A model generated the notes under the pieces. The model had not been told where the DNA came from, did no database searches, and saw only the letters and a list, made by a program, of their open reading frames with translations. DNA of 64,000 bases from an uncultured Sphingomonadaceae bacterium (lineage in GTDB: Bacteria > Pseudomonadota > Alphaproteobacteria > Sphingomonadales > Sphingomonadaceae): contig CANMFX010000003.1 of assembly GCA_947497315.1 (NCBI GenBank), positions 310,001 to 374,000 of the forward strand. Reading direction: 5' to 3'. Each line of letters opens with the position of its first letter. The stretch's first letter is position 1. This document shows, one piece after another, positions 1-64,000 of the stretch. The translations under genes and the position numbers were made by a program.

Positions 1-54
1 CGATGTGCACAGCAGTTGGGCGGAGATAGCGATCTTGCCGAAAATGCATGATGA

Positions 55-73
55 CATTCGAATTATGAATTGG
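55..73. promoter_or_regulatory. Candidate LysR-type operator, copy 1
   Basis: The site CATTCGAATTATGAATTGG lies 61-79 bp upstream of the S9 peptidase start. It matches the site at 5185-5203 in 17 of 19 bases and contains an ATTC-N7-GAAT dyad of the kind LysR regulators bind. A second related word, ATGCATSATGACA, occurs twice here (44-56 and 91-103). That the LysR protein encoded at 4233-5141 binds it is inference. Confidence 0.5.
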
Positions 74-133
74 CGACCTGTGGCATTTGTATGCATCATG
101 ACAATTCTTTGAACATAAAGAAGGGTAAGGGGC

Positions 134-2257
134 ATGGTGATCATCAGAAACTTACGCGTTACAAGTTCCATGGCTGGTCTGTTGTTGGGAGTCGGCGTGG
201 CTGTGTCAGCGCCGCTACAGGCAGCCGAAAAATCTCAAAAAACAACCATAAGCCCGGTTGCGTTTATTGAGATGCCGCGATTGGACGACCCCGTACTTTC
301 TGCGGATGGCAAGAAAATCGTCATGGTCCAATCCGCGGTGGATTGGGCGGAGAATGAGCGTGTTGATGCTTACAACCTGATTGATGTTGAAACTGGAGAC
401 TTGCAGGCAATTCCGCGGAGCGAGATTGAGGATGACAGCCTGTCGGCCGCACAATGGTCACCGGACAGTTCCGGTTTTGTGGCAACGTTGAAACGTGAAG
501 ATGACGAAAAGGCTGCCGCCTATTTTTATGATATCGAGAGCAAAAGCCTGACCAAATTGTTCGAGCATCCGGAGAATGTCTCAGACCTCAAATGGACGAA
601 TGATGGTCGCACGATCTACTTTCGAATGCGACGTGACGAAAAGAAAACGAAGGAAGACAAAGCGCGTGAAATAGCGCCTTATGATGTTTCCATTCCGATG
701 GAATTATGGCGTTACCAGCAGGATGAGAAGATATCGGAGCCGGTTCTGGCTGGCCCGTTCAGCGTTCGCCATTTTTCGCTGTCAGCCGATGATAGCCAGA
801 TTATCTACAGCCGCATGCCAGAGGGCGCAGGCTATGCCAGTCACCACCGGGAATTGTGGCTGCGAGATATTGCGAGTGGCAGGGATACTCGCCTGACCAA
901 CAATGGATATCATGAAGCGGAAGCGCAGCTATCGCCTGATGGAACCCGCTTCGCTTTTATCGCCACCGTAAATGATAGGGGCGAAGGCTATTATGAAGAC
1001 AATCTGTTCGTCCAAACCATAGGATCATCACAGCCAAAATTACTGCTCCCGAACGAGCCCATGGAAGTGCTAGACTTCGCATGGAATAAGCAAGGTTCGG
1101 AAATTTATATATTGGGAAACACGGGCGTGCGGACCGATCTGTTTCGACTGAATCTGGACGGCAACCGGCTGACGCGGATTACAGAGGGCGATCATGTGCT
1201 GGGAGACTGGAGCTATAATCCGGAAACCGACACGCATATCATGCTGCGGACCGATGCGCGGAGCCCCGGCGAGGTCTATATCAAGAGAAAAGGCGGACCA
1301 CTTGAAAAGGTGAGCGGGATCCATAACGAATGGACAGAACATGTCCGGCTTCCCGAGCAGCAGGTTTTTCAATGGACGGCGCGAGATGGCACGACGCTTG
1401 AGGGCCTGTTGATACCGCCAGTGGGCTATCAGTCCGATGGCAAATATCCGCTGGTCACGATCACGCACGGCGGGCCGCGCTCATCTTCGCAATTTGGATC
1501 CTGGAATACGTCACGATATGCCAGCGTTCTCGCAGGGCAGGGATATGCGGTTTTCCTGCCCAATCATCGAGGCGGAACCGGCTATGGCGATGCATTCATG
1601 CGCGATATGGTCGGCAACTATTTCCGCAACTCGCATCTCGACGTCATGGACGGCATTGATGCGCTGGTCACACAGGGCATTGCTGATCCCGACCGACTGG
1701 TGAAAATGGGCTGGAGTGCTGGCGGCCATATGACCAACAAGCTGATCACCTTTACCGATCGGTTCAAGGCGGCGTCATCCGGTGCCGGTGCCTCCAGCTG
1801 GATATCCATGTATGGGGAGAGTGACGTGCGCCATAATCGCACGCCCTGGTTTGGTGGTGCTCCATGGCAGGAAAATGCGCCGCTGGATAGTTACATCGCC
1901 CAGTCACCATTGAAAGATGCGTGGAAAGTGAAAACACCGACTTTGTTCTTCAACGGTGGCAACGACGTTCGGGTGCCGCCTACCCAGCAGATCATGATGT
2001 ATCGGGGCGTCCGGGCGGCCGGTGCACCGACAAGTCTCTATGTTGCCGAGGGTGAGCCGCATGGTTTTCGCAAGCCGTTTAACCAGCTGTTCAAGATCAA
2101 TACAGAACTTGCCTGGTATGCCAAACATGTCCTCGACAAAGACTATCAACCTGTTCTGCCGCCGATAGAGCCTGAAGTAGAGGAGGAAGAGACAGAGGAA
2201 GAAGAGGAGCAGGAAATTCCGGAAGAACAAAAGGTTAGTGAAGAGACCGTCCAATGA
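134..2257 (+). CDS. Secreted S9 family peptidase (dipeptidyl/acylaminoacyl peptidase type)
   Basis: Serine peptidase of the prolyl oligopeptidase clan, 707 residues, probably periplasmic. An N-terminal signal sequence (residues about 1-30, ending near ALQA) precedes a WD40-like/beta-propeller region (about 40-400) and an alpha/beta hydrolase domain (about 420-680). The triad is visible: Ser528 in GWSAGG, Asp611 in GGNDVRVPP and His643 in EGEPHGF, with the oxyanion HGGP motif near 445. Such enzymes release dipeptides or acylated residues from short peptides. The C-terminus is a run of glutamates (about 675-700), unusual for the family. The ATG follows a purine-rich GGTAAGGGG. The next gene overlaps it by 4 bp (ATGA), indicating one operon with the DUF819 and S51 genes. 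Exact substrate is not inferable. Confidence 0.9.
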   Translation: MVIIRNLRVTSSMAGLLLGVGVAVSAPLQAAEKSQKTTISPVAFIEMPRLDDPVLSADGKKIVMVQSAVDWAENERVDAYNLIDVETGDLQAIPRSEIEDDSLSAAQWSPDSSGFVATLKREDDEKAAAYFYDIESKSLTKLFEHPENVSDLKWTNDGRTIYFRMRRDEKKTKEDKAREIAPYDVSIPMELWRYQQDEKISEPVLAGPFSVRHFSLSADDSQIIYSRMPEGAGYASHHRELWLRDIASGRDTRLTNNGYHEAEAQLSPDGTRFAFIATVNDRGEGYYEDNLFVQTIGSSQPKLLLPNEPMEVLDFAWNKQGSEIYILGNTGVRTDLFRLNLDGNRLTRITEGDHVLGDWSYNPETDTHIMLRTDARSPGEVYIKRKGGPLEKVSGIHNEWTEHVRLPEQQVFQWTARDGTTLEGLLIPPVGYQSDGKYPLVTITHGGPRSSSQFGSWNTSRYASVLAGQGYAVFLPNHRGGTGYGDAFMRDMVGNYFRNSHLDVMDGIDALVTQGIADPDRLVKMGWSAGGHMTNKLITFTDRFKAASSGAGASSWISMYGESDVRHNRTPWFGGAPWQENAPLDSYIAQSPLKDAWKVKTPTLFFNGGNDVRVPPTQQIMMYRGVRAAGAPTSLYVAEGEPHGFRKPFNQLFKINTELAWYAKHVLDKDYQPVLPPIEPEVEEEETEEEEEQEIPEEQKVSEETVQ

Positions 2258-3486
2258 CATTGCCGCTGGATAATGTCGCGAGCTTTGGTGTCCTTTGTGC
2301 TATATTGGGTATCCTGTTTTTTCTCAAAAATCGGGGCGGTTTCTGGGATCGGTTTTTCGTTTTCATTCCCATCGTATTGCTCTGCTACCTCATCCCCTCA
2401 CTGCTTCGCAGCTTTGGTATTGTGGCATCGGCCGATGACGGTTTGTGGCAGGTGGCCAAGGATTATTTTCTGCCCGCAGCTTTGATATTGATGACATTGA
2501 GCATCGACCTCAAAGCCATTATGGGCCTTGGATCCAAGGCGCTCATCATGTTTTTCACTGCCACTATCGGCATCATCATCGGTGGGCCTGTCGCGATCCT
2601 GATTGTGGGTTCGTTCAGCCCGGAGACTGTTGGCGGTGAAGGGGCTGACGCAGTCTGGAAGGGCCTTGCTACATTGGCTGGGAGCTGGATCGGCGGCGGA
2701 GCAAACCAGACTGCGATGCTGGAAGTTTACGGCTATAATCCGGAGCGTTACGGCGCCATGGTCGCTGTCGACATCGTCATTGCCAATATCTGGATGGCAT
2801 TTCTGCTTTATGGTGCTGGTAATGTTGAGAAAGTGGACCGCTGGCTAAAGGCAGACTCTAGTGCGATAGATAATTTGCGAGACAAGATGGCGAATTTCAC
2901 CCTGTCTGTTGAACGCACGTCTACCACATCGGAAATCATGCTGTTGCTCGCGGTGGCTTTTGGCGGGGTCGGTCTATCTCATCTCTTGGGTGGTTTTCTG
3001 TCCGGTGCTTTCGAAGCCATACCTGCTTTTACTGACAGTTTTCTGGCGGGCAAATTCTTCTGGATAGTGGTGATTGCGACCACTTTGGGCGTAGCACTCA
3101 GCTTTACCAAAGCGCGCGACCTTGAAGGGGCCGGTGCATCCAAGTTCGGAACTGTCCTTATATTTCTGCTGGTCGCTATTATCGGCACCAAGATGGATAT
3201 TTTCCAAATGGCTGATGCGCCGATGCTGTTCCTCGTCGGGTTCATCTGGATGTTGTTCCACAGCATATCGTTGATCGTGGTCGCCAAGATGATCCGGGCT
3301 CCGTTTTTCTTTGTCGCGGTGGGTAGTAAAGCGAATGTCGGTGGTGCAGCGTCAGCCCCTGTTGTAGCGGCGGCTTTTCATCCTGCGCTCGCTCCAGTCG
3401 GGGTCCTGCTGGCGGTGCTTGGCTATGCGTTGGGCACTTATGGCGCCATCTTGTGTGCGCAACTGATGCAGGCGGTTGCTCCATGA
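2254..3486 (+). CDS. DUF819 family integral membrane protein
   Basis: A 410-residue polytopic membrane protein with about ten to twelve hydrophobic segments, matching the DUF819 (YjcL-like) family in length and in glycine-rich motifs such as GSWIGGGANQTAM (about 149-161) and GSKANVGGAASAP (about 356-368). The family resembles secondary transporters, but its substrate is not established. The gene is translationally coupled to the S9 peptidase upstream (ATGA overlap at 2254-2257) and to the S51 peptidase downstream (overlap at 3483-3486). This tight packing between two peptidases suggests import or export of a peptide or amino-acid product, which is inference. Confidence 0.85.
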   Translation: MTLPLDNVASFGVLCAILGILFFLKNRGGFWDRFFVFIPIVLLCYLIPSLLRSFGIVASADDGLWQVAKDYFLPAALILMTLSIDLKAIMGLGSKALIMFFTATIGIIIGGPVAILIVGSFSPETVGGEGADAVWKGLATLAGSWIGGGANQTAMLEVYGYNPERYGAMVAVDIVIANIWMAFLLYGAGNVEKVDRWLKADSSAIDNLRDKMANFTLSVERTSTTSEIMLLLAVAFGGVGLSHLLGGFLSGAFEAIPAFTDSFLAGKFFWIVVIATTLGVALSFTKARDLEGAGASKFGTVLIFLLVAIIGTKMDIFQMADAPMLFLVGFIWMLFHSISLIVVAKMIRAPFFFVAVGSKANVGGAASAPVVAAAFHPALAPVGVLLAVLGYALGTYGAILCAQLMQAVAP

Positions 3487-4199
3487 CAGCTGTTTCCCGG
3501 CAGTTTTTTGGCATAAGTGATTCTGCGTCGCTGTTTGTAGCGGATGATGCCGAACCCGTCATGGCGAAAAAACTTGTCTCTCTGTCGAAAAAGACAAAAC
3601 CGGTCATTTGTTATGTTGGCGCTGCGAAAGGTGACCGGCAAGATCGAATTGCTGAATTCCTGACGCTCGCCGAGCGGATTGATGCAGTTCCCCATATACT
3701 CAGTTTGTTTAATCCCCCGACGGGTGATCCCAGTCTGTTTTTTGCCGGCGTCGATATCGTTTTTATAGACGGAGGATCGACCCGCAACCTGATGGCGATT
3801 TTTGAGGAATGGGGTGTCGTGGATGCCTTGCGCAATGCCTATGAACAAGGTGTCATCATTGCAGGGGCCAGCGCTGGGCTCAATATCATGTTCGATTGGA
3901 ATATTACGGACTCGGTGAAATCGGAGCTAGTACCGCTTAAGGGGTATGGGTTTTTGAGCGGCAGTGTATGCGTACATTATGATGCCAACTCCGGCAGACA
4001 ATCGCTGTTTCAAGATTTTTTGATCAATGGCGAGGCAGTCTTTCCAGCCCTCGCGATTGACGAGGGGGTTGCCATTCATTTCGAAAACGAGCGCATAAAA
4101 TCCGTATTTTCCGTCAGTGATACAGCGAGTTTACGGCAGATATTAAAGCAGGATGGGGCGCTTGTTTCTACCCCACTAGATGTGCAGCGCATCGGTTGA
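3483..4199 (+). CDS. Peptidase E-like S51 family hydrolase
   Basis: A 238-residue protein of the S51 peptidase / type 1 glutamine amidotransferase-like fold. The nucleophile elbow GASAGLN (serine near residue 130) and the upstream GGSTRNL motif (about 99-105) are the expected S51 signatures. Relatives are peptidase E, which cleaves Asp-X dipeptides, and cyanophycinase, which degrades a beta-linked Asp-Arg polymer. No signal peptide is present, so it should be cytoplasmic. The ATG at 3483 overlaps the DUF819 stop (ATGA), which decides this start over an in-frame GTG/ATG further upstream. It is the last gene of the S9-DUF819-S51 operon and may process aspartyl peptides imported by its neighbours (inference). 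Confidence 0.8.
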   Translation: MTAVSRQFFGISDSASLFVADDAEPVMAKKLVSLSKKTKPVICYVGAAKGDRQDRIAEFLTLAERIDAVPHILSLFNPPTGDPSLFFAGVDIVFIDGGSTRNLMAIFEEWGVVDALRNAYEQGVIIAGASAGLNIMFDWNITDSVKSELVPLKGYGFLSGSVCVHYDANSGRQSLFQDFLINGEAVFPALAIDEGVAIHFENERIKSVFSVSDTASLRQILKQDGALVSTPLDVQRIG

Positions 4200-4232
4200 G
4201 GCGCAAAAGAAGTGCTTCTTACGAAATAGGAT

Positions 4233-5141
4233 TTATGAAGCTTGTGAATTGGGCCGCTTGAGCTGGTTCCAAATGTCGGAAACTATGGGATTGCCGTTAC
4301 TCGCGGCGCAGTAGATGCGAATGGACAAGCTCGTCGTATGATTGCTCGGTACAAGACGCAGTCCTTGCTCAGCAGGATCACCGGGAACGACCGTCTCCGG
4401 CAGCCATGATATCCCGAATCCATTCTGCGTTGCCGCCAATATGCTTTCGACCAATGCTGCCCGATACACGATGTTCAGCCGTTTCTTGAACCGGGCCTTG
4501 CCAAGCAACTGTTCAAAAATCCGGGACATGAAGGAAGTGTTGGAATAGGCCACATAGGGGATGGATTCTAAACCATCCTCCCGCAGATCAATCGGAGCAG
4601 AATCGATGCTTTGATATGGACGTAAGTGGTGGCGTTCAATTTCGATACTAGGGAATTGTACCGGATCGAAATCGAACGAGATCGAGTCATGATGGTATGA
4701 GATGAAGAAATCACTGGCCCCGTTGTGAAGGCTGGTCAGATAGTCTTCGGCAGCGCGAGTTTCGGCAATGATCAGGGTAGAAAATGGCGACGTCACCCCA
4801 TGCCAGGAATTTATGAGTTCCGGTACAAACTTTAACGCCAAAGTATGTAGACTGGAAATCGTGATGCTGTTTTTACCGATTTTTGAATATTCATTCGCAA
4901 CCGCGCGCGCTTCGTAACACTGATCGACAATATTTCTGGCGGTATTGATAAAATCTTCCCCAGCGGGCGTCAGCTTGATGGGGTGAGCTGAACGGTTGAA
5001 AAGAGGTGTGCCGATCCACGACTCCAGCGCCTGAATACGACGACTTAAAGCGGACTGAGTAACGAACCGTGCCTCCGCAGCATGGGCAAAGTGTCCCTTC
5101 TCAGCAACACTAATGAAATCTTCCAGCCACTTTAGTTCCAA
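4233..5141 (-). CDS. LysR family transcriptional regulator
   Basis: A 302-residue LysR-type regulator. The N-terminal winged helix-turn-helix is clear (residues about 2-62, with the AHAAEARFVTQSALSRRIQ helix region), followed by the periplasmic-binding-like effector domain (about 90-290). The start is TTG at 5141, supported by AAGGA 8-9 nt upstream. It is divergent from the TonB-dependent receptor and converges on the S9-DUF819-S51 operon. Both flanking operons carry a near-identical upstream dyad (55-73 and 5185-5203), so it probably controls both and itself. The inducer is unknown; a peptide or amino acid is the contextual guess. Confidence 0.9.
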   Translation of the reverse strand: MELKWLEDFISVAEKGHFAHAAEARFVTQSALSRRIQALESWIGTPLFNRSAHPIKLTPAGEDFINTARNIVDQCYEARAVANEYSKIGKNSITISSLHTLALKFVPELINSWHGVTSPFSTLIIAETRAAEDYLTSLHNGASDFFISYHHDSISFDFDPVQFPSIEIERHHLRPYQSIDSAPIDLREDGLESIPYVAYSNTSFMSRIFEQLLGKARFKKRLNIVYRAALVESILAATQNGFGISWLPETVVPGDPAEQGLRLVPSNHTTSLSIRIYCAASNGNPIVSDIWNQLKRPNSQAS

Positions 5142-5184
5142 GAAAAATGTCCTTTTTCAGAAGCTTGCGTTTTTCGCATCGTAT

Positions 5185-5203
5185 CATTCCAATTATGAAT
5201 TTG
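5185..5203. promoter_or_regulatory. Candidate LysR-type operator, copy 2
   Basis: CATTCCAATTATGAATTTG lies between the divergent lysR and TonB-receptor genes, 44-62 bp upstream of the lysR TTG and about 98-116 bp upstream of the receptor ATG. It differs from the copy at 55-73 at only two positions. Placement fits the usual autoregulatory arrangement of LysR regulators. Confidence 0.5.
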
Positions 5204-5300
5204 AAGTCATTTTTTATGATGTCAGACCGGGGTCGGAGGAACAATGGCTCAGTAACAGCTGGGATTGTGCAACAAAATTGTCTCGAGGGGGATATATCAG

Positions 5301-8300
5301 ATGATAAAGTTACGTAACATATTAAAATGTTCAACCGTACTAATGGCGGTAACCAGCATCCCGGCTCTGGCTCAAGAAGTGCCGGACACGGAACAGGCTG
5401 AGGCAAGCGCAAGTGATGATCTGATTGTTGTTACGGGGTCACGTATCGAACGGCGAGCAGAAGAATCGTCCATCCCGCTACAAGTATTCAGCGCTGATGA
5501 TATAGAAGAAACAGGTAAAACGGATCTGGCGGAAATCATCACGCAGCTTCCGGGTGTAGGTGATGGTGTTTCGGTTCAGAACAGTAACAACTCTATCCAA
5601 AATAATGGCCTTTCCACGATCAGCTTGCGGCGGTTGGGCGACAACAGAACGCTTGTCTTGATTAACGGTAAGCGGGCTGTGTCCAACTCGGGCAATGGTG
5701 ATCGCGTCAGCCTTGGCACCATTCCAGCAGGCTTCGTAAAGCGTGCCGAAATTACAACCGGCGGTGCATCCGCGATTTATGGTTCTGACGCTATCGCAGG
5801 TGTTGCGAACTTCATTCTCGAAGACTCTTTTGAAGGCATCGATCTCGATGTCCGCTTTTCGGCTCCCGATGCAAGCGGCGGCGAAGAGCTGCGCCTCGAA
5901 GGCCTCTACGGCACCAGATTTGCCGATGACCGTGGTTATATTCTGCTCGGTGCAAGCTATCGGGATGAGGATGAGATATTGATCGATTCCAGTCGTCCTT
6001 TGGCTGCGGCTGCGCTGGAATTTGATGATCCAGCTGATGCTTCCGGGGATTCTTTCGCTAATGAGGTAAATGCGCCAGGCTGTGATCCGGATAATACTGA
6101 CCGCCATTGTATTTTGCCGTCATTCGATTCCGACCTTCCAGGTGGCGTTTTTGAGGGTGATGCCTGGTTCAGAGATGGTCAGTGGTTTAATGACGTAGCG
6201 CGCGATGATCCTAGTGGTTTTGGTCGTCTGCCCGCTGATCGAGAGCCGGGACAGGATTTCCTGGGAGACTTCGATGGTATCAATGATCGTTTGGGGCAGT
6301 CCCTGCGCTCGAAACGCGAAATACTTAATCTTGGCTTTCATGGGAAATATGAGTTCTCCGATGTGGTTACCGCATCGCTGACCGCACTTTATTCCGATGT
6401 AGACACAGTCAGTCGCAATGGCATCGAAGATGCCGGCAGTGGAGAATCTTACGGTATTTTAAATGGTGTGCCTGATGTGTTCAATGTTCGCCGAATGGCT
6501 TCGGACCATCCATTCATCCCGCCGGAAGTTGAGGTTACGCGAAGCGGTACGGTCTCGTGGATAAGATCCTTTCCGGAAGTCGGCGAAGAGCAACGTATCA
6601 ACAGCCGTGAAACGATCCGTTTAATGGGTGATCTGGATGGCCAGTTGACGGATGCAATCAGATGGAACGCTTTCGCGACCTATGGCGAATGGAAGCAACG
6701 GGCAATTAATGTTGGCGAGATCAATCTTCAGAATGTAGATTTTGCTCTGGATATCGAAGATAATGGTGCGGGTGGTTTTCAATGCGCCGATGCAACCGCC
6801 CGTCAAAATGGTTGTGTGCCGTTAAATCTTTTTGGAGAAGGAAGTGTATCTCCCGAAGCCGCAGAATATATCAGCTACACGGGTGACGCTTCGCAAAAAC
6901 GAACCCAGTTTACGGCTGGTGGGTCAATCAATGGTGATCTTTTCTCTATAAACGACCGCAATGTGAAATTTGCTGCCGGTGTTGAGTATCGCCGGGAAAC
7001 GCAAAGCACGAGAGGCGACCGTGATGGTGATTTGGTCGGCGGCGTCGATGGTGATCCGACAACCAATGATGTCTTCGTTACGACCCACTCTACTTTTCCA
7101 AGTATCACGGCAAACTATGACGTTGTAGAAGGTTTTGTGGAAATTGATGTACCGTTGTTTGAAACCGTAAATGTCAGCGGTGCCGCTCGCATCGCCGAAT
7201 ATTCTACCGTCGGAACGATTTTCAGCCTGAATGCCGGACTTGTTTGGCAGATGAACGATGATCTAAGATTCCGTACACAATTTTCGCGATCTCAGCGGGC
7301 ACCGAACATTACCGAGTTTTTCTCGCCAGCGCGTCCTGATGGCGATGATCTCCAGGACCCTTGTGAGGGTTTGAATCCGGATGGAACCGGCATTTCAGCA
7401 CCGTCAAGTCCGGGTGGAGAGAATGCAAACCTTGCTACCATTGCACAAAACTGTCTGGCTGAGGCTGGAATTCAGGCTTATTTTGCCGATCCCGACAATC
7501 AGGATGCAGCCGGTGTTCCCGACGCTTTTGATGCGCCAGGTGCTACGCAAGGTCCAAATGCCGGTAACCAGAATCTTCAGGAAGAAACCGCGAATACATT
7601 TACCGCCGGTTTCGTGCTCACTCCGTCGGCTATTCCAAACTTCACCTTTGTAGCCGACTATTACCGGATCAGCATCAAAGACGCGATTGGTTCAGTCAGC
7701 ACGCAAAACACGGTTGATCTTTGCTATGCTGCGGATGATTTCCCGAACAACCGGTTCTGTGATGTCATTACCAGAAACGCTCTGGACGGCAGCGTTGATG
7801 AGGTGATTAACTTTCAGGAAAATCTGAATAACGAGCTGGTCGAGGGTATCGACGCGACGATGCGGTGGAGCCGTATTGAACTGCCGGTTATTCCCGGGCG
7901 TTTCGATATCGACTTCCGTTATTCTCACTATTTCAAGGATCAAACGACGTTCACCGGTATTGGCGGCGTAACGGTATTGGATACTCCATTAGGAGAGATC
8001 GATAATGGTGAGGATGAACTTCGCTTGCGCCTGGGTTATCGAAACGGCGGTTTCCGAATGACTTACACGCTCAACTATGAAGCGGGTGGCGTAGACAGTA
8101 ATGACGCTGCAAATCCTGACGACGACCGCTTCTTCCGCGTGAGTGACGAAACTTTTCATGATGTTTACGCACGCTATCGTTTCGGTCCCGATGATCGTTA
8201 TACAATTTATGGCGGCGTGAATAATATTTTCAATAATTTCGGTCCGCTCATTCCAACAGGTACTGATTCAGGCAGCAGTCTCAACATCACGAACGACGTG

Positions 8301-8351
8301 AATGATGCCGTTGGCCGTGAGTTTTTCCTCGGTGCAAGCGTTCGCTTCTAG
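5301..8351 (+). CDS. TonB-dependent receptor
   Basis: A 1016-residue outer-membrane receptor that imports substrate using TonB energy. A signal peptide ends near residue 25 (ALAQE). The plug domain (about 40-170) has the VVTGSRIERR start and the LVLINGKR and IYGSDAIAGVANF signatures, and a long beta-barrel ends with the typical terminal aromatic strand (GREFFLGASVRF). ATG 5301 is chosen because GAGGGGG lies just upstream and the peptide starts with a normal MIKLRN signal. The sequence type resembles sphingomonad receptors for peptides or glycans rather than ferric siderophores. It is divergent from lysR and shares its putative operator with the S9 peptidase operon. Confidence 0.9.
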   Translation: MIKLRNILKCSTVLMAVTSIPALAQEVPDTEQAEASASDDLIVVTGSRIERRAEESSIPLQVFSADDIEETGKTDLAEIITQLPGVGDGVSVQNSNNSIQNNGLSTISLRRLGDNRTLVLINGKRAVSNSGNGDRVSLGTIPAGFVKRAEITTGGASAIYGSDAIAGVANFILEDSFEGIDLDVRFSAPDASGGEELRLEGLYGTRFADDRGYILLGASYRDEDEILIDSSRPLAAAALEFDDPADASGDSFANEVNAPGCDPDNTDRHCILPSFDSDLPGGVFEGDAWFRDGQWFNDVARDDPSGFGRLPADREPGQDFLGDFDGINDRLGQSLRSKREILNLGFHGKYEFSDVVTASLTALYSDVDTVSRNGIEDAGSGESYGILNGVPDVFNVRRMASDHPFIPPEVEVTRSGTVSWIRSFPEVGEEQRINSRETIRLMGDLDGQLTDAIRWNAFATYGEWKQRAINVGEINLQNVDFALDIEDNGAGGFQCADATARQNGCVPLNLFGEGSVSPEAAEYISYTGDASQKRTQFTAGGSINGDLFSINDRNVKFAAGVEYRRETQSTRGDRDGDLVGGVDGDPTTNDVFVTTHSTFPSITANYDVVEGFVEIDVPLFETVNVSGAARIAEYSTVGTIFSLNAGLVWQMNDDLRFRTQFSRSQRAPNITEFFSPARPDGDDLQDPCEGLNPDGTGISAPSSPGGENANLATIAQNCLAEAGIQAYFADPDNQDAAGVPDAFDAPGATQGPNAGNQNLQEETANTFTAGFVLTPSAIPNFTFVADYYRISIKDAIGSVSTQNTVDLCYAADDFPNNRFCDVITRNALDGSVDEVINFQENLNNELVEGIDATMRWSRIELPVIPGRFDIDFRYSHYFKDQTTFTGIGGVTVLDTPLGEIDNGEDELRLRLGYRNGGFRMTYTLNYEAGGVDSNDAANPDDDRFFRVSDETFHDVYARYRFGPDDRYTIYGGVNNIFNNFGPLIPTGTDSGSSLNITNDVNDAVGREFFLGASVRF

Positions 8352-8400
8352 GATCGAAACGAAATAGACCGGCCGTCTGCGGGGGCGATCATGGCCGGAC

Positions 8401-8440
8401 ATGACCTCCAAGTCTTATCCTTTAGGGGCTTGGAGGTCAT
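8401..8440. terminator. Hairpin between TonB receptor and hydrolase genes
   Basis: A perfect 12-bp stem (8401-8412 with 8429-8440, arm ATGACCTCCAAG) with a 16-nt loop follows the receptor stop by about 50 bp. It is followed by AAATTT rather than a clean T-run, so it may be a weak terminator or an mRNA-stabilising structure that lowers expression of the downstream hydrolase. Confidence 0.5.
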
Positions 8441-8454
8441 AAATTTAATCAAGA

Positions 8455-9432
8455 ATGGGTATGCCGATGAACATCCGATATCTTGCAGTGGTCAGCAGTT
8501 TGGTCTTCATATCCGGTGGCTACGTCTCTGCGTTGGCCAGTGCCGCACCGTCTGGCAGTAAAGCTGCTGAGCGACCAGCCGAGCACCGTTTTCACAGCGT
8601 CACCTCAACCGGAACGTCGGAAACCCTTGCGCTGAAATCCGGAGAGATTAACCGGTTTGTCTTCACAAAGTGGGCGGGCCCCGATTTGCCGGTTTGGGTA
8701 TATTTGCCCGATGGCATTGATTTGTCGCGCGCGCCTGTCCTGTTCATGATGCACGGCAACAAGCGTGATCCCCATCGCTATCTCAGGGAATGGCGAGAGC
8801 CTGCTCAGGAAAAAGGCCTTATTGTTGTTGCGCCGGAATTTTCCCAGCGGGATTTTCCAAAATCCGCGGGCTATAATCTCGGCAATGTCTTCCGGAAAGA
8901 AACCGAAGGACGGCAAGATGAATCCATCTGGTCCTTCAGCGCCATTGAACCGATTTTCGATCGTGTAAAACAGGTTGTTGGAAGCCAGCAGACGCAATAT
9001 AGTATTTACGGTCACTCGGCCGGCGCACAATTTGTGCACCGGTATCTTTATTATAAACCCGATGCGCCGGTGAAACAGTATATCGCCGCCAATGCTGGCT
9101 GGTACACACGGCCCGATCTGGCAGAAGTATATCCTTATGGACTGGCTGGGGCTGGTATCTCTGAAGAGATGATAAAGGCGGCGTTGAGCAAAAACGTCCT
9201 GCTGCTTTTGGGGGATAAGGATAATGACCCCAATCATAAAAGCCTGCGACGGAGCCCAGAAGCCATGAAGCAAGGATCGCATCGTTTTGCTCGCGGTTTG
9301 TCTTACCATGAATTCGGCAAACAGAAGGCCGATGAATATGCCTTGCCCTTTGGTTGGAGAGTAAAGGTTGTTCCTGGTGTTGCCCATTCCAACGGTTTGA
9401 TGGCCAGGGCCGCTGCCCCTTCTGTGAACTAG
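8455..9432 (+). CDS. Secreted alpha/beta hydrolase (esterase/PHB depolymerase-like)
   Basis: A 325-residue predicted secreted hydrolase. The signal sequence covers about residues 1-30 (hydrophobic core YLAVVSSLVFISGG, cleavage near ASA). The fold shows an oxyanion FMMHGN motif (about 99-104), a nucleophile elbow GHSAGA (about 186-191), an acid residue region GDKDND and a late histidine in VPGVAHSNG. The domain resembles poly(3-hydroxybutyrate) depolymerase-type and feruloyl-esterase-like proteins; substrate cannot be named. In-frame ATGs at 8455, 8461 and 8467 are all possible and none has a strong ribosome site; 8467 gives the cleanest signal peptide. It follows the TonB receptor in the same direction and may be co-expressed. 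Confidence 0.75.
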   Translation: MGMPMNIRYLAVVSSLVFISGGYVSALASAAPSGSKAAERPAEHRFHSVTSTGTSETLALKSGEINRFVFTKWAGPDLPVWVYLPDGIDLSRAPVLFMMHGNKRDPHRYLREWREPAQEKGLIVVAPEFSQRDFPKSAGYNLGNVFRKETEGRQDESIWSFSAIEPIFDRVKQVVGSQQTQYSIYGHSAGAQFVHRYLYYKPDAPVKQYIAANAGWYTRPDLAEVYPYGLAGAGISEEMIKAALSKNVLLLLGDKDNDPNHKSLRRSPEAMKQGSHRFARGLSYHEFGKQKADEYALPFGWRVKVVPGVAHSNGLMARAAAPSVN

Positions 9433-9459
9433 GTTTCCAGATCGTTTATAAGATGTAGA

Positions 9460-9494
9460 GACCGGTCTGCGCTTTCCCTGCGTAGTGACCGGTC
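9460..9494. terminator. Possible bidirectional hairpin between convergent genes
   Basis: Two copies of the self-complementary word GACCGGTC (9460-9467 and 9487-9494) can pair across a 19-nt loop in the short gap between the convergent hydrolase and pheA genes. No strong T-tract is present, so terminator function is tentative. Confidence 0.3.
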
Positions 9495-9497
9495 ATA

Positions 9498-10400
9498 CTA
9501 GGAGCGCGGTCGTCCCTGCCGATAGGTACCGAGCAGGCGGACCTCGTTGCAGTGGAAATGCAATTCCTCCAGAGCCCGGTCAACTGCCGGGTCACCAGGA
9601 CCGCCTTCTATGTCAGCGTAGAATTTCGAGGCTGAGAAACTGCCACCTTCCTGATAGCTTTCCAGTTTTGTCATGTTGACACCATTGGTCGCGAAGCCGC
9701 CCATCGCCTTGTAGAGTGCGGCGGGAATGTTTTTTACTTCAAAGATGAAGGTGGTCATGAGTTGAAAATCATCAGGACCATTGCTCTCTGGCATTACAGC
9801 ATCAGAGGCGAGCAGGACGAAGCGCGTCATGTTATGATCTTCATCCTCTATCGCATTGGCAATAGGTTGCAGGCCGTAAATCTCTGCAGCGAGCGGCGGG
9901 GCAATCGCGGCGGCTTGAGCGTCCTCCTGCTGTGCGACATAAGCTGCAGCAGCTGCGGTATCCGCGTAGGCGACGGGAATAATGTCACGGGCGCGCAGAT
10001 AGTGGCGGCATTGGCCCAGTGCTTGCGGATGACTCATTGCTGTTTTGATCTTTGCGTCTTCGGATTTCGCCATCAGGCAGTGGCGAATCCGCATGAAGTG
10101 CTCCGCAACAATATGCAGACCCGATTCGGGCAGCAGGAAATGGATGTCAGCAACCCTTCCATGCAGGCTGTTCTCAATAGGGATTATTGCGGATCCGGCT
10201 ATGCCCTGCTTCACCGCATCAAGTGCATCTTCAAATGAAAAACAGGGCAGAGGCAAGCAATCCGGGGCATATTCCATGGCTGCCAGATGGGAATTGGCAC
10301 CTGGTGCGCCTTGAAACGCGATCGTCTTGGCAGGAGCCTCTGCTGCCGTTGCGGTCATTTTATCGACCATGGCCAGGGCGTTGCGCGGGAAGCTGTTCAT
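9498..10400 (-). CDS. pheA: Prephenate dehydratase
   Basis: Converts prephenate to phenylpyruvate, the committing step to phenylalanine. The 300-residue protein has the substrate-binding dehydratase domain (about 20-200; FQGAPGANSHLAA near the start and a TRF motif, in MTRFVLL) and a C-terminal ACT regulatory domain (about 210-290; the usual ESRP motif appears as ESYQEGG), which normally gives phenylalanine feedback inhibition. The open frame runs on to 10925, but that part overlaps the cytochrome c gene on the other strand. ATG 10400 is preferred because it gives normal family length and has AGGAAA upstream. It is divergent from the cytochrome c gene. Confidence 0.9.
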   Translation of the reverse strand: MNSFPRNALAMVDKMTATAAEAPAKTIAFQGAPGANSHLAAMEYAPDCLPLPCFSFEDALDAVKQGIAGSAIIPIENSLHGRVADIHFLLPESGLHIVAEHFMRIRHCLMAKSEDAKIKTAMSHPQALGQCRHYLRARDIIPVAYADTAAAAAYVAQQEDAQAAAIAPPLAAEIYGLQPIANAIEDEDHNMTRFVLLASDAVMPESNGPDDFQLMTTFIFEVKNIPAALYKAMGGFATNGVNMTKLESYQEGGSFSASKFYADIEGGPGDPAVDRALEELHFHCNEVRLLGTYRQGRPRS

Positions 10401-10620
10401 GACGCTATCATTTCCTGTTTTATGCACCCGTTTGTCAAAGGTCGCGATTGCCGTACAAAATGCGTCTGCGCAAGACCTGATCGCACTTGGCGAAACTGGC
10501 GCAACAATATTAGCATCTATACGTGTAATTGAGGTCTTGCTTTGAACCGGCGGTCTTATTAGAGAAAGCCCAAAGTTTTGACAGGCTGCTCCTGTCGGTA
10601 ACGCAGGGATTTTTGACAAG

Positions 10621-11256
10621 ATGGACAATAACAACACCATTGCTGGCTGGGTATTGGCAGGCGGAATTGCAGCGCTTGGTTTTTCGATCCTGAGCGGCAA
10701 ATATTTCCACGCTGACAAGAATGAGCGTCCGGAAACGATGGGTTTCGTAATTGAAGGTGTAGAATCGTCAGACGGCGGTGCGGAAGAAGTGCCGATGAGC
10801 ATGATGCTCGCCAAGGCCGACGTTGCAGCGGGTGAGGCCGTATTCAGGAAATGTGTTGCCTGCCATACAATCAATGAAGGCGGTGCCAATGGCATTGGGC
10901 CAAATTTGTGGAACTCGTTCGGCAAATCGCACGGCCATGTTGCCGGTTTTGCCTATAGCGATGCCCTTGCGTCGGTCGAAGGCAACTGGAACTTCGACAA
11001 TATGAATGCGTGGCTTATTTCCCCGCGTAAATACGCACCGGGCACGAAAATGACCTTTGCCGGTCTCAGCAAGCCTGAAGATCGAGCCAATGTCATAGCC
11101 TACATGAATGCACAGGGCTCAAACCTGCCTTATCCTGAGCCACCTGCCGCCGAAGAAACGCCAGCAGAGGGTGAAGCTGTCGCCGAAGCCGATGCTGCAG
11201 CAACCGAAGTGGCAGAAGAAACCGTGGCGGCGGACGAAGCAGCTGCTGCGGAATAA
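10621..11256 (+). CDS. Membrane-anchored cytochrome c (CycM/c552 type)
   Basis: A 211-residue mono-haem cytochrome of the class I c family. An uncleaved N-terminal membrane anchor (about residues 5-27) precedes the haem site CVACH at 78-82 and a distal methionine in GTKMTFAG. Such proteins carry electrons from the bc1 complex to the terminal oxidase at the periplasmic face. The C-terminal 45 residues are an Ala/Glu-rich tail (about 165-211), common in sphingomonads. It is divergent from pheA. Confidence 0.88.
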   Translation: MDNNNTIAGWVLAGGIAALGFSILSGKYFHADKNERPETMGFVIEGVESSDGGAEEVPMSMMLAKADVAAGEAVFRKCVACHTINEGGANGIGPNLWNSFGKSHGHVAGFAYSDALASVEGNWNFDNMNAWLISPRKYAPGTKMTFAGLSKPEDRANVIAYMNAQGSNLPYPEPPAAEETPAEGEAVAEADAAATEVAEETVAADEAAAAE

Positions 11257-11285
11257 GCCTTTGCAGTCAAGTTTTCTGTGAGCGA

Positions 11286-12155
11286 CTAGCCGCAGTCGAG
11301 ATCGTAAAAATCCTGGATAATCTGCCAGGCTTCATCAGCTGTTTCGACAAACTGGAATAGGTCGAGGTCTTTGGCGCTAATCGTGCCTTCTTCGGCCAAA
11401 GCGTCAAAATTAATCACCCGGTGCCAGAAATCCTTACCAAACAGGATGATGGGCAAGGGCTCCATCTTGCCAGTCTGAACGAGTGTTAGCAGCTCGAAAA
11501 ACTCGTCAAATGTTCCGAACCCGCCCGGGAATACCGCAACGGCTCTGGCGCGTAGCAGAAAGTGCATTTTTCGCAGCGCGAAATAGTGGAACTGGAAACT
11601 GAGAGACGGGGTCACATATTCATTGGGTGCCTGCTCGTGCGGCAGGACGATGTTAAGGCCAATGGACTCCTTGCCTGCATCTTGCGCACCGCGATTGGCT
11701 GCCTCCATAATCGAAGGACCACCACCAGAGCAGACAACAAAGTCCCGTTTGCCATTTTCCTCAATGCCGCAGTCACTGGCCAGCTGCCCCAGCCTGCGCG
11801 CTTCATCATAATATTTCGATTTTTCTTTCAACCGCTCGGCGGTCTTTAGCGAGGCCTCATCTTTGGCCGCTTCGACCAGAGCATCAGCCTTGCTGGGTTC
11901 GGGGATGCGCGCCGAGCCATACATGACCAGCGTCGAGCCGATACCGGCCTCATCGAGTAGCATTTCGGGCTTGAGCAGTTCCAACTGGAACCGGACGGGG
12001 CGCAATTCCTCGCGCAGCAGGAAGTCATTGTCCTGAAAAGCAAGTGTATAAGCGGGGTCTTCGGTCTGGGGGGTGCTTAGGGCCTGTTGCTTGGCGAAAT
12101 CTGCTTCCTGTTTTGCACGATAGAAGCGGCGGTCGTGTAAATCTTTATTTGTCAT
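11286..12155 (-). CDS. LOG family protein (TIGR00730 type)
   Basis: A 289-residue member of the lysine-decarboxylase-like/LOG Rossmann family. The hallmark PGGFGTFDEFFE motif is present (about 210-221), with a GGGPSIMEAANRGA motif (about 144-157) where GGGPG is more usual. LOG enzymes hydrolyse nucleoside 5'-monophosphates such as cytokinin ribotides to base plus ribose phosphate; the bacterial physiological substrate is often unclear. The protein is longer than minimal LOG (about 190 residues) because of an N-terminal extension of about 80 residues, typical of the larger TIGR00730 group. It converges with the cytochrome c gene. Confidence 0.85.
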   Translation of the reverse strand: MTNKDLHDRRFYRAKQEADFAKQQALSTPQTEDPAYTLAFQDNDFLLREELRPVRFQLELLKPEMLLDEAGIGSTLVMYGSARIPEPSKADALVEAAKDEASLKTAERLKEKSKYYDEARRLGQLASDCGIEENGKRDFVVCSGGGPSIMEAANRGAQDAGKESIGLNIVLPHEQAPNEYVTPSLSFQFHYFALRKMHFLLRARAVAVFPGGFGTFDEFFELLTLVQTGKMEPLPIILFGKDFWHRVINFDALAEEGTISAKDLDLFQFVETADEAWQIIQDFYDLDCG

Positions 12156-12222
12156 AGCTCTGCCCTAGAGCATAGCAATGTGACTTGCCAATGAACTTAA
12201 TGGTTTATCGAAAAATATCAGT

Positions 12223-12855
12223 TTAGCGGCAATAGCCGTTGCCGCCCATGTCGAAATGGAAATGATCAGCATGTGCAGCATTGAAATCAGGGCTAAGCAC
12301 AGTCCCGAAGCGCCGGCACGCGCTTTTGTGAATTGCGCGCAAAAACTCCTTTTCCTGCCGCCCGTTGTTCCAGTTTTTGGTGAGCGTAATGCGCCGACCA
12401 TCGGCCAAAACAAAGCCCGATACGTCAATGGCATTGGCGCGCCCATGCTCGGACAGACGATTGGATCCCGCCACGCGGCGGCAGCTATAACTGCCCATAG
12501 TTTCGATTCTGACCAGCTCGCTGCCCAAATATTGGCGCGCCGCACGTCTGACTGCATATTCGGTCCATGCGGCAAATTTGTTCGCCAGCTCACATCGCAC
12601 CGGACCGAGGTTTGAAACTTCGGTATCGCGGCCCACATCCAGCATGGTGATCGCATCTATCTGACTGCATCCGCCGGAGAAATTCTGATTGGGTAGGGGA
12701 GAAAAGCGGACGCCGGCATTGCGCAATTCGCCGAAACATTGCCGGGCGCTGGGGCTCGGATCAATCTTTACACCGCTGGATGGTCGCTTGCTGTCGGGTA
12801 TGCCGCAAGCACCGAGTGCCAATGACAGTGTCCCTAAAGCGAAGAAATTACGCAT
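12223..12855 (-). CDS. Extensin-like lipoprotein
   Basis: A 210-residue protein of the extensin-like C-terminal domain family. It starts at ATG 12855 with a lipoprotein signal (MRNFFALGTLSLALGAC), so it should be a lipid-anchored envelope protein. The domain has conserved cysteines and the SEHGRANAIDVSGF motif, whose histidine/aspartate pattern resembles D-Ala-D-Ala carboxypeptidase-like metal sites (VanY/M15-related). A peptidoglycan role is plausible but not established. An in-frame ATG at 12885 would put ten extra residues before the signal and is less likely. Confidence 0.8.
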   Translation of the reverse strand: MRNFFALGTLSLALGACGIPDSKRPSSGVKIDPSPSARQCFGELRNAGVRFSPLPNQNFSGGCSQIDAITMLDVGRDTEVSNLGPVRCELANKFAAWTEYAVRRAARQYLGSELVRIETMGSYSCRRVAGSNRLSEHGRANAIDVSGFVLADGRRITLTKNWNNGRQEKEFLRAIHKSACRRFGTVLSPDFNAAHADHFHFDMGGNGYCR

Positions 12856-13059
12856 GACGGAGATTTTTCGGCGAGTATTTTCCATAAAAAGCGCTTGACG
12901 GGGCGTTCCTAAATCTCAGCTGAAGATTATAACTTATAACCCGTTTTAAGCCGAATGGGATGATGTTTGCGACAAACGGACTGAAATAATTCCTGGATCA
13001 TCAGGCGGAACTGTTTTCATCAAGCCAATGTCGAAGATCGTAATTTTGCCGCTTGACTT

Positions 13060-13127
13060 GCTGCGCCGCAACATACATTGCGGCGACGGGCCACGCGGTC
13101 CCAACGCCGCGCGAGCTCTCTGTAAGG
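13060..13127 (+). ncRNA. Candidate serC leader RNA motif
   Basis: Just upstream of serC there is a perfect 8-bp hairpin (CGCCGCAA 13064-13071 pairing with 13078-13085, 6-nt loop) followed by a second stem (13094-13098 with 13107-13111), then the serC ribosome site AAGGAG. A conserved serC RNA motif upstream of serC-serA operons in alphaproteobacteria is known from comparative genomics. Position and architecture fit, but I could not compare with its consensus. Confidence 0.5.
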
Positions 13128-13138
13128 AGAAGCATGAA

Positions 13139-14308
13139 ATGACAGATACTACCGTTCCGACGCCTGAATTGCGTCCAAATTGCCCGAATTTTTCTTCGGG
13201 CCCTACCGCCAAATTTCCTGGCTGGTCTCTCGATAAACTCAACACTATTGCCATGGGCCGCTCACATCGTTCTGCGACTGGTAAAGGCCGGCTGAAATAT
13301 GCCATTGACCTGAGCCGCGAGCTGCTTGGTATCCCAGACGATTATCTCATCGGGATTGTCCCTGCGTCCGATACCGGAGCGGTCGAACTGGCGATGTGGA
13401 ATATGCTCGGCGCGCGTCCGGTTACGGTTGCGGCCTGGGAAAGCTTCGGCAATGTCTGGATCCAGGACGCTGTCAAGCAACTCAAACCGGCCGACTTGAC
13501 CGTCCTCGAAGCGGATTATGGTGAGATTCCAGATCTTACCCGGATCGACAAGGGTGATGATATTGTCTTCACCTGGAATGGTACGACGTCAGGCGCTAAA
13601 ATTCCGAACACCGACTGGATTGCCGACGACCGCGATGGCGTGACCATCAACGATGCAACCAGCGCCGTGTTCGCGCAGCCGATGGACTGGGCGAAACTAG
13701 ATGCCACCACCTATAGCTGGCAGAAAGTCATGGGGTCGGAAGCCGGTCACGGCATGCTGATCCTCAGCCCGCGAGCAATTGAACGGATTGAAAGCTACAG
13801 CCCGAGCTGGCCGCTGCCGAAAATCTTCCGCGTGAAGAAGGGCGATAAATTGAACCGCTCTATCTTCGAAGGGGCAACGATCAATACGCCATCCTTGCTG
13901 GCGACCGAAGATTATATCGCCTCGCTCGAATGGGCCAAATCCATCGGTGGTTTGCCAGAGCTGCACGCCAGGGCAGATCGCAATGCCAAGCTGGTCCATG
14001 ACTGGATCGAAGCGACGCCATGGCTTCGCAACATGGTCAGTGATCCCGCAAAGTGGACGAATACGGGCGTTTGCATGATGTTCCAGGGTGATTGGTATGA
14101 TGGTCTGAATGACGATCAAAAAGCCGCCGTACCCAAGAAGATCGCCGGCCTGCTCGAAGAGATGAATATCGGCTATGACTTTAACGGATACCGGGATGCG
14201 CCACCAAGTTTGCGTATCTGGTGCGGTTCGACCGTTGAAGAAGAAGATATCCGCCGCCTGTTGCCCTGGATTGAATGGGCTTATGCGCAGGTCAAAGCCG
14301 AGATTTAA
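13139..14308 (+). CDS. serC: Phosphoserine aminotransferase
   Basis: PLP enzyme that transaminates 3-phosphohydroxypyruvate to phosphoserine in serine synthesis (it can also act in the pyridoxal phosphate pathway). The 389 residues match the longer alphaproteobacterial SerC type. The PLP-lysine lies in the SWQKVMGSEAGHG motif (about 196-208). ATG 13139 is chosen because AAGGAG sits 9 nt upstream; the frame is open further upstream across the leader RNA. It heads the run serC-serA-hisZ-purA-ldt. Confidence 0.93.
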   Translation: MTDTTVPTPELRPNCPNFSSGPTAKFPGWSLDKLNTIAMGRSHRSATGKGRLKYAIDLSRELLGIPDDYLIGIVPASDTGAVELAMWNMLGARPVTVAAWESFGNVWIQDAVKQLKPADLTVLEADYGEIPDLTRIDKGDDIVFTWNGTTSGAKIPNTDWIADDRDGVTINDATSAVFAQPMDWAKLDATTYSWQKVMGSEAGHGMLILSPRAIERIESYSPSWPLPKIFRVKKGDKLNRSIFEGATINTPSLLATEDYIASLEWAKSIGGLPELHARADRNAKLVHDWIEATPWLRNMVSDPAKWTNTGVCMMFQGDWYDGLNDDQKAAVPKKIAGLLEEMNIGYDFNGYRDAPPSLRIWCGSTVEEEDIRRLLPWIEWAYAQVKAEI

Positions 14309-14314
14309 TTTATC

Positions 14315-14394
14315 GCGTCATTCCAGCGGAAGCCGGAATCTCCTCGCAAAACAGCGCCAAGAATATGGAGATCCCCGCTTTTGCTGGGATGACG
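14315..14394. repeat. REP-like inverted repeat between serC and serA
   Basis: An 80-bp element with arms 14315-14342 and 14367-14394 that pair over about 28 positions with a few wobbles and mismatches (outer arms CGTCATTCCAGC and GCTGGGATGACG). This CGTCATTCC...GGGATGACG type of dispersed palindrome is common in many proteobacterial genomes. It sits in the 107-bp gap of the serC-serA operon and would fold into a long hairpin in the mRNA. Confidence 0.75.
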
Positions 14395-14415
14395 AAAATC
14401 AAAAAGAGATTTTCC

Positions 14416-15999
14416 ATGCCAAAAGTACTTATTTCCGACAAAATGGATCCCAAAGCTGCCGAGATTTTCCGCGAACGTGGTGTTGAGGTGGATGAGATTA
14501 CTGGGCAAACGCCCGAAGAGCTGCTCAAGATTATCGGCGACTATGATGGTCTTGCCATCCGGTCTTCGACCAAGGTGACGCCAGAAATATTGGAAGCAGC
14601 CACCAACCTGAAAGTGGTTGGTCGCGCCGGTATCGGTGTCGACAATGTCGATATCCCCGCAGCATCGACCAAAGGCGTGGTGGTTATGAACACGCCATTT
14701 GGTAACAGCATTACAACCGCTGAACATGCGATTGCGATGATGTTCGCACTGGCCCGCCAACTGCCTTCTGCAGATGCTTCGACACAGGCCGGTAAATGGG
14801 AAAAATCCAAATTCATGGGGGTCGAGCTGACCAGCAAGACACTCGGTTTGATCGGTGCGGGCAATATCGGCTCTATCGTCGCAGAACGGGCCATCGGCCT
14901 GCGCATGAAAGTTGTCGCCTATGATCCGTTCCTGACTGCTGAACGCGCGATTGAGATCGGAATAGAAAAAGTGACGCTCGACGAGCTGCTCGAACGGGCT
15001 GATTTTATTACTATGCACACGCCACTGACGGACCAGACCCGCAATATCATGTCGGCAGAAGCCATTGCCAAGGCGAAGCCGGGCGTGCGGATCATCAACT
15101 GCGCTCGTGGAGGCTTGATTGACGAAGGAGCCTTGAAAGAGGCGCTGGAGTCCGGCCATGTCGCTGGTGCAGCGTTGGATGTTTATGCGGAAGAGCCGGC
15201 AAAAGAAAACGCGCTGTTTGGAACGCCGAATCTAATCTGTACGCCACATTTGGGCGCATCGACCAGTGAAGCACAGGTCAATGTAGCCATCCAGGTGGCA
15301 GAGCAAATGGCCGATTATCTCGTCAATGGCGGCGTTGAAAACGCGCTCAATATGCCTAGTCTCTCGGCAGAACAGGCGCCGAAGCTCAAACCTTACATGG
15401 TGCTCGCAAATCAACTAGGTTCTTTGATTGGCCAATTATCGAGCAGTTCGCTGAAAGGCATTTCGGTTGAAGTGGAGGGCGCAGCCGCTGAGCTAGACCC
15501 CAAACCAATCACTGCCGCCGTGCTCGCCGGATTAATGGCAGCCTATAGCGATTCTGTGAACATGGTGAACGCGCCTTATCTGGCAAAAGAACGCGGCCTT
15601 GATGTCCGTGAAGTCCGGCATGATCGCGAGGGTGATTATCACACATTGGTCCGTGTTTCCGTAACCACAGACGAAGGCGAGAAATCCGTTGCGGGTACGC
15701 TATTCGGTTCTTCTGGTCCGCGGCTTGTTGAGATGTTCGGTATCAAGGTTGAAGCCGATCTGGAAGGCGATATGCTCTATATTGTCAACCGCGACCAACC
15801 AGGTTTCATCGGTAGCGTTGGTTCTACATTGGGCGAGGCAGGGGTCAATATCGGCACCTTCCATCTGGGCCGCCGTGCTGATGCACCGGGTGGAGAAGCC
15901 GTGTTGTTGCTTTCCATCGATTCGCCAGTGGAAGAACCCGTGCTATGGGCCGTTTGCCAGCTTGAAGGGGTGAAAACGGTCAAAGCGCTGCGCTTCTAA
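14416..15999 (+). CDS. serA: D-3-phosphoglycerate dehydrogenase
   Basis: NAD-dependent first enzyme of serine synthesis, oxidising 3-phosphoglycerate. The 527-residue protein is the long type I form: a substrate domain split around a Rossmann NAD domain (GAGNIG at 147-152), an intervening allosteric domain (about 320-450) and a C-terminal ACT domain (about 455-527, starting MLYIVNRDQPGF). ATG 14416 gives the conserved MPKVLISDKMD start. An upstream open stretch runs through the inverted repeat and is not coding. It is the second gene of the serine operon. Confidence 0.95.
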   Translation: MPKVLISDKMDPKAAEIFRERGVEVDEITGQTPEELLKIIGDYDGLAIRSSTKVTPEILEAATNLKVVGRAGIGVDNVDIPAASTKGVVVMNTPFGNSITTAEHAIAMMFALARQLPSADASTQAGKWEKSKFMGVELTSKTLGLIGAGNIGSIVAERAIGLRMKVVAYDPFLTAERAIEIGIEKVTLDELLERADFITMHTPLTDQTRNIMSAEAIAKAKPGVRIINCARGGLIDEGALKEALESGHVAGAALDVYAEEPAKENALFGTPNLICTPHLGASTSEAQVNVAIQVAEQMADYLVNGGVENALNMPSLSAEQAPKLKPYMVLANQLGSLIGQLSSSSLKGISVEVEGAAAELDPKPITAAVLAGLMAAYSDSVNMVNAPYLAKERGLDVREVRHDREGDYHTLVRVSVTTDEGEKSVAGTLFGSSGPRLVEMFGIKVEADLEGDMLYIVNRDQPGFIGSVGSTLGEAGVNIGTFHLGRRADAPGGEAVLLLSIDSPVEEPVLWAVCQLEGVKTVKALRF

Positions 16000-16058
16000 A
16001 CAGAAGAGCAAAAAACCGGTGGCCTGAGCGCGCGCTTAGGCTATGGAGACGAAAGTCT

Positions 16059-17174
16059 ATGCAAAAGCTGTCTAACTTGCTGCCTGAAGGCTTTCACGAT
16101 TCCCTGCCGCCCCATGCCGAAGCAGGGTCGCGTCTGGAACGTGACGTTCTCGATACGCTGGCCAGCCATGGCTATGCGCGGGTGTCGCCGCCTTTGGTCG
16201 AATATGAAGATGTGCTGACGGGTCGGATGACGGGATCGGCGAAAAGCGATCTGATGCGCTTTGTTGATCCGATTTCGCAGCGGACTTTGGCGCTGCGACC
16301 TGATGTGACGATGCAGATTGGCCGTATTGCGGCAACCAGCCTTTCTGAAGCCGCGCGCCCATTGCGTCTCAGCTACTCTGGACAGGTATTGAAGCTGCGC
16401 TCCGGTCAATTGCGCCCGGAACGCAGCCGCTTGCAGATCGGCGCCGAGCTGATCGGAACCGATAGCGTCGCAGCGGCGAGCGAAATTGTATCGGTCGCGA
16501 TCGAAGCGCTAAGCCGGGCTGGTCTGACCGGCATTACGGTGGATTTCACCATGCCTGACCTGGTCGATATCCTGTCTGCCGGGCCTTTGCCTCTCAGCGC
16601 TGCACAAGCGGCCGAGGTGCGCAGCGAACTGGATATGAAAGATGCTGGCGGTCTTACGGAGCTGGGTGCCGTCGGCTACTTGCCGCTGATTGAAGCGACA
16701 GGGCCTTTTGACGACGCCATGGCCAAGATGCGTTCTTTTGACAGTGACAATCTGTTGGCCTCGCGGCTGGACGGCATCGCTGCTATTGCTGCGAATATCA
16801 AGGACAAGGCGAACCTCACCCTCGATCCGACCGAGCGGCATGGCTTTGAATATCAGAACTGGTTTGGCTTTACGCTGTTTGCCGAGGGTTTTGTCGGTGC
16901 AATGGGACGCGGCGGCAGCTATGAAATACCGACATCTGATGGCGGAACCGAAAACGCGGTTGGCTTTTCGCTCTATCCCAGCCCGCTGATTGATGCGGGT
17001 TTTAGTGCAAAGCCCAGGGATATTTTGTTCTTGCCGCTCGGGCATGACAGCGAAGTCGCAGCCTCTTTGCGGGCAGAGGGATGGCGCACGGTTGCGGCCC
17101 TTTCAGACAGTGATGACGCAGCCACTTTGGGCTGTACCCATCATTTGGATGGTAAGAAGCCGGTAGCAATTTAA
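16059..17174 (+). CDS. hisZ: ATP phosphoribosyltransferase regulatory subunit
   Basis: A 371-residue HisRS-like protein that partners short-form HisG in the first step of histidine synthesis. It has the class II synthetase-like fold (motif 2-like region near residues 85-130: LRPDVTMQIGRIA, then SYSGQVL) but lacks an anticodon-binding domain of true HisRS. The C-terminal part contains GRGGSYE (about 286-292). Start ATG 16059 has GGAG about 10 nt upstream. It lies 59 bp after serA and 18 bp before purA, so co-transcription is likely. hisG is not in this window. Confidence 0.88.
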   Translation: MQKLSNLLPEGFHDSLPPHAEAGSRLERDVLDTLASHGYARVSPPLVEYEDVLTGRMTGSAKSDLMRFVDPISQRTLALRPDVTMQIGRIAATSLSEAARPLRLSYSGQVLKLRSGQLRPERSRLQIGAELIGTDSVAAASEIVSVAIEALSRAGLTGITVDFTMPDLVDILSAGPLPLSAAQAAEVRSELDMKDAGGLTELGAVGYLPLIEATGPFDDAMAKMRSFDSDNLLASRLDGIAAIAANIKDKANLTLDPTERHGFEYQNWFGFTLFAEGFVGAMGRGGSYEIPTSDGGTENAVGFSLYPSPLIDAGFSAKPRDILFLPLGHDSEVAASLRAEGWRTVAALSDSDDAATLGCTHHLDGKKPVAI

Positions 17175-17192
17175 CAGGAAGAATTTTCAGAT

Positions 17193-18482
17193 ATGGCCAA
17201 TGTAACGGTTATCGGTGCCCAATGGGGTGATGAGGGCAAAGGCAAGATTGTCGACTGGTTGTCGGAACGCGCTGACGTCGTGGTCCGCTTTCAGGGTGGT
17301 CACAATGCGGGCCATACGTTGGTTGTGGATGGCGAGGTCTACAAGCTTTCTTTGTTGCCCTCCGGTATTGTCCGCGGGGCGCTGTCGATTATTGGCAATG
17401 GCGTGGTTCTTGATCCCTGGCACTTGCGTGACGAAATTGAAAAGCTGAGCAAGCAGGGTGTGGAAATTAATGCGGACAATTTTGGCATCGCCGAAAACTG
17501 CCCTCTTATCCTGCCAATCCACCGAGACCTTGATGCGCTGCGCGAAGATGCCAGCGGGAAAGGCAAAATTGGTACAACAAGGCGCGGCATTGGACCTGCC
17601 TATGAAGACAAGGTGGGCCGTCGTTCGATCCGGGTATGTGATCTCGCCTACCTTGACGATCTGGGGCCGCAACTGGACCGGCTTTGCGCGCATCACGATG
17701 CGCTGCGCGCCGGTTTTGGGGAAGAGCCTGTAGATCGCGAGCGTTTGTTGACAGACCTGAGAGAGATTGCCGACTCTGTGCTGCAATATGCGCAGCCGGT
17801 GTGGAAGCGTCTGAACGAAGCGCGCAAGCGTGGTGATCGGATATTGTTTGAAGGTGCGCAGGGCGTGCTGCTGGACGTCGATCACGGCACCTATCCGTTT
17901 GTGACGAGTTCAAACACCATCTCGGGCGCAGCCGCTGGTGGATCGGGCATCGGGCCATCTGCAACCGGCTATGTGCTTGGAATTGTGAAAGCCTATACGA
18001 CGCGGGTCGGTTCCGGACCATTCCCGACCGAGCTGGCTGATGACATCGGTCAACGTCTTGGCGAGCGAGGCCATGAATTTGGCACCAATACCGGACGGCA
18101 ACGGCGCTGCGGCTGGTTTGATGCGGTGCTGGTCCGACAGGCCCTGGCAGTATCTGGCGTCAGCGGTATTGCGCTGACCAAGCTGGATGTGCTGGACGGC
18201 TTTGAAGAACTGAAAATCTGTGTTGGTTATGACCTCAATGGCATAACCTATGACTATCTGCCGCCGCATCATCAGGATCAGGAAGCAGTGACGCCTATTT
18301 ATGAAAGTATGCCCGGCTGGAGTGAATCCACTGCTGGCGCGCGCAGTTGGGCCGATCTTCCCGCGCAGGCGATCAAATATATCAAGCGCGTGGAAGAGCT
18401 GATTCAGTGCCCGGTGGCGCTTGTTTCCACCTCTCCCGAGCGGGAAGACACGATTTTGGTGACCGATCCCTTTGCAGACTAG
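17193..18482 (+). CDS. purA: Adenylosuccinate synthetase
   Basis: GTP-dependent ligase that joins IMP and aspartate in AMP synthesis. The 429-residue protein starts with the diagnostic P-loop [11 protein letters not shown] (residues 8-18, catalytic Asp13) and has GGHNAGHT (35-42, catalytic His41) and [12 protein letters not shown] near 270. Full family length, cytoplasmic. The following L,D-transpeptidase gene overlaps its 3' end. Confidence 0.97.
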
Positions 18483-19020
18483 ATTTGCCTTGCTTCTGGC
18501 GCTGGCGGCCGTCGGCGGATGTGTCGCTGGGGTAGAAAACACAGAGGCCGGGCAACAGGTAGATGATAGCGCGATCGCGCTTCCAATCATTCCAGCCGGG
18601 ACCAAGGCCGACAGTATCTTGGTAGATAAAAGTGACCGCACCCTGATTCTTTATAAAGAGGACAAGGAAATTGCCCGCTATGAAGGTATCCGTTTTGGTA
18701 ATGCGCCAGATGGTCATAAACGCTTTGAAGGCGATGAGCGCACGCCGGAAGGGTGCTATACCATCAACGGCCGCAATCCCGGCAGCAGCTACCATCTAAG
18801 CCTGCGAATATCCTATCCCAACGTGGCTGACCGCGCCTACGCCGAAGCGAGGGGAAAATCACCGGGCGGTGATATTTTTATTCATGGTCAACCTAACGGT
18901 CGGGACGGACCACCTATGAGATCGGATTGGACAGATGGCTGTATCGCATTGAGCAACGCAGAGATTGAACAGATCTGGGAAGTGGTGCCCGACGGGGCAG
19001 TGATTACCATACAACCTTAG
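18472..19020 (+). CDS. L,D-transpeptidase (YkuD family) lipoprotein
   Basis: A 182-residue envelope protein. The start is TTG at 18472, overlapping the purA stop by 11 bp, which yields a hydrophobic signal ending in a lipobox-like VGGC (cysteine 17). The YkuD catalytic domain follows (about 40-180), with HGQPNGRDG (about 142-150) and the active-site cysteine motif [14 protein letters not shown]-transpeptidases crosslink peptidoglycan or attach proteins to it. Translational coupling to purA is inferred from the overlap. Confidence 0.8.
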
Positions 19021-19035
19021 ACGTCTTCCAGCCGC

Positions 19036-20457
19036 TCAGCTATGCGAAAATCCAAATGGCGTATTGGCTTGCCTATAGTCATCGGACAAAATCTGTCGAC
19101 CAATGGGCGGTGCCGAGCGGGCCCGGCATTTTGTGCGATGACATAGTCGACAGGTGACGCCTATGGGCGTGGCGCTTTCCGGGCTGATGTCCGGACGGTC
19201 GCGTGTGTAGATCAAGCGATCGGCATGTTCTGCTGCGCAACCCAGCGCGATGGCTCGTTCGACACGCTGGGTTCCAAAGGCACCGCCGCCAGCGGTTACA
19301 GTTCTCGCTATGGAAAAGAAACGTTCCCCATCGGGCAGTTCAAGCCACTGGGTGATCACCTGTCGCGGGCTGCGAAAGGCCTGATGCACTGACCATAAGG
19401 GGCAGGCGCCACCATGCCGCGCAAAGGGAAAACCGGCGCCGTCCAATCGTTTGGAGACGTTGCCAGCGGGATCCACGCGAATGAAGAAAAACGGCACACG
19501 CTCCTGACCGGGCTTCTGGAGTGTGGTCAGACGGTGAGCGGTTTGTTCGAAACTGGTGCCGAATTGGCGAGCGAGCGCTTCTACATCATAATGGCGTGTT
19601 TCAACAGCTTTGGCGAAGGCGGAATAGGGCATCAGTAAAGCCGCTGCGGCATAGCCGGTGAGGGCGCGCCTGGTCAGCCGTTCACCGCTTTCCGTGGTAA
19701 AGCTACCCTCTTTCAGCACCGCGTCGATTTCGCCGTTCAACTCCAGATAGGAAAGTTGCAGAGCCAGTTGGAACATCTGGCTGGCGTTATCCAACTGGTC
19801 GTCGATCAATATCTGACGCCGGTGGCGGTCGAGGCGCCGGGTAGCACCCATCATGACATCCGAAGGGAGGCGGCGTACTTGCAGGCCGTGCTTGTCCTTT
19901 AGATGGGCTATCATGCTGTCCTGTCCGTTTACGGTCTCTGCGAGGCGTTCGGCGGCGTCGTCAATATTGGAAAAACTGTTGCGGCGTGCAGCAAGAAATC
20001 GGCGTGCCTGCGCCACGGGATCGGCAGCATCCGGGTCGACGCTACTGCCATCTGTGCGGGCGCTGGTATCTTTATCGGCCAGCGCCAATTGTTCTTCCCG
20101 ATAGGCGGTGTAGAGGCGCAGCATCGCCTCGGTAAAACCAGGATAGCTGGTAGCGACATCCGCGGTATCGAGCTGCGGAAAGTCAATATCCGCGAACATC
20201 GGATCTTTCAGTACCGCCTCCAGCCGCGCGGTATATTCCTCACCGCCATCGCCCGCCAGCTCCGCCATGTCGATTTTATAGGTTCTGGCGAGGCGCAGCA
20301 GCATGTCGGCCGTAAAGGGACGTTGATTACGCTCCAATAAGGCGACATAGGAGGCTGAGATCTCAAGATCGGCGGCCATGTCCGCCTGCGTGAGGCCAAG
20401 GTCACGGCGGAGCCGTTTCAGGCGCGGACCCATATAGACGGGGCGTTCACTGGACAT
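19036..20457 (-). CDS. ScfR/RamB-type XRE transcriptional regulator
   Basis: A 473-residue regulator of the short-chain fatty acyl regulator group. An N-terminal Cro/C1 helix-turn-helix (about 10-62, GLTQADMAADLEISASYVA) is followed by an IrrE-like (M78) domain and a C-terminal DUF2083 domain. The metallopeptidase HExxH is not seen; the position reads RRALTGYAAAALLMP, so proteolysis is unlikely. The C-terminal cysteines (GVTCRLCHRTKC, about 435-446) are typical. Homologues such as RamB and PccR control acetate/propionate genes in response to acyl-CoA. Here it is divergent from isocitrate lyase, its expected target, with paired dyads in between. Confidence 0.85.
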   Translation of the reverse strand: MSSERPVYMGPRLKRLRRDLGLTQADMAADLEISASYVALLERNQRPFTADMLLRLARTYKIDMAELAGDGGEEYTARLEAVLKDPMFADIDFPQLDTADVATSYPGFTEAMLRLYTAYREEQLALADKDTSARTDGSSVDPDAADPVAQARRFLAARRNSFSNIDDAAERLAETVNGQDSMIAHLKDKHGLQVRRLPSDVMMGATRRLDRHRRQILIDDQLDNASQMFQLALQLSYLELNGEIDAVLKEGSFTTESGERLTRRALTGYAAAALLMPYSAFAKAVETRHYDVEALARQFGTSFEQTAHRLTTLQKPGQERVPFFFIRVDPAGNVSKRLDGAGFPFARHGGACPLWSVHQAFRSPRQVITQWLELPDGERFFSIARTVTAGGGAFGTQRVERAIALGCAAEHADRLIYTRDRPDISPESATPIGVTCRLCHRTKCRARSAPPIGRQILSDDYRQANTPFGFSHS

Positions 20458-20490
20458 GTTGGACTCTGTGCATTCATTCGACTCGAACTG

Positions 20491-20539
20491 TTTGTAAGAT
20501 TCTTACAGCTATACAACAATATTTTGTAAAGCGTTACAG
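20491..20539. promoter_or_regulatory. Paired operator-like dyads between regulator and aceA
   Basis: Two related words, TTTGTAA-N5-TTACAG (20491-20508) and TTTGTAA-N4-TTACAG (20523-20539), are spaced 32 bp apart, about three helical turns. The first contains a perfect GTAAGA/TCTTAC dyad. They lie 34-82 bp upstream of the regulator start and are good candidates for its binding sites. Confidence 0.5.
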
Positions 20540-20654
20540 TTAAACTTCACGACGCTTCGGAACCGGCCCTGCGCGGCGTACAACGGAGCATAGCTTTCGC
20601 GAACAACGATTCGCGGACACCGCTTAAATCGCCGAATTTTAAAGGAGCATGACG

Positions 20655-22247
20655 ATGTCATATCAAGAATATATCAATCAGACGAACGCGCTGATCCAAA
20701 AGCAGAACGGGACATGGGACGGTATCGACTCTGAAGCCGTTGCCCGGATGCGCTTGCAGAACCGCTTCCATACTGGCCTCGAAATTGCCAAATATACAGC
20801 GAAAATCATGCGCGAAGATATGGCTGCTTATGATGCTGACCCTGCCAACTACACCCAGTCTTTGGGCTGCTGGCACGGCTTTATCGGTCAACAGAAGATG
20901 ATTTCGATCAAGAAGCATTTCGGCAACACGAAACGCCGTTATCTCTATCTGTCCGGCTGGATGGTTGCCGCTTTGCGCAGCGAATTTGGTCCGCTTCCCG
21001 ACCAGTCCATGCATGAGAAAACTTCTGTGCCCGCACTGATCGAAGAGCTTTACACTTTCTTGCGTCAGGCGGATGCTCGTGAGCTGGGCGGTCTGTTCCG
21101 TGATATCGATGCGGCCCGTGAAGCAGGTGACATGGTCAACGAAAAACGATTGCTGAACGAGGTTGAGAATCACCAGACCCATGTTGTTCCGATCATCGCT
21201 GATATTGACGCTGGCTTTGGTAATGCAGAAGCAACCTATCTTCTCGCCAAGAAAATGATCGAAGCCGGTGCTTGCGCCCTTCAGATCGAAAACCAGGTGT
21301 CTGACGAAAAGCAATGTGGTCACCAGGACGGCAAAGTCACCGTGCCACATGAAGACTTCCTCGCGAAGGTTCGCGCTTGTCGTTATGCGTTCTTGGAACT
21401 GGGCGTTGAAGATGGCATCATCGTCACCCGCACCGACTCTCTGGGCGCTGGTCTGACCAAGCAGATTGCAGTCAGCAATGAGCCTGGCGATCTTGGCGAC
21501 CAATATAACAGCTTCCTCGATTGTGAAGAAATTGATCCGGCAACGGCGCAAAATGGCGACGTTATTCTGAACCGTGATGGCAAGTTGATGCGTCCGAAGC
21601 GTCTGCCAAGCAATCTCTTCCAGTTCCGTGAAGGAACCGGTGAAGATCGCTGCGTGCTGGATTGTATCACGTCCTTGCAGCATGGCGCTGACCTGCTGTG
21701 GATCGAAACCGAAAAACCACATGTTGAACAAATTGCCGGCATGGTTGACCGGATCCGCGAAGTTATGCCGAATGCTAAGCTGGTCTATAACAACTCGCCA
21801 TCATTCAACTGGACGCTGAATTTCCGTCAGCAGGTTTATGATGCATGGGCAGCCGAAGGCAAAGACGTAACGGCTTATGATCGTGCAAACCTGATGAGTG
21901 TGGAATATGATGGCACCGAATTGGCAGCCGATGCCGATGAGCGTATCCGGACCTTCCAGGCTGATGGCGCAAAACGGGCTGGTATCTTCCACCACCTGAT
22001 CACGTTGCCGACCTATCACACGGCTGCTCTGTCGACCGACAATCTCGCCAAGGAATATTTCGGTGAACAAGGCATGTTGGGTTATGTTCTTAACGTTCAG
22101 CGCGAAGAAATTCGCCAGGGCATTGCCTGCGTCAAGCATCAGAACATGGCTGGGTCCGACATCGGTGATGATCATAAGGAATATTTCGCTGGCGATGCGG
22201 CCCTGAAAGCGGGCGGCGCCGACAACACGATGAACCAGTTCGGATAA
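20655..22247 (+). CDS. aceA: Isocitrate lyase
   Basis: Glyoxylate-shunt enzyme that splits isocitrate to glyoxylate and succinate. It is the large-form lyase (530 residues) with the active-site motif KQCGH (219-223, catalytic Cys221), where K-K-C-G-H is the commoner form, and with DADAGFGNAE-type metal site reading DIDAGFGNAE. ATG 20655 is chosen because AGGAG at 20643-20647 is 7 nt upstream; an ATG at 20649 would be only 1 nt away. Transcription ends at a strong terminator. Malate synthase is not in the window. Confidence 0.96.
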   Translation: MSYQEYINQTNALIQKQNGTWDGIDSEAVARMRLQNRFHTGLEIAKYTAKIMREDMAAYDADPANYTQSLGCWHGFIGQQKMISIKKHFGNTKRRYLYLSGWMVAALRSEFGPLPDQSMHEKTSVPALIEELYTFLRQADARELGGLFRDIDAAREAGDMVNEKRLLNEVENHQTHVVPIIADIDAGFGNAEATYLLAKKMIEAGACALQIENQVSDEKQCGHQDGKVTVPHEDFLAKVRACRYAFLELGVEDGIIVTRTDSLGAGLTKQIAVSNEPGDLGDQYNSFLDCEEIDPATAQNGDVILNRDGKLMRPKRLPSNLFQFREGTGEDRCVLDCITSLQHGADLLWIETEKPHVEQIAGMVDRIREVMPNAKLVYNNSPSFNWTLNFRQQVYDAWAAEGKDVTAYDRANLMSVEYDGTELAADADERIRTFQADGAKRAGIFHHLITLPTYHTAALSTDNLAKEYFGEQGMLGYVLNVQREEIRQGIACVKHQNMAGSDIGDDHKEYFAGDAALKAGGADNTMNQFG

Positions 22248-22269
22248 TCGTCGGATTACAGTTGGGATG

Positions 22270-22315
22270 AAAACGGCCCGGGGATCAAATCTCCGGGCCG
22301 TTTTTCTTTGCAATA
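22270..22315 (+). terminator. Rho-independent terminator of aceA
   Basis: The stem AAAACGGCCCGG / CCGGGCCGTTTT, extended inward by three more pairs, has a short loop and is followed by a T-run (TTTTTCTTT). It begins about 22 bp after the aceA stop and also faces the convergent cytochrome gene. Confidence 0.9.
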
Positions 22316-22322
22316 TGGCGGG

Positions 22323-23258
22323 TTAGTTTGCCGATTGTGCTAGCGCTGCCGTCAGTACCTTTGGATCATAAAGCGACAGATGTTGCTTATCACTAACCAG
22401 TTTTCGAGTTTTTCGATAACTGGTCTCCCAATGTGCTAGCGCCTTGCTGAAATCAGCCTCATCCTCGATCTCTTGCAGTCTGCCAAGCTGCCTACTGGCC
22501 GAAACAAGCGCGCTGCGTTGTTTGGTAAGACCGTTTCCAGCATAGCGCTCATGGATCAAGCCGAGCCGATGACGCGCGGAAGCGAGTAGCAAATGGGAAA
22601 GCTTCAAATCACCGTCTTGCTGTGCTTCCTTTGCAGCAAGCACGGTCTGGTCCACTGCGATCAATTGGCTGTCAACCTTTAACGCGATCCGCGTTTTGGC
22701 GGGCGCTGACGATAAGGATCGCACATAATAAGCAAGGGCAGAGAGAACCGTTGATGATGGTTCCTGCCCATTAAACTCCTCCACAATCAAATCGCGGATG
22801 AATTTTTCGAGCTCCTGCTGACTATCAGCGGCGCGAGAGATTTTTCCCGGAACCGTAAGATCCGGAATCTTCACCGGATCGAATATCGCATTGCCGCGAT
22901 GGGAACTGAAAAAGCTGCTGGTGACATCGGCCGTGCCAGGTTTTCCGGAAACGTTGGAAAACAGGAATGCCGGATTGTCGCGACCATTTTCATGGCAGCT
23001 GGCGCAGGACAAGCCAGCCTTGGCGGCCTGACCACCCAGCAGAGTTGGCGTGTGGAACAAGGCTTCACCCGCCAATGCCTGCTGATCCTGAACCGCCGCA
23101 TGACGACGCGGTTCGGTGGTCAGTGCATCAAGATGCTGGGCAGGATCAAGCCATGCCATGGCCTGAATAAGCGGGCGATCAGCGGCATGCGCAACCGCTG
23201 CACAAGTTAAACTGATCGCTGCGCCATATTTTAGGAGGCGGACGCTTCGCCGATCCAC
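22323..23258 (-). CDS. Secreted mono-haem cytochrome c, peroxidase-like N-terminal region
   Basis: A 311-residue periplasmic protein. The signal peptide covers about residues 1-26 (ending AHAA). One haem site, CASCH at 85-89, is followed by FLFSNVSGKPGTADVTSS and a FDPVKIPDL stretch that resemble the N-terminal domain of di-haem cytochrome c peroxidase/MauG proteins. The second haem domain is absent; the C-terminal half (about 190-305) is predicted helical without cysteine. The GTG start at 23258 lies inside the end of the TPR gene (28-bp overlap) with GAGG upstream, so the two are translationally coupled and probably work together. Enzymatic role unknown. Confidence 0.7.
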   Translation of the reverse strand: MDRRSVRLLKYGAAISLTCAAVAHAADRPLIQAMAWLDPAQHLDALTTEPRRHAAVQDQQALAGEALFHTPTLLGGQAAKAGLSCASCHENGRDNPAFLFSNVSGKPGTADVTSSFFSSHRGNAIFDPVKIPDLTVPGKISRAADSQQELEKFIRDLIVEEFNGQEPSSTVLSALAYYVRSLSSAPAKTRIALKVDSQLIAVDQTVLAAKEAQQDGDLKLSHLLLASARHRLGLIHERYAGNGLTKQRSALVSASRQLGRLQEIEDEADFSKALAHWETSYRKTRKLVSDKQHLSLYDPKVLTAALAQSAN

Positions 23259-24154
23259 CGGCGCAATTCCTCTGCTTCATAGCATCCAAAGCTGCACAGG
23301 CTTTCCAGTCTGGCCAGTTTCTTTTTCGCGCCAGCAAGATCGCCGCGCTCCACCATCAGCTCGCCATAATATTCGGTGGCTCCGCGATGGTCGGGTGCGA
23401 CGGCCAATGCTGTCTGATAATATTGCTCTGCCCGATCAAAATTCTTCAGCTTGCGATTGGCGAAGCCGAGATAGGTCAGGATGTCGGGATGCGGACCAAA
23501 GGTCATTGATGCCAGTTGCAGCTCTGCGATGGCAGCTTCATATTTCTTTTCATTGATCAATGCGACGGCGCCCATATAGGCCAGATCGCCATTACCGGAG
23601 CTAGCAAATTCAATGCTCTCGGCCGGTTGATAGCTGGCAGAGCCGCTGCCATTCATCGCTGCCTTGACTTTGGAAATTGCCTTGGTCAATTCCCCCTTTT
23701 GTGCGCAGCTGTTGCCGCAGGCGCTGTCCTTGGCTGTCAGCTTACCAAGAGAAGCCTTGGCTTTGTCGGCCATATCAAGCTTGTGATAGGTAATCGCGAG
23801 ATCGCGATGCGCTTCGATCAAATTGCCATTATATTTAACCGCTTTTTCCAGTGGCTTGCGCGCCTTCTTGTAGTCGCCTTGTCCAATATAACTTACGCCG
23901 AGCAGATATTGGGCATTGGCGTTGCGTGGCGCGACGCTGAGTGAACGCTTGAATGATCGGATTGCCTTTTTATGATCTTTGGCTTTTAGGGCAGTAATAC
24001 CTTTTTGATATTCGGCCGACGCGTCATATTTCGGAGCGCTGCTGCTTGGCGCTGATCCACCGCCCCCTCCGCCCCCAGCGGCGATAGCCGATCCTGGATT
24101 AAATGCGAGTGTTGTGGCTGCACCCAGAATCGCGGCTGATTTGAAAATATGCAT
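23231..24154 (-). CDS. Secreted TPR protein with paired CxxxC motifs
   Basis: A 307-residue protein with an N-terminal signal (about 1-26), a glycine/serine linker, and tetratricopeptide repeats in two blocks (about 45-145 and 185-285). Two CxxxC motifs stand out: CGNSC at 146-150 between the blocks and CSFGC at 287-291 near the C-terminus. These could form disulfides or bind a metal; which is not known. It overlaps the haem protein gene downstream, suggesting a periplasmic redox or assembly pair. I do not recognise a characterised orthologue. Confidence 0.75.
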   Translation of the reverse strand: MHIFKSAAILGAATTLAFNPGSAIAAGGGGGGGSAPSSSAPKYDASAEYQKGITALKAKDHKKAIRSFKRSLSVAPRNANAQYLLGVSYIGQGDYKKARKPLEKAVKYNGNLIEAHRDLAITYHKLDMADKAKASLGKLTAKDSACGNSCAQKGELTKAISKVKAAMNGSGSASYQPAESIEFASSGNGDLAYMGAVALINEKKYEAAIAELQLASMTFGPHPDILTYLGFANRKLKNFDRAEQYYQTALAVAPDHRGATEYYGELMVERGDLAGAKKKLARLESLCSFGCYEAEELRRWIGEASAS

Positions 24155-24313
24155 GCTGTTTCCTTCTACCTTGTGATTGCCCCAATAGCATAAACATGCC
24201 TCAGACGCGAAATTTGCCGAATGTTCATTGTTCGGGAAATCGAGCCAGAAAGTTACAGAATCAAGGTGAGGGGATCAAATCTGGGGGCGGAGATATGCAC
24301 ATCCGGCCGATTG

Positions 24314-25132
24314 TCATGGGCAATCAGCGGCGCCAGATGTGCTTGGCGGACCATAGAGCGATTGGCATCCCGCGATATCATCAGAAGCCAAAAACCGCTG
24401 AGGGCCGGAATAGCTGGGGAACATCAATGCGCCTCTCTGACGGCTATGGCCCAGACCAATGGCATGACCAAACTCATGTGCGGCGACAGTCAGGAAATCG
24501 ATGCCCTGAGTGTCGCTGAGGTTGCAGGTCCAGTTTTCATCATCGTCAAAATGGGTATCGCCTGCCAGCGGTCCGCCATTGGGCGGCGGGAAATAGGCAT
24601 GCGCCAATACGCCGGATGCTCCGTCAAAGGGGCTTCCATCGCCATGTTCTCCCGTAGCAAACTCGATTTCGATATCGACATTGCCATCGGTGTTGACGGA
24701 GAAACGGAGATCGCATTGTTCAGACCATAGGTTAAAGGCTGAGGCGACATCGCGCTCAATATCGGCTTGTGCCATCTTGGTAGAAAAGCTGTTGAACCTG
24801 TAGGTAAGGTCTGAGTTTTCCCATCGGCTGACTGCTGTAAATCCCGCGCTCGTAGGGGGAATGTCTACAAAACCACAACGGGGTTTCGCCATTTCGCAAA
24901 GTGTGGCCTGATCCAGATAGCCGGTTGCTGGCAAACCGAAACAACACTGATAAAGGCGCACGGCTTTCTCGGTGGCATCATCATATTCACCATCATGCAG
25001 TGTGCCAAACCGATCCTGAAGATATCCATAGTGCCGAAGGTACGATTGAATGCCCTGGATTTCATCGCCCGACATGTCACGTGAGAGCATATCGTTGAGC
25101 GACATTTGAGAGATATTTGGGGGTGTTGTCAT
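24314..25132 (-). CDS. Matrixin (M10A) metalloprotease with cysteine-switch prodomain
   Basis: A 272-residue homologue of matrix metalloproteinases. The N-terminal peptidoglycan-binding-like prodomain (about 20-80) ends in PRCGFVD (84-90), the MMP cysteine switch that holds the zymogen latent. The catalytic domain shows the structural zinc/calcium block (His163, Asp165, His178, His194, then FDDDE), the zinc motif HEFGHAIGLGH (219-229) and a Met-turn methionine (237). The hemopexin domain is absent, and no signal peptide is visible, so the export route is unclear. Start ATG has AGAGG upstream. Neighbours are secreted proteins on the same strand. Confidence 0.88.
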   Translation of the reverse strand: MTTPPNISQMSLNDMLSRDMSGDEIQGIQSYLRHYGYLQDRFGTLHDGEYDDATEKAVRLYQCCFGLPATGYLDQATLCEMAKPRCGFVDIPPTSAGFTAVSRWENSDLTYRFNSFSTKMAQADIERDVASAFNLWSEQCDLRFSVNTDGNVDIEIEFATGEHGDGSPFDGASGVLAHAYFPPPNGGPLAGDTHFDDDENWTCNLSDTQGIDFLTVAAHEFGHAIGLGHSRQRGALMFPSYSGPQRFLASDDIAGCQSLYGPPSTSGAADCP

Positions 25133-25226
25133 CGGTCTTACCTCTGTGAAAGAGTGTTAGCGCTGTTCGCCACCCCCGAAATATCCCCGGGCATTTGTTG
25201 CGACCCAATGCCCGGTTATATCGGAC

Positions 25227-25553
25227 TTATTCGGACGTTTCCGTTTCACTTTCAGCGGTGGAAGATTCTGTCGCATCATCAGTTGCGCCGTCTTCGCCTA
25301 CCGGAGGAATAGCTTCACTTGCTTCTGGCAACATTTCATCCGCTGGTGCTGCGCCGCCTTCAAGGCCGCCAGTTGCTGGCGCGCTATCATCCATTGGTGC
25401 CGTATCCACCGGCTCTTCCATTGGTGAAGCTTCCATTCCCGTGCCATCTTCCAGGCCATCAGCGGCCGGGTCTTCTGCTGGCGGTGCATCGCAAGCAGCA
25501 AGCGCAAATATTGCGGGCGTCAAAATCAATGCTGGTTTAAATAGTTTTTTCAT
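25227..25553 (-). CDS. Small acidic lipoprotein, hypothetical
   Basis: A 108-residue protein with a lipoprotein signal (MKKLFKPALILTPAIFALAAC, lipobox LAAC, cysteine 21) and a mature part that is almost entirely Ala, Asp, Glu, Pro, Ser and Met, ending in an STAESETETSE-like tail. No fold or family is recognised; it is low complexity and probably disordered. A nested hairpin (25582-25624) lies just upstream. The composition resembles the neighbouring DGDG protein. Confidence 0.6.
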   Translation of the reverse strand: MKKLFKPALILTPAIFALAACDAPPAEDPAADGLEDGTGMEASPMEEPVDTAPMDDSAPATGGLEGGAAPADEMLPEASEAIPPVGEDGATDDATESSTAESETETSE

Positions 25554-25581
25554 GAGCTCTCTTCCTTGTCAGAGATATATG

Positions 25582-25624
25582 GCGGCCAACCGAGCAGGGA
25601 GGGAGAATTGCTCAAGTTGGCCGC
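25582..25624. other. Nested hairpin upstream of the acidic lipoprotein gene
   Basis: Arms GCGGCCAAC (25582-25590) and GTTGGCCGC (25616-25624) enclose an inner stem GAGCA/TGCTC (25592-25596 with 25609-25613). It sits about 29 bp upstream of the lipoprotein start and could be a 5' leader structure, or a terminator for the gene at 25670. Confidence 0.4.
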
Positions 25625-25669
25625 GCACGTTAGGCACAGTTTAGGCTGATTGGGCCTGATATGCTTTGA

Positions 25670-25966
25670 CTATTTAGGGTCGGGCGCGCCGTCACCATCT
25701 TGGTCAAAAGCATCCGGGGCACCATCGCCATCGGTGTCCCAGCTATCGGGCTTACCATCGCCACGTTGGTCCCAGGCATCCATTACGCCATCGCCATCAG
25801 TATCGATGGTTGCAGGTGCTGCCTCTGGGGCAGGAGCCGCTTCTGCTGCACCTTCTTCCGGTGCTTCAGCACCGGCATCTTGCGCAAAACTTGGGGCGGC
25901 AATCAAAGTTGCAGCGCCAAAGGCAGCCGCGATCATTGGTAGTTTTTTCATCTTACTCAACTCCAT
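25670..25966 (-). CDS. Secreted DxDxDG-repeat protein, hypothetical
   Basis: A 98-residue protein, probably starting at the inner ATG at 25951 (MKKLPMIAAAFG). A signal peptide ends at SFAQ. An acidic Ala/Glu linker precedes three to four tandem DTDGDGVMDAWD-type units (about residues 56-98), like the calcium-binding thrombospondin type 3 repeats. Calcium binding is likely by analogy. It lies in the minus-strand secreted-protein group. The full-length reading frame starts at 25966. Confidence 0.65.
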   Translation of the reverse strand: MELSKMKKLPMIAAAFGAATLIAAPSFAQDAGAEAPEEGAAEAAPAPEAAPATIDTDGDGVMDAWDQRGDGKPDSWDTDGDGAPDAFDQDGDGAPDPK

Positions 25967-26169
25967 CGTTAACCCCCTGCCTGATTAAAAAATGGTGGTT
26001 ATCGGGCGACATTCCAGAAGTTAGCGTTCAGCAGACCAGCCAGCGCGCTCAAGCGAAAAATGGCTGAAACTCGTCGGAAACGAGAGGCGTTCTACCCGAT
26101 TCGATGAGATTTGGGTTCGGGTATTTTACAGTTTTGAGAATCGGTTTCAGGTACGCATAACTATATTGC

Positions 26170-29100
26170 CTAATGAAAATCCCGTGATTTGGGCAATATC
26201 CTGACGTTGCGCGGATGACCGCTGCGGGGATATTTGGGTTTGGGTAGGAGTGCTCTTGCTTTGTGCTGTTCTGCCTGCCTGTCTTCGTTGCGATAGACAG
26301 GGCGATTAACTTCATCGGCGCTTGCCATGGATATAGGTGTTTGCTCATGCTCGGCAATTGTATCGAGCATGGTGGTGCAGTCCTCAACCTTGCTGACCAT
26401 CAAATGAGTCACGCCCTCCTTGCTATGTTGGATCTCGCCGGATGCCAGCATCAATCGTGCCGCCATGACTGGCCGGCGCATGGCCTCGAACCGGCTGGCC
26501 CAGAGCAGCAGATTGGATATTCCGGTCTCATCCTCCAGCGTAATGAAAATTGCATTGCCCTTGCCGGGTCGCTGACGGATCAGGACGACGCCGGCGACTT
26601 GAGCGAAGCTGCCGCTTTTGGCCTTGGCTATTTCGGCACAGCTCATCACACCCATGGTGCGGAATTTATCACGCAGAAACTCCATCGGATGACCTTTAAG
26701 TGACAGACGGATGCTCTGATAGTCAGTGACGACATGCTCGCTTTTGGTCATGGCGGGCAAGCGCGCATCCTCTTCTTCAGCTTGCTCGCGTGCCCGTGCC
26801 GCTTCGAACAAGGGCAGGGTATTTGATGGCGTACGCCGCACTTCCCAAAGTGCCTGCCGCCGGTCGAGGCCGATGGAGCGGCAGGCATCGGCATCCGCGA
26901 GCAAGCGTAGCGCGCGGGCAGGCAGTTTCGCTTGGTGGGCCAGCTGCTCAATCGACCGGAAAGGACGGGTTGCGGCCATCAACTTGGACCATTCTTCCCG
27001 GAAACCATCAATTTGGCGCAGACCAATGCGCAGGGCGTGAGTATGTTCACCATGTGCCACGTCTTCCAGGCTATTGTCCCAATCGCTATGGTTGATATCG
27101 ACGCCGCGCACTTCAACGCCATGTTCTCGGGCATCACGGACAATTTGGGCGGGCGCATAAAAACCCATCGGCTGGGAGTTGAGCAAGGCAGCAGCAAAGA
27201 CCGCCGGGTGATGGCACTTAATCCAGGAACTGATGTAGACCAATATGGCGAAAGACTGGGCATGGCTTTCCGGAAAGCCATAGCTGCCAAAGCCCTGTAT
27301 CTGATTATAGCAGCGTTCGGCAAAATCGCGCTCATAACCGCGCGCGACCATGCCTTCGATCATCTTTTCCTGAAAATGGTGGATAGTCCCGACATTGCGA
27401 AAAGTCGCCATGGCGCGGCGCAGCTTGTTGGCATCAACGGCCGAAAAATCCGCTGCAACAATAGCGAGCTTCATTGCCTGCTCCTGAAACAACGGGACGC
27501 CGCAGGTCTTGCCGAGCACCGAATGCAGTTCATCCCGGGGATGCGGCGGTTTGGGGGAAGGGAGCGTGATGGCTTCTACACCGGACCGCCGCCGCAAATA
27601 AGGGTGCACCATATCCCCCTCAATCGGACCAGGCCGGACAATTGCGACCTGAATGACCAGATCATAAAATTCGCGCGGACGCAGGCGGGGGAGCATATTT
27701 ATCTGCGCGCGGCTTTCAACCTGAAACACCCCGATGCTGTCGCCGTTGCACAGCATGTCATAGGTCGCCTCATCCTCTTCGGGGACGGTGGCAAGGGCAT
27801 AATCACCAAGATCGTGATCGCGCATCATGTCAAACGCCTTGCGTATACAGGTCAGCATACCGAGCGCCAGCACATCGACCTTCATCAGGCCAAGTGCATC
27901 AATATCATCCTTGTCCCACTCAATGAATGTGCGGTCCTCCATCGCTGCATTATGGATCGGCACGGTTTCATCAAGCCGGTCCTGGGTAAGGACAAAACCG
28001 CCAACATGCTGTGACAAATGTCTGGGAAATTGCAGGATATCGCGAACTAGATCGCCCAGTCGCACGATATCAGGACTATCAGGATCAAGACCTGTTTCCT
28101 TGAACCGGCTATCAGGGGCTTTGCTTGAATAGCTGCCCCATACAGTGCTCGACAGCCGCGCGGTTATATCTTCCGACAGGTCCAGCGCCTTGCCGACTTC
28201 GCGGATCGCACTGCGGGAGCGATAATGGACAACCGTGGCGGCGATACCGGCGCGGTGGCGACCATAGCGGTCATAAATATACTGGATCACCTCTTCGCGG
28301 CGTTCATGTTCGAAATCGACATCAATATCGGGCGGTTCCTTGCGCTCTTCCGATATGAAGCGGGAGAACAGCAGGTCATGTTTCATCGGATCGACCGAGG
28401 TGACGCCAAGCAGGAAACAGACGGCGCTATTGGCGGCAGAGCCGCGCCCCTGACATAATATGTCCTGGGAACGTGCATATTTGACAATGTCATGGACGGT
28501 CAGAAAATAGGGTGCATATTCTAGTTTCTGGATCAGGCGCAGTTCGTCTTCGACTTTTGAGCGGAGCGTGCTTGGAATACCTTCAGGATGCTTTTCATGC
28601 GCTGCGCTCCAGCTGAGATGCTCCAGCCAGTCTTGCGACGTCCAGCCTTTGGGCACGGGTTCATCGGGATAATGATAGCTGAGTTCGTCCAGGGTGAAGT
28701 CAATGCACGCCAGCAGTTTCTGGGTTTCCGCTATCGCGTCCGGACAGTCGGCAAAGAGCCGCAGCATCTCTTGCGGGCTTTTTAGATGCCGCTCGGCATT
28801 GGCGGCGAGCAGGCGGCCTGCCTTGGCGATGGTCGTTTTTTCCGCAATGCAGGTGAGGATGTCATGAAGCGGGCGCTGCCGCGGCGTTGCGTAAAGCGGA
28901 TCGTTGGTGGCGAGTAGCGGGATGTCAGTGGCTTGCGAAAGATTTTGTAGTTCAGCCAGCCGGCGCTTGTCGCATCCGGTGCGCGGCATGGTGGCACCGA
29001 TCCAAAGATGAGGGGTGAGGGCGCGGAGGCGAGACCAGAAATCATCCGAGCCAATATCATTCACTGCCCCACTTTGCGCCGGGAAGACAACCAGTGCCAT

Positions 29101-29508
29101 GTCCTCTGCCCATTCAAACAGGTCTGCTTCATATAAAAAGCAATCGCCCTTCTCGGCGCGCAAATTACCGGTGGAGAGCAATCGGGTCAGTCGTCCCCAA
29201 CCGTGGCGCGTTGTCGGATAGGCTATGATATCCGGTGTCTCATCCGCAAAGACCAGTCGCGCGCCAACGATGAGTTTGAAATCCGGCAGGGCGATGCCTT
29301 CTTCTGCGGCATCCTCATAAGCGGTACGCAGGGCAACATGAGCACGGACGACGCCAGCGACGCTGTTCCGGTCAGCAATGCCGATACCGGTCATGCCTAG
29401 CAGCATGGCTTGTGCTACCATATCAGCGGGGGAAGAGGCCCCGCGCAAAAAGCTGTAGTGGGTTGCTGCGCACAGTTCGGCAAAGATAGGTTCGGGCGGG
29501 CCTGTCAC
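26170..29508 (-). CDS. dnaE2: Error-prone DNA polymerase DnaE2 (ImuC)
   Basis: The catalytic subunit of the SOS mutasome, a C-family polymerase of 1112 residues. It has an N-terminal PHP domain (about 5-210, starting FAELCAATHYSFLRGASSP), the palm with the PDIDVDFEHERREE motif (about 390-403), and a C-terminal OB-fold region, and ends with the typical HPRNVRILPKSRDFH-like tail. The GTG start at 29508 overlaps the imuB stop (GTGA), so translation is coupled. The frame remains open to 29670, but that part lies inside imuB and is not conserved in character. It makes mutations during translesion synthesis with ImuA and ImuB. Confidence 0.95.
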   Translation of the reverse strand: MTGPPEPIFAELCAATHYSFLRGASSPADMVAQAMLLGMTGIGIADRNSVAGVVRAHVALRTAYEDAAEEGIALPDFKLIVGARLVFADETPDIIAYPTTRHGWGRLTRLLSTGNLRAEKGDCFLYEADLFEWAEDMALVVFPAQSGAVNDIGSDDFWSRLRALTPHLWIGATMPRTGCDKRRLAELQNLSQATDIPLLATNDPLYATPRQRPLHDILTCIAEKTTIAKAGRLLAANAERHLKSPQEMLRLFADCPDAIAETQKLLACIDFTLDELSYHYPDEPVPKGWTSQDWLEHLSWSAAHEKHPEGIPSTLRSKVEDELRLIQKLEYAPYFLTVHDIVKYARSQDILCQGRGSAANSAVCFLLGVTSVDPMKHDLLFSRFISEERKEPPDIDVDFEHERREEVIQYIYDRYGRHRAGIAATVVHYRSRSAIREVGKALDLSEDITARLSSTVWGSYSSKAPDSRFKETGLDPDSPDIVRLGDLVRDILQFPRHLSQHVGGFVLTQDRLDETVPIHNAAMEDRTFIEWDKDDIDALGLMKVDVLALGMLTCIRKAFDMMRDHDLGDYALATVPEEDEATYDMLCNGDSIGVFQVESRAQINMLPRLRPREFYDLVIQVAIVRPGPIEGDMVHPYLRRRSGVEAITLPSPKPPHPRDELHSVLGKTCGVPLFQEQAMKLAIVAADFSAVDANKLRRAMATFRNVGTIHHFQEKMIEGMVARGYERDFAERCYNQIQGFGSYGFPESHAQSFAILVYISSWIKCHHPAVFAAALLNSQPMGFYAPAQIVRDAREHGVEVRGVDINHSDWDNSLEDVAHGEHTHALRIGLRQIDGFREEWSKLMAATRPFRSIEQLAHQAKLPARALRLLADADACRSIGLDRRQALWEVRRTPSNTLPLFEAARAREQAEEEDARLPAMTKSEHVVTDYQSIRLSLKGHPMEFLRDKFRTMGVMSCAEIAKAKSGSFAQVAGVVLIRQRPGKGNAIFITLEDETGISNLLLWASRFEAMRRPVMAARLMLASGEIQHSKEGVTHLMVSKVEDCTTMLDTIAEHEQTPISMASADEVNRPVYRNEDRQAEQHKARALLPKPKYPRSGHPRNVRILPKSRDFH

Positions 29509-31082
29509 GCGAACAGGCCATGGATATACCAGTCCGGGCTGGCTTTTTCCGATCCGTACAGGCCATGCCGGAACAGCCAGTAGCGCCGCCCGCGAACATC
29601 CTCGACCCGGTAATAATCGCGGGTCAATCCGCCTTTTCCGGCCTGTTGCCCATCGCGCCTTTGCCACCATTCCGAAGCGATGCGTTCGGGGCCTTCATAA
29701 CGGCTGACCCGGTGGGTTTTGCGCCGCCAGGTAAAGCGATAAGGCGGGCCATCCGGCACTTCGGCAAGTACCTTTATGTGTTGCGGCGGATCAAACATAT
29801 GCAGGGGGCGCAAAGGTGGCTCTCCGGCTTTTGGGTTATCCCATTTTGTGGCCCATGCTTTGGGCGGACCGCTATCCAGAGCGGGCAGGGCAAGCAATCC
29901 CTGTTCGGGGATATGGCTGTCGGCCGGCATGAAATGCTGTACTTGTGCCCGCCCCAGCCGGACACTGAGCTGGCTGACTAACGCGGCTTGGTTGCCTTGT
30001 TTGTCTTCACCGCCTTCCAGGCGATATTGTTCGACCTCCAACGCATCGGTGGCGACTATCGACAGCCGAATCAGGTCGTAACCAAAGCCGGGATTCAGCG
30101 GATCATTGAGCGCCTCGATCCGCTCCTTCAGCAAGCGTTTGAACAAGGCGGGGTCGCGGGTGGCGGGCGCTGTCTCGATCGCCAGACGCGCGATGTCACC
30201 ATCGCAGCGGAACAGCATCATGTGGACCATCCGTGCACCTTGGCCGCGCTCTTCCAGCTGCCACGCCGCTTCGACAAACAGCTCCTCCAGACAGCTTGTG
30301 GCAAAATCAACATGGGTAAGGGGTTCGGCAAAGCGGCGTTCGGTTGTGACATTGGCGAGCTTGCGGATCGGGTCTATCGGCCGGTCCTCAATCCCCATGA
30401 TCCGGTCAAGTCGCAGCGCGAGTGTAGAGCCGAAGCGCGCGACGAGAGCAGCGCGTGGCCGCTCGGCCAGATCACCAATATGATAAAGGCCAGCCCGTTC
30501 CAGCGCGCGGTGGGTCTTGTCATCCATGGTGAGGGCAGAGACTGGCAGTTGCGCCTCCGCGCCTTCTTTCAAGCCGTGATGGGCGAGGGCGATCGCCGCA
30601 TCGGGTGTGCCAGCCAAGGCCCATGACAGGCTAAACCCAGCCTGATCGAACCGGTCTTCGGCATCTTGCGCCAGTGCGGTTTCCGAAGCGAAGAAATGCG
30701 TACAGCCGCTAATATCGAGCAATAGGGTGCGAGGCGGACTGACCGATACCATAGGAGTATAGCGCAAACAGGCATCGGCCAACCTGTCGAGCAAGGCGGC
30801 ATCAGCCAGTACATCATGATCAAAAACCTTCAGGTCAGGCACGCGCGCCCGTGCATCAGCGAGCTTTATGCCGGGGCCAAGACCTAGATATCCAGCTTCC
30901 CGGTCCACGGCCATCAACACCATGGCGCCCTTTACCTTCTCTATCAGGGCAAAGGGAGCCGTCAGCGGTGCATCAGGCGCGTGCGCGTCTGTCTTCCGAT
31001 ATGTTTTCGTGATCCGTTCTGATTCCAGATACGGCAGGAACAGCGCCAATATACGCCGCTTCCTGAAAGCTTCTTGTTTCAC
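29505..31082 (-). CDS. imuB: ImuB, Y-family polymerase-like mutasome subunit
   Basis: A 525-residue DNA polymerase Y-family protein (ImuB/DinP-like). Family members lack the catalytic acidic residues and act as the hub linking the beta clamp, ImuA and DnaE2. The N-terminal RRILALFLPYLESERI motif and the helix-hairpin-helix region GLYHIGDLAERPRAALVARFG (about 197-217) are recognisable. The GTG start at 31082 overlaps the 3' end of imuA by about 110 bp, a frequent arrangement in this cassette. Its stop overlaps dnaE2. Confidence 0.92.
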   Translation of the reverse strand: MKQEAFRKRRILALFLPYLESERITKTYRKTDAHAPDAPLTAPFALIEKVKGAMVLMAVDREAGYLGLGPGIKLADARARVPDLKVFDHDVLADAALLDRLADACLRYTPMVSVSPPRTLLLDISGCTHFFASETALAQDAEDRFDQAGFSLSWALAGTPDAAIALAHHGLKEGAEAQLPVSALTMDDKTHRALERAGLYHIGDLAERPRAALVARFGSTLALRLDRIMGIEDRPIDPIRKLANVTTERRFAEPLTHVDFATSCLEELFVEAAWQLEERGQGARMVHMMLFRCDGDIARLAIETAPATRDPALFKRLLKERIEALNDPLNPGFGYDLIRLSIVATDALEVEQYRLEGGEDKQGNQAALVSQLSVRLGRAQVQHFMPADSHIPEQGLLALPALDSGPPKAWATKWDNPKAGEPPLRPLHMFDPPQHIKVLAEVPDGPPYRFTWRRKTHRVSRYEGPERIASEWWQRRDGQQAGKGGLTRDYYRVEDVRGRRYWLFRHGLYGSEKASPDWYIHGLFA

Positions 31083-31737
31083 GGTTCCACTCCAAACGGG
31101 TATTCAGGCCATCCAGTCCACCGCGATGGCGCGTCAGCGTAATGTCAAAAACAGGATGGCCGACGGCATTGGCGGCTAGGGCTTTTGAAGGCGCTGCGGC
31201 GACCTGCCAGCGGCTATAAGCGGCGCTCGGCATGGGTGCGGCTTTGTTGCGCAGCATGAAAGTCGTCACGCCGGATTTTTTGGCAGAAAGAGACAAGCGC
31301 CGCGTCGCGGTTAGATCAAGGCCTTTGGGATTTTTGCCCGCCAGTTCAACAATCACCGATCCTATTGGTGCGCAGCGTACCGCGTCGGCAGCTGCGCGCA
31401 ATACGGCGATGCTATCCGGGGCGTCGATATATATTATGTGATCGGGATTAATCCCCAATTCGGCCAGACCGGGTGGGTAAAGTCGCCCCTGTCGCCGCGC
31501 TTCTCCCCGGTCCCGCACCCATATAATTGGCCGGTCTGTCGCCTTTGCTGCCATCCGCGTGCGCGTTGCCAAGAGTAATGATAAAGCGGCGGCGCTGCTG
31601 CTGTCTTCAGGTTCGGCTGCGTGGATTTCATGGAGCTGTGCCAGCGGCAAGCCGTGATGAGAGCTTTCTCCGGCAAGCGCCACATCAATAGTCCGGGCGC
31701 CAAAAGTGAAATGGTCAGCCGTCACACTGTTCAACAT
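30973..31737 (-). CDS. imuA: ImuA, RecA-like SOS mutasome protein
   Basis: First gene of the imuA-imuB-dnaE2 cassette. The product is a RecA-fold protein (254 residues from the ATG at 31737, MLNSVTADHFTFGAR) required for damage-induced mutagenesis. The C-terminal RHRGGLDGLNTRLEWN is typical. Upstream in-frame ATGs at 31791 and 31815 exist, but the LexA-box-like GTTC-N7-GTTC at 31786-31800 overlaps them, so the downstream ATG is preferred. Regulation by LexA is well supported for this cassette in alphaproteobacteria. Confidence 0.85.
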   Translation of the reverse strand: MLNSVTADHFTFGARTIDVALAGESSHHGLPLAQLHEIHAAEPEDSSSAAALSLLLATRTRMAAKATDRPIIWVRDRGEARRQGRLYPPGLAELGINPDHIIYIDAPDSIAVLRAAADAVRCAPIGSVIVELAGKNPKGLDLTATRRLSLSAKKSGVTTFMLRNKAAPMPSAAYSRWQVAAAPSKALAANAVGHPVFDITLTRHRGGLDGLNTRLEWNRETRSFQEAAYIGAVPAVSGIRTDHENISEDRRARA

Positions 31738-31785
31738 TTGTGACTTATCCGCACTAAACTTTTGAATTATATTCGAATCGATTAT

Positions 31786-31800
31786 GTTCATGGTTTGTTC
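31786..31800. promoter_or_regulatory. LexA (SOS) box of imuA-imuB-dnaE2
   Basis: GTTC-N7-GTTC (31786-31789 and 31797-31800) is exactly the alphaproteobacterial LexA box. It lies about 50 bp upstream of the preferred imuA start. An overlapping perfect dyad, GTTCTA-N5-TAGAAC (31797-31813), shares the second half-site. Confidence 0.75.
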
Positions 31801-31922
31801 TAATTTATAGAACATTCAAACCGGGTCAAGAGAACAGGCGTTTCGAGGTCGTGATTTTACATTGCTGTATCCCGTTAGAATAGACTATAAAGCCTGACAG
31901 GATAAAGGGATAAGGGACGGAT

Positions 31923-32927
31923 ATGGCGGACATTTTTATCAGTTATTCTAGAAATGATCGGGACCGCTGCACCGCCATCCGTGATCATCTGGAGGCGTTG
32001 AAGGTCAGTGTCTGGTTCGATGCGGGCATTGGGGCGGGTTCATCCTTTGACCGCGAAATTGAACGCGAAATTGAAGCCGCCAAGGCTCTGCTGGTGCTCT
32101 GGACCGAAGAATCTGTCGAGTCAGACTGGGTTCGCAACGAAGCACGAACTGGCAAGGAACGCAGCGGACTGATCGCGGTGCAGCTGCGCGAATGTCAGCT
32201 GCCGCTCGAATTCCGGTCGGTGCAGGCGGAAGTCCTGGAGGAAGGTGCCGAGGGGACCGATAATCTCGTCTGGCTCAATATCCTCACGCGCATTGGCGAA
32301 CTTTTGGACCGCCCCGGTCTGGCGGAATATGCACGGCTCAAGGAAAAGGGCAGTACGGATGACTGGAAGGCCTGGCTCAGTCGTTATTCTGCCGATCCAC
32401 TCGCACCCAGTGTTATCGACCGCATCATCGAAAGCGCTACGCCCGATACCAGCCAGCAACTGGCTGGTGAGCGTGCCAAACGCGCGGCCATGGAAGCTGA
32501 GCTTGGTGAGCTGACCGCCGCGTCAAAAGCGCAAGCCGGAGAGGTGGCCAGCAATGCACGGGAGCTGGTGCGCCTGCGCCGCGAACTGGATCAGGCGCAG
32601 TCCGGTCAGAAAGAAGCGGAGGCAGAACTGGAGCGGTTCCGGGAAGCCTCTGGCGGTAAATCAGGTGCCAATGATGGCGGACTGGCCGGACTGGGTATCG
32701 TATTGGAAGACAAGGTTGCGATCTATGTCGCCTTGGTCTTGTGGGTCGTTGCGATACGGTTCATCTGGGATCCGTTGAGTGAGCTGATTAGAGGCTATGG
32801 CGGTCTGGGCGATGTGTTCTGGATCGCTTTCGGTGTTGTCACACTGGCTGTACCGGCAGGGCTAATGACGATGAAAATCCTGCGTAAGCGCAAAGCCATG
32901 GCCAATGAAGAGGAACTGGGTTCCTGA
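31923..32927 (+). CDS. TIR-domain membrane protein
   Basis: A 334-residue protein. The N-terminal TIR domain (about 2-120) has box 1 FISYSRNDRD and the WFDAGIGAG loop; bacterial TIR domains often degrade NAD or act in signalling, with a catalytic glutamate probably in the EIEREIEAA or VESDWVRNEA regions (not certain). A predicted coiled coil follows (about 175-235), then two hydrophobic segments (about 257-278 and 289-316) that would anchor it in the inner membrane. It is divergent from imuA with a 107-bp spacer and has no recognisable defence partner next to it. Function unknown. Confidence 0.8.
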   Translation: MADIFISYSRNDRDRCTAIRDHLEALKVSVWFDAGIGAGSSFDREIEREIEAAKALLVLWTEESVESDWVRNEARTGKERSGLIAVQLRECQLPLEFRSVQAEVLEEGAEGTDNLVWLNILTRIGELLDRPGLAEYARLKEKGSTDDWKAWLSRYSADPLAPSVIDRIIESATPDTSQQLAGERAKRAAMEAELGELTAASKAQAGEVASNARELVRLRRELDQAQSGQKEAEAELERFREASGGKSGANDGGLAGLGIVLEDKVAIYVALVLWVVAIRFIWDPLSELIRGYGGLGDVFWIAFGVVTLAVPAGLMTMKILRKRKAMANEEELGS

Positions 32928-32939
32928 AATCAGGCTCCC

Positions 32940-33485
32940 CTAAAAAGGATTCAGCGTGTATCCCTGCTGTTGCAGCAGCGCATGGGCCGTCATTGCCGAG
33001 AGGTCCATTTTCACGCCGGGCAATAGGTCAGCATTGGCAATTTTATAAGCTGCGGCGCTTTGACCACATAAGTGAAACGCGACGCCATGTTTTTGCAGGA
33101 CCGCAATCGCATCTGCACTGCCGTTCGTAGCACCTTCATTGCGCGCACCATATATCTCCTGCCTGGTCAGGTCGACCGAAGCGCCGCCATGAACAACGAT
33201 GGCGAGCCTGATATTTTCGGCAGGAACACCTGCTGCGACATGCATGTTGATAAACCGCGCTGCGCTTTCGATCGTACGATTGAGCTTGCCCGCATCCGCT
33301 TTTTTAGCAACGTCGAAAGCAATCTTGAACTGCGCATCCTTGGCAAGCGGTGTATCTGTTTGCACCGGAGCAGTTGGCCCGAAATTCCCAAAGACGGGGC
33401 CAGTCTCAAATCCTTCAAGCTGAGCCATTGCAGGGGCTGAAAGAGCAAATACACCACAGAATAGAGCGGCTTTAAGAATCTTCAT
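32940..33485 (-). CDS. Secreted DsrE/DsrF-like family protein
   Basis: A 181-residue protein with a signal peptide (MKILKAALFCGVFALSAPAMAQ), so periplasmic. The rest resembles the DsrE-like sulfur-relay fold: a central IRLAIVVHGGAS strand-loop and a cysteine in FHLCGQSAA (about 139-147), the position of the sulfur-carrying residue. No sulfur-oxidation genes are nearby. ATG 33485 is chosen because it starts the signal peptide; the frame is open to 33557. It is divergent from the bd oxidase operon. Confidence 0.75.
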   Translation of the reverse strand: MKILKAALFCGVFALSAPAMAQLEGFETGPVFGNFGPTAPVQTDTPLAKDAQFKIAFDVAKKADAGKLNRTIESAARFINMHVAAGVPAENIRLAIVVHGGASVDLTRQEIYGARNEGATNGSADAIAVLQKHGVAFHLCGQSAAAYKIANADLLPGVKMDLSAMTAHALLQQQGYTLNPF

Positions 33486-33635
33486 ATTATGTTCCCGTCC
33501 TTGTCTCGGTTGCGTGCCATGCAACTGTAATATTCTACTTATCAAGCGCGCCGACATTGTGAAAGAGCGGCGTGATCGCTAAATACGCGCCGACTCATTT
33601 GAAATTCGATCCACCCAAAAAGGGGACAATCGACG

Positions 33636-35084
33636 ATGTTTGAGCAGTTTGATGCCGTAATGCTAGCACGCATACAATTTGCGTTCACGATCAGCTTTCA
33701 TTTTATTTTTCCGGCCTTTTCGATCGGCCTGGCCAGCTATCTGGCGGTGCTGGAGGGGCTTTGGCTCAAAACCGGCAAGCAAATCTACATGGATCTGTTC
33801 AAATACTGGCTGAAGATTTTCGCGGTGACCTTCGCCATGGGCGTCGTGTCCGGTATTGTGATGTCCTATCAGTTCGGGACCAATTGGGCCGTTTTTTCTG
33901 ATAAAGCTGGACCGGTGATCGGGCCGCTCATGGCTTATGAAGTGCTGACCGCCTTTTTCCTCGAAGCCGGTTTTCTCGGCGTCATGCTGTTCGGCATGAA
34001 CAAGGTCGGGAAGAAGCTACACTTTACCGCGACTCTGATGGTGGCGATCGGGACATTTATATCCGCCTTCTGGATTTTGAGCGTGAACAGCTGGATGCAG
34101 ACGCCCACGGGCCATGAGATTGCAGCTAACGGCCAGTTTGTTCCCGGCGACAGCTGGTGGGACATCGTGTTTAATCCCAGTTTTCCCTATCGCCTGTTCC
34201 ACACGCTGATGGCCACTTACCTCACGACCGCCTTTGTCGTCGGCGGGGTTGGCGCGTGGCATTTGCTGAAAGACAGGACCAACCTTCATGCCCGTAAAAT
34301 GTTCTCGATGGCCATGTGGATGGCGGCACTGGTGGCCCCGGTGCAGATTTTCGCTGGCGACCTGCACGGGCTCAACACGCTGGAGCATCAGCCAGCGAAA
34401 GTCATGGCCATGGAAGGCCATTATGACAGCCACCCCGATGGCGCGCCGCTGATCCTGTTCGGCATCCCGAATAGCGAGGAAAAGCGGGTCGATTACAAGA
34501 TCGAGATTCCCAAGCTGTCGTCCCTGATCCTCAAGCATGACCTGAATGCGCCGCTTGATGGTCTGGATACGGTCCCGGATGCCGATGAGCCGCCTGTCGG
34601 CATGGTATTCTGGTCATTCCGGATCATGGTCGGGATCGGTTTTGCCATGCTTGGCATTGGCCTTTGGAGCCTGTTCGCAAGGGTTCGCAAGAAACTTTAT
34701 GACTGGCGGTTGCTGCACAAGGTCGCGATCATCATGGCGCCATCCGGCTTTGTCGCGGTGATTGCCGGCTGGATCACCACGGAAGTCGGACGGCAGCCCT
34801 ACACAATCTATGGTCTGTTGCGCACGGCCGACAGTGTTTCACCGCTTGCCGCGCCTGCAGTAGCGGCCTCGCTCATCGCATTCATCATCGTCTATTTCTT
34901 CGTCTTTGGCATTGGGACCTGGTATATCATGCGCCTGATGAGCAAAGCACCACAACCGGGCGAAAAGGGCGTCAAGGCGACAGAGACAGGCCCGGTACGC
35001 ACCGCCGGTATCGCGCCGGGGCCGGCCCAGAAGGATGGGCTCGCCTTTGAACCCTCCGCCTCTCAACAAAAGCCGGAGGAGTAG
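33636..35084 (+). CDS. cydA: Cytochrome bd ubiquinol oxidase subunit I (CIO type)
   Basis: The 482-residue quinol-oxidising subunit that carries haems b558, b595 and d in the inner membrane. About nine membrane helices are visible. The haem ligand histidines are expected in the N-terminal helix (FTISFHFIFPAFSIG, about 14-28) and near residue 188. The GRQPYTIYGLLRTADSVSP motif (about 385-403) is a hallmark. The Q-loop is short, which points to the cyanide-insensitive (CioA) subgroup. It reduces oxygen at high affinity without proton pumping. Followed 3 bp later by cydB. Confidence 0.95.
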   Translation: MFEQFDAVMLARIQFAFTISFHFIFPAFSIGLASYLAVLEGLWLKTGKQIYMDLFKYWLKIFAVTFAMGVVSGIVMSYQFGTNWAVFSDKAGPVIGPLMAYEVLTAFFLEAGFLGVMLFGMNKVGKKLHFTATLMVAIGTFISAFWILSVNSWMQTPTGHEIAANGQFVPGDSWWDIVFNPSFPYRLFHTLMATYLTTAFVVGGVGAWHLLKDRTNLHARKMFSMAMWMAALVAPVQIFAGDLHGLNTLEHQPAKVMAMEGHYDSHPDGAPLILFGIPNSEEKRVDYKIEIPKLSSLILKHDLNAPLDGLDTVPDADEPPVGMVFWSFRIMVGIGFAMLGIGLWSLFARVRKKLYDWRLLHKVAIIMAPSGFVAVIAGWITTEVGRQPYTIYGLLRTADSVSPLAAPAVAASLIAFIIVYFFVFGIGTWYIMRLMSKAPQPGEKGVKATETGPVRTAGIAPGPAQKDGLAFEPSASQQKPEE

Positions 35085-35087
35085 ATC

Positions 35088-36083
35088 ATGGATTTGACCG
35101 TCATCTGGGCCTTCATCATCGCTTTTGCCGTCTTTGCCTATGTCGTGATGGACGGGTTTGACCTTGGCATCGGTATCCTGTTTCCTGCCTTCAAGGTCGG
35201 TGATGCGCGCGATCAGGCAATGAACAGTATCGCACCGGTGTGGGACGGCAATGAAACCTGGCTGGTGCTGGGCGGTGGCGGGTTGCTGGCGGCGTTTCCG
35301 CTCGCCTATGCGATTATATTACCCGCCACTTATCCTTTGATCATCATCATGCTTCTGGGACTTGTCTTTCGCGGGGTCGCCTTTGAATTTCGCTGGCGTG
35401 ACCCGGACCACCGGGCCTTCTGGGACTTTGCCTTTACCGGCGGTTCCTTTGCCGCCGCCTTTTCACAGGGCATGATATTGGGCGCGTTGCTGCAGGGCGT
35501 CGAGGTCGCAGACCGCGCCTATGCGGGCAGCTGGTTTGACTGGTTCACACCCTATACACTGCTGACCGGCGTCGGGACGGTCGCTGGCTATGCTCTGTTG
35601 GGCGCGACCTGGGTGATCTGGAAAACCGAAGATGGCGCGCAGGATACGGCCTATCGGCTGGCCAAGCCGACCGCGATTGCGACGCTGGCATTGATGGCGG
35701 CGGTCAGCCTCTACACACCTTTTCTGGCCGGGCAATATTGGACCCGCTGGTTTGAAATGCCCAACATCCTGTTCGCGGCGCAGGTGCCGCTGCTGGTCGT
35801 GATCCTGACCTATTTCCTGTTCCGCGGACTATACAGGAAACAGGAAGCCGCGCCCTTCCTGATTTCGCTCGGCCTGTTCTTCCTGGGCATGGCGGGGCTG
35901 GGCATTTCCATGTTCCCCTATATCGTGCCCGACCAGATTACCATCTGGGATGCAGCAGTGCCCGAAAGCAGCCAGATCTTCATGCTGGTCGGCGTGGTTC
36001 TGACCGTACCGTTGATACTGATCTACACCGGATGGGCCTATTGGGTCTTCCGCGGCAAGGTCGGCAGTGACGGCTATCACTGA
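35088..36083 (+). CDS. cydB: Cytochrome bd ubiquinol oxidase subunit II
   Basis: The 331-residue second subunit of the bd oxidase, with about eight to nine hydrophobic helices and no haem ligands of its own. The N-terminal VMDGFDLGIGILFP motif (about 21-34) and WDGNETWLVLGGGGLLAAFP region (about 51-70) are conserved in CydB. The stop overlaps the next small gene by one base (TGATG), indicating an operon cydA-cydB-DUF2474. Confidence 0.95.
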   Translation: MDLTVIWAFIIAFAVFAYVVMDGFDLGIGILFPAFKVGDARDQAMNSIAPVWDGNETWLVLGGGGLLAAFPLAYAIILPATYPLIIIMLLGLVFRGVAFEFRWRDPDHRAFWDFAFTGGSFAAAFSQGMILGALLQGVEVADRAYAGSWFDWFTPYTLLTGVGTVAGYALLGATWVIWKTEDGAQDTAYRLAKPTAIATLALMAAVSLYTPFLAGQYWTRWFEMPNILFAAQVPLLVVILTYFLFRGLYRKQEAAPFLISLGLFFLGMAGLGISMFPYIVPDQITIWDAAVPESSQIFMLVGVVLTVPLILIYTGWAYWVFRGKVGSDGYH

Positions 36084-36229
36084 TGGCGCCGCCCAATGAA
36101 CAAGCGGACGAACAATCCGCCGACGATGCCCCGCTATGGAAACGCCTGGCCTGGATGGTGGCAATCTGGGCGATGAGCATCTCTGTCCTGGGAATCGTCG
36201 CCTATATCCTGCGGCTGTGGATCAAGTAG
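36083..36229 (+). CDS. DUF2474 small membrane protein of the bd oxidase
   Basis: A 48-residue protein read directly from the sequence. A charged N-terminal 18 residues precede PLWKRLAWMVAIWAMSISV and one transmembrane helix (about 22-44). The PLWKRLAW motif and position directly after cydB identify DUF2474, a CydX-like accessory family of CIO-type oxidases. Start and cydB stop overlap (TGATG). It probably stabilises the oxidase or its haem d. Confidence 0.85.
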   Translation: MAPPNEQADEQSADDAPLWKRLAWMVAIWAMSISVLGIVAYILRLWIK

Positions 36230-36263
36230 CGGCAGATTCGCCGTTATTTCCAATACATCACGG

Positions 36264-36292
36264 ATGTCCGCTATTGGTGCAAAAGCGGACAT
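36264..36292. repeat. ATGTCCGC-type hairpin repeat, copy 1
   Basis: A perfect 9-bp stem (ATGTCCGCT 36264-36272 with AGCGGACAT 36284-36292) with an 11-nt loop, 35 bp after the DUF2474 gene. A related element lies at 38715-38742. Small ATGTCCGC...GCGGACAT palindromes are dispersed in many alphaproteobacterial genomes. It may also serve as the operon terminator, though no T-run follows. Confidence 0.6.
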
Positions 36293-36368
36293 TGGAACGC
36301 ATTAATTCGGCGCTCTGTTCCCAAAAATGCAAGCTACTGTCGTTTGTCCGTCCGGCGATTTGGATTGT

Positions 36369-36542
36369 CTAGCCTGCCAGAACCGTTGCAGCGACTTCTT
36401 CGATATTGCCATCCACAACTAATGGAGACCCCCCAACAATACCGACGTTTGTTTGTTCATGCTCTCCGGCACGTAACCAAGCGATGTTCTCCACGACGAC
36501 CATATAGTTGCCGCCGCGCGACTTTAGTAAAACAAACTTCAT
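36369..36542 (-). CDS. Small FlbD-like protein, hypothetical
   Basis: A 57-residue protein not previously obvious because of its length. The sequence (starting MKFVLLKSRGGNYMVVVENI, then AWLRAGE and ending VVDGNIEEVAATVLAG) has the strand-turn-strand-helix layout of small FlbD-like proteins, in which a nucleotide- or surface-binding role has been proposed. AGGAG lies 9 nt upstream of the ATG. A 14-bp word upstream (36584-36597) is repeated in inverted orientation before the gene at 36894. Function unknown. Confidence 0.6.
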   Translation of the reverse strand: MKFVLLKSRGGNYMVVVENIAWLRAGEHEQTNVGIVGGSPLVVDGNIEEVAATVLAG

Positions 36543-36583
36543 GATTGTGTCTCCTGACGCATTCTACCGTGCCCGACTAAACT

Positions 36584-36884
36584 CTTTTATAGGTTAACGT
36601 GCAGCCGATTTTTTTTGCATCGCCGTTCTCTCCAGGAGTTAATACTCCTCGAATGCACAAGAATGAGCTTTCGAATTTAGCGTTAGGACATCTGGGTGAT
36701 TAAGCCTAAGCGAGTTGTGCGGTTCTGGAAGTTGGCGTTATGCGAGCCGGCTAAGGCTTCGAGATTACTTGCTATTAAGTAGGTAGGTGCAAGGAAGCTT
36801 GTCCAACAACCCCTCCATTGTTTCGCATAACGAACCCCCTTGTTGCCTGACCACAGACGTGACGCAGACTTAACCTATAAAAGG
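36584..36884. repeat. Perfect 14-bp inverted repeat flanking a divergent intergenic region
   Basis: CTTTTATAGGTTAA (36584-36597) and TTAACCTATAAAAG (36871-36884) are exact reverse complements, facing outward upstream of the divergent small genes at 36369-36542 and 36894-37025. The region between holds no gene I can support. The repeated word may be a shared promoter or operator element. The entry spans both arms. Confidence 0.55.
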
Positions 36885-36893
36885 GATACCAGC

Positions 36894-37025
36894 ATGGCTA
36901 AATCACAGAGGAAATCGAAGCGGGAAATCCGCAAACCAAAAGCCGAGAAACCGAAAAAGAATAACGCTTCCAACCCGTCGACCAAGGCCGGAGTAGTTCC
37001 AGGCCTTGAAAATATCAAACGCTGA
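36894..37025 (+). CDS. Small basic protein, hypothetical
   Basis: A 43-residue, very lysine-rich protein (MAKSQRKSKREIRKPKAEKP start; GVVPGLENIKR end). AAAAGGG lies upstream of the ATG, within the 14-bp repeat word. Short basic proteins of this composition are widespread in alphaproteobacteria as uncharacterised proteins; nucleic-acid binding is a reasonable guess. It is the first of a run of five tiny same-strand genes. Confidence 0.65.
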   Translation: MAKSQRKSKREIRKPKAEKPKKNNASNPSTKAGVVPGLENIKR

Positions 37026-37045
37026 ATCGAGAATGGAGAAAAAGA

Positions 37046-37303
37046 TTGGCGGAACCCGACATGCGCATTTCGGCGGCTTTATGCCGTGAGCAGGAAGCTA
37101 ATCAACGCGAGATAGCGGATACTCATTCGCTGGAGCATCGAAGAAACATTGCTGCCTTAGCTGCTGCAGCTTGGGCGGTGAAAGCGGTCGCGGCCGAAAA
37201 ACGCGAAGCGGGCGATTTAGAGCCGCTCCAAAAACTGGATGAGGAAATCACACGTGAATTTGCCGACGAAGCAATAGCCGAGAAGAACAAGCATGCCCGC
37301 TAG
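37046..37303 (+). CDS. Small helical protein, hypothetical
   Basis: An 85-residue protein, probably all-helical and rich in Ala, Glu and Arg (AALAAAAWAVKAVAAEKREAG in the middle). The TTG start at 37046 is supported by GGAG 8 nt upstream; an ATG at 37061 is the alternative. It follows the basic protein gene by 20 bp and overlaps the next gene's start. No family recognised. Confidence 0.6.
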   Translation: MAEPDMRISAALCREQEANQREIADTHSLEHRRNIAALAAAAWAVKAVAAEKREAGDLEPLQKLDEEITREFADEAIAEKNKHAR

Positions 37304-37406
37304 ACTGCAAATCGCCTACGGACTTATTGGCTTGATGATAATCGCAATTGGCATTGGCATCTATCACTACAGAAAGAAGCGAAAGGACAAGCATGGCGGA
37401 TGGTAA
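37293..37406 (+). CDS. Tiny single-helix membrane protein
   Basis: A 37-residue reading frame: a short polar start, one hydrophobic helix (about 6-24, IAYGLIGLMIIAIGIGIY) and a positively charged tail (HYRKKRKDKHGGW), giving an N-out/C-in topology by the positive-inside rule. It overlaps the preceding gene by 11 bp. The ribosome site is weak, so confidence is moderate. Confidence 0.45.
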   Translation: MPARLQIAYGLIGLMIIAIGIGIYHYRKKRKDKHGGW

Positions 37407-37487
37407 CAACCGTCTCCGAGAAATCGACTAACTCATTGGTTCAATGGTCAATCTTGGGAGATCATTCTCTAAAAGGAAATTTCGGTT

Positions 37488-37640
37488 GTGAATAAGTTTC
37501 AAATTAGCCCGCCTTTAGTCATTGTGATTATCCTGATCGCCACTTTGGTATTTTTGGCAATACAACGGCAGTCCAATCTAAGTAAGTCAAATCATTCTGC
37601 GGAACAGATATCTGACTTAACAACCGACATTGGTAACTAG
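37488..37640 (+). CDS. Tiny single-helix membrane protein 2
   Basis: A 50-residue frame with GTG start and AAAAGGAAA about 8 nt upstream. A hydrophobic helix (about 8-25, PPLVIVIILIATLVFLAI) is followed by a polar tail (QRQSNLSKSNHSAEQISDL). The helix plus tail layout and the ribosome site support real coding; function unknown. Confidence 0.5.
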   Translation: MNKFQISPPLVIVIILIATLVFLAIQRQSNLSKSNHSAEQISDLTTDIGN

Positions 37641-37645
37641 TGTCA

Positions 37646-37807
37646 ATGGACGTTGAACTGAAACACAATCAAGTCCAGATATCGGAAATCGTTGAACAAT
37701 TGGAAAAGGCGTTAAGCGAGCTCGATAATCTCAATGAAAGTCTCGCGGCAGTTTACGTCGATACCGCCATCGTCACCTTGTGCAACGACTATAGCCTCCG
37801 TCGATAA
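37646..37807 (+). CDS. Tiny helical protein, hypothetical
   Basis: A 53-residue frame with amphipathic heptad-like composition (QISEIVEQLEKALSELDNLN, then ESLAAVYVDTAIVTL). It resembles short sphingomonad proteins ending in an AAVYVDxAI-type helix, which are of unknown function. It begins 5 bp after the preceding small gene, so it is probably the last gene of the same run. The ribosome site is unclear. Confidence 0.45.
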   Translation: MDVELKHNQVQISEIVEQLEKALSELDNLNESLAAVYVDTAIVTLCNDYSLRR

Positions 37808-37825
37808 GAATTGACTTCGAGTTAG

Positions 37826-38356
37826 TTACCGTTTTTGCTGGCATGTAGACAATCGACTATCTCGTTCAAGTTTGTGTGTCGCTTTTTGTGAAATCAAATT
37901 TTCGTGATCGATTTCGATCAGATATGGGGCCGTAAAGTCTTGATAAGCGTCTTTGCGAGCCTGAGGGAGGTCTTTCCAACCTGTGATCGAACTTCTGCAT
38001 GTTTTTTGACTGCAGGAGCAGGAAGCCGGGAAATGCTCGATCTTGTAATTGCGCATGGCATAGTCATATGTTGCTTCCTCATCAACGGATATACTCCGCA
38101 TTGCCACGAGATTGTGACCTCCTGAAGCATTGAGACGGATTCCGCAGTTTGGATTGCAGCTGTGATTGAACTTCGGCGACAGGCCGCCATGAAAACCAAA
38201 TTCATTCTTGCCAATTTGGGAAGCATGAGAATGATTGGCTATATCGGCCGTTTCCAATACTCCCACCAACAGGATTTCGCCCGGCTCAAATGCCTTCAGA
38301 GTAAAAACCCCTTCACCTCGACCAGGTGTTGTGCGCAGTTCAATATGGGCGCTCAT
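37826..38356 (-). CDS. SET-domain protein-lysine methyltransferase
   Basis: A 176-residue bacterial SET protein. The key elements are in order: GRGEGVFTLKAFEPGE (about 12-27, SET-I start and AdoMet region), the pseudoknot motif NHSCNPNC (64-71), a catalytic tyrosine motif YDYAM (97-101), and a post-SET zinc-like cluster (Cys113, Cys115, Cys120) with RSSITGW. This is the full minimal set of an active enzyme that transfers methyl from S-adenosylmethionine to a protein lysine. The target is unknown. Its ATG overlaps the small gene upstream (4 bp), implying an operon of two. Confidence 0.85.
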   Translation of the reverse strand: MSAHIELRTTPGRGEGVFTLKAFEPGEILLVGVLETADIANHSHASQIGKNEFGFHGGLSPKFNHSCNPNCGIRLNASGGHNLVAMRSISVDEEATYDYAMRNYKIEHFPASCSCSQKTCRSSITGWKDLPQARKDAYQDFTAPYLIEIDHENLISQKATHKLERDSRLSTCQQKR

Positions 38357-38556
38357 TCAGCATACCTTTGTTGGAGTCGCCGCGGCCAAGCGGATATGGG
38401 ATAGGAGTCGACGCCCAAGCGGACGCGCGCAATTTCAATTAGTTTTCCGTAACGAATGACTTCATCATTACGTCTACGCGCAACATCGCCGGATGCAGGC
38501 TTGTCGGCGTTCATTAGCGCGATTTGATGGTCATGAAGCAGTTTGTTGAAGTCCAA
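38353..38556 (-). CDS. Small protein co-encoded with the SET methyltransferase
   Basis: A 67-residue protein (start MDFNKLLHDHQIALMNADK; end SAWPRRLQQRYAE). The TTG start at 38556 has a strong AGGAGG 5 nt upstream, and the stop overlaps the SET start (ATGA), so translational coupling is likely. No family is recognised. It could be a partner or substrate of the methyltransferase, which is only inference. Confidence 0.65.
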   Translation of the reverse strand: MDFNKLLHDHQIALMNADKPASGDVARRRNDEVIRYGKLIEIARVRLGVDSYPISAWPRRLQQRYAE

Positions 38557-38714
38557 TTTGCCCTCCTGTAGCGGGAGCGCGATTGTCTCTCAGTCGAATG
38601 GCTGTATTTTTAGCTTCGATCCATTAAAGATAAGGACTCTGACCACGATTTACAATGGGCTGGTTGCATAAGTCTAAGCAATCAGTCGCTGCGGTGGAAA
38701 ATAGAAAAGCGTCA

Positions 38715-38742
38715 ATGTTTGCTTTCGAGAGAAAGCGGACAT
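38715..38742. repeat. ATGTCCGC-type hairpin repeat, copy 2
   Basis: ATGTTTGCTTTC pairs with GAAAGCGGACAT (38715-38726 with 38731-38742; two G-T wobbles, GAGA loop). The right arm shares GCGGACAT with the element at 36284-36292. It lies in the gap between the SET operon and rpsL (38557-38963), in which I support no gene. Confidence 0.55.
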
Positions 38743-38856
38743 AAGCAATGAGGTTTCGTTCTCCTGAAACTCAAAAATCCCTTCCAACCCTTGACCATCT
38801 CTTGTCTCACTGTTGACCTTCCGGCGAATCCCCGCTAAGGGCCGCGCTTCTGTTCT

Positions 38857-38874
38857 GGTGTGATCCGTCACACC
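38857..38874. promoter_or_regulatory. Dyad upstream of the str operon
   Basis: GGTGTGA-TCCG-TCACACC is a perfect 7-bp dyad about 90 bp upstream of rpsL. Its core TGTGA-N4-TCACA resembles a Crp/Fnr-family operator with FNR-like spacing, or it could simply fold as a small leader hairpin. Confidence 0.35.
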
Positions 38875-38963
38875 CGCAGAAAACTTACATAGGCAAAACA
38901 CTCAAGGCGATTTGGCCGAGAGAGTAACCCTAGTTTATCTAGATCCAATAAGGTGAAGACTTT

Positions 38964-39335
38964 ATGCCAACGATTAATCAGCTCGTCCGTAAAGGGCGAG
39001 TGCCACAGAAGACGAAGTCCAAAGTGCCGGCCATGGAAGCCAACCCGCAGAAACGCGGCGTTTGCACCCGTGTCTACACAACGACTCCTAAGAAACCAAA
39101 CTCCGCTCTGCGTAAGGTTGCCAAGGTTCGCCTGACCAACCAGCGTGAGGTCATCAGCTATATTCCAGGTGAAGGTCATAACCTTCAGGAGCATAGTGTT
39201 GTTCTCATTCGCGGCGGCCGTGTTCGCGACCTTCCCGGTGTGCGTTACCACGTGCTGCGCGGTGTTCTTGATACGCAAGGCGTTAAGGACCGGAAGCAAT
39301 CCCGTTCCAAATATGGCGCCAAGCGTCCTAAGTAA
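38964..39335 (+). CDS. rpsL: 30S ribosomal protein S12
   Basis: A 123-residue S12 of the decoding centre. The start [12 protein letters not shown] and the central [17 protein letters not shown] (about 42-58) are invariant; Lys43 and the KPNSALR loop are the classical streptomycin-resistance positions and read as wild type here. AGGTGAA precedes the ATG. First gene of the str operon. Confidence 0.97.
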
Positions 39336-39359
39336 TCGGTCAGATAGGAGTTATATAAT

Positions 39360-39830
39360 ATGGCACGTCGTCGTCGTCCCGAGAAACGGGTAATCCTTCC
39401 TGATCCAAAGTTTAAGGATCAGGTCCTTTCCAAATTCATGAACAACTTGATGCAGGATGGTAAGAAATCTGTTGCAGAACGCATCGTTTATGGCGCGCTG
39501 GATAGCGTGGAAGCCAAAGCGAAAAAAGATCCGCTGCAGATGTTCCATGATGCGCTCAACAATGTGAAGCCGGGCATCGAAGTTCGCTCTCGCCGTGTTG
39601 GTGGTGCAACCTATCAGGTTCCTGTTGAAGTGCGTCCCGAGCGTGCTCAGGCTCTTGCGATCCGCTGGGTCATTGCTGCTGCCCGTGCACGTAGCGAGAC
39701 CACCATGGCAGCGCGCCTGTCCGGTGAAATTCTCGATGCTTCCAACAATCGCGGCAACGCGGTGAAGAAGCGGGAAGATGCGCACAAGATGGCCGAAGCC
39801 AACCGCGCATTTGCACATTACCGCTGGTAA
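39360..39830 (+). CDS. rpsG: 30S ribosomal protein S7
   Basis: A 156-residue S7, the assembly-nucleating protein of the 30S head; in Escherichia coli S7 also represses its own operon. The start [10 protein letters not shown] and the C-terminal NRAFAHYRW are typical and length is normal. It follows rpsL by 24 bp. A terminator-like hairpin after it separates fusA. Confidence 0.97.
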
Positions 39831-39842
39831 CATTATATAAAG

Positions 39843-39882
39843 GCGCAGGGGTTGCAGAGCCTCTGTAAATTCCTGCGCTTTT
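39843..39882 (+). terminator. Terminator-like hairpin between rpsG and fusA
   Basis: GCGCAGG (39843-39849) pairs with CCTGCGC (39872-39878) over a loop with internal CAG/CTG pairing, followed by TTTT. It begins 12 bp after the rpsG stop and likely attenuates transcription into fusA. Confidence 0.6.
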
Positions 39883-39982
39883 CACATTGTTGTATTTGTA
39901 ACTAATCAGGGCTGGTCATCGCTGGCCCGTTTCACTATAGGGGCGGCGCTAATTGGGGCCCCTTAATTCTGGAGTAAAGACT

Positions 39983-42076
39983 ATGGCACGCAGCCATCCG
40001 CTCGAACGATATCGCAATATTGGCATTATGGCCCATATTGATGCTGGTAAAACGACCACTACGGAACGCATCCTGTATTATACGGGCAAGTCCTATAAAA
40101 TCGGCGAAGTGCATGATGGCGCGGCGACGATGGACTGGATGGAGCAAGAACAAGAGCGTGGTATCACCATTACCTCGGCTGCGACCACCTGTTTCTGGAA
40201 TGCGGAAGACCGCAAGGGCCCAGAGCACCGGATCAACATAATTGATACACCAGGCCACGTTGACTTCACCATTGAAGTTGAGCGTTCGCTGCGTGTGCTC
40301 GACGGTGCGGTAGCCTGTTTCGACGGTGTCGCCGGCGTTGAGCCACAGTCCGAAACCGTATGGCGCCAGGCTGATAAGTATAAAGTGCCGCGGATGTGCT
40401 TCATCAACAAGCTCGACCGAACCGGTGCCAATTTCAAATTCTGCGTGGACTCCATCGTAGAGCGTTTGGGCGCGACACCTGCTGTTCTTTATCTTCCTAT
40501 CGGTATCGAAGCCAGCCTTGTTGGTTTGGTTGACCTGGTCAATCAGCGTTCGATCACTTGGAAAAACGAAGATCTTGGCGCTGAATATTCCTATGGCGAA
40601 ATTCCTGAAGATATGGCTGACGAAGCTGCTGAATATCGCGAGAAGCTCATCGAGCTTGCTGTAGAGCAGGACGATGATGTGATGGAACAATATCTGGAAG
40701 GCAACGAGCCTGATGCAGCGACATTGAAAGCGCTCATCCGTAAAGGTACGCTGAACCAGAGTTTCGTTCCTGTGCTTTGCGGTTCGGCCTTTAAGAACAA
40801 AGGCGTTCAGCCACTGCTCGACGCGGTTGTTGACTATATGCCAAGCCCGCTTGACGTTGATGCCATTAAAGGTGTCAAGCTGGACGGCGAAACCGAAGAC
40901 ACGCGTCCATCAAGCGACGACGAGCCTTTCGCGGCGCTGGCCTTTAAAGTCATGAACGATCCGTTCGTTGGTACTTTGACCTTTGCTCGTATCTATTCCG
41001 GCAAGCTAGAAAAAGGCACGGTGCTGAACTCGGTCAAGGACAAGAAAGAGAAAGTCGGCCGTATTTTGGAAATGCACTCCAATGACCGTAAGGACATTGA
41101 AGAAGCGTTCGCGGGCGACATTATCGCGTTGGCCGGCATGAAGACCACGACAACCGGTGATACGCTTTGCGCAGCAGAGGCTCCGATCATTCTTGAGCGG
41201 ATGGAATTTCCTGAGCCTGTGATTGAGCTGTCGGTGGAGCCAAAAACCAAGGCTGACCAAGAGAAGATGGGCGTTGCGCTTAATCGTCTGGCCGCTGAAG
41301 ATCCTTCCTTCCGTGTGACGACCGACCATGAATCAGGTCAAACGATCATCAAGGGCATGGGCGAGTTGCACCTCGACATTCTGGTCGATCGCATGAAGCG
41401 TGAGTTTAAAGTGGAAGCCAATGTCGGTGCACCACAGGTTGCTTACCGCGAATCCCTCGGCAAGGCTGTCGAAGTTGACTACACGCATAAGAAACAGTCC
41501 GGTGGTTCCGGTCAGTTCGCGCGTATCAAGTTCGAAGTCACCCCTGGTGAGCGCGGTGCAGGCATTACCTTTGAAGACGAAATCAAAGGCGGTAACATTC
41601 CTAAGGAATACATCCCGTCGGTTGAAAAAGGCATGCGTGAAACAGCCGAAACCGGTTCGCTGATCGGCTTCCCGATCATCGACTTTAACATTCGTGTTTA
41701 TGATGGCGCTTATCATGACGTTGACTCCTCGGCGCTGGCTTTTGAAATTGCGGCACGTGCTGCGATGCGCGAAGCGGCCCAGAAGTCTGGCATCAAGCTG
41801 CTTGAGCCCATCATGAAAGTCGAAGTGATTACGCCGGAAGACTATCTTGGTGACGTGATCGGTGATCTCAACTCTCGCCGTGGTCAGATCCAGGGTACCG
41901 ACACGCGCGGTATCGCTCAGGCCGTGGACGCAATGGTGCCACTGGCCAACATGTTTGGTTATGTGAATGAGCTGCGCTCTTTCACCCAGGGCCGTGCACA
42001 ATATTCGATGCAATTTTCTCACTACGAGCAAGTGCCGAATAATGTCGCAGAAGAATTGAAGGAGAAGATGGCTTAA
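39983..42076 (+). CDS. fusA: Elongation factor G
   Basis: A 697-residue translocase GTPase. The P-loop region is AHIDAGKTT (about 17-25), the switch II motif is DTPGHVDFT (about 88-96) and NKLD is near 142, followed by domains II-V. Start ATG 39983 is chosen because GGAG lies 8 nt upstream and [18 protein letters not shown] is the conserved start; an in-frame start exists at 39953. Full family length. Confidence 0.97.
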
Positions 42077-42168
42077 TCGCCGCTTCTCTTTTTACGAGTA
42101 ACCGCGCTTACCTTTTGGTTCTGGCTCAAGAAAAAAGCCTAGAGGTTAAAAGGGTGTTGACAGATTTG

Positions 42169-42200
42169 GATAGTCTCGCCAAAGCGCGGCACAGACTATC
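42169..42200 (+). promoter_or_regulatory. Hairpin in the tuf leader
   Basis: GATAGTCT (42169-42176) and AGACTATC (42193-42200) form a perfect 8-bp stem with a 16-nt loop, starting 7 bp after a consensus-like TTGACA (42157-42162) and 30 bp before the tuf start. It could be a leader structure. No good -10 box is seen at the right distance. Confidence 0.4.
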
Positions 42201-42229
42201 AAGACGATAGAAATTAGAGGTAAGAAAAA

Positions 42230-43420
42230 ATGGCAAAAGCAAAGTTTGAACGCAATAAGCCGCATTGCAATATCGGCACCATCGGTCACGTTGACCACGG
42301 TAAAACCACATTGACCGCAGCGATCACGAAAGTGCTTGCTGAATCATCTGGTGGTGAAGCCGTTGACTTCGCGAACATCGACAAAGCGCCTGAAGAGCGT
42401 GAGCGCGGCATCACCATTTCAACGGCACACGTTGAATATGAAACCGACGCCCGTCACTATGCACACGTCGATTGCCCAGGCCACGCTGACTATGTGAAAA
42501 ACATGATCACCGGTGCTGCTCAGATGGATGGTGCTATCCTGGTTGTGAACGCAGCTGACGGCCCGATGCCACAGACTCGCGAGCACATCCTGCTTGCTCG
42601 TCAGGTTGGTGTTCCTGCTCTAGTTGTTTTCATGAACAAAGTTGACCAGGTCGACGACGAAGAACTGCTTGAACTGGTTGAAATGGAAGTTCGTGAACTT
42701 CTCTCTTCTTACGACTTTGACGGCGACAATATTCCTATCGTTGCTGGTTCGGCTCTGGCTGCTCTTGAAGGCCGTGACGACAATATCGGTAAAGAGAAAA
42801 TTCTTGAGCTGATGGCCGCTGTTGATGAGCACATCCCGCAGCCAGATCGTCCAGTGGACCAGGACTTCCTGATGCCAATCGAAGACGTGTTCTCAATTTC
42901 CGGTCGTGGTACGGTTGTTACCGGCCGCGTTGAAACCGGCGTTGTGAATGTTGGCGACGAAGTTGAAATCGTTGGTATCAAAGATACTTCGAAAACAACT
43001 GTTACCGGCGTTGAAATGTTCCGTAAGTTGCTCGACAGCGGTGAAGCTGGCGATAACATCGGTGCGTTGATCCGTGGTGTTTCTCGTGAAGAAGTTGAGC
43101 GTGGTCAGGTTCTTTGTAAGCCTGGTTCGATCACTCCTCACACCGAGTTCAGTGCAGAAGTTTACGTGTTGTCGAAAGACGAAGGTGGTCGTCATACGCC
43201 ATTCTTTGCTAACTATCGTCCACAATTCTACTTCCGTACAACGGACGTGACCGGCGAAGTTATCCTGCCAGAAGGTACGGAAATGGTTATGCCTGGTGAC
43301 AACGTGACAATTAACGTAAAATTGATTGCACCAATCGCCATGGACTCCGGTCTTCGCTTCGCTATTCGCGAAGGTGGACGCACCGTCGGTTCTGGGGTTG
43401 TCAGCAACGTAACAAAGTAA
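42230..43420 (+). CDS. tuf: Elongation factor Tu
   Basis: A 396-residue EF-Tu that delivers aminoacyl-tRNA. GHVDHGKTT (P-loop, about 19-27), DCPGHADY (81-88) and NKVD (about 136-139) are all present. The codon usage is strongly biased, as expected for a very highly expressed gene. AGAGGTAAG precedes the ATG. It ends at a strong terminator. Confidence 0.98.
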
Positions 43421-43434
43421 TATAGGACTGCATC

Positions 43435-43469
43435 GCCGCCCGGGTCACTGATTCGGGCGGCCAGTTTTT
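43435..43469 (+). terminator. Rho-independent terminator of tuf
   Basis: GCCGCCCG (43435-43442) pairs perfectly with CGGGCGGC (43454-43461), 11-nt loop, followed by CAGTTTTTC. It lies 15 bp after the tuf stop. Confidence 0.85.
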
Positions 43470-43519
43470 CGCCGCTCCGGCTTCTTTTTAAGAGAGAAAA
43501 TCGGGGCGGTTTATTTTTT

Positions 43520-43624
43520 CCTCCTTCGCTCTTTGAGCTTCGGCGGACTGAGTGAAGGTTTTAACACAGTATTCCTTCGTTGTTTCTCCGGCGGGCCTGC
43601 CCGCCGAAGCTTTAGCGAAGGAGG
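43520..43624. repeat. Palindromic dispersed repeat between tuf and rpsJ
   Basis: Outer arms CCTCCTTCGCT...AGCTTCGGCGG (43520-43546) and their near-complement (43601-43624), and an inner perfect stem CGGCGGGC/GCCCGCCG (43589-43606). One translation reads EPSFAKASAGRPA, the characteristic peptide of a repeat class scattered in bacterial genomes. It is inserted between tuf and rpsJ, about 27 bp before the rpsJ start. Confidence 0.7.
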
Positions 43625-43650
43625 GCTCTTTGACATTGGTATAGGTTCTT

Positions 43651-43962
43651 ATGGAAACGCAGAATATTCGCATACGCTTGAAAGCATTCGATCATCGGGT
43701 TCTCGATCAGGCGACCGGCGATATCGCTGACACAGCTCGCCGCACCGGCGCGCTTATCCGTGGACCGATCCCAATGCCAACGCGCATCGAAAAATTCACC
43801 GTAAACCGCGGCCCGCACGTTGACAAAAAGTCACGTGAACAGTTTGAGGTCCGGACTTATAAAAGGTTGCTCGATATCGTGCAGCCTACGCCGCAAACCG
43901 TTGATGCTTTGATGAAGCTCGACCTTGCTGCAGGTGTGAATGTAGAGATTAAGCTCGCTTAA
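43651..43962 (+). CDS. rpsJ: 30S ribosomal protein S10
   Basis: A 103-residue S10, also the NusE subunit of antitermination complexes. The start [16 protein letters not shown] and the central [22 protein letters not shown]-like block (about 37-58) are conserved. First gene of the S10 operon. The upstream repeat element leaves little room for a normal promoter, so it may be transcribed from further up or from inside the element. Confidence 0.97.
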
Positions 43963-44170
43963 TGTGAGTGACGACGTTGCTCTGAATGGAGCATCGGTGA
44001 CATGGGAAACCGCCAGTATCATGCTGGGTCATGTGTCCCCCGTCTAGTTTGACTGGTCTTCGGATCAATCAGACGCTTTAGCCCGGACGGGGCGATATTC
44101 GAAAATTCGGGGCTTTGTATTTTGTAACACGCCCGCTGGCAATTCCGCGACCGGGCCTCTGTAAGGAGAA
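43963..44170 (+). promoter_or_regulatory. Long rpsJ-rplC spacer, possible leader
   Basis: A 208-bp gap inside the S10 operon, much longer than other spacers there. It contains several GC-rich complementary segments near 44090-44160 (CCCGG-type arms) ahead of the AAGGAG that serves rplC. Ribosomal protein leaders occur in this operon in other bacteria, but I recognise no known motif. Confidence 0.3.
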
Positions 44171-44176
44171 ATGATC

Positions 44177-45028
44177 GTGCGTACTGGCGTGATCGCGAAA
44201 AAAATGGGGATGACCCGCTTGTTTCAGGAAGATGGTCGGCATGTGCCGGTAACCGTTCTTTCCCTGGAAGAATGTCAGGTTGTTGGAGCCCGCAAACAGG
44301 ATCCGGATGGCTATTTTGCTGTTCAGCTTGGTGCAGGTGCCCGTAAAGCGAAAAATGTAAACAAACCACAACGTGAAGCTTTTGCAAAAGCGGAAGTCGA
44401 GCCAAAGGCACGTGTTGCCGAATTTCGGGTTGAGAGCGAAGAAGGCTTGCTCCCCGTTGGTGCTCGGATAACGGCTGACCACTTCATTGCGGGTCAGATG
44501 GTCGATATTCAAGGTGTGACGCAGGGTAAGGGCTTTGCCGGTGCCATGAAGCGTTGGGGTTTCGGCGGTATGCGCGCAACCCACGGTGTTTCCATCTCTC
44601 ACCGTGCACATGGTTCGACTGGTCAAAACCAGGATCCAGGCAAGGTCTTCAAAGGTAAGAAGATGGCCGGCCACATGGGTGCGCGTAATCGCACGCAGCA
44701 AAATCTTGAAATCGTCCGTACAGACGCCGCTCGCGGTTTGATCTTTGTGCGCGGCAGCGTTCCTGGTTCCAAAGGTGGCTGGTTGCTGGTTAAAGATGCC
44801 GTGAAAGTGGCTCTTCCTGAAGGTGTTCCATTCCCGGGTGCCATGCGCCGCAACGCGGATGAAACAGCGACCGAAGATGCGCCAGCTGGCATGATCGAAG
44901 CGGATGCAGCGATCGAAGCGCCAACCGGCCCTACCGATGAAGAAATCGCAGCAGCCGCAGAGGCTCCCGCAGAAACACCAGCAGAAGAGAAATCTGATGC
45001 TGCAGATGATGCAGGGAAGGAGGGCTAA
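44177..45028 (+). CDS. rplC: 50S ribosomal protein L3 with acidic C-terminal tail
   Basis: L3 of the 50S subunit, 283 residues. GTG 44177 is preferred over ATG 44171 because AAGGAG (44163-44168) is 8 nt from the GTG and only 2 nt from the ATG, and because it gives the standard [14 protein letters not shown] start. The core ends near residue 222. About 60 further residues rich in Ala, Glu and Asp (for example [17 protein letters not shown]) form an acidic tail not seen in E. coli L3 (about 209 residues). Confidence 0.95.
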
Positions 45029-45031
45029 GCC

Positions 45032-45658
45032 ATGAAATTGAAAGTGAAAACCCTCGACGCAAAAGCCAAAGGCGACATCGATTTGAATGATGACGTATTC
45101 GGTTTGGAAGCGCGCGCAGACATTTTGCACCGCGTCGTCAACTGGCAACGTGAAAAAGCACGCGGCACGGCCCGTCCAACGCGTGAGCGTAGTGACATTG
45201 CCCGTACCGGTAAGAAGTTCGGCAACCAAAAGGGCGGCGGTACTGCTCGTCATGGTGATCGTCGTGCTCCTATCTTCGTTGGTGGTGGTAAAGCCCATGG
45301 TGCGCGCAAGCGTGACTTCAACCCTTCGCTGAACAAGAAAGTTCGCGCACTGGGTCTGAAAATGGCGCTGTCTGACAAGGCAAAGAACGACAATCTGATC
45401 GTGCTTGAGAATATTGAAATGAAAGAAGCCAAAACACAGGCTCTTCTGGCCAATATTACGAAGCTCGGTTTTGGCAAATCAGCACTGGTCATGGATGGTG
45501 ACGATGTGAACGATGCTTTCTCTAAGGCATCCAACAACATTCCTCGCGTCAATGTAATGTCCGCTGCTGGTGCCAATGTTTATGACATTTTGAACCATGA
45601 GACCCTGGTGCTGACACGCGCTGCGGTTGAAAAGCTGGAGGCGCGCTTCAATGGCTAA
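45032..45658 (+). CDS. rplD: 50S ribosomal protein L4
   Basis: A 208-residue L4 with the extended loop that lines the exit tunnel ([15 protein letters not shown]-type region, about 61-75). In E. coli L4 also regulates the S10 operon. It starts 3 bp after rplC and overlaps rplW by 8 bp. Confidence 0.96.
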
Positions 45659-45959
45659 AAAAGAAGCAGTAGACATTCGTCACTATGACGTAATTGTCGG
45701 CCCACACATCACCGAGAAATCAACCTTGCTCAGCGAAAATAACGCTGTGGTTTTCAAAGTTGCGAACACCGCAACAAAGCCGCAGATCAAAGCCGCTATC
45801 GAGGCGCTGTTTGACGTTAAGGTCAAAGGCGTGAACACGATGGTGCAAAAGGGCAAGACCAAGAAGTGGAAGGGTCGTCCCTACACTCGCAACGATGTTA
45901 AAAAGGCTGTTGTCACGCTGGCTGAAGGCCAGACGATCGACATCACCACGGGAGTTTAA
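45651..45959 (+). CDS. rplW: 50S ribosomal protein L23
   Basis: A 102-residue L23, which forms the docking site for trigger factor and SRP at the tunnel exit. The conserved [12 protein letters not shown] (about 15-26) and [16 protein letters not shown] are present. ATG 45651 gives the normal start and overlaps the rplD stop by 8 bp; an upstream in-frame start at 45627 lies inside rplD. Confidence 0.95.
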
Positions 45960-45964
45960 GGGCA

Positions 45965-46801
45965 ATGGCATTAAAATCCTATAAACCGACAAGTCCCGCG
46001 CGGCGTGGTCTTATCCTGGTCGACAAGAGCGGCCTTTGGAAAGGCAAGCCCGTCAAGAAACTTGTCGAAGGCAAGCGCAAAACTGGCGGCCGCAACAACA
46101 AAGGTCATGTGACTTCACGCGGTATCGCTGGCGGTCATAAGCAAAAATATCGTCTGGTGGACTTCAAGCGCCGCAAGTTTGATGTTTCGGCAACGGTTGA
46201 GCGGATCGAATATGATCCTAACCGGACTGCCTTTATTGCTTTGATCAAATATGACGATGGCGAGCTCAGCTACATCCTGGCACCGCAACGTCTGGCCGTT
46301 GGTGACACTGTCATCGCTGGTGAAAAAGTTGACGTGAAGCCTGGCAACGCGATGAAATTGTCGCAGATGCCAATCGGTACGATCATCCACAATGTGGAAA
46401 TGAAGCCAGGCAAGGGCGGTCAGATTGCTCGCTCTGCTGGTACATATGTCCAGATTGTCGGTCGTGACCGCGGCATGGTCATTGTTCGCCTGAACTCAGG
46501 TGAGCAGCGTTACATCCGCAGCGATTGCATGGGTACGGTTGGCGCGGTTTCAAACCCTGACAACTCGAACCAGAATTTCGGTAAAGCTGGCCGCACCCGT
46601 TGGAAGGGCCGTCGTCCTTTGACACGTGGTGTTGCGAAAAACCCTGTCGATCACCCGCATGGTGGTGGTGAAGGTCGGACCTCCGGTGGTCGTCACCCAG
46701 TGACACCATGGGGCAAGCCAACCAAGGGCGCTCGTACCCGTAAGAATAAAACGACCGACAAGATGATCATCCGGTCGCGTCACGCTAAGAAGAAGAGGTA
46801 A
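45965..46801 (+). CDS. rplB: 50S ribosomal protein L2
   Basis: A 278-residue L2, a peptidyl-transferase-centre protein. The [20 protein letters not shown] segment (about 223-242) is the near-invariant C-terminal block, and [15 protein letters not shown] is the usual start. Spacing to rplW is 5 bp and to rpsS 2 bp. Confidence 0.97.
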
Positions 46802-46803
46802 GC

Positions 46804-47079
46804 ATGGCTCGTTCCATCAAAAAAGGTCCATTTGTTGACCTCCATCTGCTGAAAAAAGCGCAAGACGCTCAGGAAGCTAGTAAGCGTTCGCCGATCAAGA
46901 CATGGTCGCGTCGTTCCACAGTTCTCCCTGATTTTGTTGGGCTGACTTTCAATGTTTATAACGGTCAAAAATTCATTCCGGTTTCCGTGAATGAAGACAT
47001 GGTTGGCCACAAGCTTGGCGAGTTCGCTCCTACGCGTAACTATTACGGCCATGGCGCTGACAAAAAAGGCAAGAAATAA
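46804..47079 (+). CDS. rpsS: 30S ribosomal protein S19
   Basis: A 91-residue S19 of the 30S head. The start [18 protein letters not shown] and [15 protein letters not shown] are typical. Its stop and the rplV start overlap by one base (TAATG), so translation is coupled. Confidence 0.97.
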
Positions 47080-47462
47080 TGGGTAAGGCATCATCACCCC
47101 GCCGCGTTGGCGACAATGAAGCTTTGGCTGTTGGCAATTCCATTCGTGGATCTGCCCAGAAGCTGAACCTTGTTGCACAGCTGATCCGCGGCAAGAAAGC
47201 GGAAGACGCTTTAAACATCCTGTCCTTCTCTAAAAAGAGCATGGCCAAGGATGTGAGCAAGGTTCTCGCTTCCGCTATCGCCAATGCAGAAAACAACCAT
47301 AATCTGGATGTTGACGCATTGATCGTTCAGGAAGCCAGTGTTGGCAAAAGCCTGACCATGAAGCGCTGGAAAGCCCGCGCACGTGGTCGTTCAGCCAAGA
47401 TCATCAAGCCATTTAGCCGCGTTCGCATCGTTGTTCGCGAGCACGAAGAAGAAGAGGCGTAA
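47079..47462 (+). CDS. rplV: 50S ribosomal protein L22
   Basis: A 127-residue L22 that lines the exit tunnel with L4. The [15 protein letters not shown] helix (about 41-55) and the tunnel hairpin [14 protein letters not shown] (about 91-104) are present. The hairpin is full length, with no macrolide-resistance-type deletion visible. Confidence 0.96.
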
Positions 47463-47465
47463 ACC

Positions 47466-48161
47466 ATGGGTCAAAAGAGTAATCCTATCGGGCTTCGCCT
47501 GCAGATTAACCGGACTTGGGACAGCCGCTGGTATGCGGAAGGTGCTGATTACGGCAATCTCTTGATGGAAGACATCAAGATGCGCAAATATATCCTGGAA
47601 ACCGTACCACAGGCTGCGATCTCCAAGGTTGTAATTGAGCGTCCGGCCAAAACCTGCCGCGTTTCCATCTATGCCGCCCGTCCTGGTGTTATCATTGGTA
47701 AGAAGGGTGCGGATATTGAGAAGCTGCGCCGCAAGCTGAGTGAAATGTCTTCCAGCGATGTGTCTTTGAACATTGTTGAAATTCGCAAGCCAGAAGTTGA
47801 CGCACAATTGGTGGCGCAGGGCATTGGTGATCAGTTGATCCGCCGTGTTGCTTTCCGCCGGGCGATGAAGCGCGCTGTTCAGTCCGCTCTGCGTCTAGGT
47901 GCCGAAGGTATTAAAATTGTCTGTGGTGGTCGTTTGGGCGGAGCAGAAATTGCCCGTGTTGAATGGTACCGTGAAGGCCGCGTGCCGCTTCATACGCTGC
48001 GCGCCAATATCGACTATGCTGAACATGAAGCGCTCACCGCTTATGGCATTATCGGTATCAAGGTCTGGATTTTCAAAGGTGAGATATTGGGTCACGACCC
48101 GATGGCTCAGGATCGGTTGATGGTGGAAGCGCAAACTTCCGGCGTTCGCCCCTCTCGTTGA
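47466..48161 (+). CDS. rpsC: 30S ribosomal protein S3
   Basis: A 231-residue S3. The type II KH domain motif [14 protein letters not shown] (about 75-88) and the C-terminal [14 protein letters not shown] are recognisable. S3 lines the mRNA entry tunnel. It starts with [20 protein letters not shown], normal for alphaproteobacteria. Confidence 0.97.
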
Positions 48162-48185
48162 TTTTTAGGGAATAGGTAAAGCATC

Positions 48186-48617
48186 ATGCTGCAACCAAAG
48201 AAAACAAAATTCCGGAAGGCTCATAAGGGCCGGATTAAAGGAAAGGCCCCAGGCGGTACGACGCTGAACTTCGGTTCCTATGGTCTGAAAGCCATGGAGC
48301 CAGAACGGGTCACAGCGCGTCAGATCGAAGCGGCTCGCCGTGCGATTACCCGTCACATCAAACGGCAAGGTCGTTTGTGGATTCGTATCTTCCCAGACGT
48401 GCCGGTTTCAAAGAAACCTGCTGAAGTTCGTCAGGGTAAAGGTAAGGGTTCGGTTGAATATTGGGCTTGTCGGGTAAAACCTGGCCGGATCATGTTTGAA
48501 CTGGATGGTGTTCCTGGCCCAATTGCTGCGGTTGCTTTCGAGCGTGCGGCGATGAAGCTCCCTATCAAGACAAAAGTTGTGGCTCGCCTTGGCGATACGT
48601 CACATTTGGAAGGTTAA
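48186..48617 (+). CDS. rplP: 50S ribosomal protein L16
   Basis: A 143-residue L16, which contacts the A-site tRNA elbow. [19 protein letters not shown] is the conserved start and [19 protein letters not shown] (about 79-97) the central block. It lies 24 bp after rpsC. Confidence 0.97.
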
Positions 48618-48621
48618 GGAC

Positions 48622-48834
48622 ATGAGCAAGACAGAAGATTTGCGGACCAAAACCGACGATCAGCTTGAAAGCGATCTGGGCGAGCTGAAGCGCGAGGCAT
48701 TTAACCTGCGCTTTCAGTCTGCGACCAACCAGCTCGAAAAGCCAAGTCGGATACGCGAAGTGCGTCGCACGATTGCGAAGATTAAAACCCTGCAGAACGA
48801 GCGCGCGAAAGCCGCTGTCGCAGAAAAGGCGTAA
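48622..48834 (+). CDS. rpmC: 50S ribosomal protein L29
   Basis: A 70-residue helical L29 near the tunnel exit. ATG 48622 with TTAAGGA upstream is chosen; the frame is open to 48577 inside rplP. The LKREAFNLRFQSATNQLEKP segment (about 20-39) and RRTIAKIKT are diagnostic. Confidence 0.94.
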   Translation: MSKTEDLRTKTDDQLESDLGELKREAFNLRFQSATNQLEKPSRIREVRRTIAKIKTLQNERAKAAVAEKA

Positions 48835-48843
48835 GGAACCGAT

Positions 48844-49155
48844 ATGCCAAAACGTATTCTCACCGGCACGGTAGTGTCAGACAAGGGCGACAAGACTATT
48901 GTCGTCAATGTCGAACGCAAAGTGAAGCATCCGCTTTACGGAAAAATTATGCGTCGTTCGAAAAAATATCATGCGCATGATGAAAAGAACGAGATGAGCA
49001 CTGGTGAAACCGTGCGCATCGAGGAAACAAAACCGATTTCCAAGTTGAAAACTTGGAAGGTGCTGGAACGGGTTGGCGCTGCTGCTGCTCCTGCAACACC
49101 AAAGGTTGCTGAAATTACTGCTGAAGACGAAGGCGAAGTCAAAGCCGAAAGCTGA
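48844..49155 (+). CDS. rpsQ: 30S ribosomal protein S17 with extended tail
   Basis: A 103-residue S17. The OB-fold core [20 protein letters not shown] to KTWKVLERV (about 1-76) is normal. About 25 extra C-terminal residues rich in Ala, Glu and Pro follow, as often in sphingomonads. Confidence 0.95.
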
Positions 49156-49216
49156 AGCTAGCGAAGTTTAACTGTGCTCCGAACATTTGGGGCGGAATGA
49201 AGAAGGAAATGGATCC

Positions 49217-49585
49217 ATGATCCAGATGCAATCGAACTTGGAGGTCGCTGATAATAGCGGAGCCAAACGCGTGCAGTGTATCAAGGTGCTGGGCGGTTCC
49301 AAGCGCCGGTTTGCTGGCGTTGGCGACATTATTGTTGTGTCGATCAAGGAAGCGGCCCCGCGCGGCAAGGTCAAAAAGGGTGACGTTCACCGGGCCGTGA
49401 TCGTGCGCACGAAGAAAGATATCCGCCGCAAAGACGGTTCGGTTATCCGCTTCGACAGCAATGCCGCTGTGCTTGTCAACAATGCGCAGGAGCCAATCGG
49501 CACCCGTATCTTTGGCCCTGTGGTTCGCGAACTGCGTGCCAAGAAGCACATGAAAATCATCAGCCTTGCGCCGGAGGTACTATAA
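49217..49585 (+). CDS. rplN: 50S ribosomal protein L14
   Basis: A 122-residue L14 at the subunit interface. ATG 49217 gives the invariant [18 protein letters not shown] start; an in-frame start at 49187 adds ten residues and is unlikely. AAGGAA lies 8-9 nt upstream. Opens the spc section with rplX. Confidence 0.96.
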
Positions 49586-49587
49586 TC

Positions 49588-49908
49588 ATGGCCAATGCAA
49601 AGATTAAAAAAGGTGACACCGTTGTTGTTTTGTCCGGCAAGGACAAGGGCAAGTCCGGTGAAGTGACTAAGGTTATGCCAAAAGACGATAAAGTGATCGT
49701 CGCTGGTGCCAATGTTGCTGTGCGTCACCGCAAACCGACACAGGCTAACCCGCAAGGTGGTCTGGAACGCCGTGAAGCGCCAATGCACATCAGCAAGGTT
49801 GCTGTGGCCGATCCTAAAGATGGCAAGCCGACACGGGTTCGCTTTGAAGAGAAAGACGGAAAGATGGTCCGTGTGGCCGTGAAATCCGGGGAGAAAGTCG
49901 ATGGCTGA
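49588..49908 (+). CDS. rplX: 50S ribosomal protein L24
   Basis: A 106-residue L24 with an N-terminal KOW motif ([20 protein letters not shown], about 5-24), needed for early 50S assembly. It overlaps rplE by 8 bp. Confidence 0.96.
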
Positions 49909-50479
49909 TAAATATTTGCCACGCATGCGTAAAAAATATGACGATCAGATCGTCAAAGCGATGCAGGAAAAGTTCAACTATTCCAATCCTATGGAAGTGC
50001 CAAAGATCACCAAGATCACACTGAACATGGGCGTTGGTGAAGGTAGCCAGGACAAGAAGAAAGCCACGACAGCGGCAGCTGAAATGGAACTGATTGCTGG
50101 TCAGAAGCCTGTCATTACCAGAGCGAAGACGTCCATCGCGACGTTCAAGCTGCGTGAAGGCATGCCGATTGGTTGTAAAGTAACATTGCGTCGTGAGCGG
50201 ATGTACGAATTTCTCGATCGTCTGATCACCGTGGCCATGCCGCGAATTCGTGACTTTCGTGGTCTGAACCCAAAGAGTTTTGATGGTCGTGGTAACTTTG
50301 CCATGGGCATTAAAGAGCAGATTATTTTTCCTGAGATTGCCTATGACGACATCGATGTGGTGCGCGGCATGGACATTATCGTGACGACAAGCGCGAAAAC
50401 GAACGATGAGGCCCGCGAGCTTCTGAAACTGTTCGGTTTCCCGTTCCCGCAGGAAGAAGAAGAGCAAGCAGCGGCATAA
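49901..50479 (+). CDS. rplE: 50S ribosomal protein L5
   Basis: A 192-residue L5 that binds 5S rRNA and contacts the P-site tRNA. Conserved [10 protein letters not shown] (about 38-47) and the C-terminal [16 protein letters not shown] are visible. The C-terminus adds a short EEEEQAAA tail. Confidence 0.96.
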
Positions 50480-50547
50480 TCCGCGAGAGACAATTTTTTA
50501 AGTTTCCGGTTTTCGGAGACACGCAAGAAAGGAAGAGAACTTAAGTC

Positions 50548-50853
50548 ATGGCGAAACTGAGTTCCATTAATAAAAACGAACGTCGCAAGAAGCTGGTTAA
50601 GAAATATGCCGGCCGTTATGCGAAGTTGAAGGCGATGGCCAACGATCAGTCTCTTGACGAGACCGAGCGTTTGATGGCGCGTCTTAAAATGGCGGAAATT
50701 CCGCGCAACGGTAATCCAACCCGCGTGCGTAACCGCTGCGAAACAACAGGACGTCCGCGCGGCTATTACCGCAAGTTCCGTCTCTGCCGCATTGAGCTGC
50801 GTGATATGGCTAACAAAGGCCTTATCCCCGGCGTAACGAAATCCAGCTGGTAA
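50548..50853 (+). CDS. rpsN: 30S ribosomal protein S14
   Basis: A 101-residue S14 of the long, zinc-free type: the CxxC zinc ribbon is absent and the [17 protein letters not shown] block (about 59-75) is present. AGGAAGAG lies upstream of the ATG. Confidence 0.96.
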
Positions 50854-50865
50854 AGGGAAGATAAT

Positions 50866-51261
50866 ATGGCTTTTACCGATCCCTTGGGTGATATGCTCAC
50901 CCGCATCCGTAACGGACAGCAAGCACGTAAGGACAGTGTGGTTTCACCTGCTTCCAAATTGCGCGGTGCTGTTCTCGAAGTTCTGCAGCGCGAAGGTTAT
51001 ATTCGCGGCTACAGCGAAGAAGAGGTGAACAAGCACCCCGGTCTTCGTATTGAACTGAAATATTTTGAAGGCGAGCCGGCTATCCGCCACGTGGCCCGCG
51101 TTTCAAAGCCTGGTCGTCGTATCTACAGCGGTTCTCAGGAGCTGCCTTCAGTACGTAATGGCCTGGGCATTACAATCGTTTCGACGCCAAAAGGTGTTTT
51201 GTCTGACGCGGAAGCGCGCCAGCAGAATGTCGGCGGCGAAGTACTCGCAGAGGTGTTCTAA
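50866..51261 (+). CDS. rpsH: 30S ribosomal protein S8
   Basis: A 131-residue S8, the central-domain binder; in E. coli it is the autoregulator of the spc operon. [14 protein letters not shown] (about 5-18) and the C-terminal GGEVLAEVF are typical. Stop overlaps the rplF start by one base. Confidence 0.97.
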
Positions 51262-51794
51262 TGTCTCGTATCGGCAAAAAAGCAGTTAGCATTCCTGACG
51301 GCGTTACCGCCACGATGGAAGACGGCCTGGTCAAGGTCAAAGGACCAAAGGGCGAACTTTCGACCCCTATGGTTGATGATCTGAGCTATGAGTTGAGCGA
51401 TGGCGGTTTGTTGGTCACACCAGCAAACAAAACCACGCGCGCACGCTCTTACTGGGGCATGCAACGGACGCTGGTTCAGAACCTTGTCGACGGTGTAACC
51501 GAAGGTTTTACCAAAGTTCTTGAAATCACCGGGGTTGGTTATCGTGCGGCAGTGAAGGGCAAAGTCCTTAACCTGCAGCTTGGTTTTAGCCACGATGTCG
51601 ATTTCGACATTCCAGAAGGTATCACCATCAAGACGCCGGATCAGACCACGGTCGAAATTTCGGGTATTGATAAACAGCAGGTTGGTCAGGTTGCCGCAGA
51701 AATTCGGCGCTGGCGCAAACCGGAGCCTTATAAGGGCAAGGGCATTAAATATCGCGGCGAATATGTTTTCCGCAAAGAAGGGAAGAAGAAATAA
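51261..51794 (+). CDS. rplF: 50S ribosomal protein L6
   Basis: A 177-residue L6 with two related alpha/beta domains near the GTPase centre. [15 protein letters not shown] and the C-terminal [20 protein letters not shown]-like block (about 154-173) are conserved. One-base overlap with rpsH. Confidence 0.97.
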
Positions 51795-51797
51795 GCC

Positions 51798-52151
51798 ATG
51801 GCTAATATTTCTCTATTCAAACGGCGTCAGCAACGCGTTCGCACCAAATTACGGAAGCGCGGGCTCACAAAACCTCGTTTGTCTGTGCACCGCACAGGTC
51901 GTCATATCTATGCGCAAGTCATTGATGATTCAGAGGGCAAGACTGTTGCCGCTGCTTCAACAATCGACAAGGCGTCCAAAGTAAAAACGGGTGCCGATAG
52001 CGCCGCCGCAGCCGATGTTGGCAAGCGCGTTGCAGCAGCAGCGAAAAAAGTGGGCGTAACCGAAGTAATTTTTGACCGTGGCGGTTTTCTGTATCACGGA
52101 CGTGTGAAGGCCTTGGCCGACGCTGCACGTGAAGGCGGATTGGAGTTTTAA
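51798..52151 (+). CDS. rplR: 50S ribosomal protein L18
   Basis: A 117-residue L18 that binds 5S r[21 protein letters not shown] (about 30-47) and the C-terminal [20 protein letters not shown]-like block are diagnostic. Confidence 0.96.
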
Positions 52152-52153
52152 GC

Positions 52154-52882
52154 ATGGCTGAAGAAACAAAGAACGAAGGCTCAGAAGCGCCGGAATCAGC
52201 TGCACCAGCTGAGGCTGCTCCTGCCGAGCAAAAACAAGAACGTCAAGGCCGCGGTGGAAACCGTGGCGGACGTGACGGTGGACGCGGTGGCCGTGATGGC
52301 GGACGCGGTCGTGGCCGTGGTCGTGGTGGCCGGGATCAGGATCAGGGCGAAGAGCTGATCGAGAAACTGGTTCACATCAACCGTGTTTCCAAAACTGTTA
52401 AAGGCGGTAAGCGCTTTGGTTTTGCTGCACTGGTTGTGGTTGGCGACGGCAAAGGTCGTGCCGGTTTTGGTAAAGGTAAAGCACGCGAAGTGCCTGAAGC
52501 GATTACCAAAGCAACAGCCGCTGCGAAAAAGAAAATGGTTCGCGTTCCATTGCGGGAAGGTCGTACCCTTCACCATGACGGCAAAGGCCAGTTTGGTGCA
52601 GGCAACGTGACCTTGCGTTCAGCGCCTCCAGGTACCGGTATCATTGCCGGTGGTCCTATGCGTGCGGTTTTCGAAAGTCTTGGTGTTGCCGACGTGGTGA
52701 CCAAGTCTAACGGAACATCCAACCCTTATAACATGATCCGGGCAACCTTCGTGGCGCTTGGTGAACAGACCAGCCCCAAGGCTGTATCCCAGCGGCGCGG
52801 CAAGAAAGTTGCCGATCTGCTTGGCCGTGGCGGCGCTTCTGAAGCTGAGGCTGAGGCCGAAGCTGCAGCAGTTACGGAGTAA
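52154..52882 (+). CDS. rpsE: 30S ribosomal protein S5 with RG-rich extension
   Basis: S5 enforces decoding accuracy and helps unwind mRNA. This 242-residue form has the normal core (about 65-225: [20 protein letters not shown], then [12 protein letters not shown]). It also has a long N-terminal extension with an acidic start and an RGG/GRG-rich stretch (residues 31-60), and an Ala/Glu tail ending in glutamate. E. coli S5 is about 167 residues. Confidence 0.95.
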
Positions 52883-52888
52883 GGCATA

Positions 52889-53068
52889 ATGGCTAAAGTA
52901 AAAATCAAGCAGATTGGTTCGCCAATCCGTCGCCCGGAAGAACAGCGCAAGACGCTGATCGGCTTGGGCCTCAATAAAATGCACCGTGTTTCCGAATTGG
53001 AAGACACACCGGAAGTGCGCGGCATGATCCGTAAGGTGCACCATCTTGTAGAGGTTGTTGAAGGCTAA
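52889..53068 (+). CDS. rpmD: 50S ribosomal protein L30
   Basis: A 59-residue L30 read directly between rpsE and rpl[21 protein letters not shown] and the [20 protein letters not shown] block (about 25-44) identify it. TAAGG lies just upstream of the ATG. Confidence 0.94.
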
Positions 53069-53113
53069 AACCCGAAACGACCGTGCGAATAAAAGCGAAA
53101 GCGAGTACACGAC

Positions 53114-53668
53114 ATGAAACTGAACGAAATTAAAGATAATGACGGCGCGCGCAAATTGCGTACCCGTATTGGCCGCGGCATTGGTTCCGGCAAAGGCAAA
53201 ACCGGCGGACGTGGTCAAAAGGGCCAGAAGTCTCGCTCCGGTGTTTCCATCAACGGCTTTGAAGGTGGTCAGATGCCACTTCACATGCGGCTTCCGAAAC
53301 GCGGTTTCAACAACCCGTTCGGCACCGACTATGCGGAAGTAAACCTAGGCATGATCCAGAAGTTCATCGATGCCAAGAAGCTGGCCAACAAAGGCACGCT
53401 GGATCAGGCGGCTTTGAATGCAGCTGGTTTGACCCGCGGCGGCAAAGACGGTGTACGTCTGCTTGCCAAAGGCGAAATCAAAGCCAAAATCACCATCGCA
53501 GTTGCTGGCGCTTCCAAAGCAGCCATCGAAGCAGTGGAAAAAGCAGGTGGCAAAGTCGAAATTTTGGCTGGCGCTGCGGTTCATCGTCCCAAAAACGAGA
53601 AAAAAGCTGTGGCATCCAAGCCTGCCAAAGAGAAAAAAGCGGCCAACAGGGCCAAAAAGAAAGATTGA
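53114..53668 (+). CDS. rplO: 50S ribosomal protein L15
   Basis: A 184-residue L15. [18 protein letters not shown] (about 20-37) and [15 protein letters not shown] (about 51-65) are conserved. The C-terminal 30 residues are lysine/alanine rich. A strong terminator follows, separating secY. Confidence 0.96.
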
Positions 53669-53683
53669 TTTCAACCAATCAAC

Positions 53684-53724
53684 GGCCCCGCTATGCTTCA
53701 GAGCATAGACGGGGCCTTTCTTTT
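53684..53724 (+). terminator. Rho-independent terminator after rplO
   Basis: GGCCCCG (53684-53690) pairs with CGGGGCC (53710-53716) and an inner 7-bp stem (53691-53697 with 53702-53708) closes a TCAG loop; TTTCTTTTT follows. It begins 16 bp after the rplO stop. Confidence 0.88.
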
Positions 53725-53850
53725 TACCCGTATCGGCTCAGCTTGATGCCCAAGAGCCTTGTTTTTCGGGCAGCAACATCCGATATGGGATCGATGCATT
53801 GATTTGAAGCGGGAATAGCTTCATGAACGGCGGGGCAAGGAACTACTAAA

Positions 53851-55224
53851 ATGGCATCAAAAGCCGATCAGGTCGCAGCAAATTTGAGCCTGGCAAAATT
53901 CGGAGAAGCAACAGAACTCCGCAAACGTATCTGGTTTACGCTGGGTGCATTGGTGGTTTTCCGGCTGCTAAGCTTCGTACCACTTCCTGGTGTGGATCCA
54001 GTCGTGCTGGCGGATCTTTATGATCAGACACGCGGTGGTGTTCTTGATATTTTCAACACATTTTCTGGCGGTTCGCTTGAGCGGATGAGCCTTATTGCGT
54101 TGGGTGTGATGCCCTATATTACCGCATCGATTGTTGTGCAGTTGGCCGCAGCCTTGTCGCCGACATTGGCCGCAATCAAGAAAGACGGCGAAGCAGGCCG
54201 CAAAAAGCTCAATCAATATACCCGCTATGGTACGGTTGGTCTGACGGCGATCCAAGGCTATTTCATAGCCGTTGGGCTGGAGAGCTTTGCCTCTCAATCC
54301 GGCCTTCAAGCTGTGGTGAATCCCGGTATGGGCTTTCGTATTGGTGCGGTGATCAGTCTGGTCGGCGGTACATTATTCCTGATGTGGCTGGGTGAGCAGA
54401 TTACCAGCCGCGGTATCGGTAACGGTATCTCGCTTATCATCATGGCCGGTATTGTCGCCCAGATGCCGACTTTCGTCAGCAATCTCATGGAAGGCAGCCG
54501 GACTGGTTCTGTTGGCGCGCTGACCATTGTCGGTTTGATCGCGATGGTCGTTGGTCTGGTGCTGTTCATCAGTTTCATGGAGCGTGCACAGAGACGCGTG
54601 CTCATTCAATATCCGAAACGCGCCACGCAAAATGGCGTGATGCAGGCGGATCGCAGCCATTTGCCGCTGAAGGTCAATACAGCTGGTGTTATCCCGCCGA
54701 TCTTCGCTTCCTCGCTGTTGCTGATGCCGCTGACGGTTAGCCAGTTTGCCGGAAATACAGCTGCAGGTGAAAGCGCGAGCGGTGACTTCATCATCGCGTT
54801 GAACCAATATCTTGCTCATGGGCAGCCGCTGTATATGGCGCTTTACGCAGCCGGTATTATCTTCTTCTGTTTCTTCTACACGGCGGTTGTTTTCAATCCG
54901 GAAGAGACAGCAGACAATCTCAAGAAAAATGGTGGCTTCGTGCCCGGTATCCGGCCTGGTAAAAATACATCGGATTATCTCGATTATGTATTGACCCGCA
55001 TCACGGTTGTTGGCGCTGCCTATCTGGCTTTTGTCTGTGTTTTGCCGGAATATATTATGGCGCAAACCAATTTGCCGCTCTTCTTCCTGGGGGGCACCAG
55101 TTTGCTGATTATCGTGAACGTGACCGTCGATACGGTTACCCAGATTCAGAGCCACTTGCTGGCCCTGCAATATGGGGATCTGCTGAAAAAAGCGAAACTC
55201 AAAGGCGGCCGCCGCAAACGCTAA
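53851..55224 (+). CDS. secY: Protein translocase subunit SecY
   Basis: A 457-residue channel subunit of the Sec translocon with ten membrane helices. ISLIIMAGI-type helix after GIGNGISLIIMAG (about 190-202), RAQRRVLIQYPKR (about 248-260) and the C-terminal KKAKLKGGRRKR are typical. It lies 182 bp after rplO beyond a terminator, so it probably has its own promoter. Confidence 0.96.
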   Translation: MASKADQVAANLSLAKFGEATELRKRIWFTLGALVVFRLLSFVPLPGVDPVVLADLYDQTRGGVLDIFNTFSGGSLERMSLIALGVMPYITASIVVQLAAALSPTLAAIKKDGEAGRKKLNQYTRYGTVGLTAIQGYFIAVGLESFASQSGLQAVVNPGMGFRIGAVISLVGGTLFLMWLGEQITSRGIGNGISLIIMAGIVAQMPTFVSNLMEGSRTGSVGALTIVGLIAMVVGLVLFISFMERAQRRVLIQYPKRATQNGVMQADRSHLPLKVNTAGVIPPIFASSLLLMPLTVSQFAGNTAAGESASGDFIIALNQYLAHGQPLYMALYAAGIIFFCFFYTAVVFNPEETADNLKKNGGFVPGIRPGKNTSDYLDYVLTRITVVGAAYLAFVCVLPEYIMAQTNLPLFFLGGTSLLIIVNVTVDTVTQIQSHLLALQYGDLLKKAKLKGGRRKR

Positions 55225-55267
55225 TAATTTCCTCCGGGATTGGTAAGGTTATAGGGGACAGTAACTT

Positions 55268-55918
55268 ATGGACATCATCCTGTTGGGACCGCCGGGTGCC
55301 GGTAAAGGTACGCAAGCTGGTCTTCTCGAAGACGAGCATGGCATGGTCCAACTGTCCACCGGCGATATGCTGCGTGCGGCGGTTAAGGCTGGGACAGAGG
55401 TTGGCTTGAAAGCCAAAGCATTGATGGATGCTGGCGAATTGGTTCCCGATGAAGTCGTTTCCGGCATTATTGGCGATAGGCTCGATGAACTTGGTTCCGA
55501 CCAAGGCGTTATTTTTGATGGCTATCCCCGTACCGAGGCGCAGGTCCATTCGCTTGATGAGATCTTGACGGCTCGAAACCGCAAGCTCGACCATGTTATT
55601 GAACTGGGTGTGGATGTTGACGCACTGGTGGAACGCATTACAGGGCGGTTCACTTGCGGCAATTGCGGCGAAGGCTATCACGACAAATTCAAGCAACCTG
55701 CCAAGGCAGATATTTGCGATGTCTGTGGTTCTACCGAATTTAAACGCCGTCCAGACGACAATGAAGAAACTGTGCGCACCCGCATGGATGAATATCGCGC
55801 CAAGACGCAGCCGATCCTGCCCATCTATGAGGAGCGGGGCATTGTCACCAAAGTCGACGGCATGGGCAGCATGGACGCTGTGAGCAACGCCATCGAAGCA
55901 GTGCTTGCTCTGGGCTGA
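55268..55918 (+). CDS. adk: Adenylate kinase
   Basis: A 216-residue adenylate kinase that interconverts ATP, ADP and AMP. The P-loop GPPGAGKGTQ (7-16) and DGYPRTEAQ (about 84-92) are present. The LID is the zinc-type, with cysteines CGNCGEGYH and CDVCG (about 130-161). secY-adk order is standard. Confidence 0.96.
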   Translation: MDIILLGPPGAGKGTQAGLLEDEHGMVQLSTGDMLRAAVKAGTEVGLKAKALMDAGELVPDEVVSGIIGDRLDELGSDQGVIFDGYPRTEAQVHSLDEILTARNRKLDHVIELGVDVDALVERITGRFTCGNCGEGYHDKFKQPAKADICDVCGSTEFKRRPDDNEETVRTRMDEYRAKTQPILPIYEERGIVTKVDGMGSMDAVSNAIEAVLALG

Positions 55919-56000
55919 TTTCGTTTGTCAGCTTTGGCTGATAGATATTGCCAGTGACAAGGACGCCGACTAGTCTCCCGCCTAACAGGGGAGATACAGA

Positions 56001-56600
56001 TTGTTCCGATTCATATTACCATTGGCAGCTGCTCTCAGCGCCACCGCCGTGCAGGCAGAAGTTACCAATACCGCGGATAACGGCTTTACCGTCAAACATG
56101 CAGCTCCGGTGAATGCGGCTCCCGAAGTCGTGTGGAAAACTATCATCGCACCGGCTCGTTGGTGGAATGGTGAGCATAGCTTTTCGGGCAATGCAGAAAA
56201 TTTCTATCTGGTTCCGCAGGCAGGCGGCTGTTTTTGTGAGCTGCTTCGCACGGTAAGCGAAGACAATATCAAATCGGCTGAGGGCAGCGTACAGCATATG
56301 CGGGTCCTGTTTGCGCAGAACAACAAAGCCTTGCGGATGTCTGGTGCGCTGGGCCCATTGCAAGGGGAGGCGGTGACGGGCACGCTTACCATTGGCCTGC
56401 GCCCTGATGGCGATAACACCGCAGTATCCTTCGTCTACAAAGTCGGTGGTTATATGGAGTTTCCGGTCGATCAAATCGCGCCTGCAGTAGACGGCGTTAT
56501 TGGCGAACAGCTTAGCCGGCTTGCGGCCTTATTCGCACCTGAAGAAGAAGCGGAAGCTGAACCAGCGGGCGAACCGGAGGAAGTCGAACAAGCCGAATAA
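56001..56600 (+). CDS. Secreted SRPBCC (START-like) domain protein
   Basis: A 199-residue protein with a TTG start, a signal peptide (cleavage near VQAE, residue 18) and a START/Bet v1-like fold (about 30-165: VNAAPEVVWKTI, then WWNGEHSFSG). Such domains bind hydrophobic ligands; its ligand is unknown. The C-terminal tail is acidic. It is the first of four non-ribosomal genes between adk and rpsM. Confidence 0.7.
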   Translation: MFRFILPLAAALSATAVQAEVTNTADNGFTVKHAAPVNAAPEVVWKTIIAPARWWNGEHSFSGNAENFYLVPQAGGCFCELLRTVSEDNIKSAEGSVQHMRVLFAQNNKALRMSGALGPLQGEAVTGTLTIGLRPDGDNTAVSFVYKVGGYMEFPVDQIAPAVDGVIGEQLSRLAALFAPEEEAEAEPAGEPEEVEQAE

Positions 56601-56730
56601 ATCAGGCCGAATATCAAAGCTTTACCAATCGAATAAATTGCCGTTAATATGATGCCCAAGTCAAATGCGACTCGAGGACATCGCAATTGATCGCGGGCGC
56701 GCAGATAATCACTCTAGGGGGAGTAAGACG

Positions 56731-58086
56731 ATGGCCGTTTCTGATCATGTAGATTTTCCAACATTCATGGAAGGCGTAAAAAAGCGCAATCCCGGGCAAA
56801 CCGAATTCATTCAGGCGGTGCAGGAAGTCGCCCAGGATATTTACGGGTTTATCGAGGACAAGGAAGAATATCACGCTGCGCAAATCCTGCGCCGCATGGC
56901 CGAACCTGACCGGGTGGTGTCGTTCCGCGTCTGCTGGGAAGATGATAATCACAATATCCGTGTTCAACGTGGTTGGCGGGTGCAGAATAACAATGCCATC
57001 GGTCCATACAAGGGCGGCATCCGGTTTCATCCCAGCGTGACCGAGAGCGTGCTGAAGTTTCTCGCCTTTGAACAGACGTTCAAGAATTCGCTGACCGGTC
57101 TGCCCATGGGTGGTGGTAAAGGCGGTGCCAATTTCAATCCCAAGGGTAAATCTGACGCAGAAGTCATGCGTTTCTGTCAGTCTTTCATGACTGAGCTATA
57201 CCGCCACATTGGCCCCGATACGGATGTGCCTGCGGGCGACATCGGCGTGGGCGGCCGTGAAATCGGATATATGTTTGGTCAGTATAAACGGATCACCAAT
57301 CGCTGGGAAGGCGTGCTGACCGGTAAAGGCCGTGAATATGGTGGTAGTGAAATGCGGCCAGAAGCCACCGGTTATGGTGCGGTTTATTTCATGCAAAATA
57401 TGCTGGCGCACAAAAAAGACGTTATTGAAGGCAAGACCGCCGTTATTTCCGGATCAGGTAATGTTGCGACCCATGCGGCCGAGCAGATCACCAAGCAGGG
57501 CGGTAAGGTTCTGACCCTGTCCGATAGCGGCGGTTTTGTTCACGATCCCGACGGTTTTACCCAAGAGAAAATCGACTGGGTCAAAGAGCATAAAACCCAT
57601 CGCCGTGGACGCATGTCGGAATATGTCGACGAGTTTAAAGGCGCAACCTTCCACGAAGGACAGCGTCCGTGGAGTGTGGCCTGCGATCTCGCATTGCCAT
57701 GCGCGACACAGAATGAGCTCAACGAAGACGAAGCGAAAATGCTGGTCTCTAATGGCGTAAAAGCCGTGTCGGAAGGTGCGAATATGCCTACCACATTGGA
57801 AGGCGTCCATGTCTTCCACGACGCGAAGATCATGTATGGCCCGGGCAAGGCAGCCAATGCTGGCGGCGTGGCTGTTTCCGGACTGGAAATGAGCCAGAAT
57901 GCAGAACGCATCAGCTGGAACCACGAGCGGCTCGGCACCATGCTGACCGAGTTGATGGAAGGCATCCACAGCCAGTGCGTCGAATATGGCGACCAGGGTG
58001 ATGGTTATGTCGACTATGTGAAGGGCGCCAATATCGCGGGCTTCAAGAAAGTGGCCGACGCAATGCTGGCCTACGGGGTTGTGTAA
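56731..58086 (+). CDS. gdhA: NADP-specific glutamate dehydrogenase
   Basis: A 451-residue hexameric GDH that makes glutamate from 2-oxoglutarate and ammonia. The GGIRFHPSV and MGGGKGGANFNPKGKS motifs (about 93-146, catalytic lysine in GGGKGG) and the dinucleotide motif SGSGNVATHAAE (about 245-256) are clear. ATG 56731 has GGGGAG upstream; the frame is open from 56665. It lies inside the ribosomal superoperon next to RimK, a glutamate ligase. Confidence 0.95.
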   Translation: MAVSDHVDFPTFMEGVKKRNPGQTEFIQAVQEVAQDIYGFIEDKEEYHAAQILRRMAEPDRVVSFRVCWEDDNHNIRVQRGWRVQNNNAIGPYKGGIRFHPSVTESVLKFLAFEQTFKNSLTGLPMGGGKGGANFNPKGKSDAEVMRFCQSFMTELYRHIGPDTDVPAGDIGVGGREIGYMFGQYKRITNRWEGVLTGKGREYGGSEMRPEATGYGAVYFMQNMLAHKKDVIEGKTAVISGSGNVATHAAEQITKQGGKVLTLSDSGGFVHDPDGFTQEKIDWVKEHKTHRRGRMSEYVDEFKGATFHEGQRPWSVACDLALPCATQNELNEDEAKMLVSNGVKAVSEGANMPTTLEGVHVFHDAKIMYGPGKAANAGGVAVSGLEMSQNAERISWNHERLGTMLTELMEGIHSQCVEYGDQGDGYVDYVKGANIAGFKKVADAMLAYGVV

Positions 58087-58139
58087 AGTCGCTTAGTGCC
58101 GATAGCGCCTGCTTAGTAAGCTGAATATTCTTGCCTAAC

Positions 58140-58177
58140 AGGATGCCATCGACCACATAATCGGGTCATGGCATCCT
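58140..58177 (+). promoter_or_regulatory. Hairpin covering the rimB start, with a possible leaderless promoter
   Basis: AGGATGCCAT (58140-58149) is the exact complement of ATGGCATCCT (58168-58177), which contains the rimB start codon. Within it, TTGCCT (58131-58136) and CATAAT (58155-58160) are spaced 18 bp, and the ATG is 7 bp after the -10, so a leaderless transcript is possible. No ribosome site is visible. Confidence 0.4.
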
Positions 58178-58668
58178 TGCATTCCGAAAAGCCTGCGCGG
58201 CTGCGTAGAAAACTGAAAGAGCCCTGCGAGATTGGCTGGTGTGAGCTTGTCAGCTTGCCGGAACTCGGCATCGAAAATATCCACGCCAAAATCGACAGCG
58301 GTGCGGCGACCTCCTCGCTGCACGCTGTTCGGATTAAGCCTTTTGAGCGTGATGGTGAACAATGGGTCGCTTTCACCATACCGAAATCACCGGAGTTTCC
58401 GGCTTTGCAATGCGAAGCAAAGCTGGTCGAGCGTCGAGCGATAAAAAGTTCCAACGGGCGTTCGCAGCAACGATATGTTATTGAAACAATTATGCAACTT
58501 GGTCCGCTTAAGTGGATTGGCCATATGACATTGGCAAACAGGCAATCCATGGCCTTTCCAGTGTTGGTCGGGCGACGAGCTTTAAAACGGGGTTTTCTGA
58601 TCAATAGCGCCAAGCGTTGGTTGCTCGGGCGCCCGGCGTCCAGATCGGTAAAAAAGGAACAACGATGA
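58168..58668 (+). CDS. rimB: Retropepsin-like ATP-dependent zinc protease family (RimB)
   Basis: A 166-residue protein of the family often labelled ATP-dependent zinc protease, related to pepsin-type aspartic proteases. [11 protein letters not shown] (43-53) is the active aspartate motif. RimB homologues pair with RimK and trim the glutamate tail RimK adds. It overlaps rimK (ATGA), so the pair is translationally coupled. Confidence 0.75.
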
Positions 58669-59570
58669 AAATTGCCATGCTCGCACGGAACCCGAAGCTA
58701 TACTCGCATAAGCGGCTGGTTGAGGCGGCAGAAGAGCGCGGTCATGAGATGCATATATTAAACACATTGCGCTGTACCATGAACATCACGTCACACCGTC
58801 CTTCCATACTCTATGATGGAGAGACGTTAAAAGGCTTCGATGCGGTGATCCCGCGTATTGGTGCATCAATTACCCATTATGGTTTGGCTGTGCTGCGGCA
58901 ATTTGAGATGATGGGCGTTTGGCCGCTCAACGAAAGCGTTGCGGTTGGCCGCTCCCGCGACAAGCTGCGTTCGATGCAGATATTTGCCAAACATGGCCTT
59001 GGTCTTCCAGTCACAGCTTTTGCCCATGATCCGAAGCAGACCGACGAAGTGCTTAAGATTGTCGGCGGCGCGCCGGCAGTAATCAAGCTGCTTGAAGGGA
59101 CGCAGGGCATTGGCGTGGTGCTGGGTGAAACCGCAAACAGCGCCAAATCAGTGGTCGAGGCCTTTCGCGGTCTCAACGTGAATATTCTCGTTCAGGAGTT
59201 TATCAAGGAAGCTGGTTCCAGCGACATCCGGATTTTCGTGGTCGGCGGGAAGGTGGTTGCAGCGATGATGCGGACTGGCGCGGAAGGTGACTTCCGGTCC
59301 AATCTTCATCGCGGCGGGTCTGCCAAGATGGTTAAGATTACTCCGGAAGAGCGCTCAACCGCCGTGCGCGCGGCTAAGGTGATGGGATTGAACGTTGCGG
59401 GCGTTGATATATTGCGGGCCAATCACGGACCGGTGATCATGGAAGTAAACAGCTCTCCCGGTCTAGAAGGTATCGAGAACGCAACTGGTAAGGATGTTGC
59501 GGGTCAGATTATCGAATTCATCGAGGCAAAGGCGAGTCCTGGGAAGACCCGAACTAAGGGTAAAGGATAA
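58665..59570 (+). CDS. rimK: RimK-type alpha-L-glutamate ligase
   Basis: A 301-residue ATP-grasp ligase that adds glutamates to the C-terminus of ribosomal protein S6 in E. coli. [16 protein letters not shown] (about 141-156) and the metal-binding [13 protein letters not shown] (about 260-272) are diagnostic. ATG 58665 overlaps the rimB stop. RpsF is not in the window. Placement within the ribosomal cluster suggests joint expression. Confidence 0.9.
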
Positions 59571-59652
59571 CGCTGTCATAACACCCAGATGATTTTGGGG
59601 CATCCGGCTCTTCTGTTGCAGGAAAAACCCGTACATGCGGCGGTAACCGCTA

Positions 59653-59681
59653 TTGACAGCACCAGCGACTCTCCCTATTTG
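59653..59681 (+). promoter_or_regulatory. Possible promoter before rpsM
   Basis: TTGACA at 59653-59658 is a consensus -35, but the -10 at 17 bp (TATTTG) is weak. The 248-bp gap between rimK and rpsM holds no gene and would need a promoter if the inserted genes are not co-transcribed. Confidence 0.35.
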
Positions 59682-59818
59682 GGCTTTATTCGAAATCCAA
59701 CACAACCGGCAACGCTTTCGTGGCGTCCGCTGGTTTTGTGCGTTTTGGATGTGTTTTTAACAGCTTAGCTATGAGATAGAGATCGGCGAATCGGTCTCTG
59801 TGGAGCAGGAGAAAAATA

Positions 59819-60187
59819 TTGGCACGTATTGCCGGGGTAAATATCCCAACAAACAAGCGCGTAATTATCTCGCTTACCTATATTCACGGTATCGGGCGCA
59901 CGAAAGCGGCTGAAATTGTCGAAAAATTGAAAATCGATCCAGCCCGCCGGGTTCAGGACCTTACCGATCAGGAAGTTTTGCAGATTCGTGAAACCATTGA
60001 TGCGGATCTGACTGTTGAAGGTGACTTGCGCCGCGAAACCGCAATGAACATCAAGCGTCTTATGGATCTGGCCTGCTATCGCGGTCTTCGTCATCGTAAA
60101 GGACTTCCTGTTCGCGGACAGCGTACGCATACCAATGCGCGCACCCGTAAAGGCAAGCCAAAAGCGATTGCTGGTAAGAAAAAATAA
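59819..60187 (+). CDS. rpsM: 30S ribosomal protein S13
   Basis: A 122-residue S13 of the 30S head. The start is TTG, supported by AGGAG 7 nt upstream and the [18 protein letters not shown] sequence. C-terminal [19 protein letters not shown] (about 98-116) is invariant. Opens the alpha section. Confidence 0.96.
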
Positions 60188-60237
60188 GACGGTCTTTAGG
60201 ACTAGTCTCTTCTGGATATTAGGTAGGAATTGATCAC

Positions 60238-60627
60238 ATGGCACGCGAACCGCAGCGCATAAAGAAAAGCGCGCGCAAAAATATTTCGGCAGGCGTAGCG
60301 CACGTCAACGCCACATTTAACAATACGATGGTCACCATCACCGATGCACAGGGCAATGCGATAAGCTGGTCCTCTGCGGGTATGATGGGTTTTAAAGGCT
60401 CTCGTAAATCTACGCCTTACGCGGCGCAGGTTGCAGCAGAAGATGCTGGCAAGAAAGCAGCAGACCACGGTGTTCGCACCCTGGAAGTGGAAGTGAAAGG
60501 TCCCGGCTCTGGCCGTGAATCCGCACTTCGCGCGCTGCAGGCAGTCGGTTTCACCATTACCTCGATCCGCGATGTTACGCCGATCCCGCATAATGGTGTC
60601 CGTCCGTCCAAACGCCGCCGCGTCTAA
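60238..60627 (+). CDS. rpsK: 30S ribosomal protein S11
   Basis: A 129-residue S11 of the platform. [20 protein letters not shown] (about 24-43) and the C-terminal [18 protein letters not shown] are diagnostic. It lies 50 bp after rpsM. Confidence 0.97.
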
Positions 60628-60642
60628 GCCGCTCAAGTTTAC

Positions 60643-60675
60643 GGGAACTATCCGGCCGGTAGTTTCCAATTTTTG
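60643..60675 (+). terminator. Terminator-like hairpin between rpsK and rpoA
   Basis: GGGAACTA (60643-60650) pairs with TAGTTTCC (60660-60667), one wobble, 9-nt loop, followed by AATTTTT. It may attenuate transcription into rpoA. Confidence 0.5.
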
Positions 60676-60730
60676 GTAATTCGGAGTGGTAACGGTCCAA
60701 CCCACTCTTTGAACTCACTAGGGGAAGTCC

Positions 60731-61789
60731 ATGACTGTCAATATGAAGAACTGGCAAGAACTGAAGAAGCCCAATGTTCTCGATATAAAATCCGGTGGTG
60801 ATCCCAAGCGTAAAGCTACTTTTGTAGCAGAACCTCTTGAGCGCGGCTTTGGTTTGACCATTGGTAACGCACTGCGCCGTGTTTTGCTGTCATCGCTGCA
60901 AGGTGCTGCGGTTACTTCGATCAAGATCGAAAATGCCTTGCATGAATTCTCGTCGCTCCCCGGCGTGCGTGAAGATGTCACTGACATTGTTTTGAACGTC
61001 AAACAGATTGCTTTGAAGATGGAAGGCGAAGACGCCAAGCGTCTGCAGCTTTCTGCAACGGGTCCTGCTGAAGTCACAGCGGGCGATATTGCGGTTTCCG
61101 GCGACATTGAAGTGATGAACCCTGATCTGGTTATCTGTCACCTTGACGAAGGCGCGTCCTTCAACATGGAACTGACCGTCAATGTTGGCAAAGGCTATGT
61201 TCCAGCGGTTGCTAACCGTCCAGCAGATGCACCCATCGGCCTGATTCCAGTAGATTCGCTCTACTCGCCAATCCGTCAGGTTTCTTACAAAGTCGATAAT
61301 GCCCGTGTCGGTCAGGAACTTGACTTTGATAAGCTAAACCTCACCATCGACACCGACGGCACCGTGACCCCGGAAGATGCCATTGCTTATGCAGCGCGCA
61401 TTCTTCAGGACCAGTTGCAGCTGTTCGTGCATTTCGAAGAAGCTTTGGAAAGCGTGTCATCGCCCATCGGCATGGCCGCAGCACAGAGCCAGCAGGAAAG
61501 CGACGCCAACCAGCTCAACCGCTATCTTCTCAAGAAGGTCGACGAGTTGGAGCTGTCCGTCCGCTCGGCAAACTGCCTCAAGAACGACAATATCATCTAT
61601 ATTGGCGATCTGGTGCAGAAGACCGAAGCCGAAATGCTGCGTACACCTAACTTTGGCCGTAAGTCCTTGAATGAAATCAAGGAAGTACTGTCCAGCATGG
61701 GTCTGCGTCTGGGAATGGATATTCCTGGTTGGCCACCTGAAAATATCGAAGAAATGGCCAAGAAGCTTGAGCAAGAGCTGCTGGGTTAA
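60731..61789 (+). CDS. rpoA: RNA polymerase alpha subunit
   Basis: A 352-residue alpha subunit. The N-terminal assembly domain ([19 protein letters not shown]-like block near 40-55) and the C-terminal DNA-binding domain with helix-hairpin-helix ([14 protein letters not shown], about 271-284; [16 protein letters not shown], about 302-317) are intact. The GGGGAAG leader precedes the ATG. Confidence 0.97.
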
Positions 61790-61866
61790 ACGGGAAACTG
61801 GCCGACCCGCAAATCGGCCTGCATCGGGGTACCTCATACGGCCCCAATACGAACGGAGTATAGAAT

Positions 61867-62289
61867 ATGCGTCATAGAATGAAGGGCCGCCGTATGCAGC
61901 GGACCGGTGCTCACCGTCAGGCTTTGCTGAAAAACCTGTCTGCGGCACTGATCAAGCATGAGCAGATCATGACAACCCTGCCTAAAGCCAAAGAAATGCG
62001 GCCTTATGTAGAAAAGCTGATCACGCTGGCGAAAAAAGGTGGCTTGTCCAACCGTCGTCTGGCCCATGCGCGTTTGATGGACGAGACTCAGGAAAAGAAA
62101 CTTTTCGGTGAGCTGGCTGAACGTTATGCTGATCGTAGCGGTGGTTATACCCGGATTATCAAAGCCGGTTTCCGTGATTCAGACGCGGCGCCCATGGCAG
62201 TGATCGAACTGGTTGACCGGAACGAAGAAGCAAAAGGTCAGGACAGTGGTCCGGATCAAAATGCTGAGGAAGATTTCGAAGAGGCATAA
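61867..62289 (+). CDS. rplQ: 50S ribosomal protein L17
   Basis: A 140-residue L17 at the tunnel exit. [20 protein letters not shown] is the conserved start. The tail is acidic (AEEDFEEA). Last gene of the superoperon; a strong terminator follows. Confidence 0.96.
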
Positions 62290-62325
62290 GCCGCTTCATC
62301 TGAAAGACAGTTTCAATTGATAATC

Positions 62326-62362
62326 GAGGCCGTGAGCGATAAGCTCGCGGCCTCTTTTCTTT
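62326..62362 (+). terminator. Rho-independent terminator of the alpha operon
   Basis: GAGGCCGTGAGC (62326-62337) pairs with GCTCGCGGCCTC (62343-62354), 12 bp with one wobble, GATAA loop, then TTTTCTTT. It begins 37 bp after the rplQ stop. Confidence 0.9.
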
Positions 62363-62388
62363 GTGTTTCACAGTTTTCGGGGAATTTT

Positions 62389-64000
62389 ATGCGTATCACC
62401 GGTCTTCTTGTTCTGGCACTGGCCAGTAGTACGGCAATCACTTCCAATCCAGCTCTTGCCCAAACCGAAACAGAAGCGAAGGATGATGCTCTGACCTACC
62501 CGAAAACCAAAACTGTCGATGTGATTGAAGAACAATTTGGCGAGTCTATTGCCGATCCCTATCGTTGGCTGGAAAATGATGTGCGCGAAGATGCAGATGT
62601 GGCCGCCTGGGTCGCCGCGCAAAATGCTGTGACGGATAGCTATTTGGCCACTTTGGAAGGCCGTGAACCTCTGGCTGCATCAATGACCGCGCTTTTTGAC
62701 TATGACGAGATTGAACCTCCGGTCGAGGCAGGCGGAAAATATTTCTTCGAGCGCAAGAGTGGTGGCCAGAACCAGGCCATACTCTACGTCATGGACGGGA
62801 AAGACGGCGAAGAGCGCGTGCTAATCGACCCAGCGAATTGGTCGGACGACGGCGCAACGGCGCTAGCGGAATGGAAACCTTCGGAAGATGGCAGTTTGCT
62901 GGCTTATGCGGTGCAGGACGGCGGTTCCGACTGGCGCACCTTGAAGGTCATTAACGTTGTTACCGGCGAGGTTATGAAGGACACGGTAGAGTGGGTTAAA
63001 TTCAGCGATCTTGCATGGATGCCGGGCAATAGCGGTTTTCTCTATTCCCGCTTTCCCGAACCAGAAGAGGGTGAGGCGTTTCAGTCGCTGAACAAAAATC
63101 ACACCATCTATGTGCATGTTCTGGGGAGCGAGCAGAGCCGGGATATAAAGGTTTACGCTACCCCCGATCAACCGGAATTGAGCCACACCGCTACGGTCAC
63201 TTCGGACAAGCAATGGGTGGTCATTACATCGTCCTCCGGAACCGATGATCGCTATGAAATCACGCTGGTCAAGGTTGATGCCAATGAGATTAATCCGCGC
63301 AAACTTGTGACCGGTTTTGACCATAACTGGTCGCTAATTGATGGTGTTGGCGATACGCTCTATTTCATGACCAACATGGATGCGCCGCGCCTTCGGGTCA
63401 TGAAAACCGATGTCAGTGCTGAAGTTCCGGAATGGGTAGAGGTCGTCCCGGAGCATATGGCGACTATCGATGACGCGGTATTGGTCGGCGACATACTGGC
63501 AGTGGATTATATCGACGATGCCAAAAGTCGACTGGAGTTGTTTGCATTGGACGGCAGCCCCAAAGGCGTAGTTGATCTACCTGGATTGGGGCAGGTCAAG
63601 AACCTTGACGGTTCGGCCAAGAGGGACGCTGGTTATTTCGCGTTTGAAAGTTTCAATCGGCCTGCGACGATTTACAGCTTTGGTGATGCGGGCCAACCGA
63701 CCGCCTGGGCAAAGCCGGATATACCGTTTGATCCTGAAAGCATTACTGTGTCGCAGCGCTTTTATGAAAGCAAAGACGGCACGAAAATTCCGATGTTTCT
63801 GGTGCACAAAAAGGATCTGGACCTGAGCGAGGGGGCGCCGACATTGCTCTACGGCTATGGCGGTTTCAATATCTCGGTTCTGCCCGGTTATAGCGCGCCC
63901 AAAATGGCTTGGATCGAAGCAGGCGGCGTCTATGCTTCGGCCAATCTGCGCGGCGGCGGCGAATATGGCAAAGCATGGCATGATGGCGGGCGTCTGCAAA
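62389..64000 (+). CDS. Prolyl oligopeptidase family protein (S9A), 3'-truncated by window
   Basis: At least 537 residues, running off the window end. A signal peptide (about 1-24, ending NPALAQ) is followed by the POP start motif DPYRWLEN (about 56-63), a seven-bladed propeller and the start of the catalytic domain (LLYGYGGFNI, about 486-495; NLRGGGEYG). The catalytic serine lies beyond the window. POPs cleave proline-containing oligopeptides. The gene starts 27 bp after the L17 terminator T-run; a separate promoter is likely. Confidence 0.9.
   Translation, partial: MRITGLLVLALASSTAITSNPALAQTETEAKDDALTYPKTKTVDVIEEQFGESIADPYRWLENDVREDADVAAWVAAQNAVTDSYLATLEGREPLAASMTALFDYDEIEPPVEAGGKYFFERKSGGQNQAILYVMDGKDGEERVLIDPANWSDDGATALAEWKPSEDGSLLAYAVQDGGSDWRTLKVINVVTGEVMKDTVEWVKFSDLAWMPGNSGFLYSRFPEPEEGEAFQSLNKNHTIYVHVLGSEQSRDIKVYATPDQPELSHTATVTSDKQWVVITSSSGTDDRYEITLVKVDANEINPRKLVTGFDHNWSLIDGVGDTLYFMTNMDAPRLRVMKTDVSAEVPEWVEVVPEHMATIDDAVLVGDILAVDYIDDAKSRLELFALDGSPKGVVDLPGLGQVKNLDGSAKRDAGYFAFESFNRPATIYSFGDAGQPTAWAKPDIPFDPESITVSQRFYESKDGTKIPMFLVHKKDLDLSEGAPTLLYGYGGFNISVLPGYSAPKMAWIEAGGVYASANLRGGGEYGKAWHDGGRLQ

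Follow-up and report, generated by a model that had tools for sequence, protein, structure and literature searches.

The window, by which we mean the whole stretch of 64,000 nucleotides analyzed (G000:C3:310001-374000), carries the locus described here at its beginning. Three genes on the forward strand code for an S9 family peptidase of 707 amino acids with a signal-like N-terminus (134-2257; PF00326, 5.7e-41), a DUF819 membrane protein of 410 amino acids (2254-3486; PF05684, 9.1e-89) and an S51 family peptidase of 238 amino acids (3483-4199; PF03575, 1e-27). The starts of the second and third gene each overlap the preceding stop by 4 nt, as in one operon. A LysR-type regulator of 302 amino acids with a TTG start follows on the reverse strand (4233-5141; PF00126, 3e-21; PF03466, 2.4e-11). 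It combines an N-terminal HTH_1 domain with a C-terminal substrate-binding domain, both scoring above the Pfam cutoffs (75.6 versus 26.6 bits and 43.8 versus 28 bits, respectively). Divergently from lysR, the forward strand encodes a TonB-dependent receptor of 1016 amino acids (5301-8351; PF00593, 1.1e-25; PF07715, 1.5e-19) and then a putative secreted alpha/beta hydrolase (8455-9432), assigned by a sub-cutoff NCBIfam match only. The hydrolase gene is possibly the last gene of the receptor operon, and it also lies 3' of the receptor gene in five related loci (L040, L041, L042, L141 and L142).

A first-pass annotation of this DNA had pointed to a pair of 19-mers, CATTCGAATTATGAATTGG (55-73) upstream of the S9-DUF819-S51 operon and CATTCCAATTATGAATTTG (5185-5203) in the lysR/TonB divergent region, which are present as described and identical at 17 of 19 positions. 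The dyad then quoted as the whole motif is real but represents only the promoter-proximal part of a larger, 48-bp bipartite site, the second box of which lies further upstream. At the S9 operon this operator spans positions 31-78 of the forward strand. Its distal box TGCCGAAAATGCA (36-48) reads TGC-N7-GCA and T-N11-A and is a candidate LysR recognition site; its proximal box TTCGAATTATGAA (57-69), followed by TTGGC, is a candidate activation site that overlaps the -35 region. The operator of the divergent region (5161-5208, forward strand) comprises the distal box TGCGTTTTTCGCA (5166-5178), again TGC-N7-GCA and 24 nt from the lysR start codon, and the proximal box TTCCAATTATGAA (5187-5199), followed by TTTGA. 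In both sites the order is TGC-N7-GCA, 8 bp, TTC-N7-GAA with identical spacing, the distance between box centers being fixed at 21 bp. Of the 48 columns, 29 have the same base in the two sites, hence their distal halves are alike in key bases and not overall.

Comparison of 21 sites of the family resulted in a general layout of a distal T-N11-A box, 8 bp, a proximal TTC-N7-GAA-like box and TTkG(C). The T-N11-A of the distal box is invariant (21/21) and its full TGC-N7-GCA form occurs in 13 sites. In the proximal box GAA-N-T-N-G is found in 20 of the 21 sites and TTC-N7-GAA in seven, the TTC being weak by column (T in 13, T in 9 and C in 18 sites). An ATTC-N7-GAAT-like dyad, named in the first-pass annotation as the kind of site usually bound by LysR regulators, had to be rejected as the defining motif, as its strict form is seen in only 4/21 sites. 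Summed over the PWM columns, the distal box holds about 12.5 bits of information and the proximal box 11.9 bits. The loose pattern TGC-N7-GCA-N8-TTC-N7-GAA is unspecific when used alone, two of its four exact genomic matches being off-locus. With a T-N11-A box and a second box placed promoter-ward on the same face of the DNA, the layout is that of a LysR recognition site plus an activation site. A promoter scan found no sigma-70-like promoter pair at either site, and there is no conserved -10 element downstream of the site; the TTGGC behind the proximal box of the S9 site would fit a -35 element. If the distal center is set at -65, transcription would start near 107 and 5237, leaving plausible leaders before the start codons at 134 and 5301.

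To judge how rare such sites are, the two intergenic regions (185 and 159 bp) were dinucleotide-shuffled. None of 3000 shuffled pairs reached the shared 17/19, the highest value being 16 (14/3000), in line with the earlier statement that the match is improbable by chance. A combined pattern of the two 19-mers, allowing up to 3 mismatches, matched twice in the window (100 shuffles: mean 0.10, with 1/100 reaching two matches) and eight times in the whole genome of 3,417,547 bases. These eight consist of the two window sites with no mismatch, one place with two and five places with three mismatches, so that 55-73 and 5185-5203 are the only sites with at most one mismatch in the 3.4-Mb genome. The reversed control pattern, also with up to 3 mismatches, gave no match in the whole genome. 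Two models of the full site were built: R1 from 18 sites, both window sites included, and R2 from 13 lysR/TonB sites of other lineages, without sites of the window clade and without S9 sites. In the window genome R1 returned the two sites at E 4.1e-9 and 3.1e-6, the next places having E 1.91 and 6.84. R2 found the lysR/TonB site (match 5164-5205, E 4.1e-8) and the S9 site (match 33-75, E 9.6e-4), with nothing else at E≤1. As neither model gives a third strong place in this genome, a genome-wide regulon was rejected.

Conservation was then followed in relatives. We sought lysR-group genes in 397 family genomes (E≤1e-50), where 16 have one, in 60 relatives and in further genome contigs. Among 80 genome-contig loci, ten with at least 43% LysR identity (L047-L056) were retained; the other 70 (identity at most 36%) were left out of the mapping, which covered 22 loci. 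Among named relatives, Sphingorhabdus sp. EL138 (L047) was the closest found, its LysR being 97% identical. A TonB receptor 45-80% identical to that of the window is encoded in 18/22 mapped lysR-group loci (the window's own excluded), and the 48-bp site lies upstream of the receptor gene in 19/22 (R1 E≤3.1e-5 in 530 kb, R1 having been trained on sites from these loci). With leave-one-out PWMs, the expected place was top-scoring in all 15 non-redundant lysR/TonB regions, with 0/500 shuffles each, for sites that had first been chosen by eye. The distal box begins 22-24 nt from the lysR start in 12/15 non-redundant loci, the exceptions being L145 (33 nt), L150 (about 210 nt) and L044. In L044, lysR and the receptor gene are arranged in tandem with the site between them; where lysR has moved, the site stays with the receptor gene. 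L144, in which lysR lies downstream on the same strand, has a weak site upstream of the receptor gene (E 0.0011 with R1 and 0.0034 with R2). No convincing site was found beside lysR in L051 and L043, the lysR products of which are 48-49% identical; L043 has a partial match at E 0.093.

In the window clade (L039-L042) and in L141, L142 and L143, the S9 and receptor genes are separated. A PWM made from lysR/TonB sites only detected the S9-upstream site in 4/4 lineages tested (L039, the locus of the window clade used here, and L141, L142 and L143), with 0/2000 shuffles each, and R2 scored the S9 sites of the window clade and of L141-L143 at E 4.2e-6 (L141) to 0.0084 (L142) in 236 kb. In L055 and L044, S9-DUF819-S51 lies directly 3' of the receptor gene and one site was found per locus. 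Thus, the second site is present when the operons are split and is not found otherwise. In L141, L142 and L143 the two promoters of each genome have diverged outside the key columns and kept these columns; L142 in addition carries a duplicated lysR-plus-operator piece. The same site therefore stands at more than one promoter and is kept in relatives, which is what is expected of a regulon. Lack of the motif in relatives retaining the locus had been named beforehand as a result that would refute the first-pass annotation; the site is in fact retained at the lysR/TonB promoter and, in loci with a separate S9-DUF819-S51 operon, also at that of S9.

Blind scans were performed with R2. In the 60 relatives it found nine places at E<1e-3. 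Five are lysR/TonB sites (G030, G014, G000, G024 and G035, the last a training genome), and the others are the window S9 site and places in G019, G013 and G033, the one in G033 lying in another conserved region. The match in G013 (E 2.9e-4) is upstream of an S9-DUF819 operon, the products of which are 55% and 74% identical, 355 kb from the lysR-group gene of that genome. The match in G019 (E 1.6e-5) is upstream of an ORF of 324 amino acids, in which the N-terminal 243 residues of S9 are joined to the C-terminal 84 of the hydrolase and which is the trace of a deletion of the intervening genes. This genome is without a lysR-group gene (best LysR match E 2.6e-10) and has kept a good site. Genes for DUF819, S51 and TonB receptors were sought within 18 kb (G019) and 19.5 kb (G013) around these sites. 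The site follows the cargo genes when these move away from lysR. Of the genomes with a lysR-group gene, one of which contributed to R2, 6/6 have a site at E<1e-3, versus 2/54 of those without (Fisher 5.6e-7). In the 397 family genomes R2 found 33 places at E≤0.002 (13 of them training sites): 19 at the locus or its S9 genes (12 training sites) and 14 elsewhere. The surroundings were inspected for the off-locus places except the one in G225. Nine of the 14 belong to one other conserved region and adjoin a gene for a CDC48-type ATPase (L166, L204, L207-L210, L212, L214 and L215). In most of these nine, a CoA-transferase subunit gene flanks the place on its opposite side, both names coming from reading of the translations; the remaining five, including the one in G225, are scattered. 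At the same threshold, 16/16 family genomes with a lysR-group gene and 15/381 without have an R2 place, a comparison with some circularity, as many of those genomes had been used to train R2.

Directly observed are the two sites as well as how they are spaced, how well they are conserved and how rare they are, and the proposal that one regulator controls both operons has held up to this extent: co-regulation of the S9 operon and the TonB receptor operon is well supported. That the linked LysR binds both sites and acts as activator is what we infer, along with the inducer and the substrate of the regulon. We consider it likely that the two promoters are activated through paired bipartite operators of the LysR type, both of them recognized by the regulator whose gene lies in between. 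Another DNA-binding protein, either a different LysR or a global regulator, might instead read the site and leave the linked LysR a mere neighbor. The window genome does encode other LysR proteins (10 matches at E≤0.001), the site persists in G019 in the absence of a lysR-group gene, and the remote S9 site in G013 belongs to a genome whose own lysR locus, L043, has no convincing site. Yet the T-N11-A is invariant, the site keeps its distance of 22-24 nt to the lysR start in most loci and co-occurs with the lysR-group gene, the lysR-less site of G019 stands at a deletion remnant, and a global regulator is hard to reconcile with just two strong sites in the genome. We therefore regard reading by another protein as unlikely.

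Even less probable, in our estimate, is that the likeness goes back to an old promoter duplication or a shared sigma-factor element, with no regulator involved. The TTkGC that closes the site could serve as a -35 element, and duplication of a lysR-plus-operator piece is seen in L142. A sigma element, however, would be common, whereas R1 and R2 find two strong places; it would also be expected neither to have a distal box as informative as the proximal one nor to lack a sigma-70-like pair in the scans. A duplicated promoter fits poorly with L141-L143, where the paired promoters have drifted apart except in key columns. Chance likeness of two stretches that are both AT-rich could appeal to the rarity of strict ATTC-N7-GAAT in the family, but it is refuted by the shuffled pairs, the conservation across lineages and the R2 genome scan, and we assign it practically no weight.

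Returning to the linked LysR as the reader of both sites, one LysR switch probably runs both the surface importer and the enzymes that digest the imported material. A LysR tetramer would contact the DNA through two dimers, of which the first would occupy the distal T-N11-A box and the second the TTC-N7-GAA-like proximal box with TTkGC behind it at the presumed -35; the two dimers would sit two helical turns apart on one face of the DNA. Binding of the inducer would shift LysR on the proximal box, and the shifted protein would turn on two promoters, one for the TonB receptor operon and one for S9-DUF819-S51. Because the distal box begins so close to the lysR start codon, LysR should also repress lysR, which would be held down at the divergent promoter.

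With respect to function, a peptide would pass the outer membrane by way of the TonB receptor and be trimmed by the exported S9 peptidase, after which DUF819 would carry the trimmed product inward and the cytosolic S51 enzyme would finish the degradation. The substrates of the regulon are thus probably peptides, perhaps aspartate-rich ones. The S51 protein meets Pfam S51 membership and was rejected as a PepE aspartyl dipeptidase (NF003642, 26.2 versus a cutoff of 156 bits); the S9 protein scores under the cutoff for a Dpp5 dipeptidyl-peptidase (NF053518, 188.9 versus 900 bits). In related loci the operon can be extended by a gene for an aspartase or for a PLP enzyme with the D-serine dehydratase / 3-hydroxyaspartate aldolase fold. 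L141 has an aspartate ammonia-lyase gene 3' of S51 (NF008909, 612.7 versus 510 bits; below the aspA equivalog cutoff, 530.3 versus 681.2). In L189 (G013) DUF819 is followed by a gene whose product contains Ala_racemase_N and D-ser_dehydrat domains, and a similar gene lies near the L142 locus, its best NCBIfam match being BhcC, far under the cutoff. A probable Xaa-Pro dipeptidase gene adjoins lysR in L145 and L152 (357.7 and 359.6 versus 500 bits), and a more distant S9-type enzyme is encoded 3' of the receptor gene in nine other loci (L145-L149 and L151-L154). Together, the neighboring genes suggest a theme of peptide use with a hint of aspartate. A dedicated regulon for the TonB-dependent use of aspartate-rich peptides in sphingomonads, with an unusually fixed LysR activation site, is a tentative and rather doubtful extension of this; its peptides would perhaps be isoaspartyl, cyanophycin-derived or hydroxy- or D-aspartate-containing. 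A search of DUF819 against solved structures gave no match at E≤1. The family has been placed in the CPA/AT transporter superfamily together with glutamate:sodium symporters and, in the portion of that account considered here, has no assigned substrate (PMC8396727). The DUF819 transporter is hereby tied to a TonB receptor and two peptidases.

Overall, a motif noticed by eye has become a testable regulon in which one candidate regulator is assigned to two promoters through a 48-bp site, and searching with this site can reveal target genes even if these are unlinked from lysR. Literature searches for the gene set or regulon, and for aspartase, receptor and cyanophycinase, retrieved no paper on the regulon. 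By sequence, the closest solved LysR proteins are VV2_1132 (PDB 5y9s, 7e-38) and the HypT-type 7dwn (4.3e-31); the LysR protein here misses the HypT equivalog cutoff (NF007488, 95.3 versus 301 bits). Atxe2-type lasso-peptide isopeptidase clusters of sphingomonads combine an S9 enzyme with a TonB receptor. They resemble the present locus in pairing an exported S9 enzyme with such a receptor, whereas the S9 protein here is far under the isopeptidase cutoff (NF033523, 114.8 versus 400 bits) and was not accepted as an Atxe2 enzyme. The search on aspartase, receptor and cyanophycinase did yield Citromicrobium sp. JLT1363, a marine sphingomonad relative in which a TonB-dependent transporter gene adjoins a cyanophycinase gene, read as a hint to the substrate (PMC3400609). 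As here, a receptor gene is near an S51-type gene; the part of that account considered names no LysR, operator, S9 or DUF819. Unlike the Citromicrobium gene named cyanophycinase, the S51 protein here falls under the cyanophycinase cutoff (TIGR02069, 30.6 versus 126.6 bits), and this identity was rejected.

As far as the accounts of ThnR (PMC4834489) and PnpR/PnpM (PMC5603801) were consulted, LysR proteins bind a recognition site with T-N11-A around -65 (PBS/RBS) as well as an activation site around -35 (SBS/ABS) that is not conserved in sequence. The present locus is a new example of this well-known type of switch. It shares with classical LysR regulation the divergent lysR and target genes, the T-N11-A distal box close to lysR, another box displaced by one to two turns towards the target and a further operon under the same site, binding to the present sites being predicted. 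It differs in that the proximal box is conserved about as well as the distal one, while the activation sites in the consulted parts of these two papers are described without a conserved sequence. The conserved proximal box would be a handy case for how LysR proteins use their activation site.

The locus carries a deletion remnant in one relative. At L190, from genome G019, residues 1-243 of the S9 orthologue are joined in frame to the final 84 of the hydrolase (fusion ORF, 6866-7840), and the operator upstream is still intact. This fusion is what remains of a deletion in which the intervening genes were lost. A duplication is seen in the related locus L142, where, within 14634-15069, a second operator copy adjoins a 123-aa ORF comprising only the lysR DNA-binding domain. 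This piece is a duplicate of lysR plus operator from which the target is absent. The lysR start codon is TTG in the window (4233-5141) and in L142, versus ATG at the matching position in several relatives.

Additional enzymes were found as well. In L141, the S9-DUF819-S51 operon is extended at its end by an aspartate ammonia-lyase gene (10404-11807, minus strand), and in two genomes the locus or operon is flanked by a gene for a PLP-type enzyme with the fold of D-serine dehydratase / 3-hydroxyaspartate aldolase (L189, 8800-9966; L142, 15243-16391).

Distinct from the operator, a recurrent element, TTGC-N7-GCAA followed by TTTTCGCACTTGC, adjoins a CDC48-type ATPase gene around position 1500 in the off-locus matches L166, L204, L207, L208, L209, L210, L212, L214 and L215, with a CoA-transferase subunit gene divergent on the other side in most of them. 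This element looks like the site of a different regulator.
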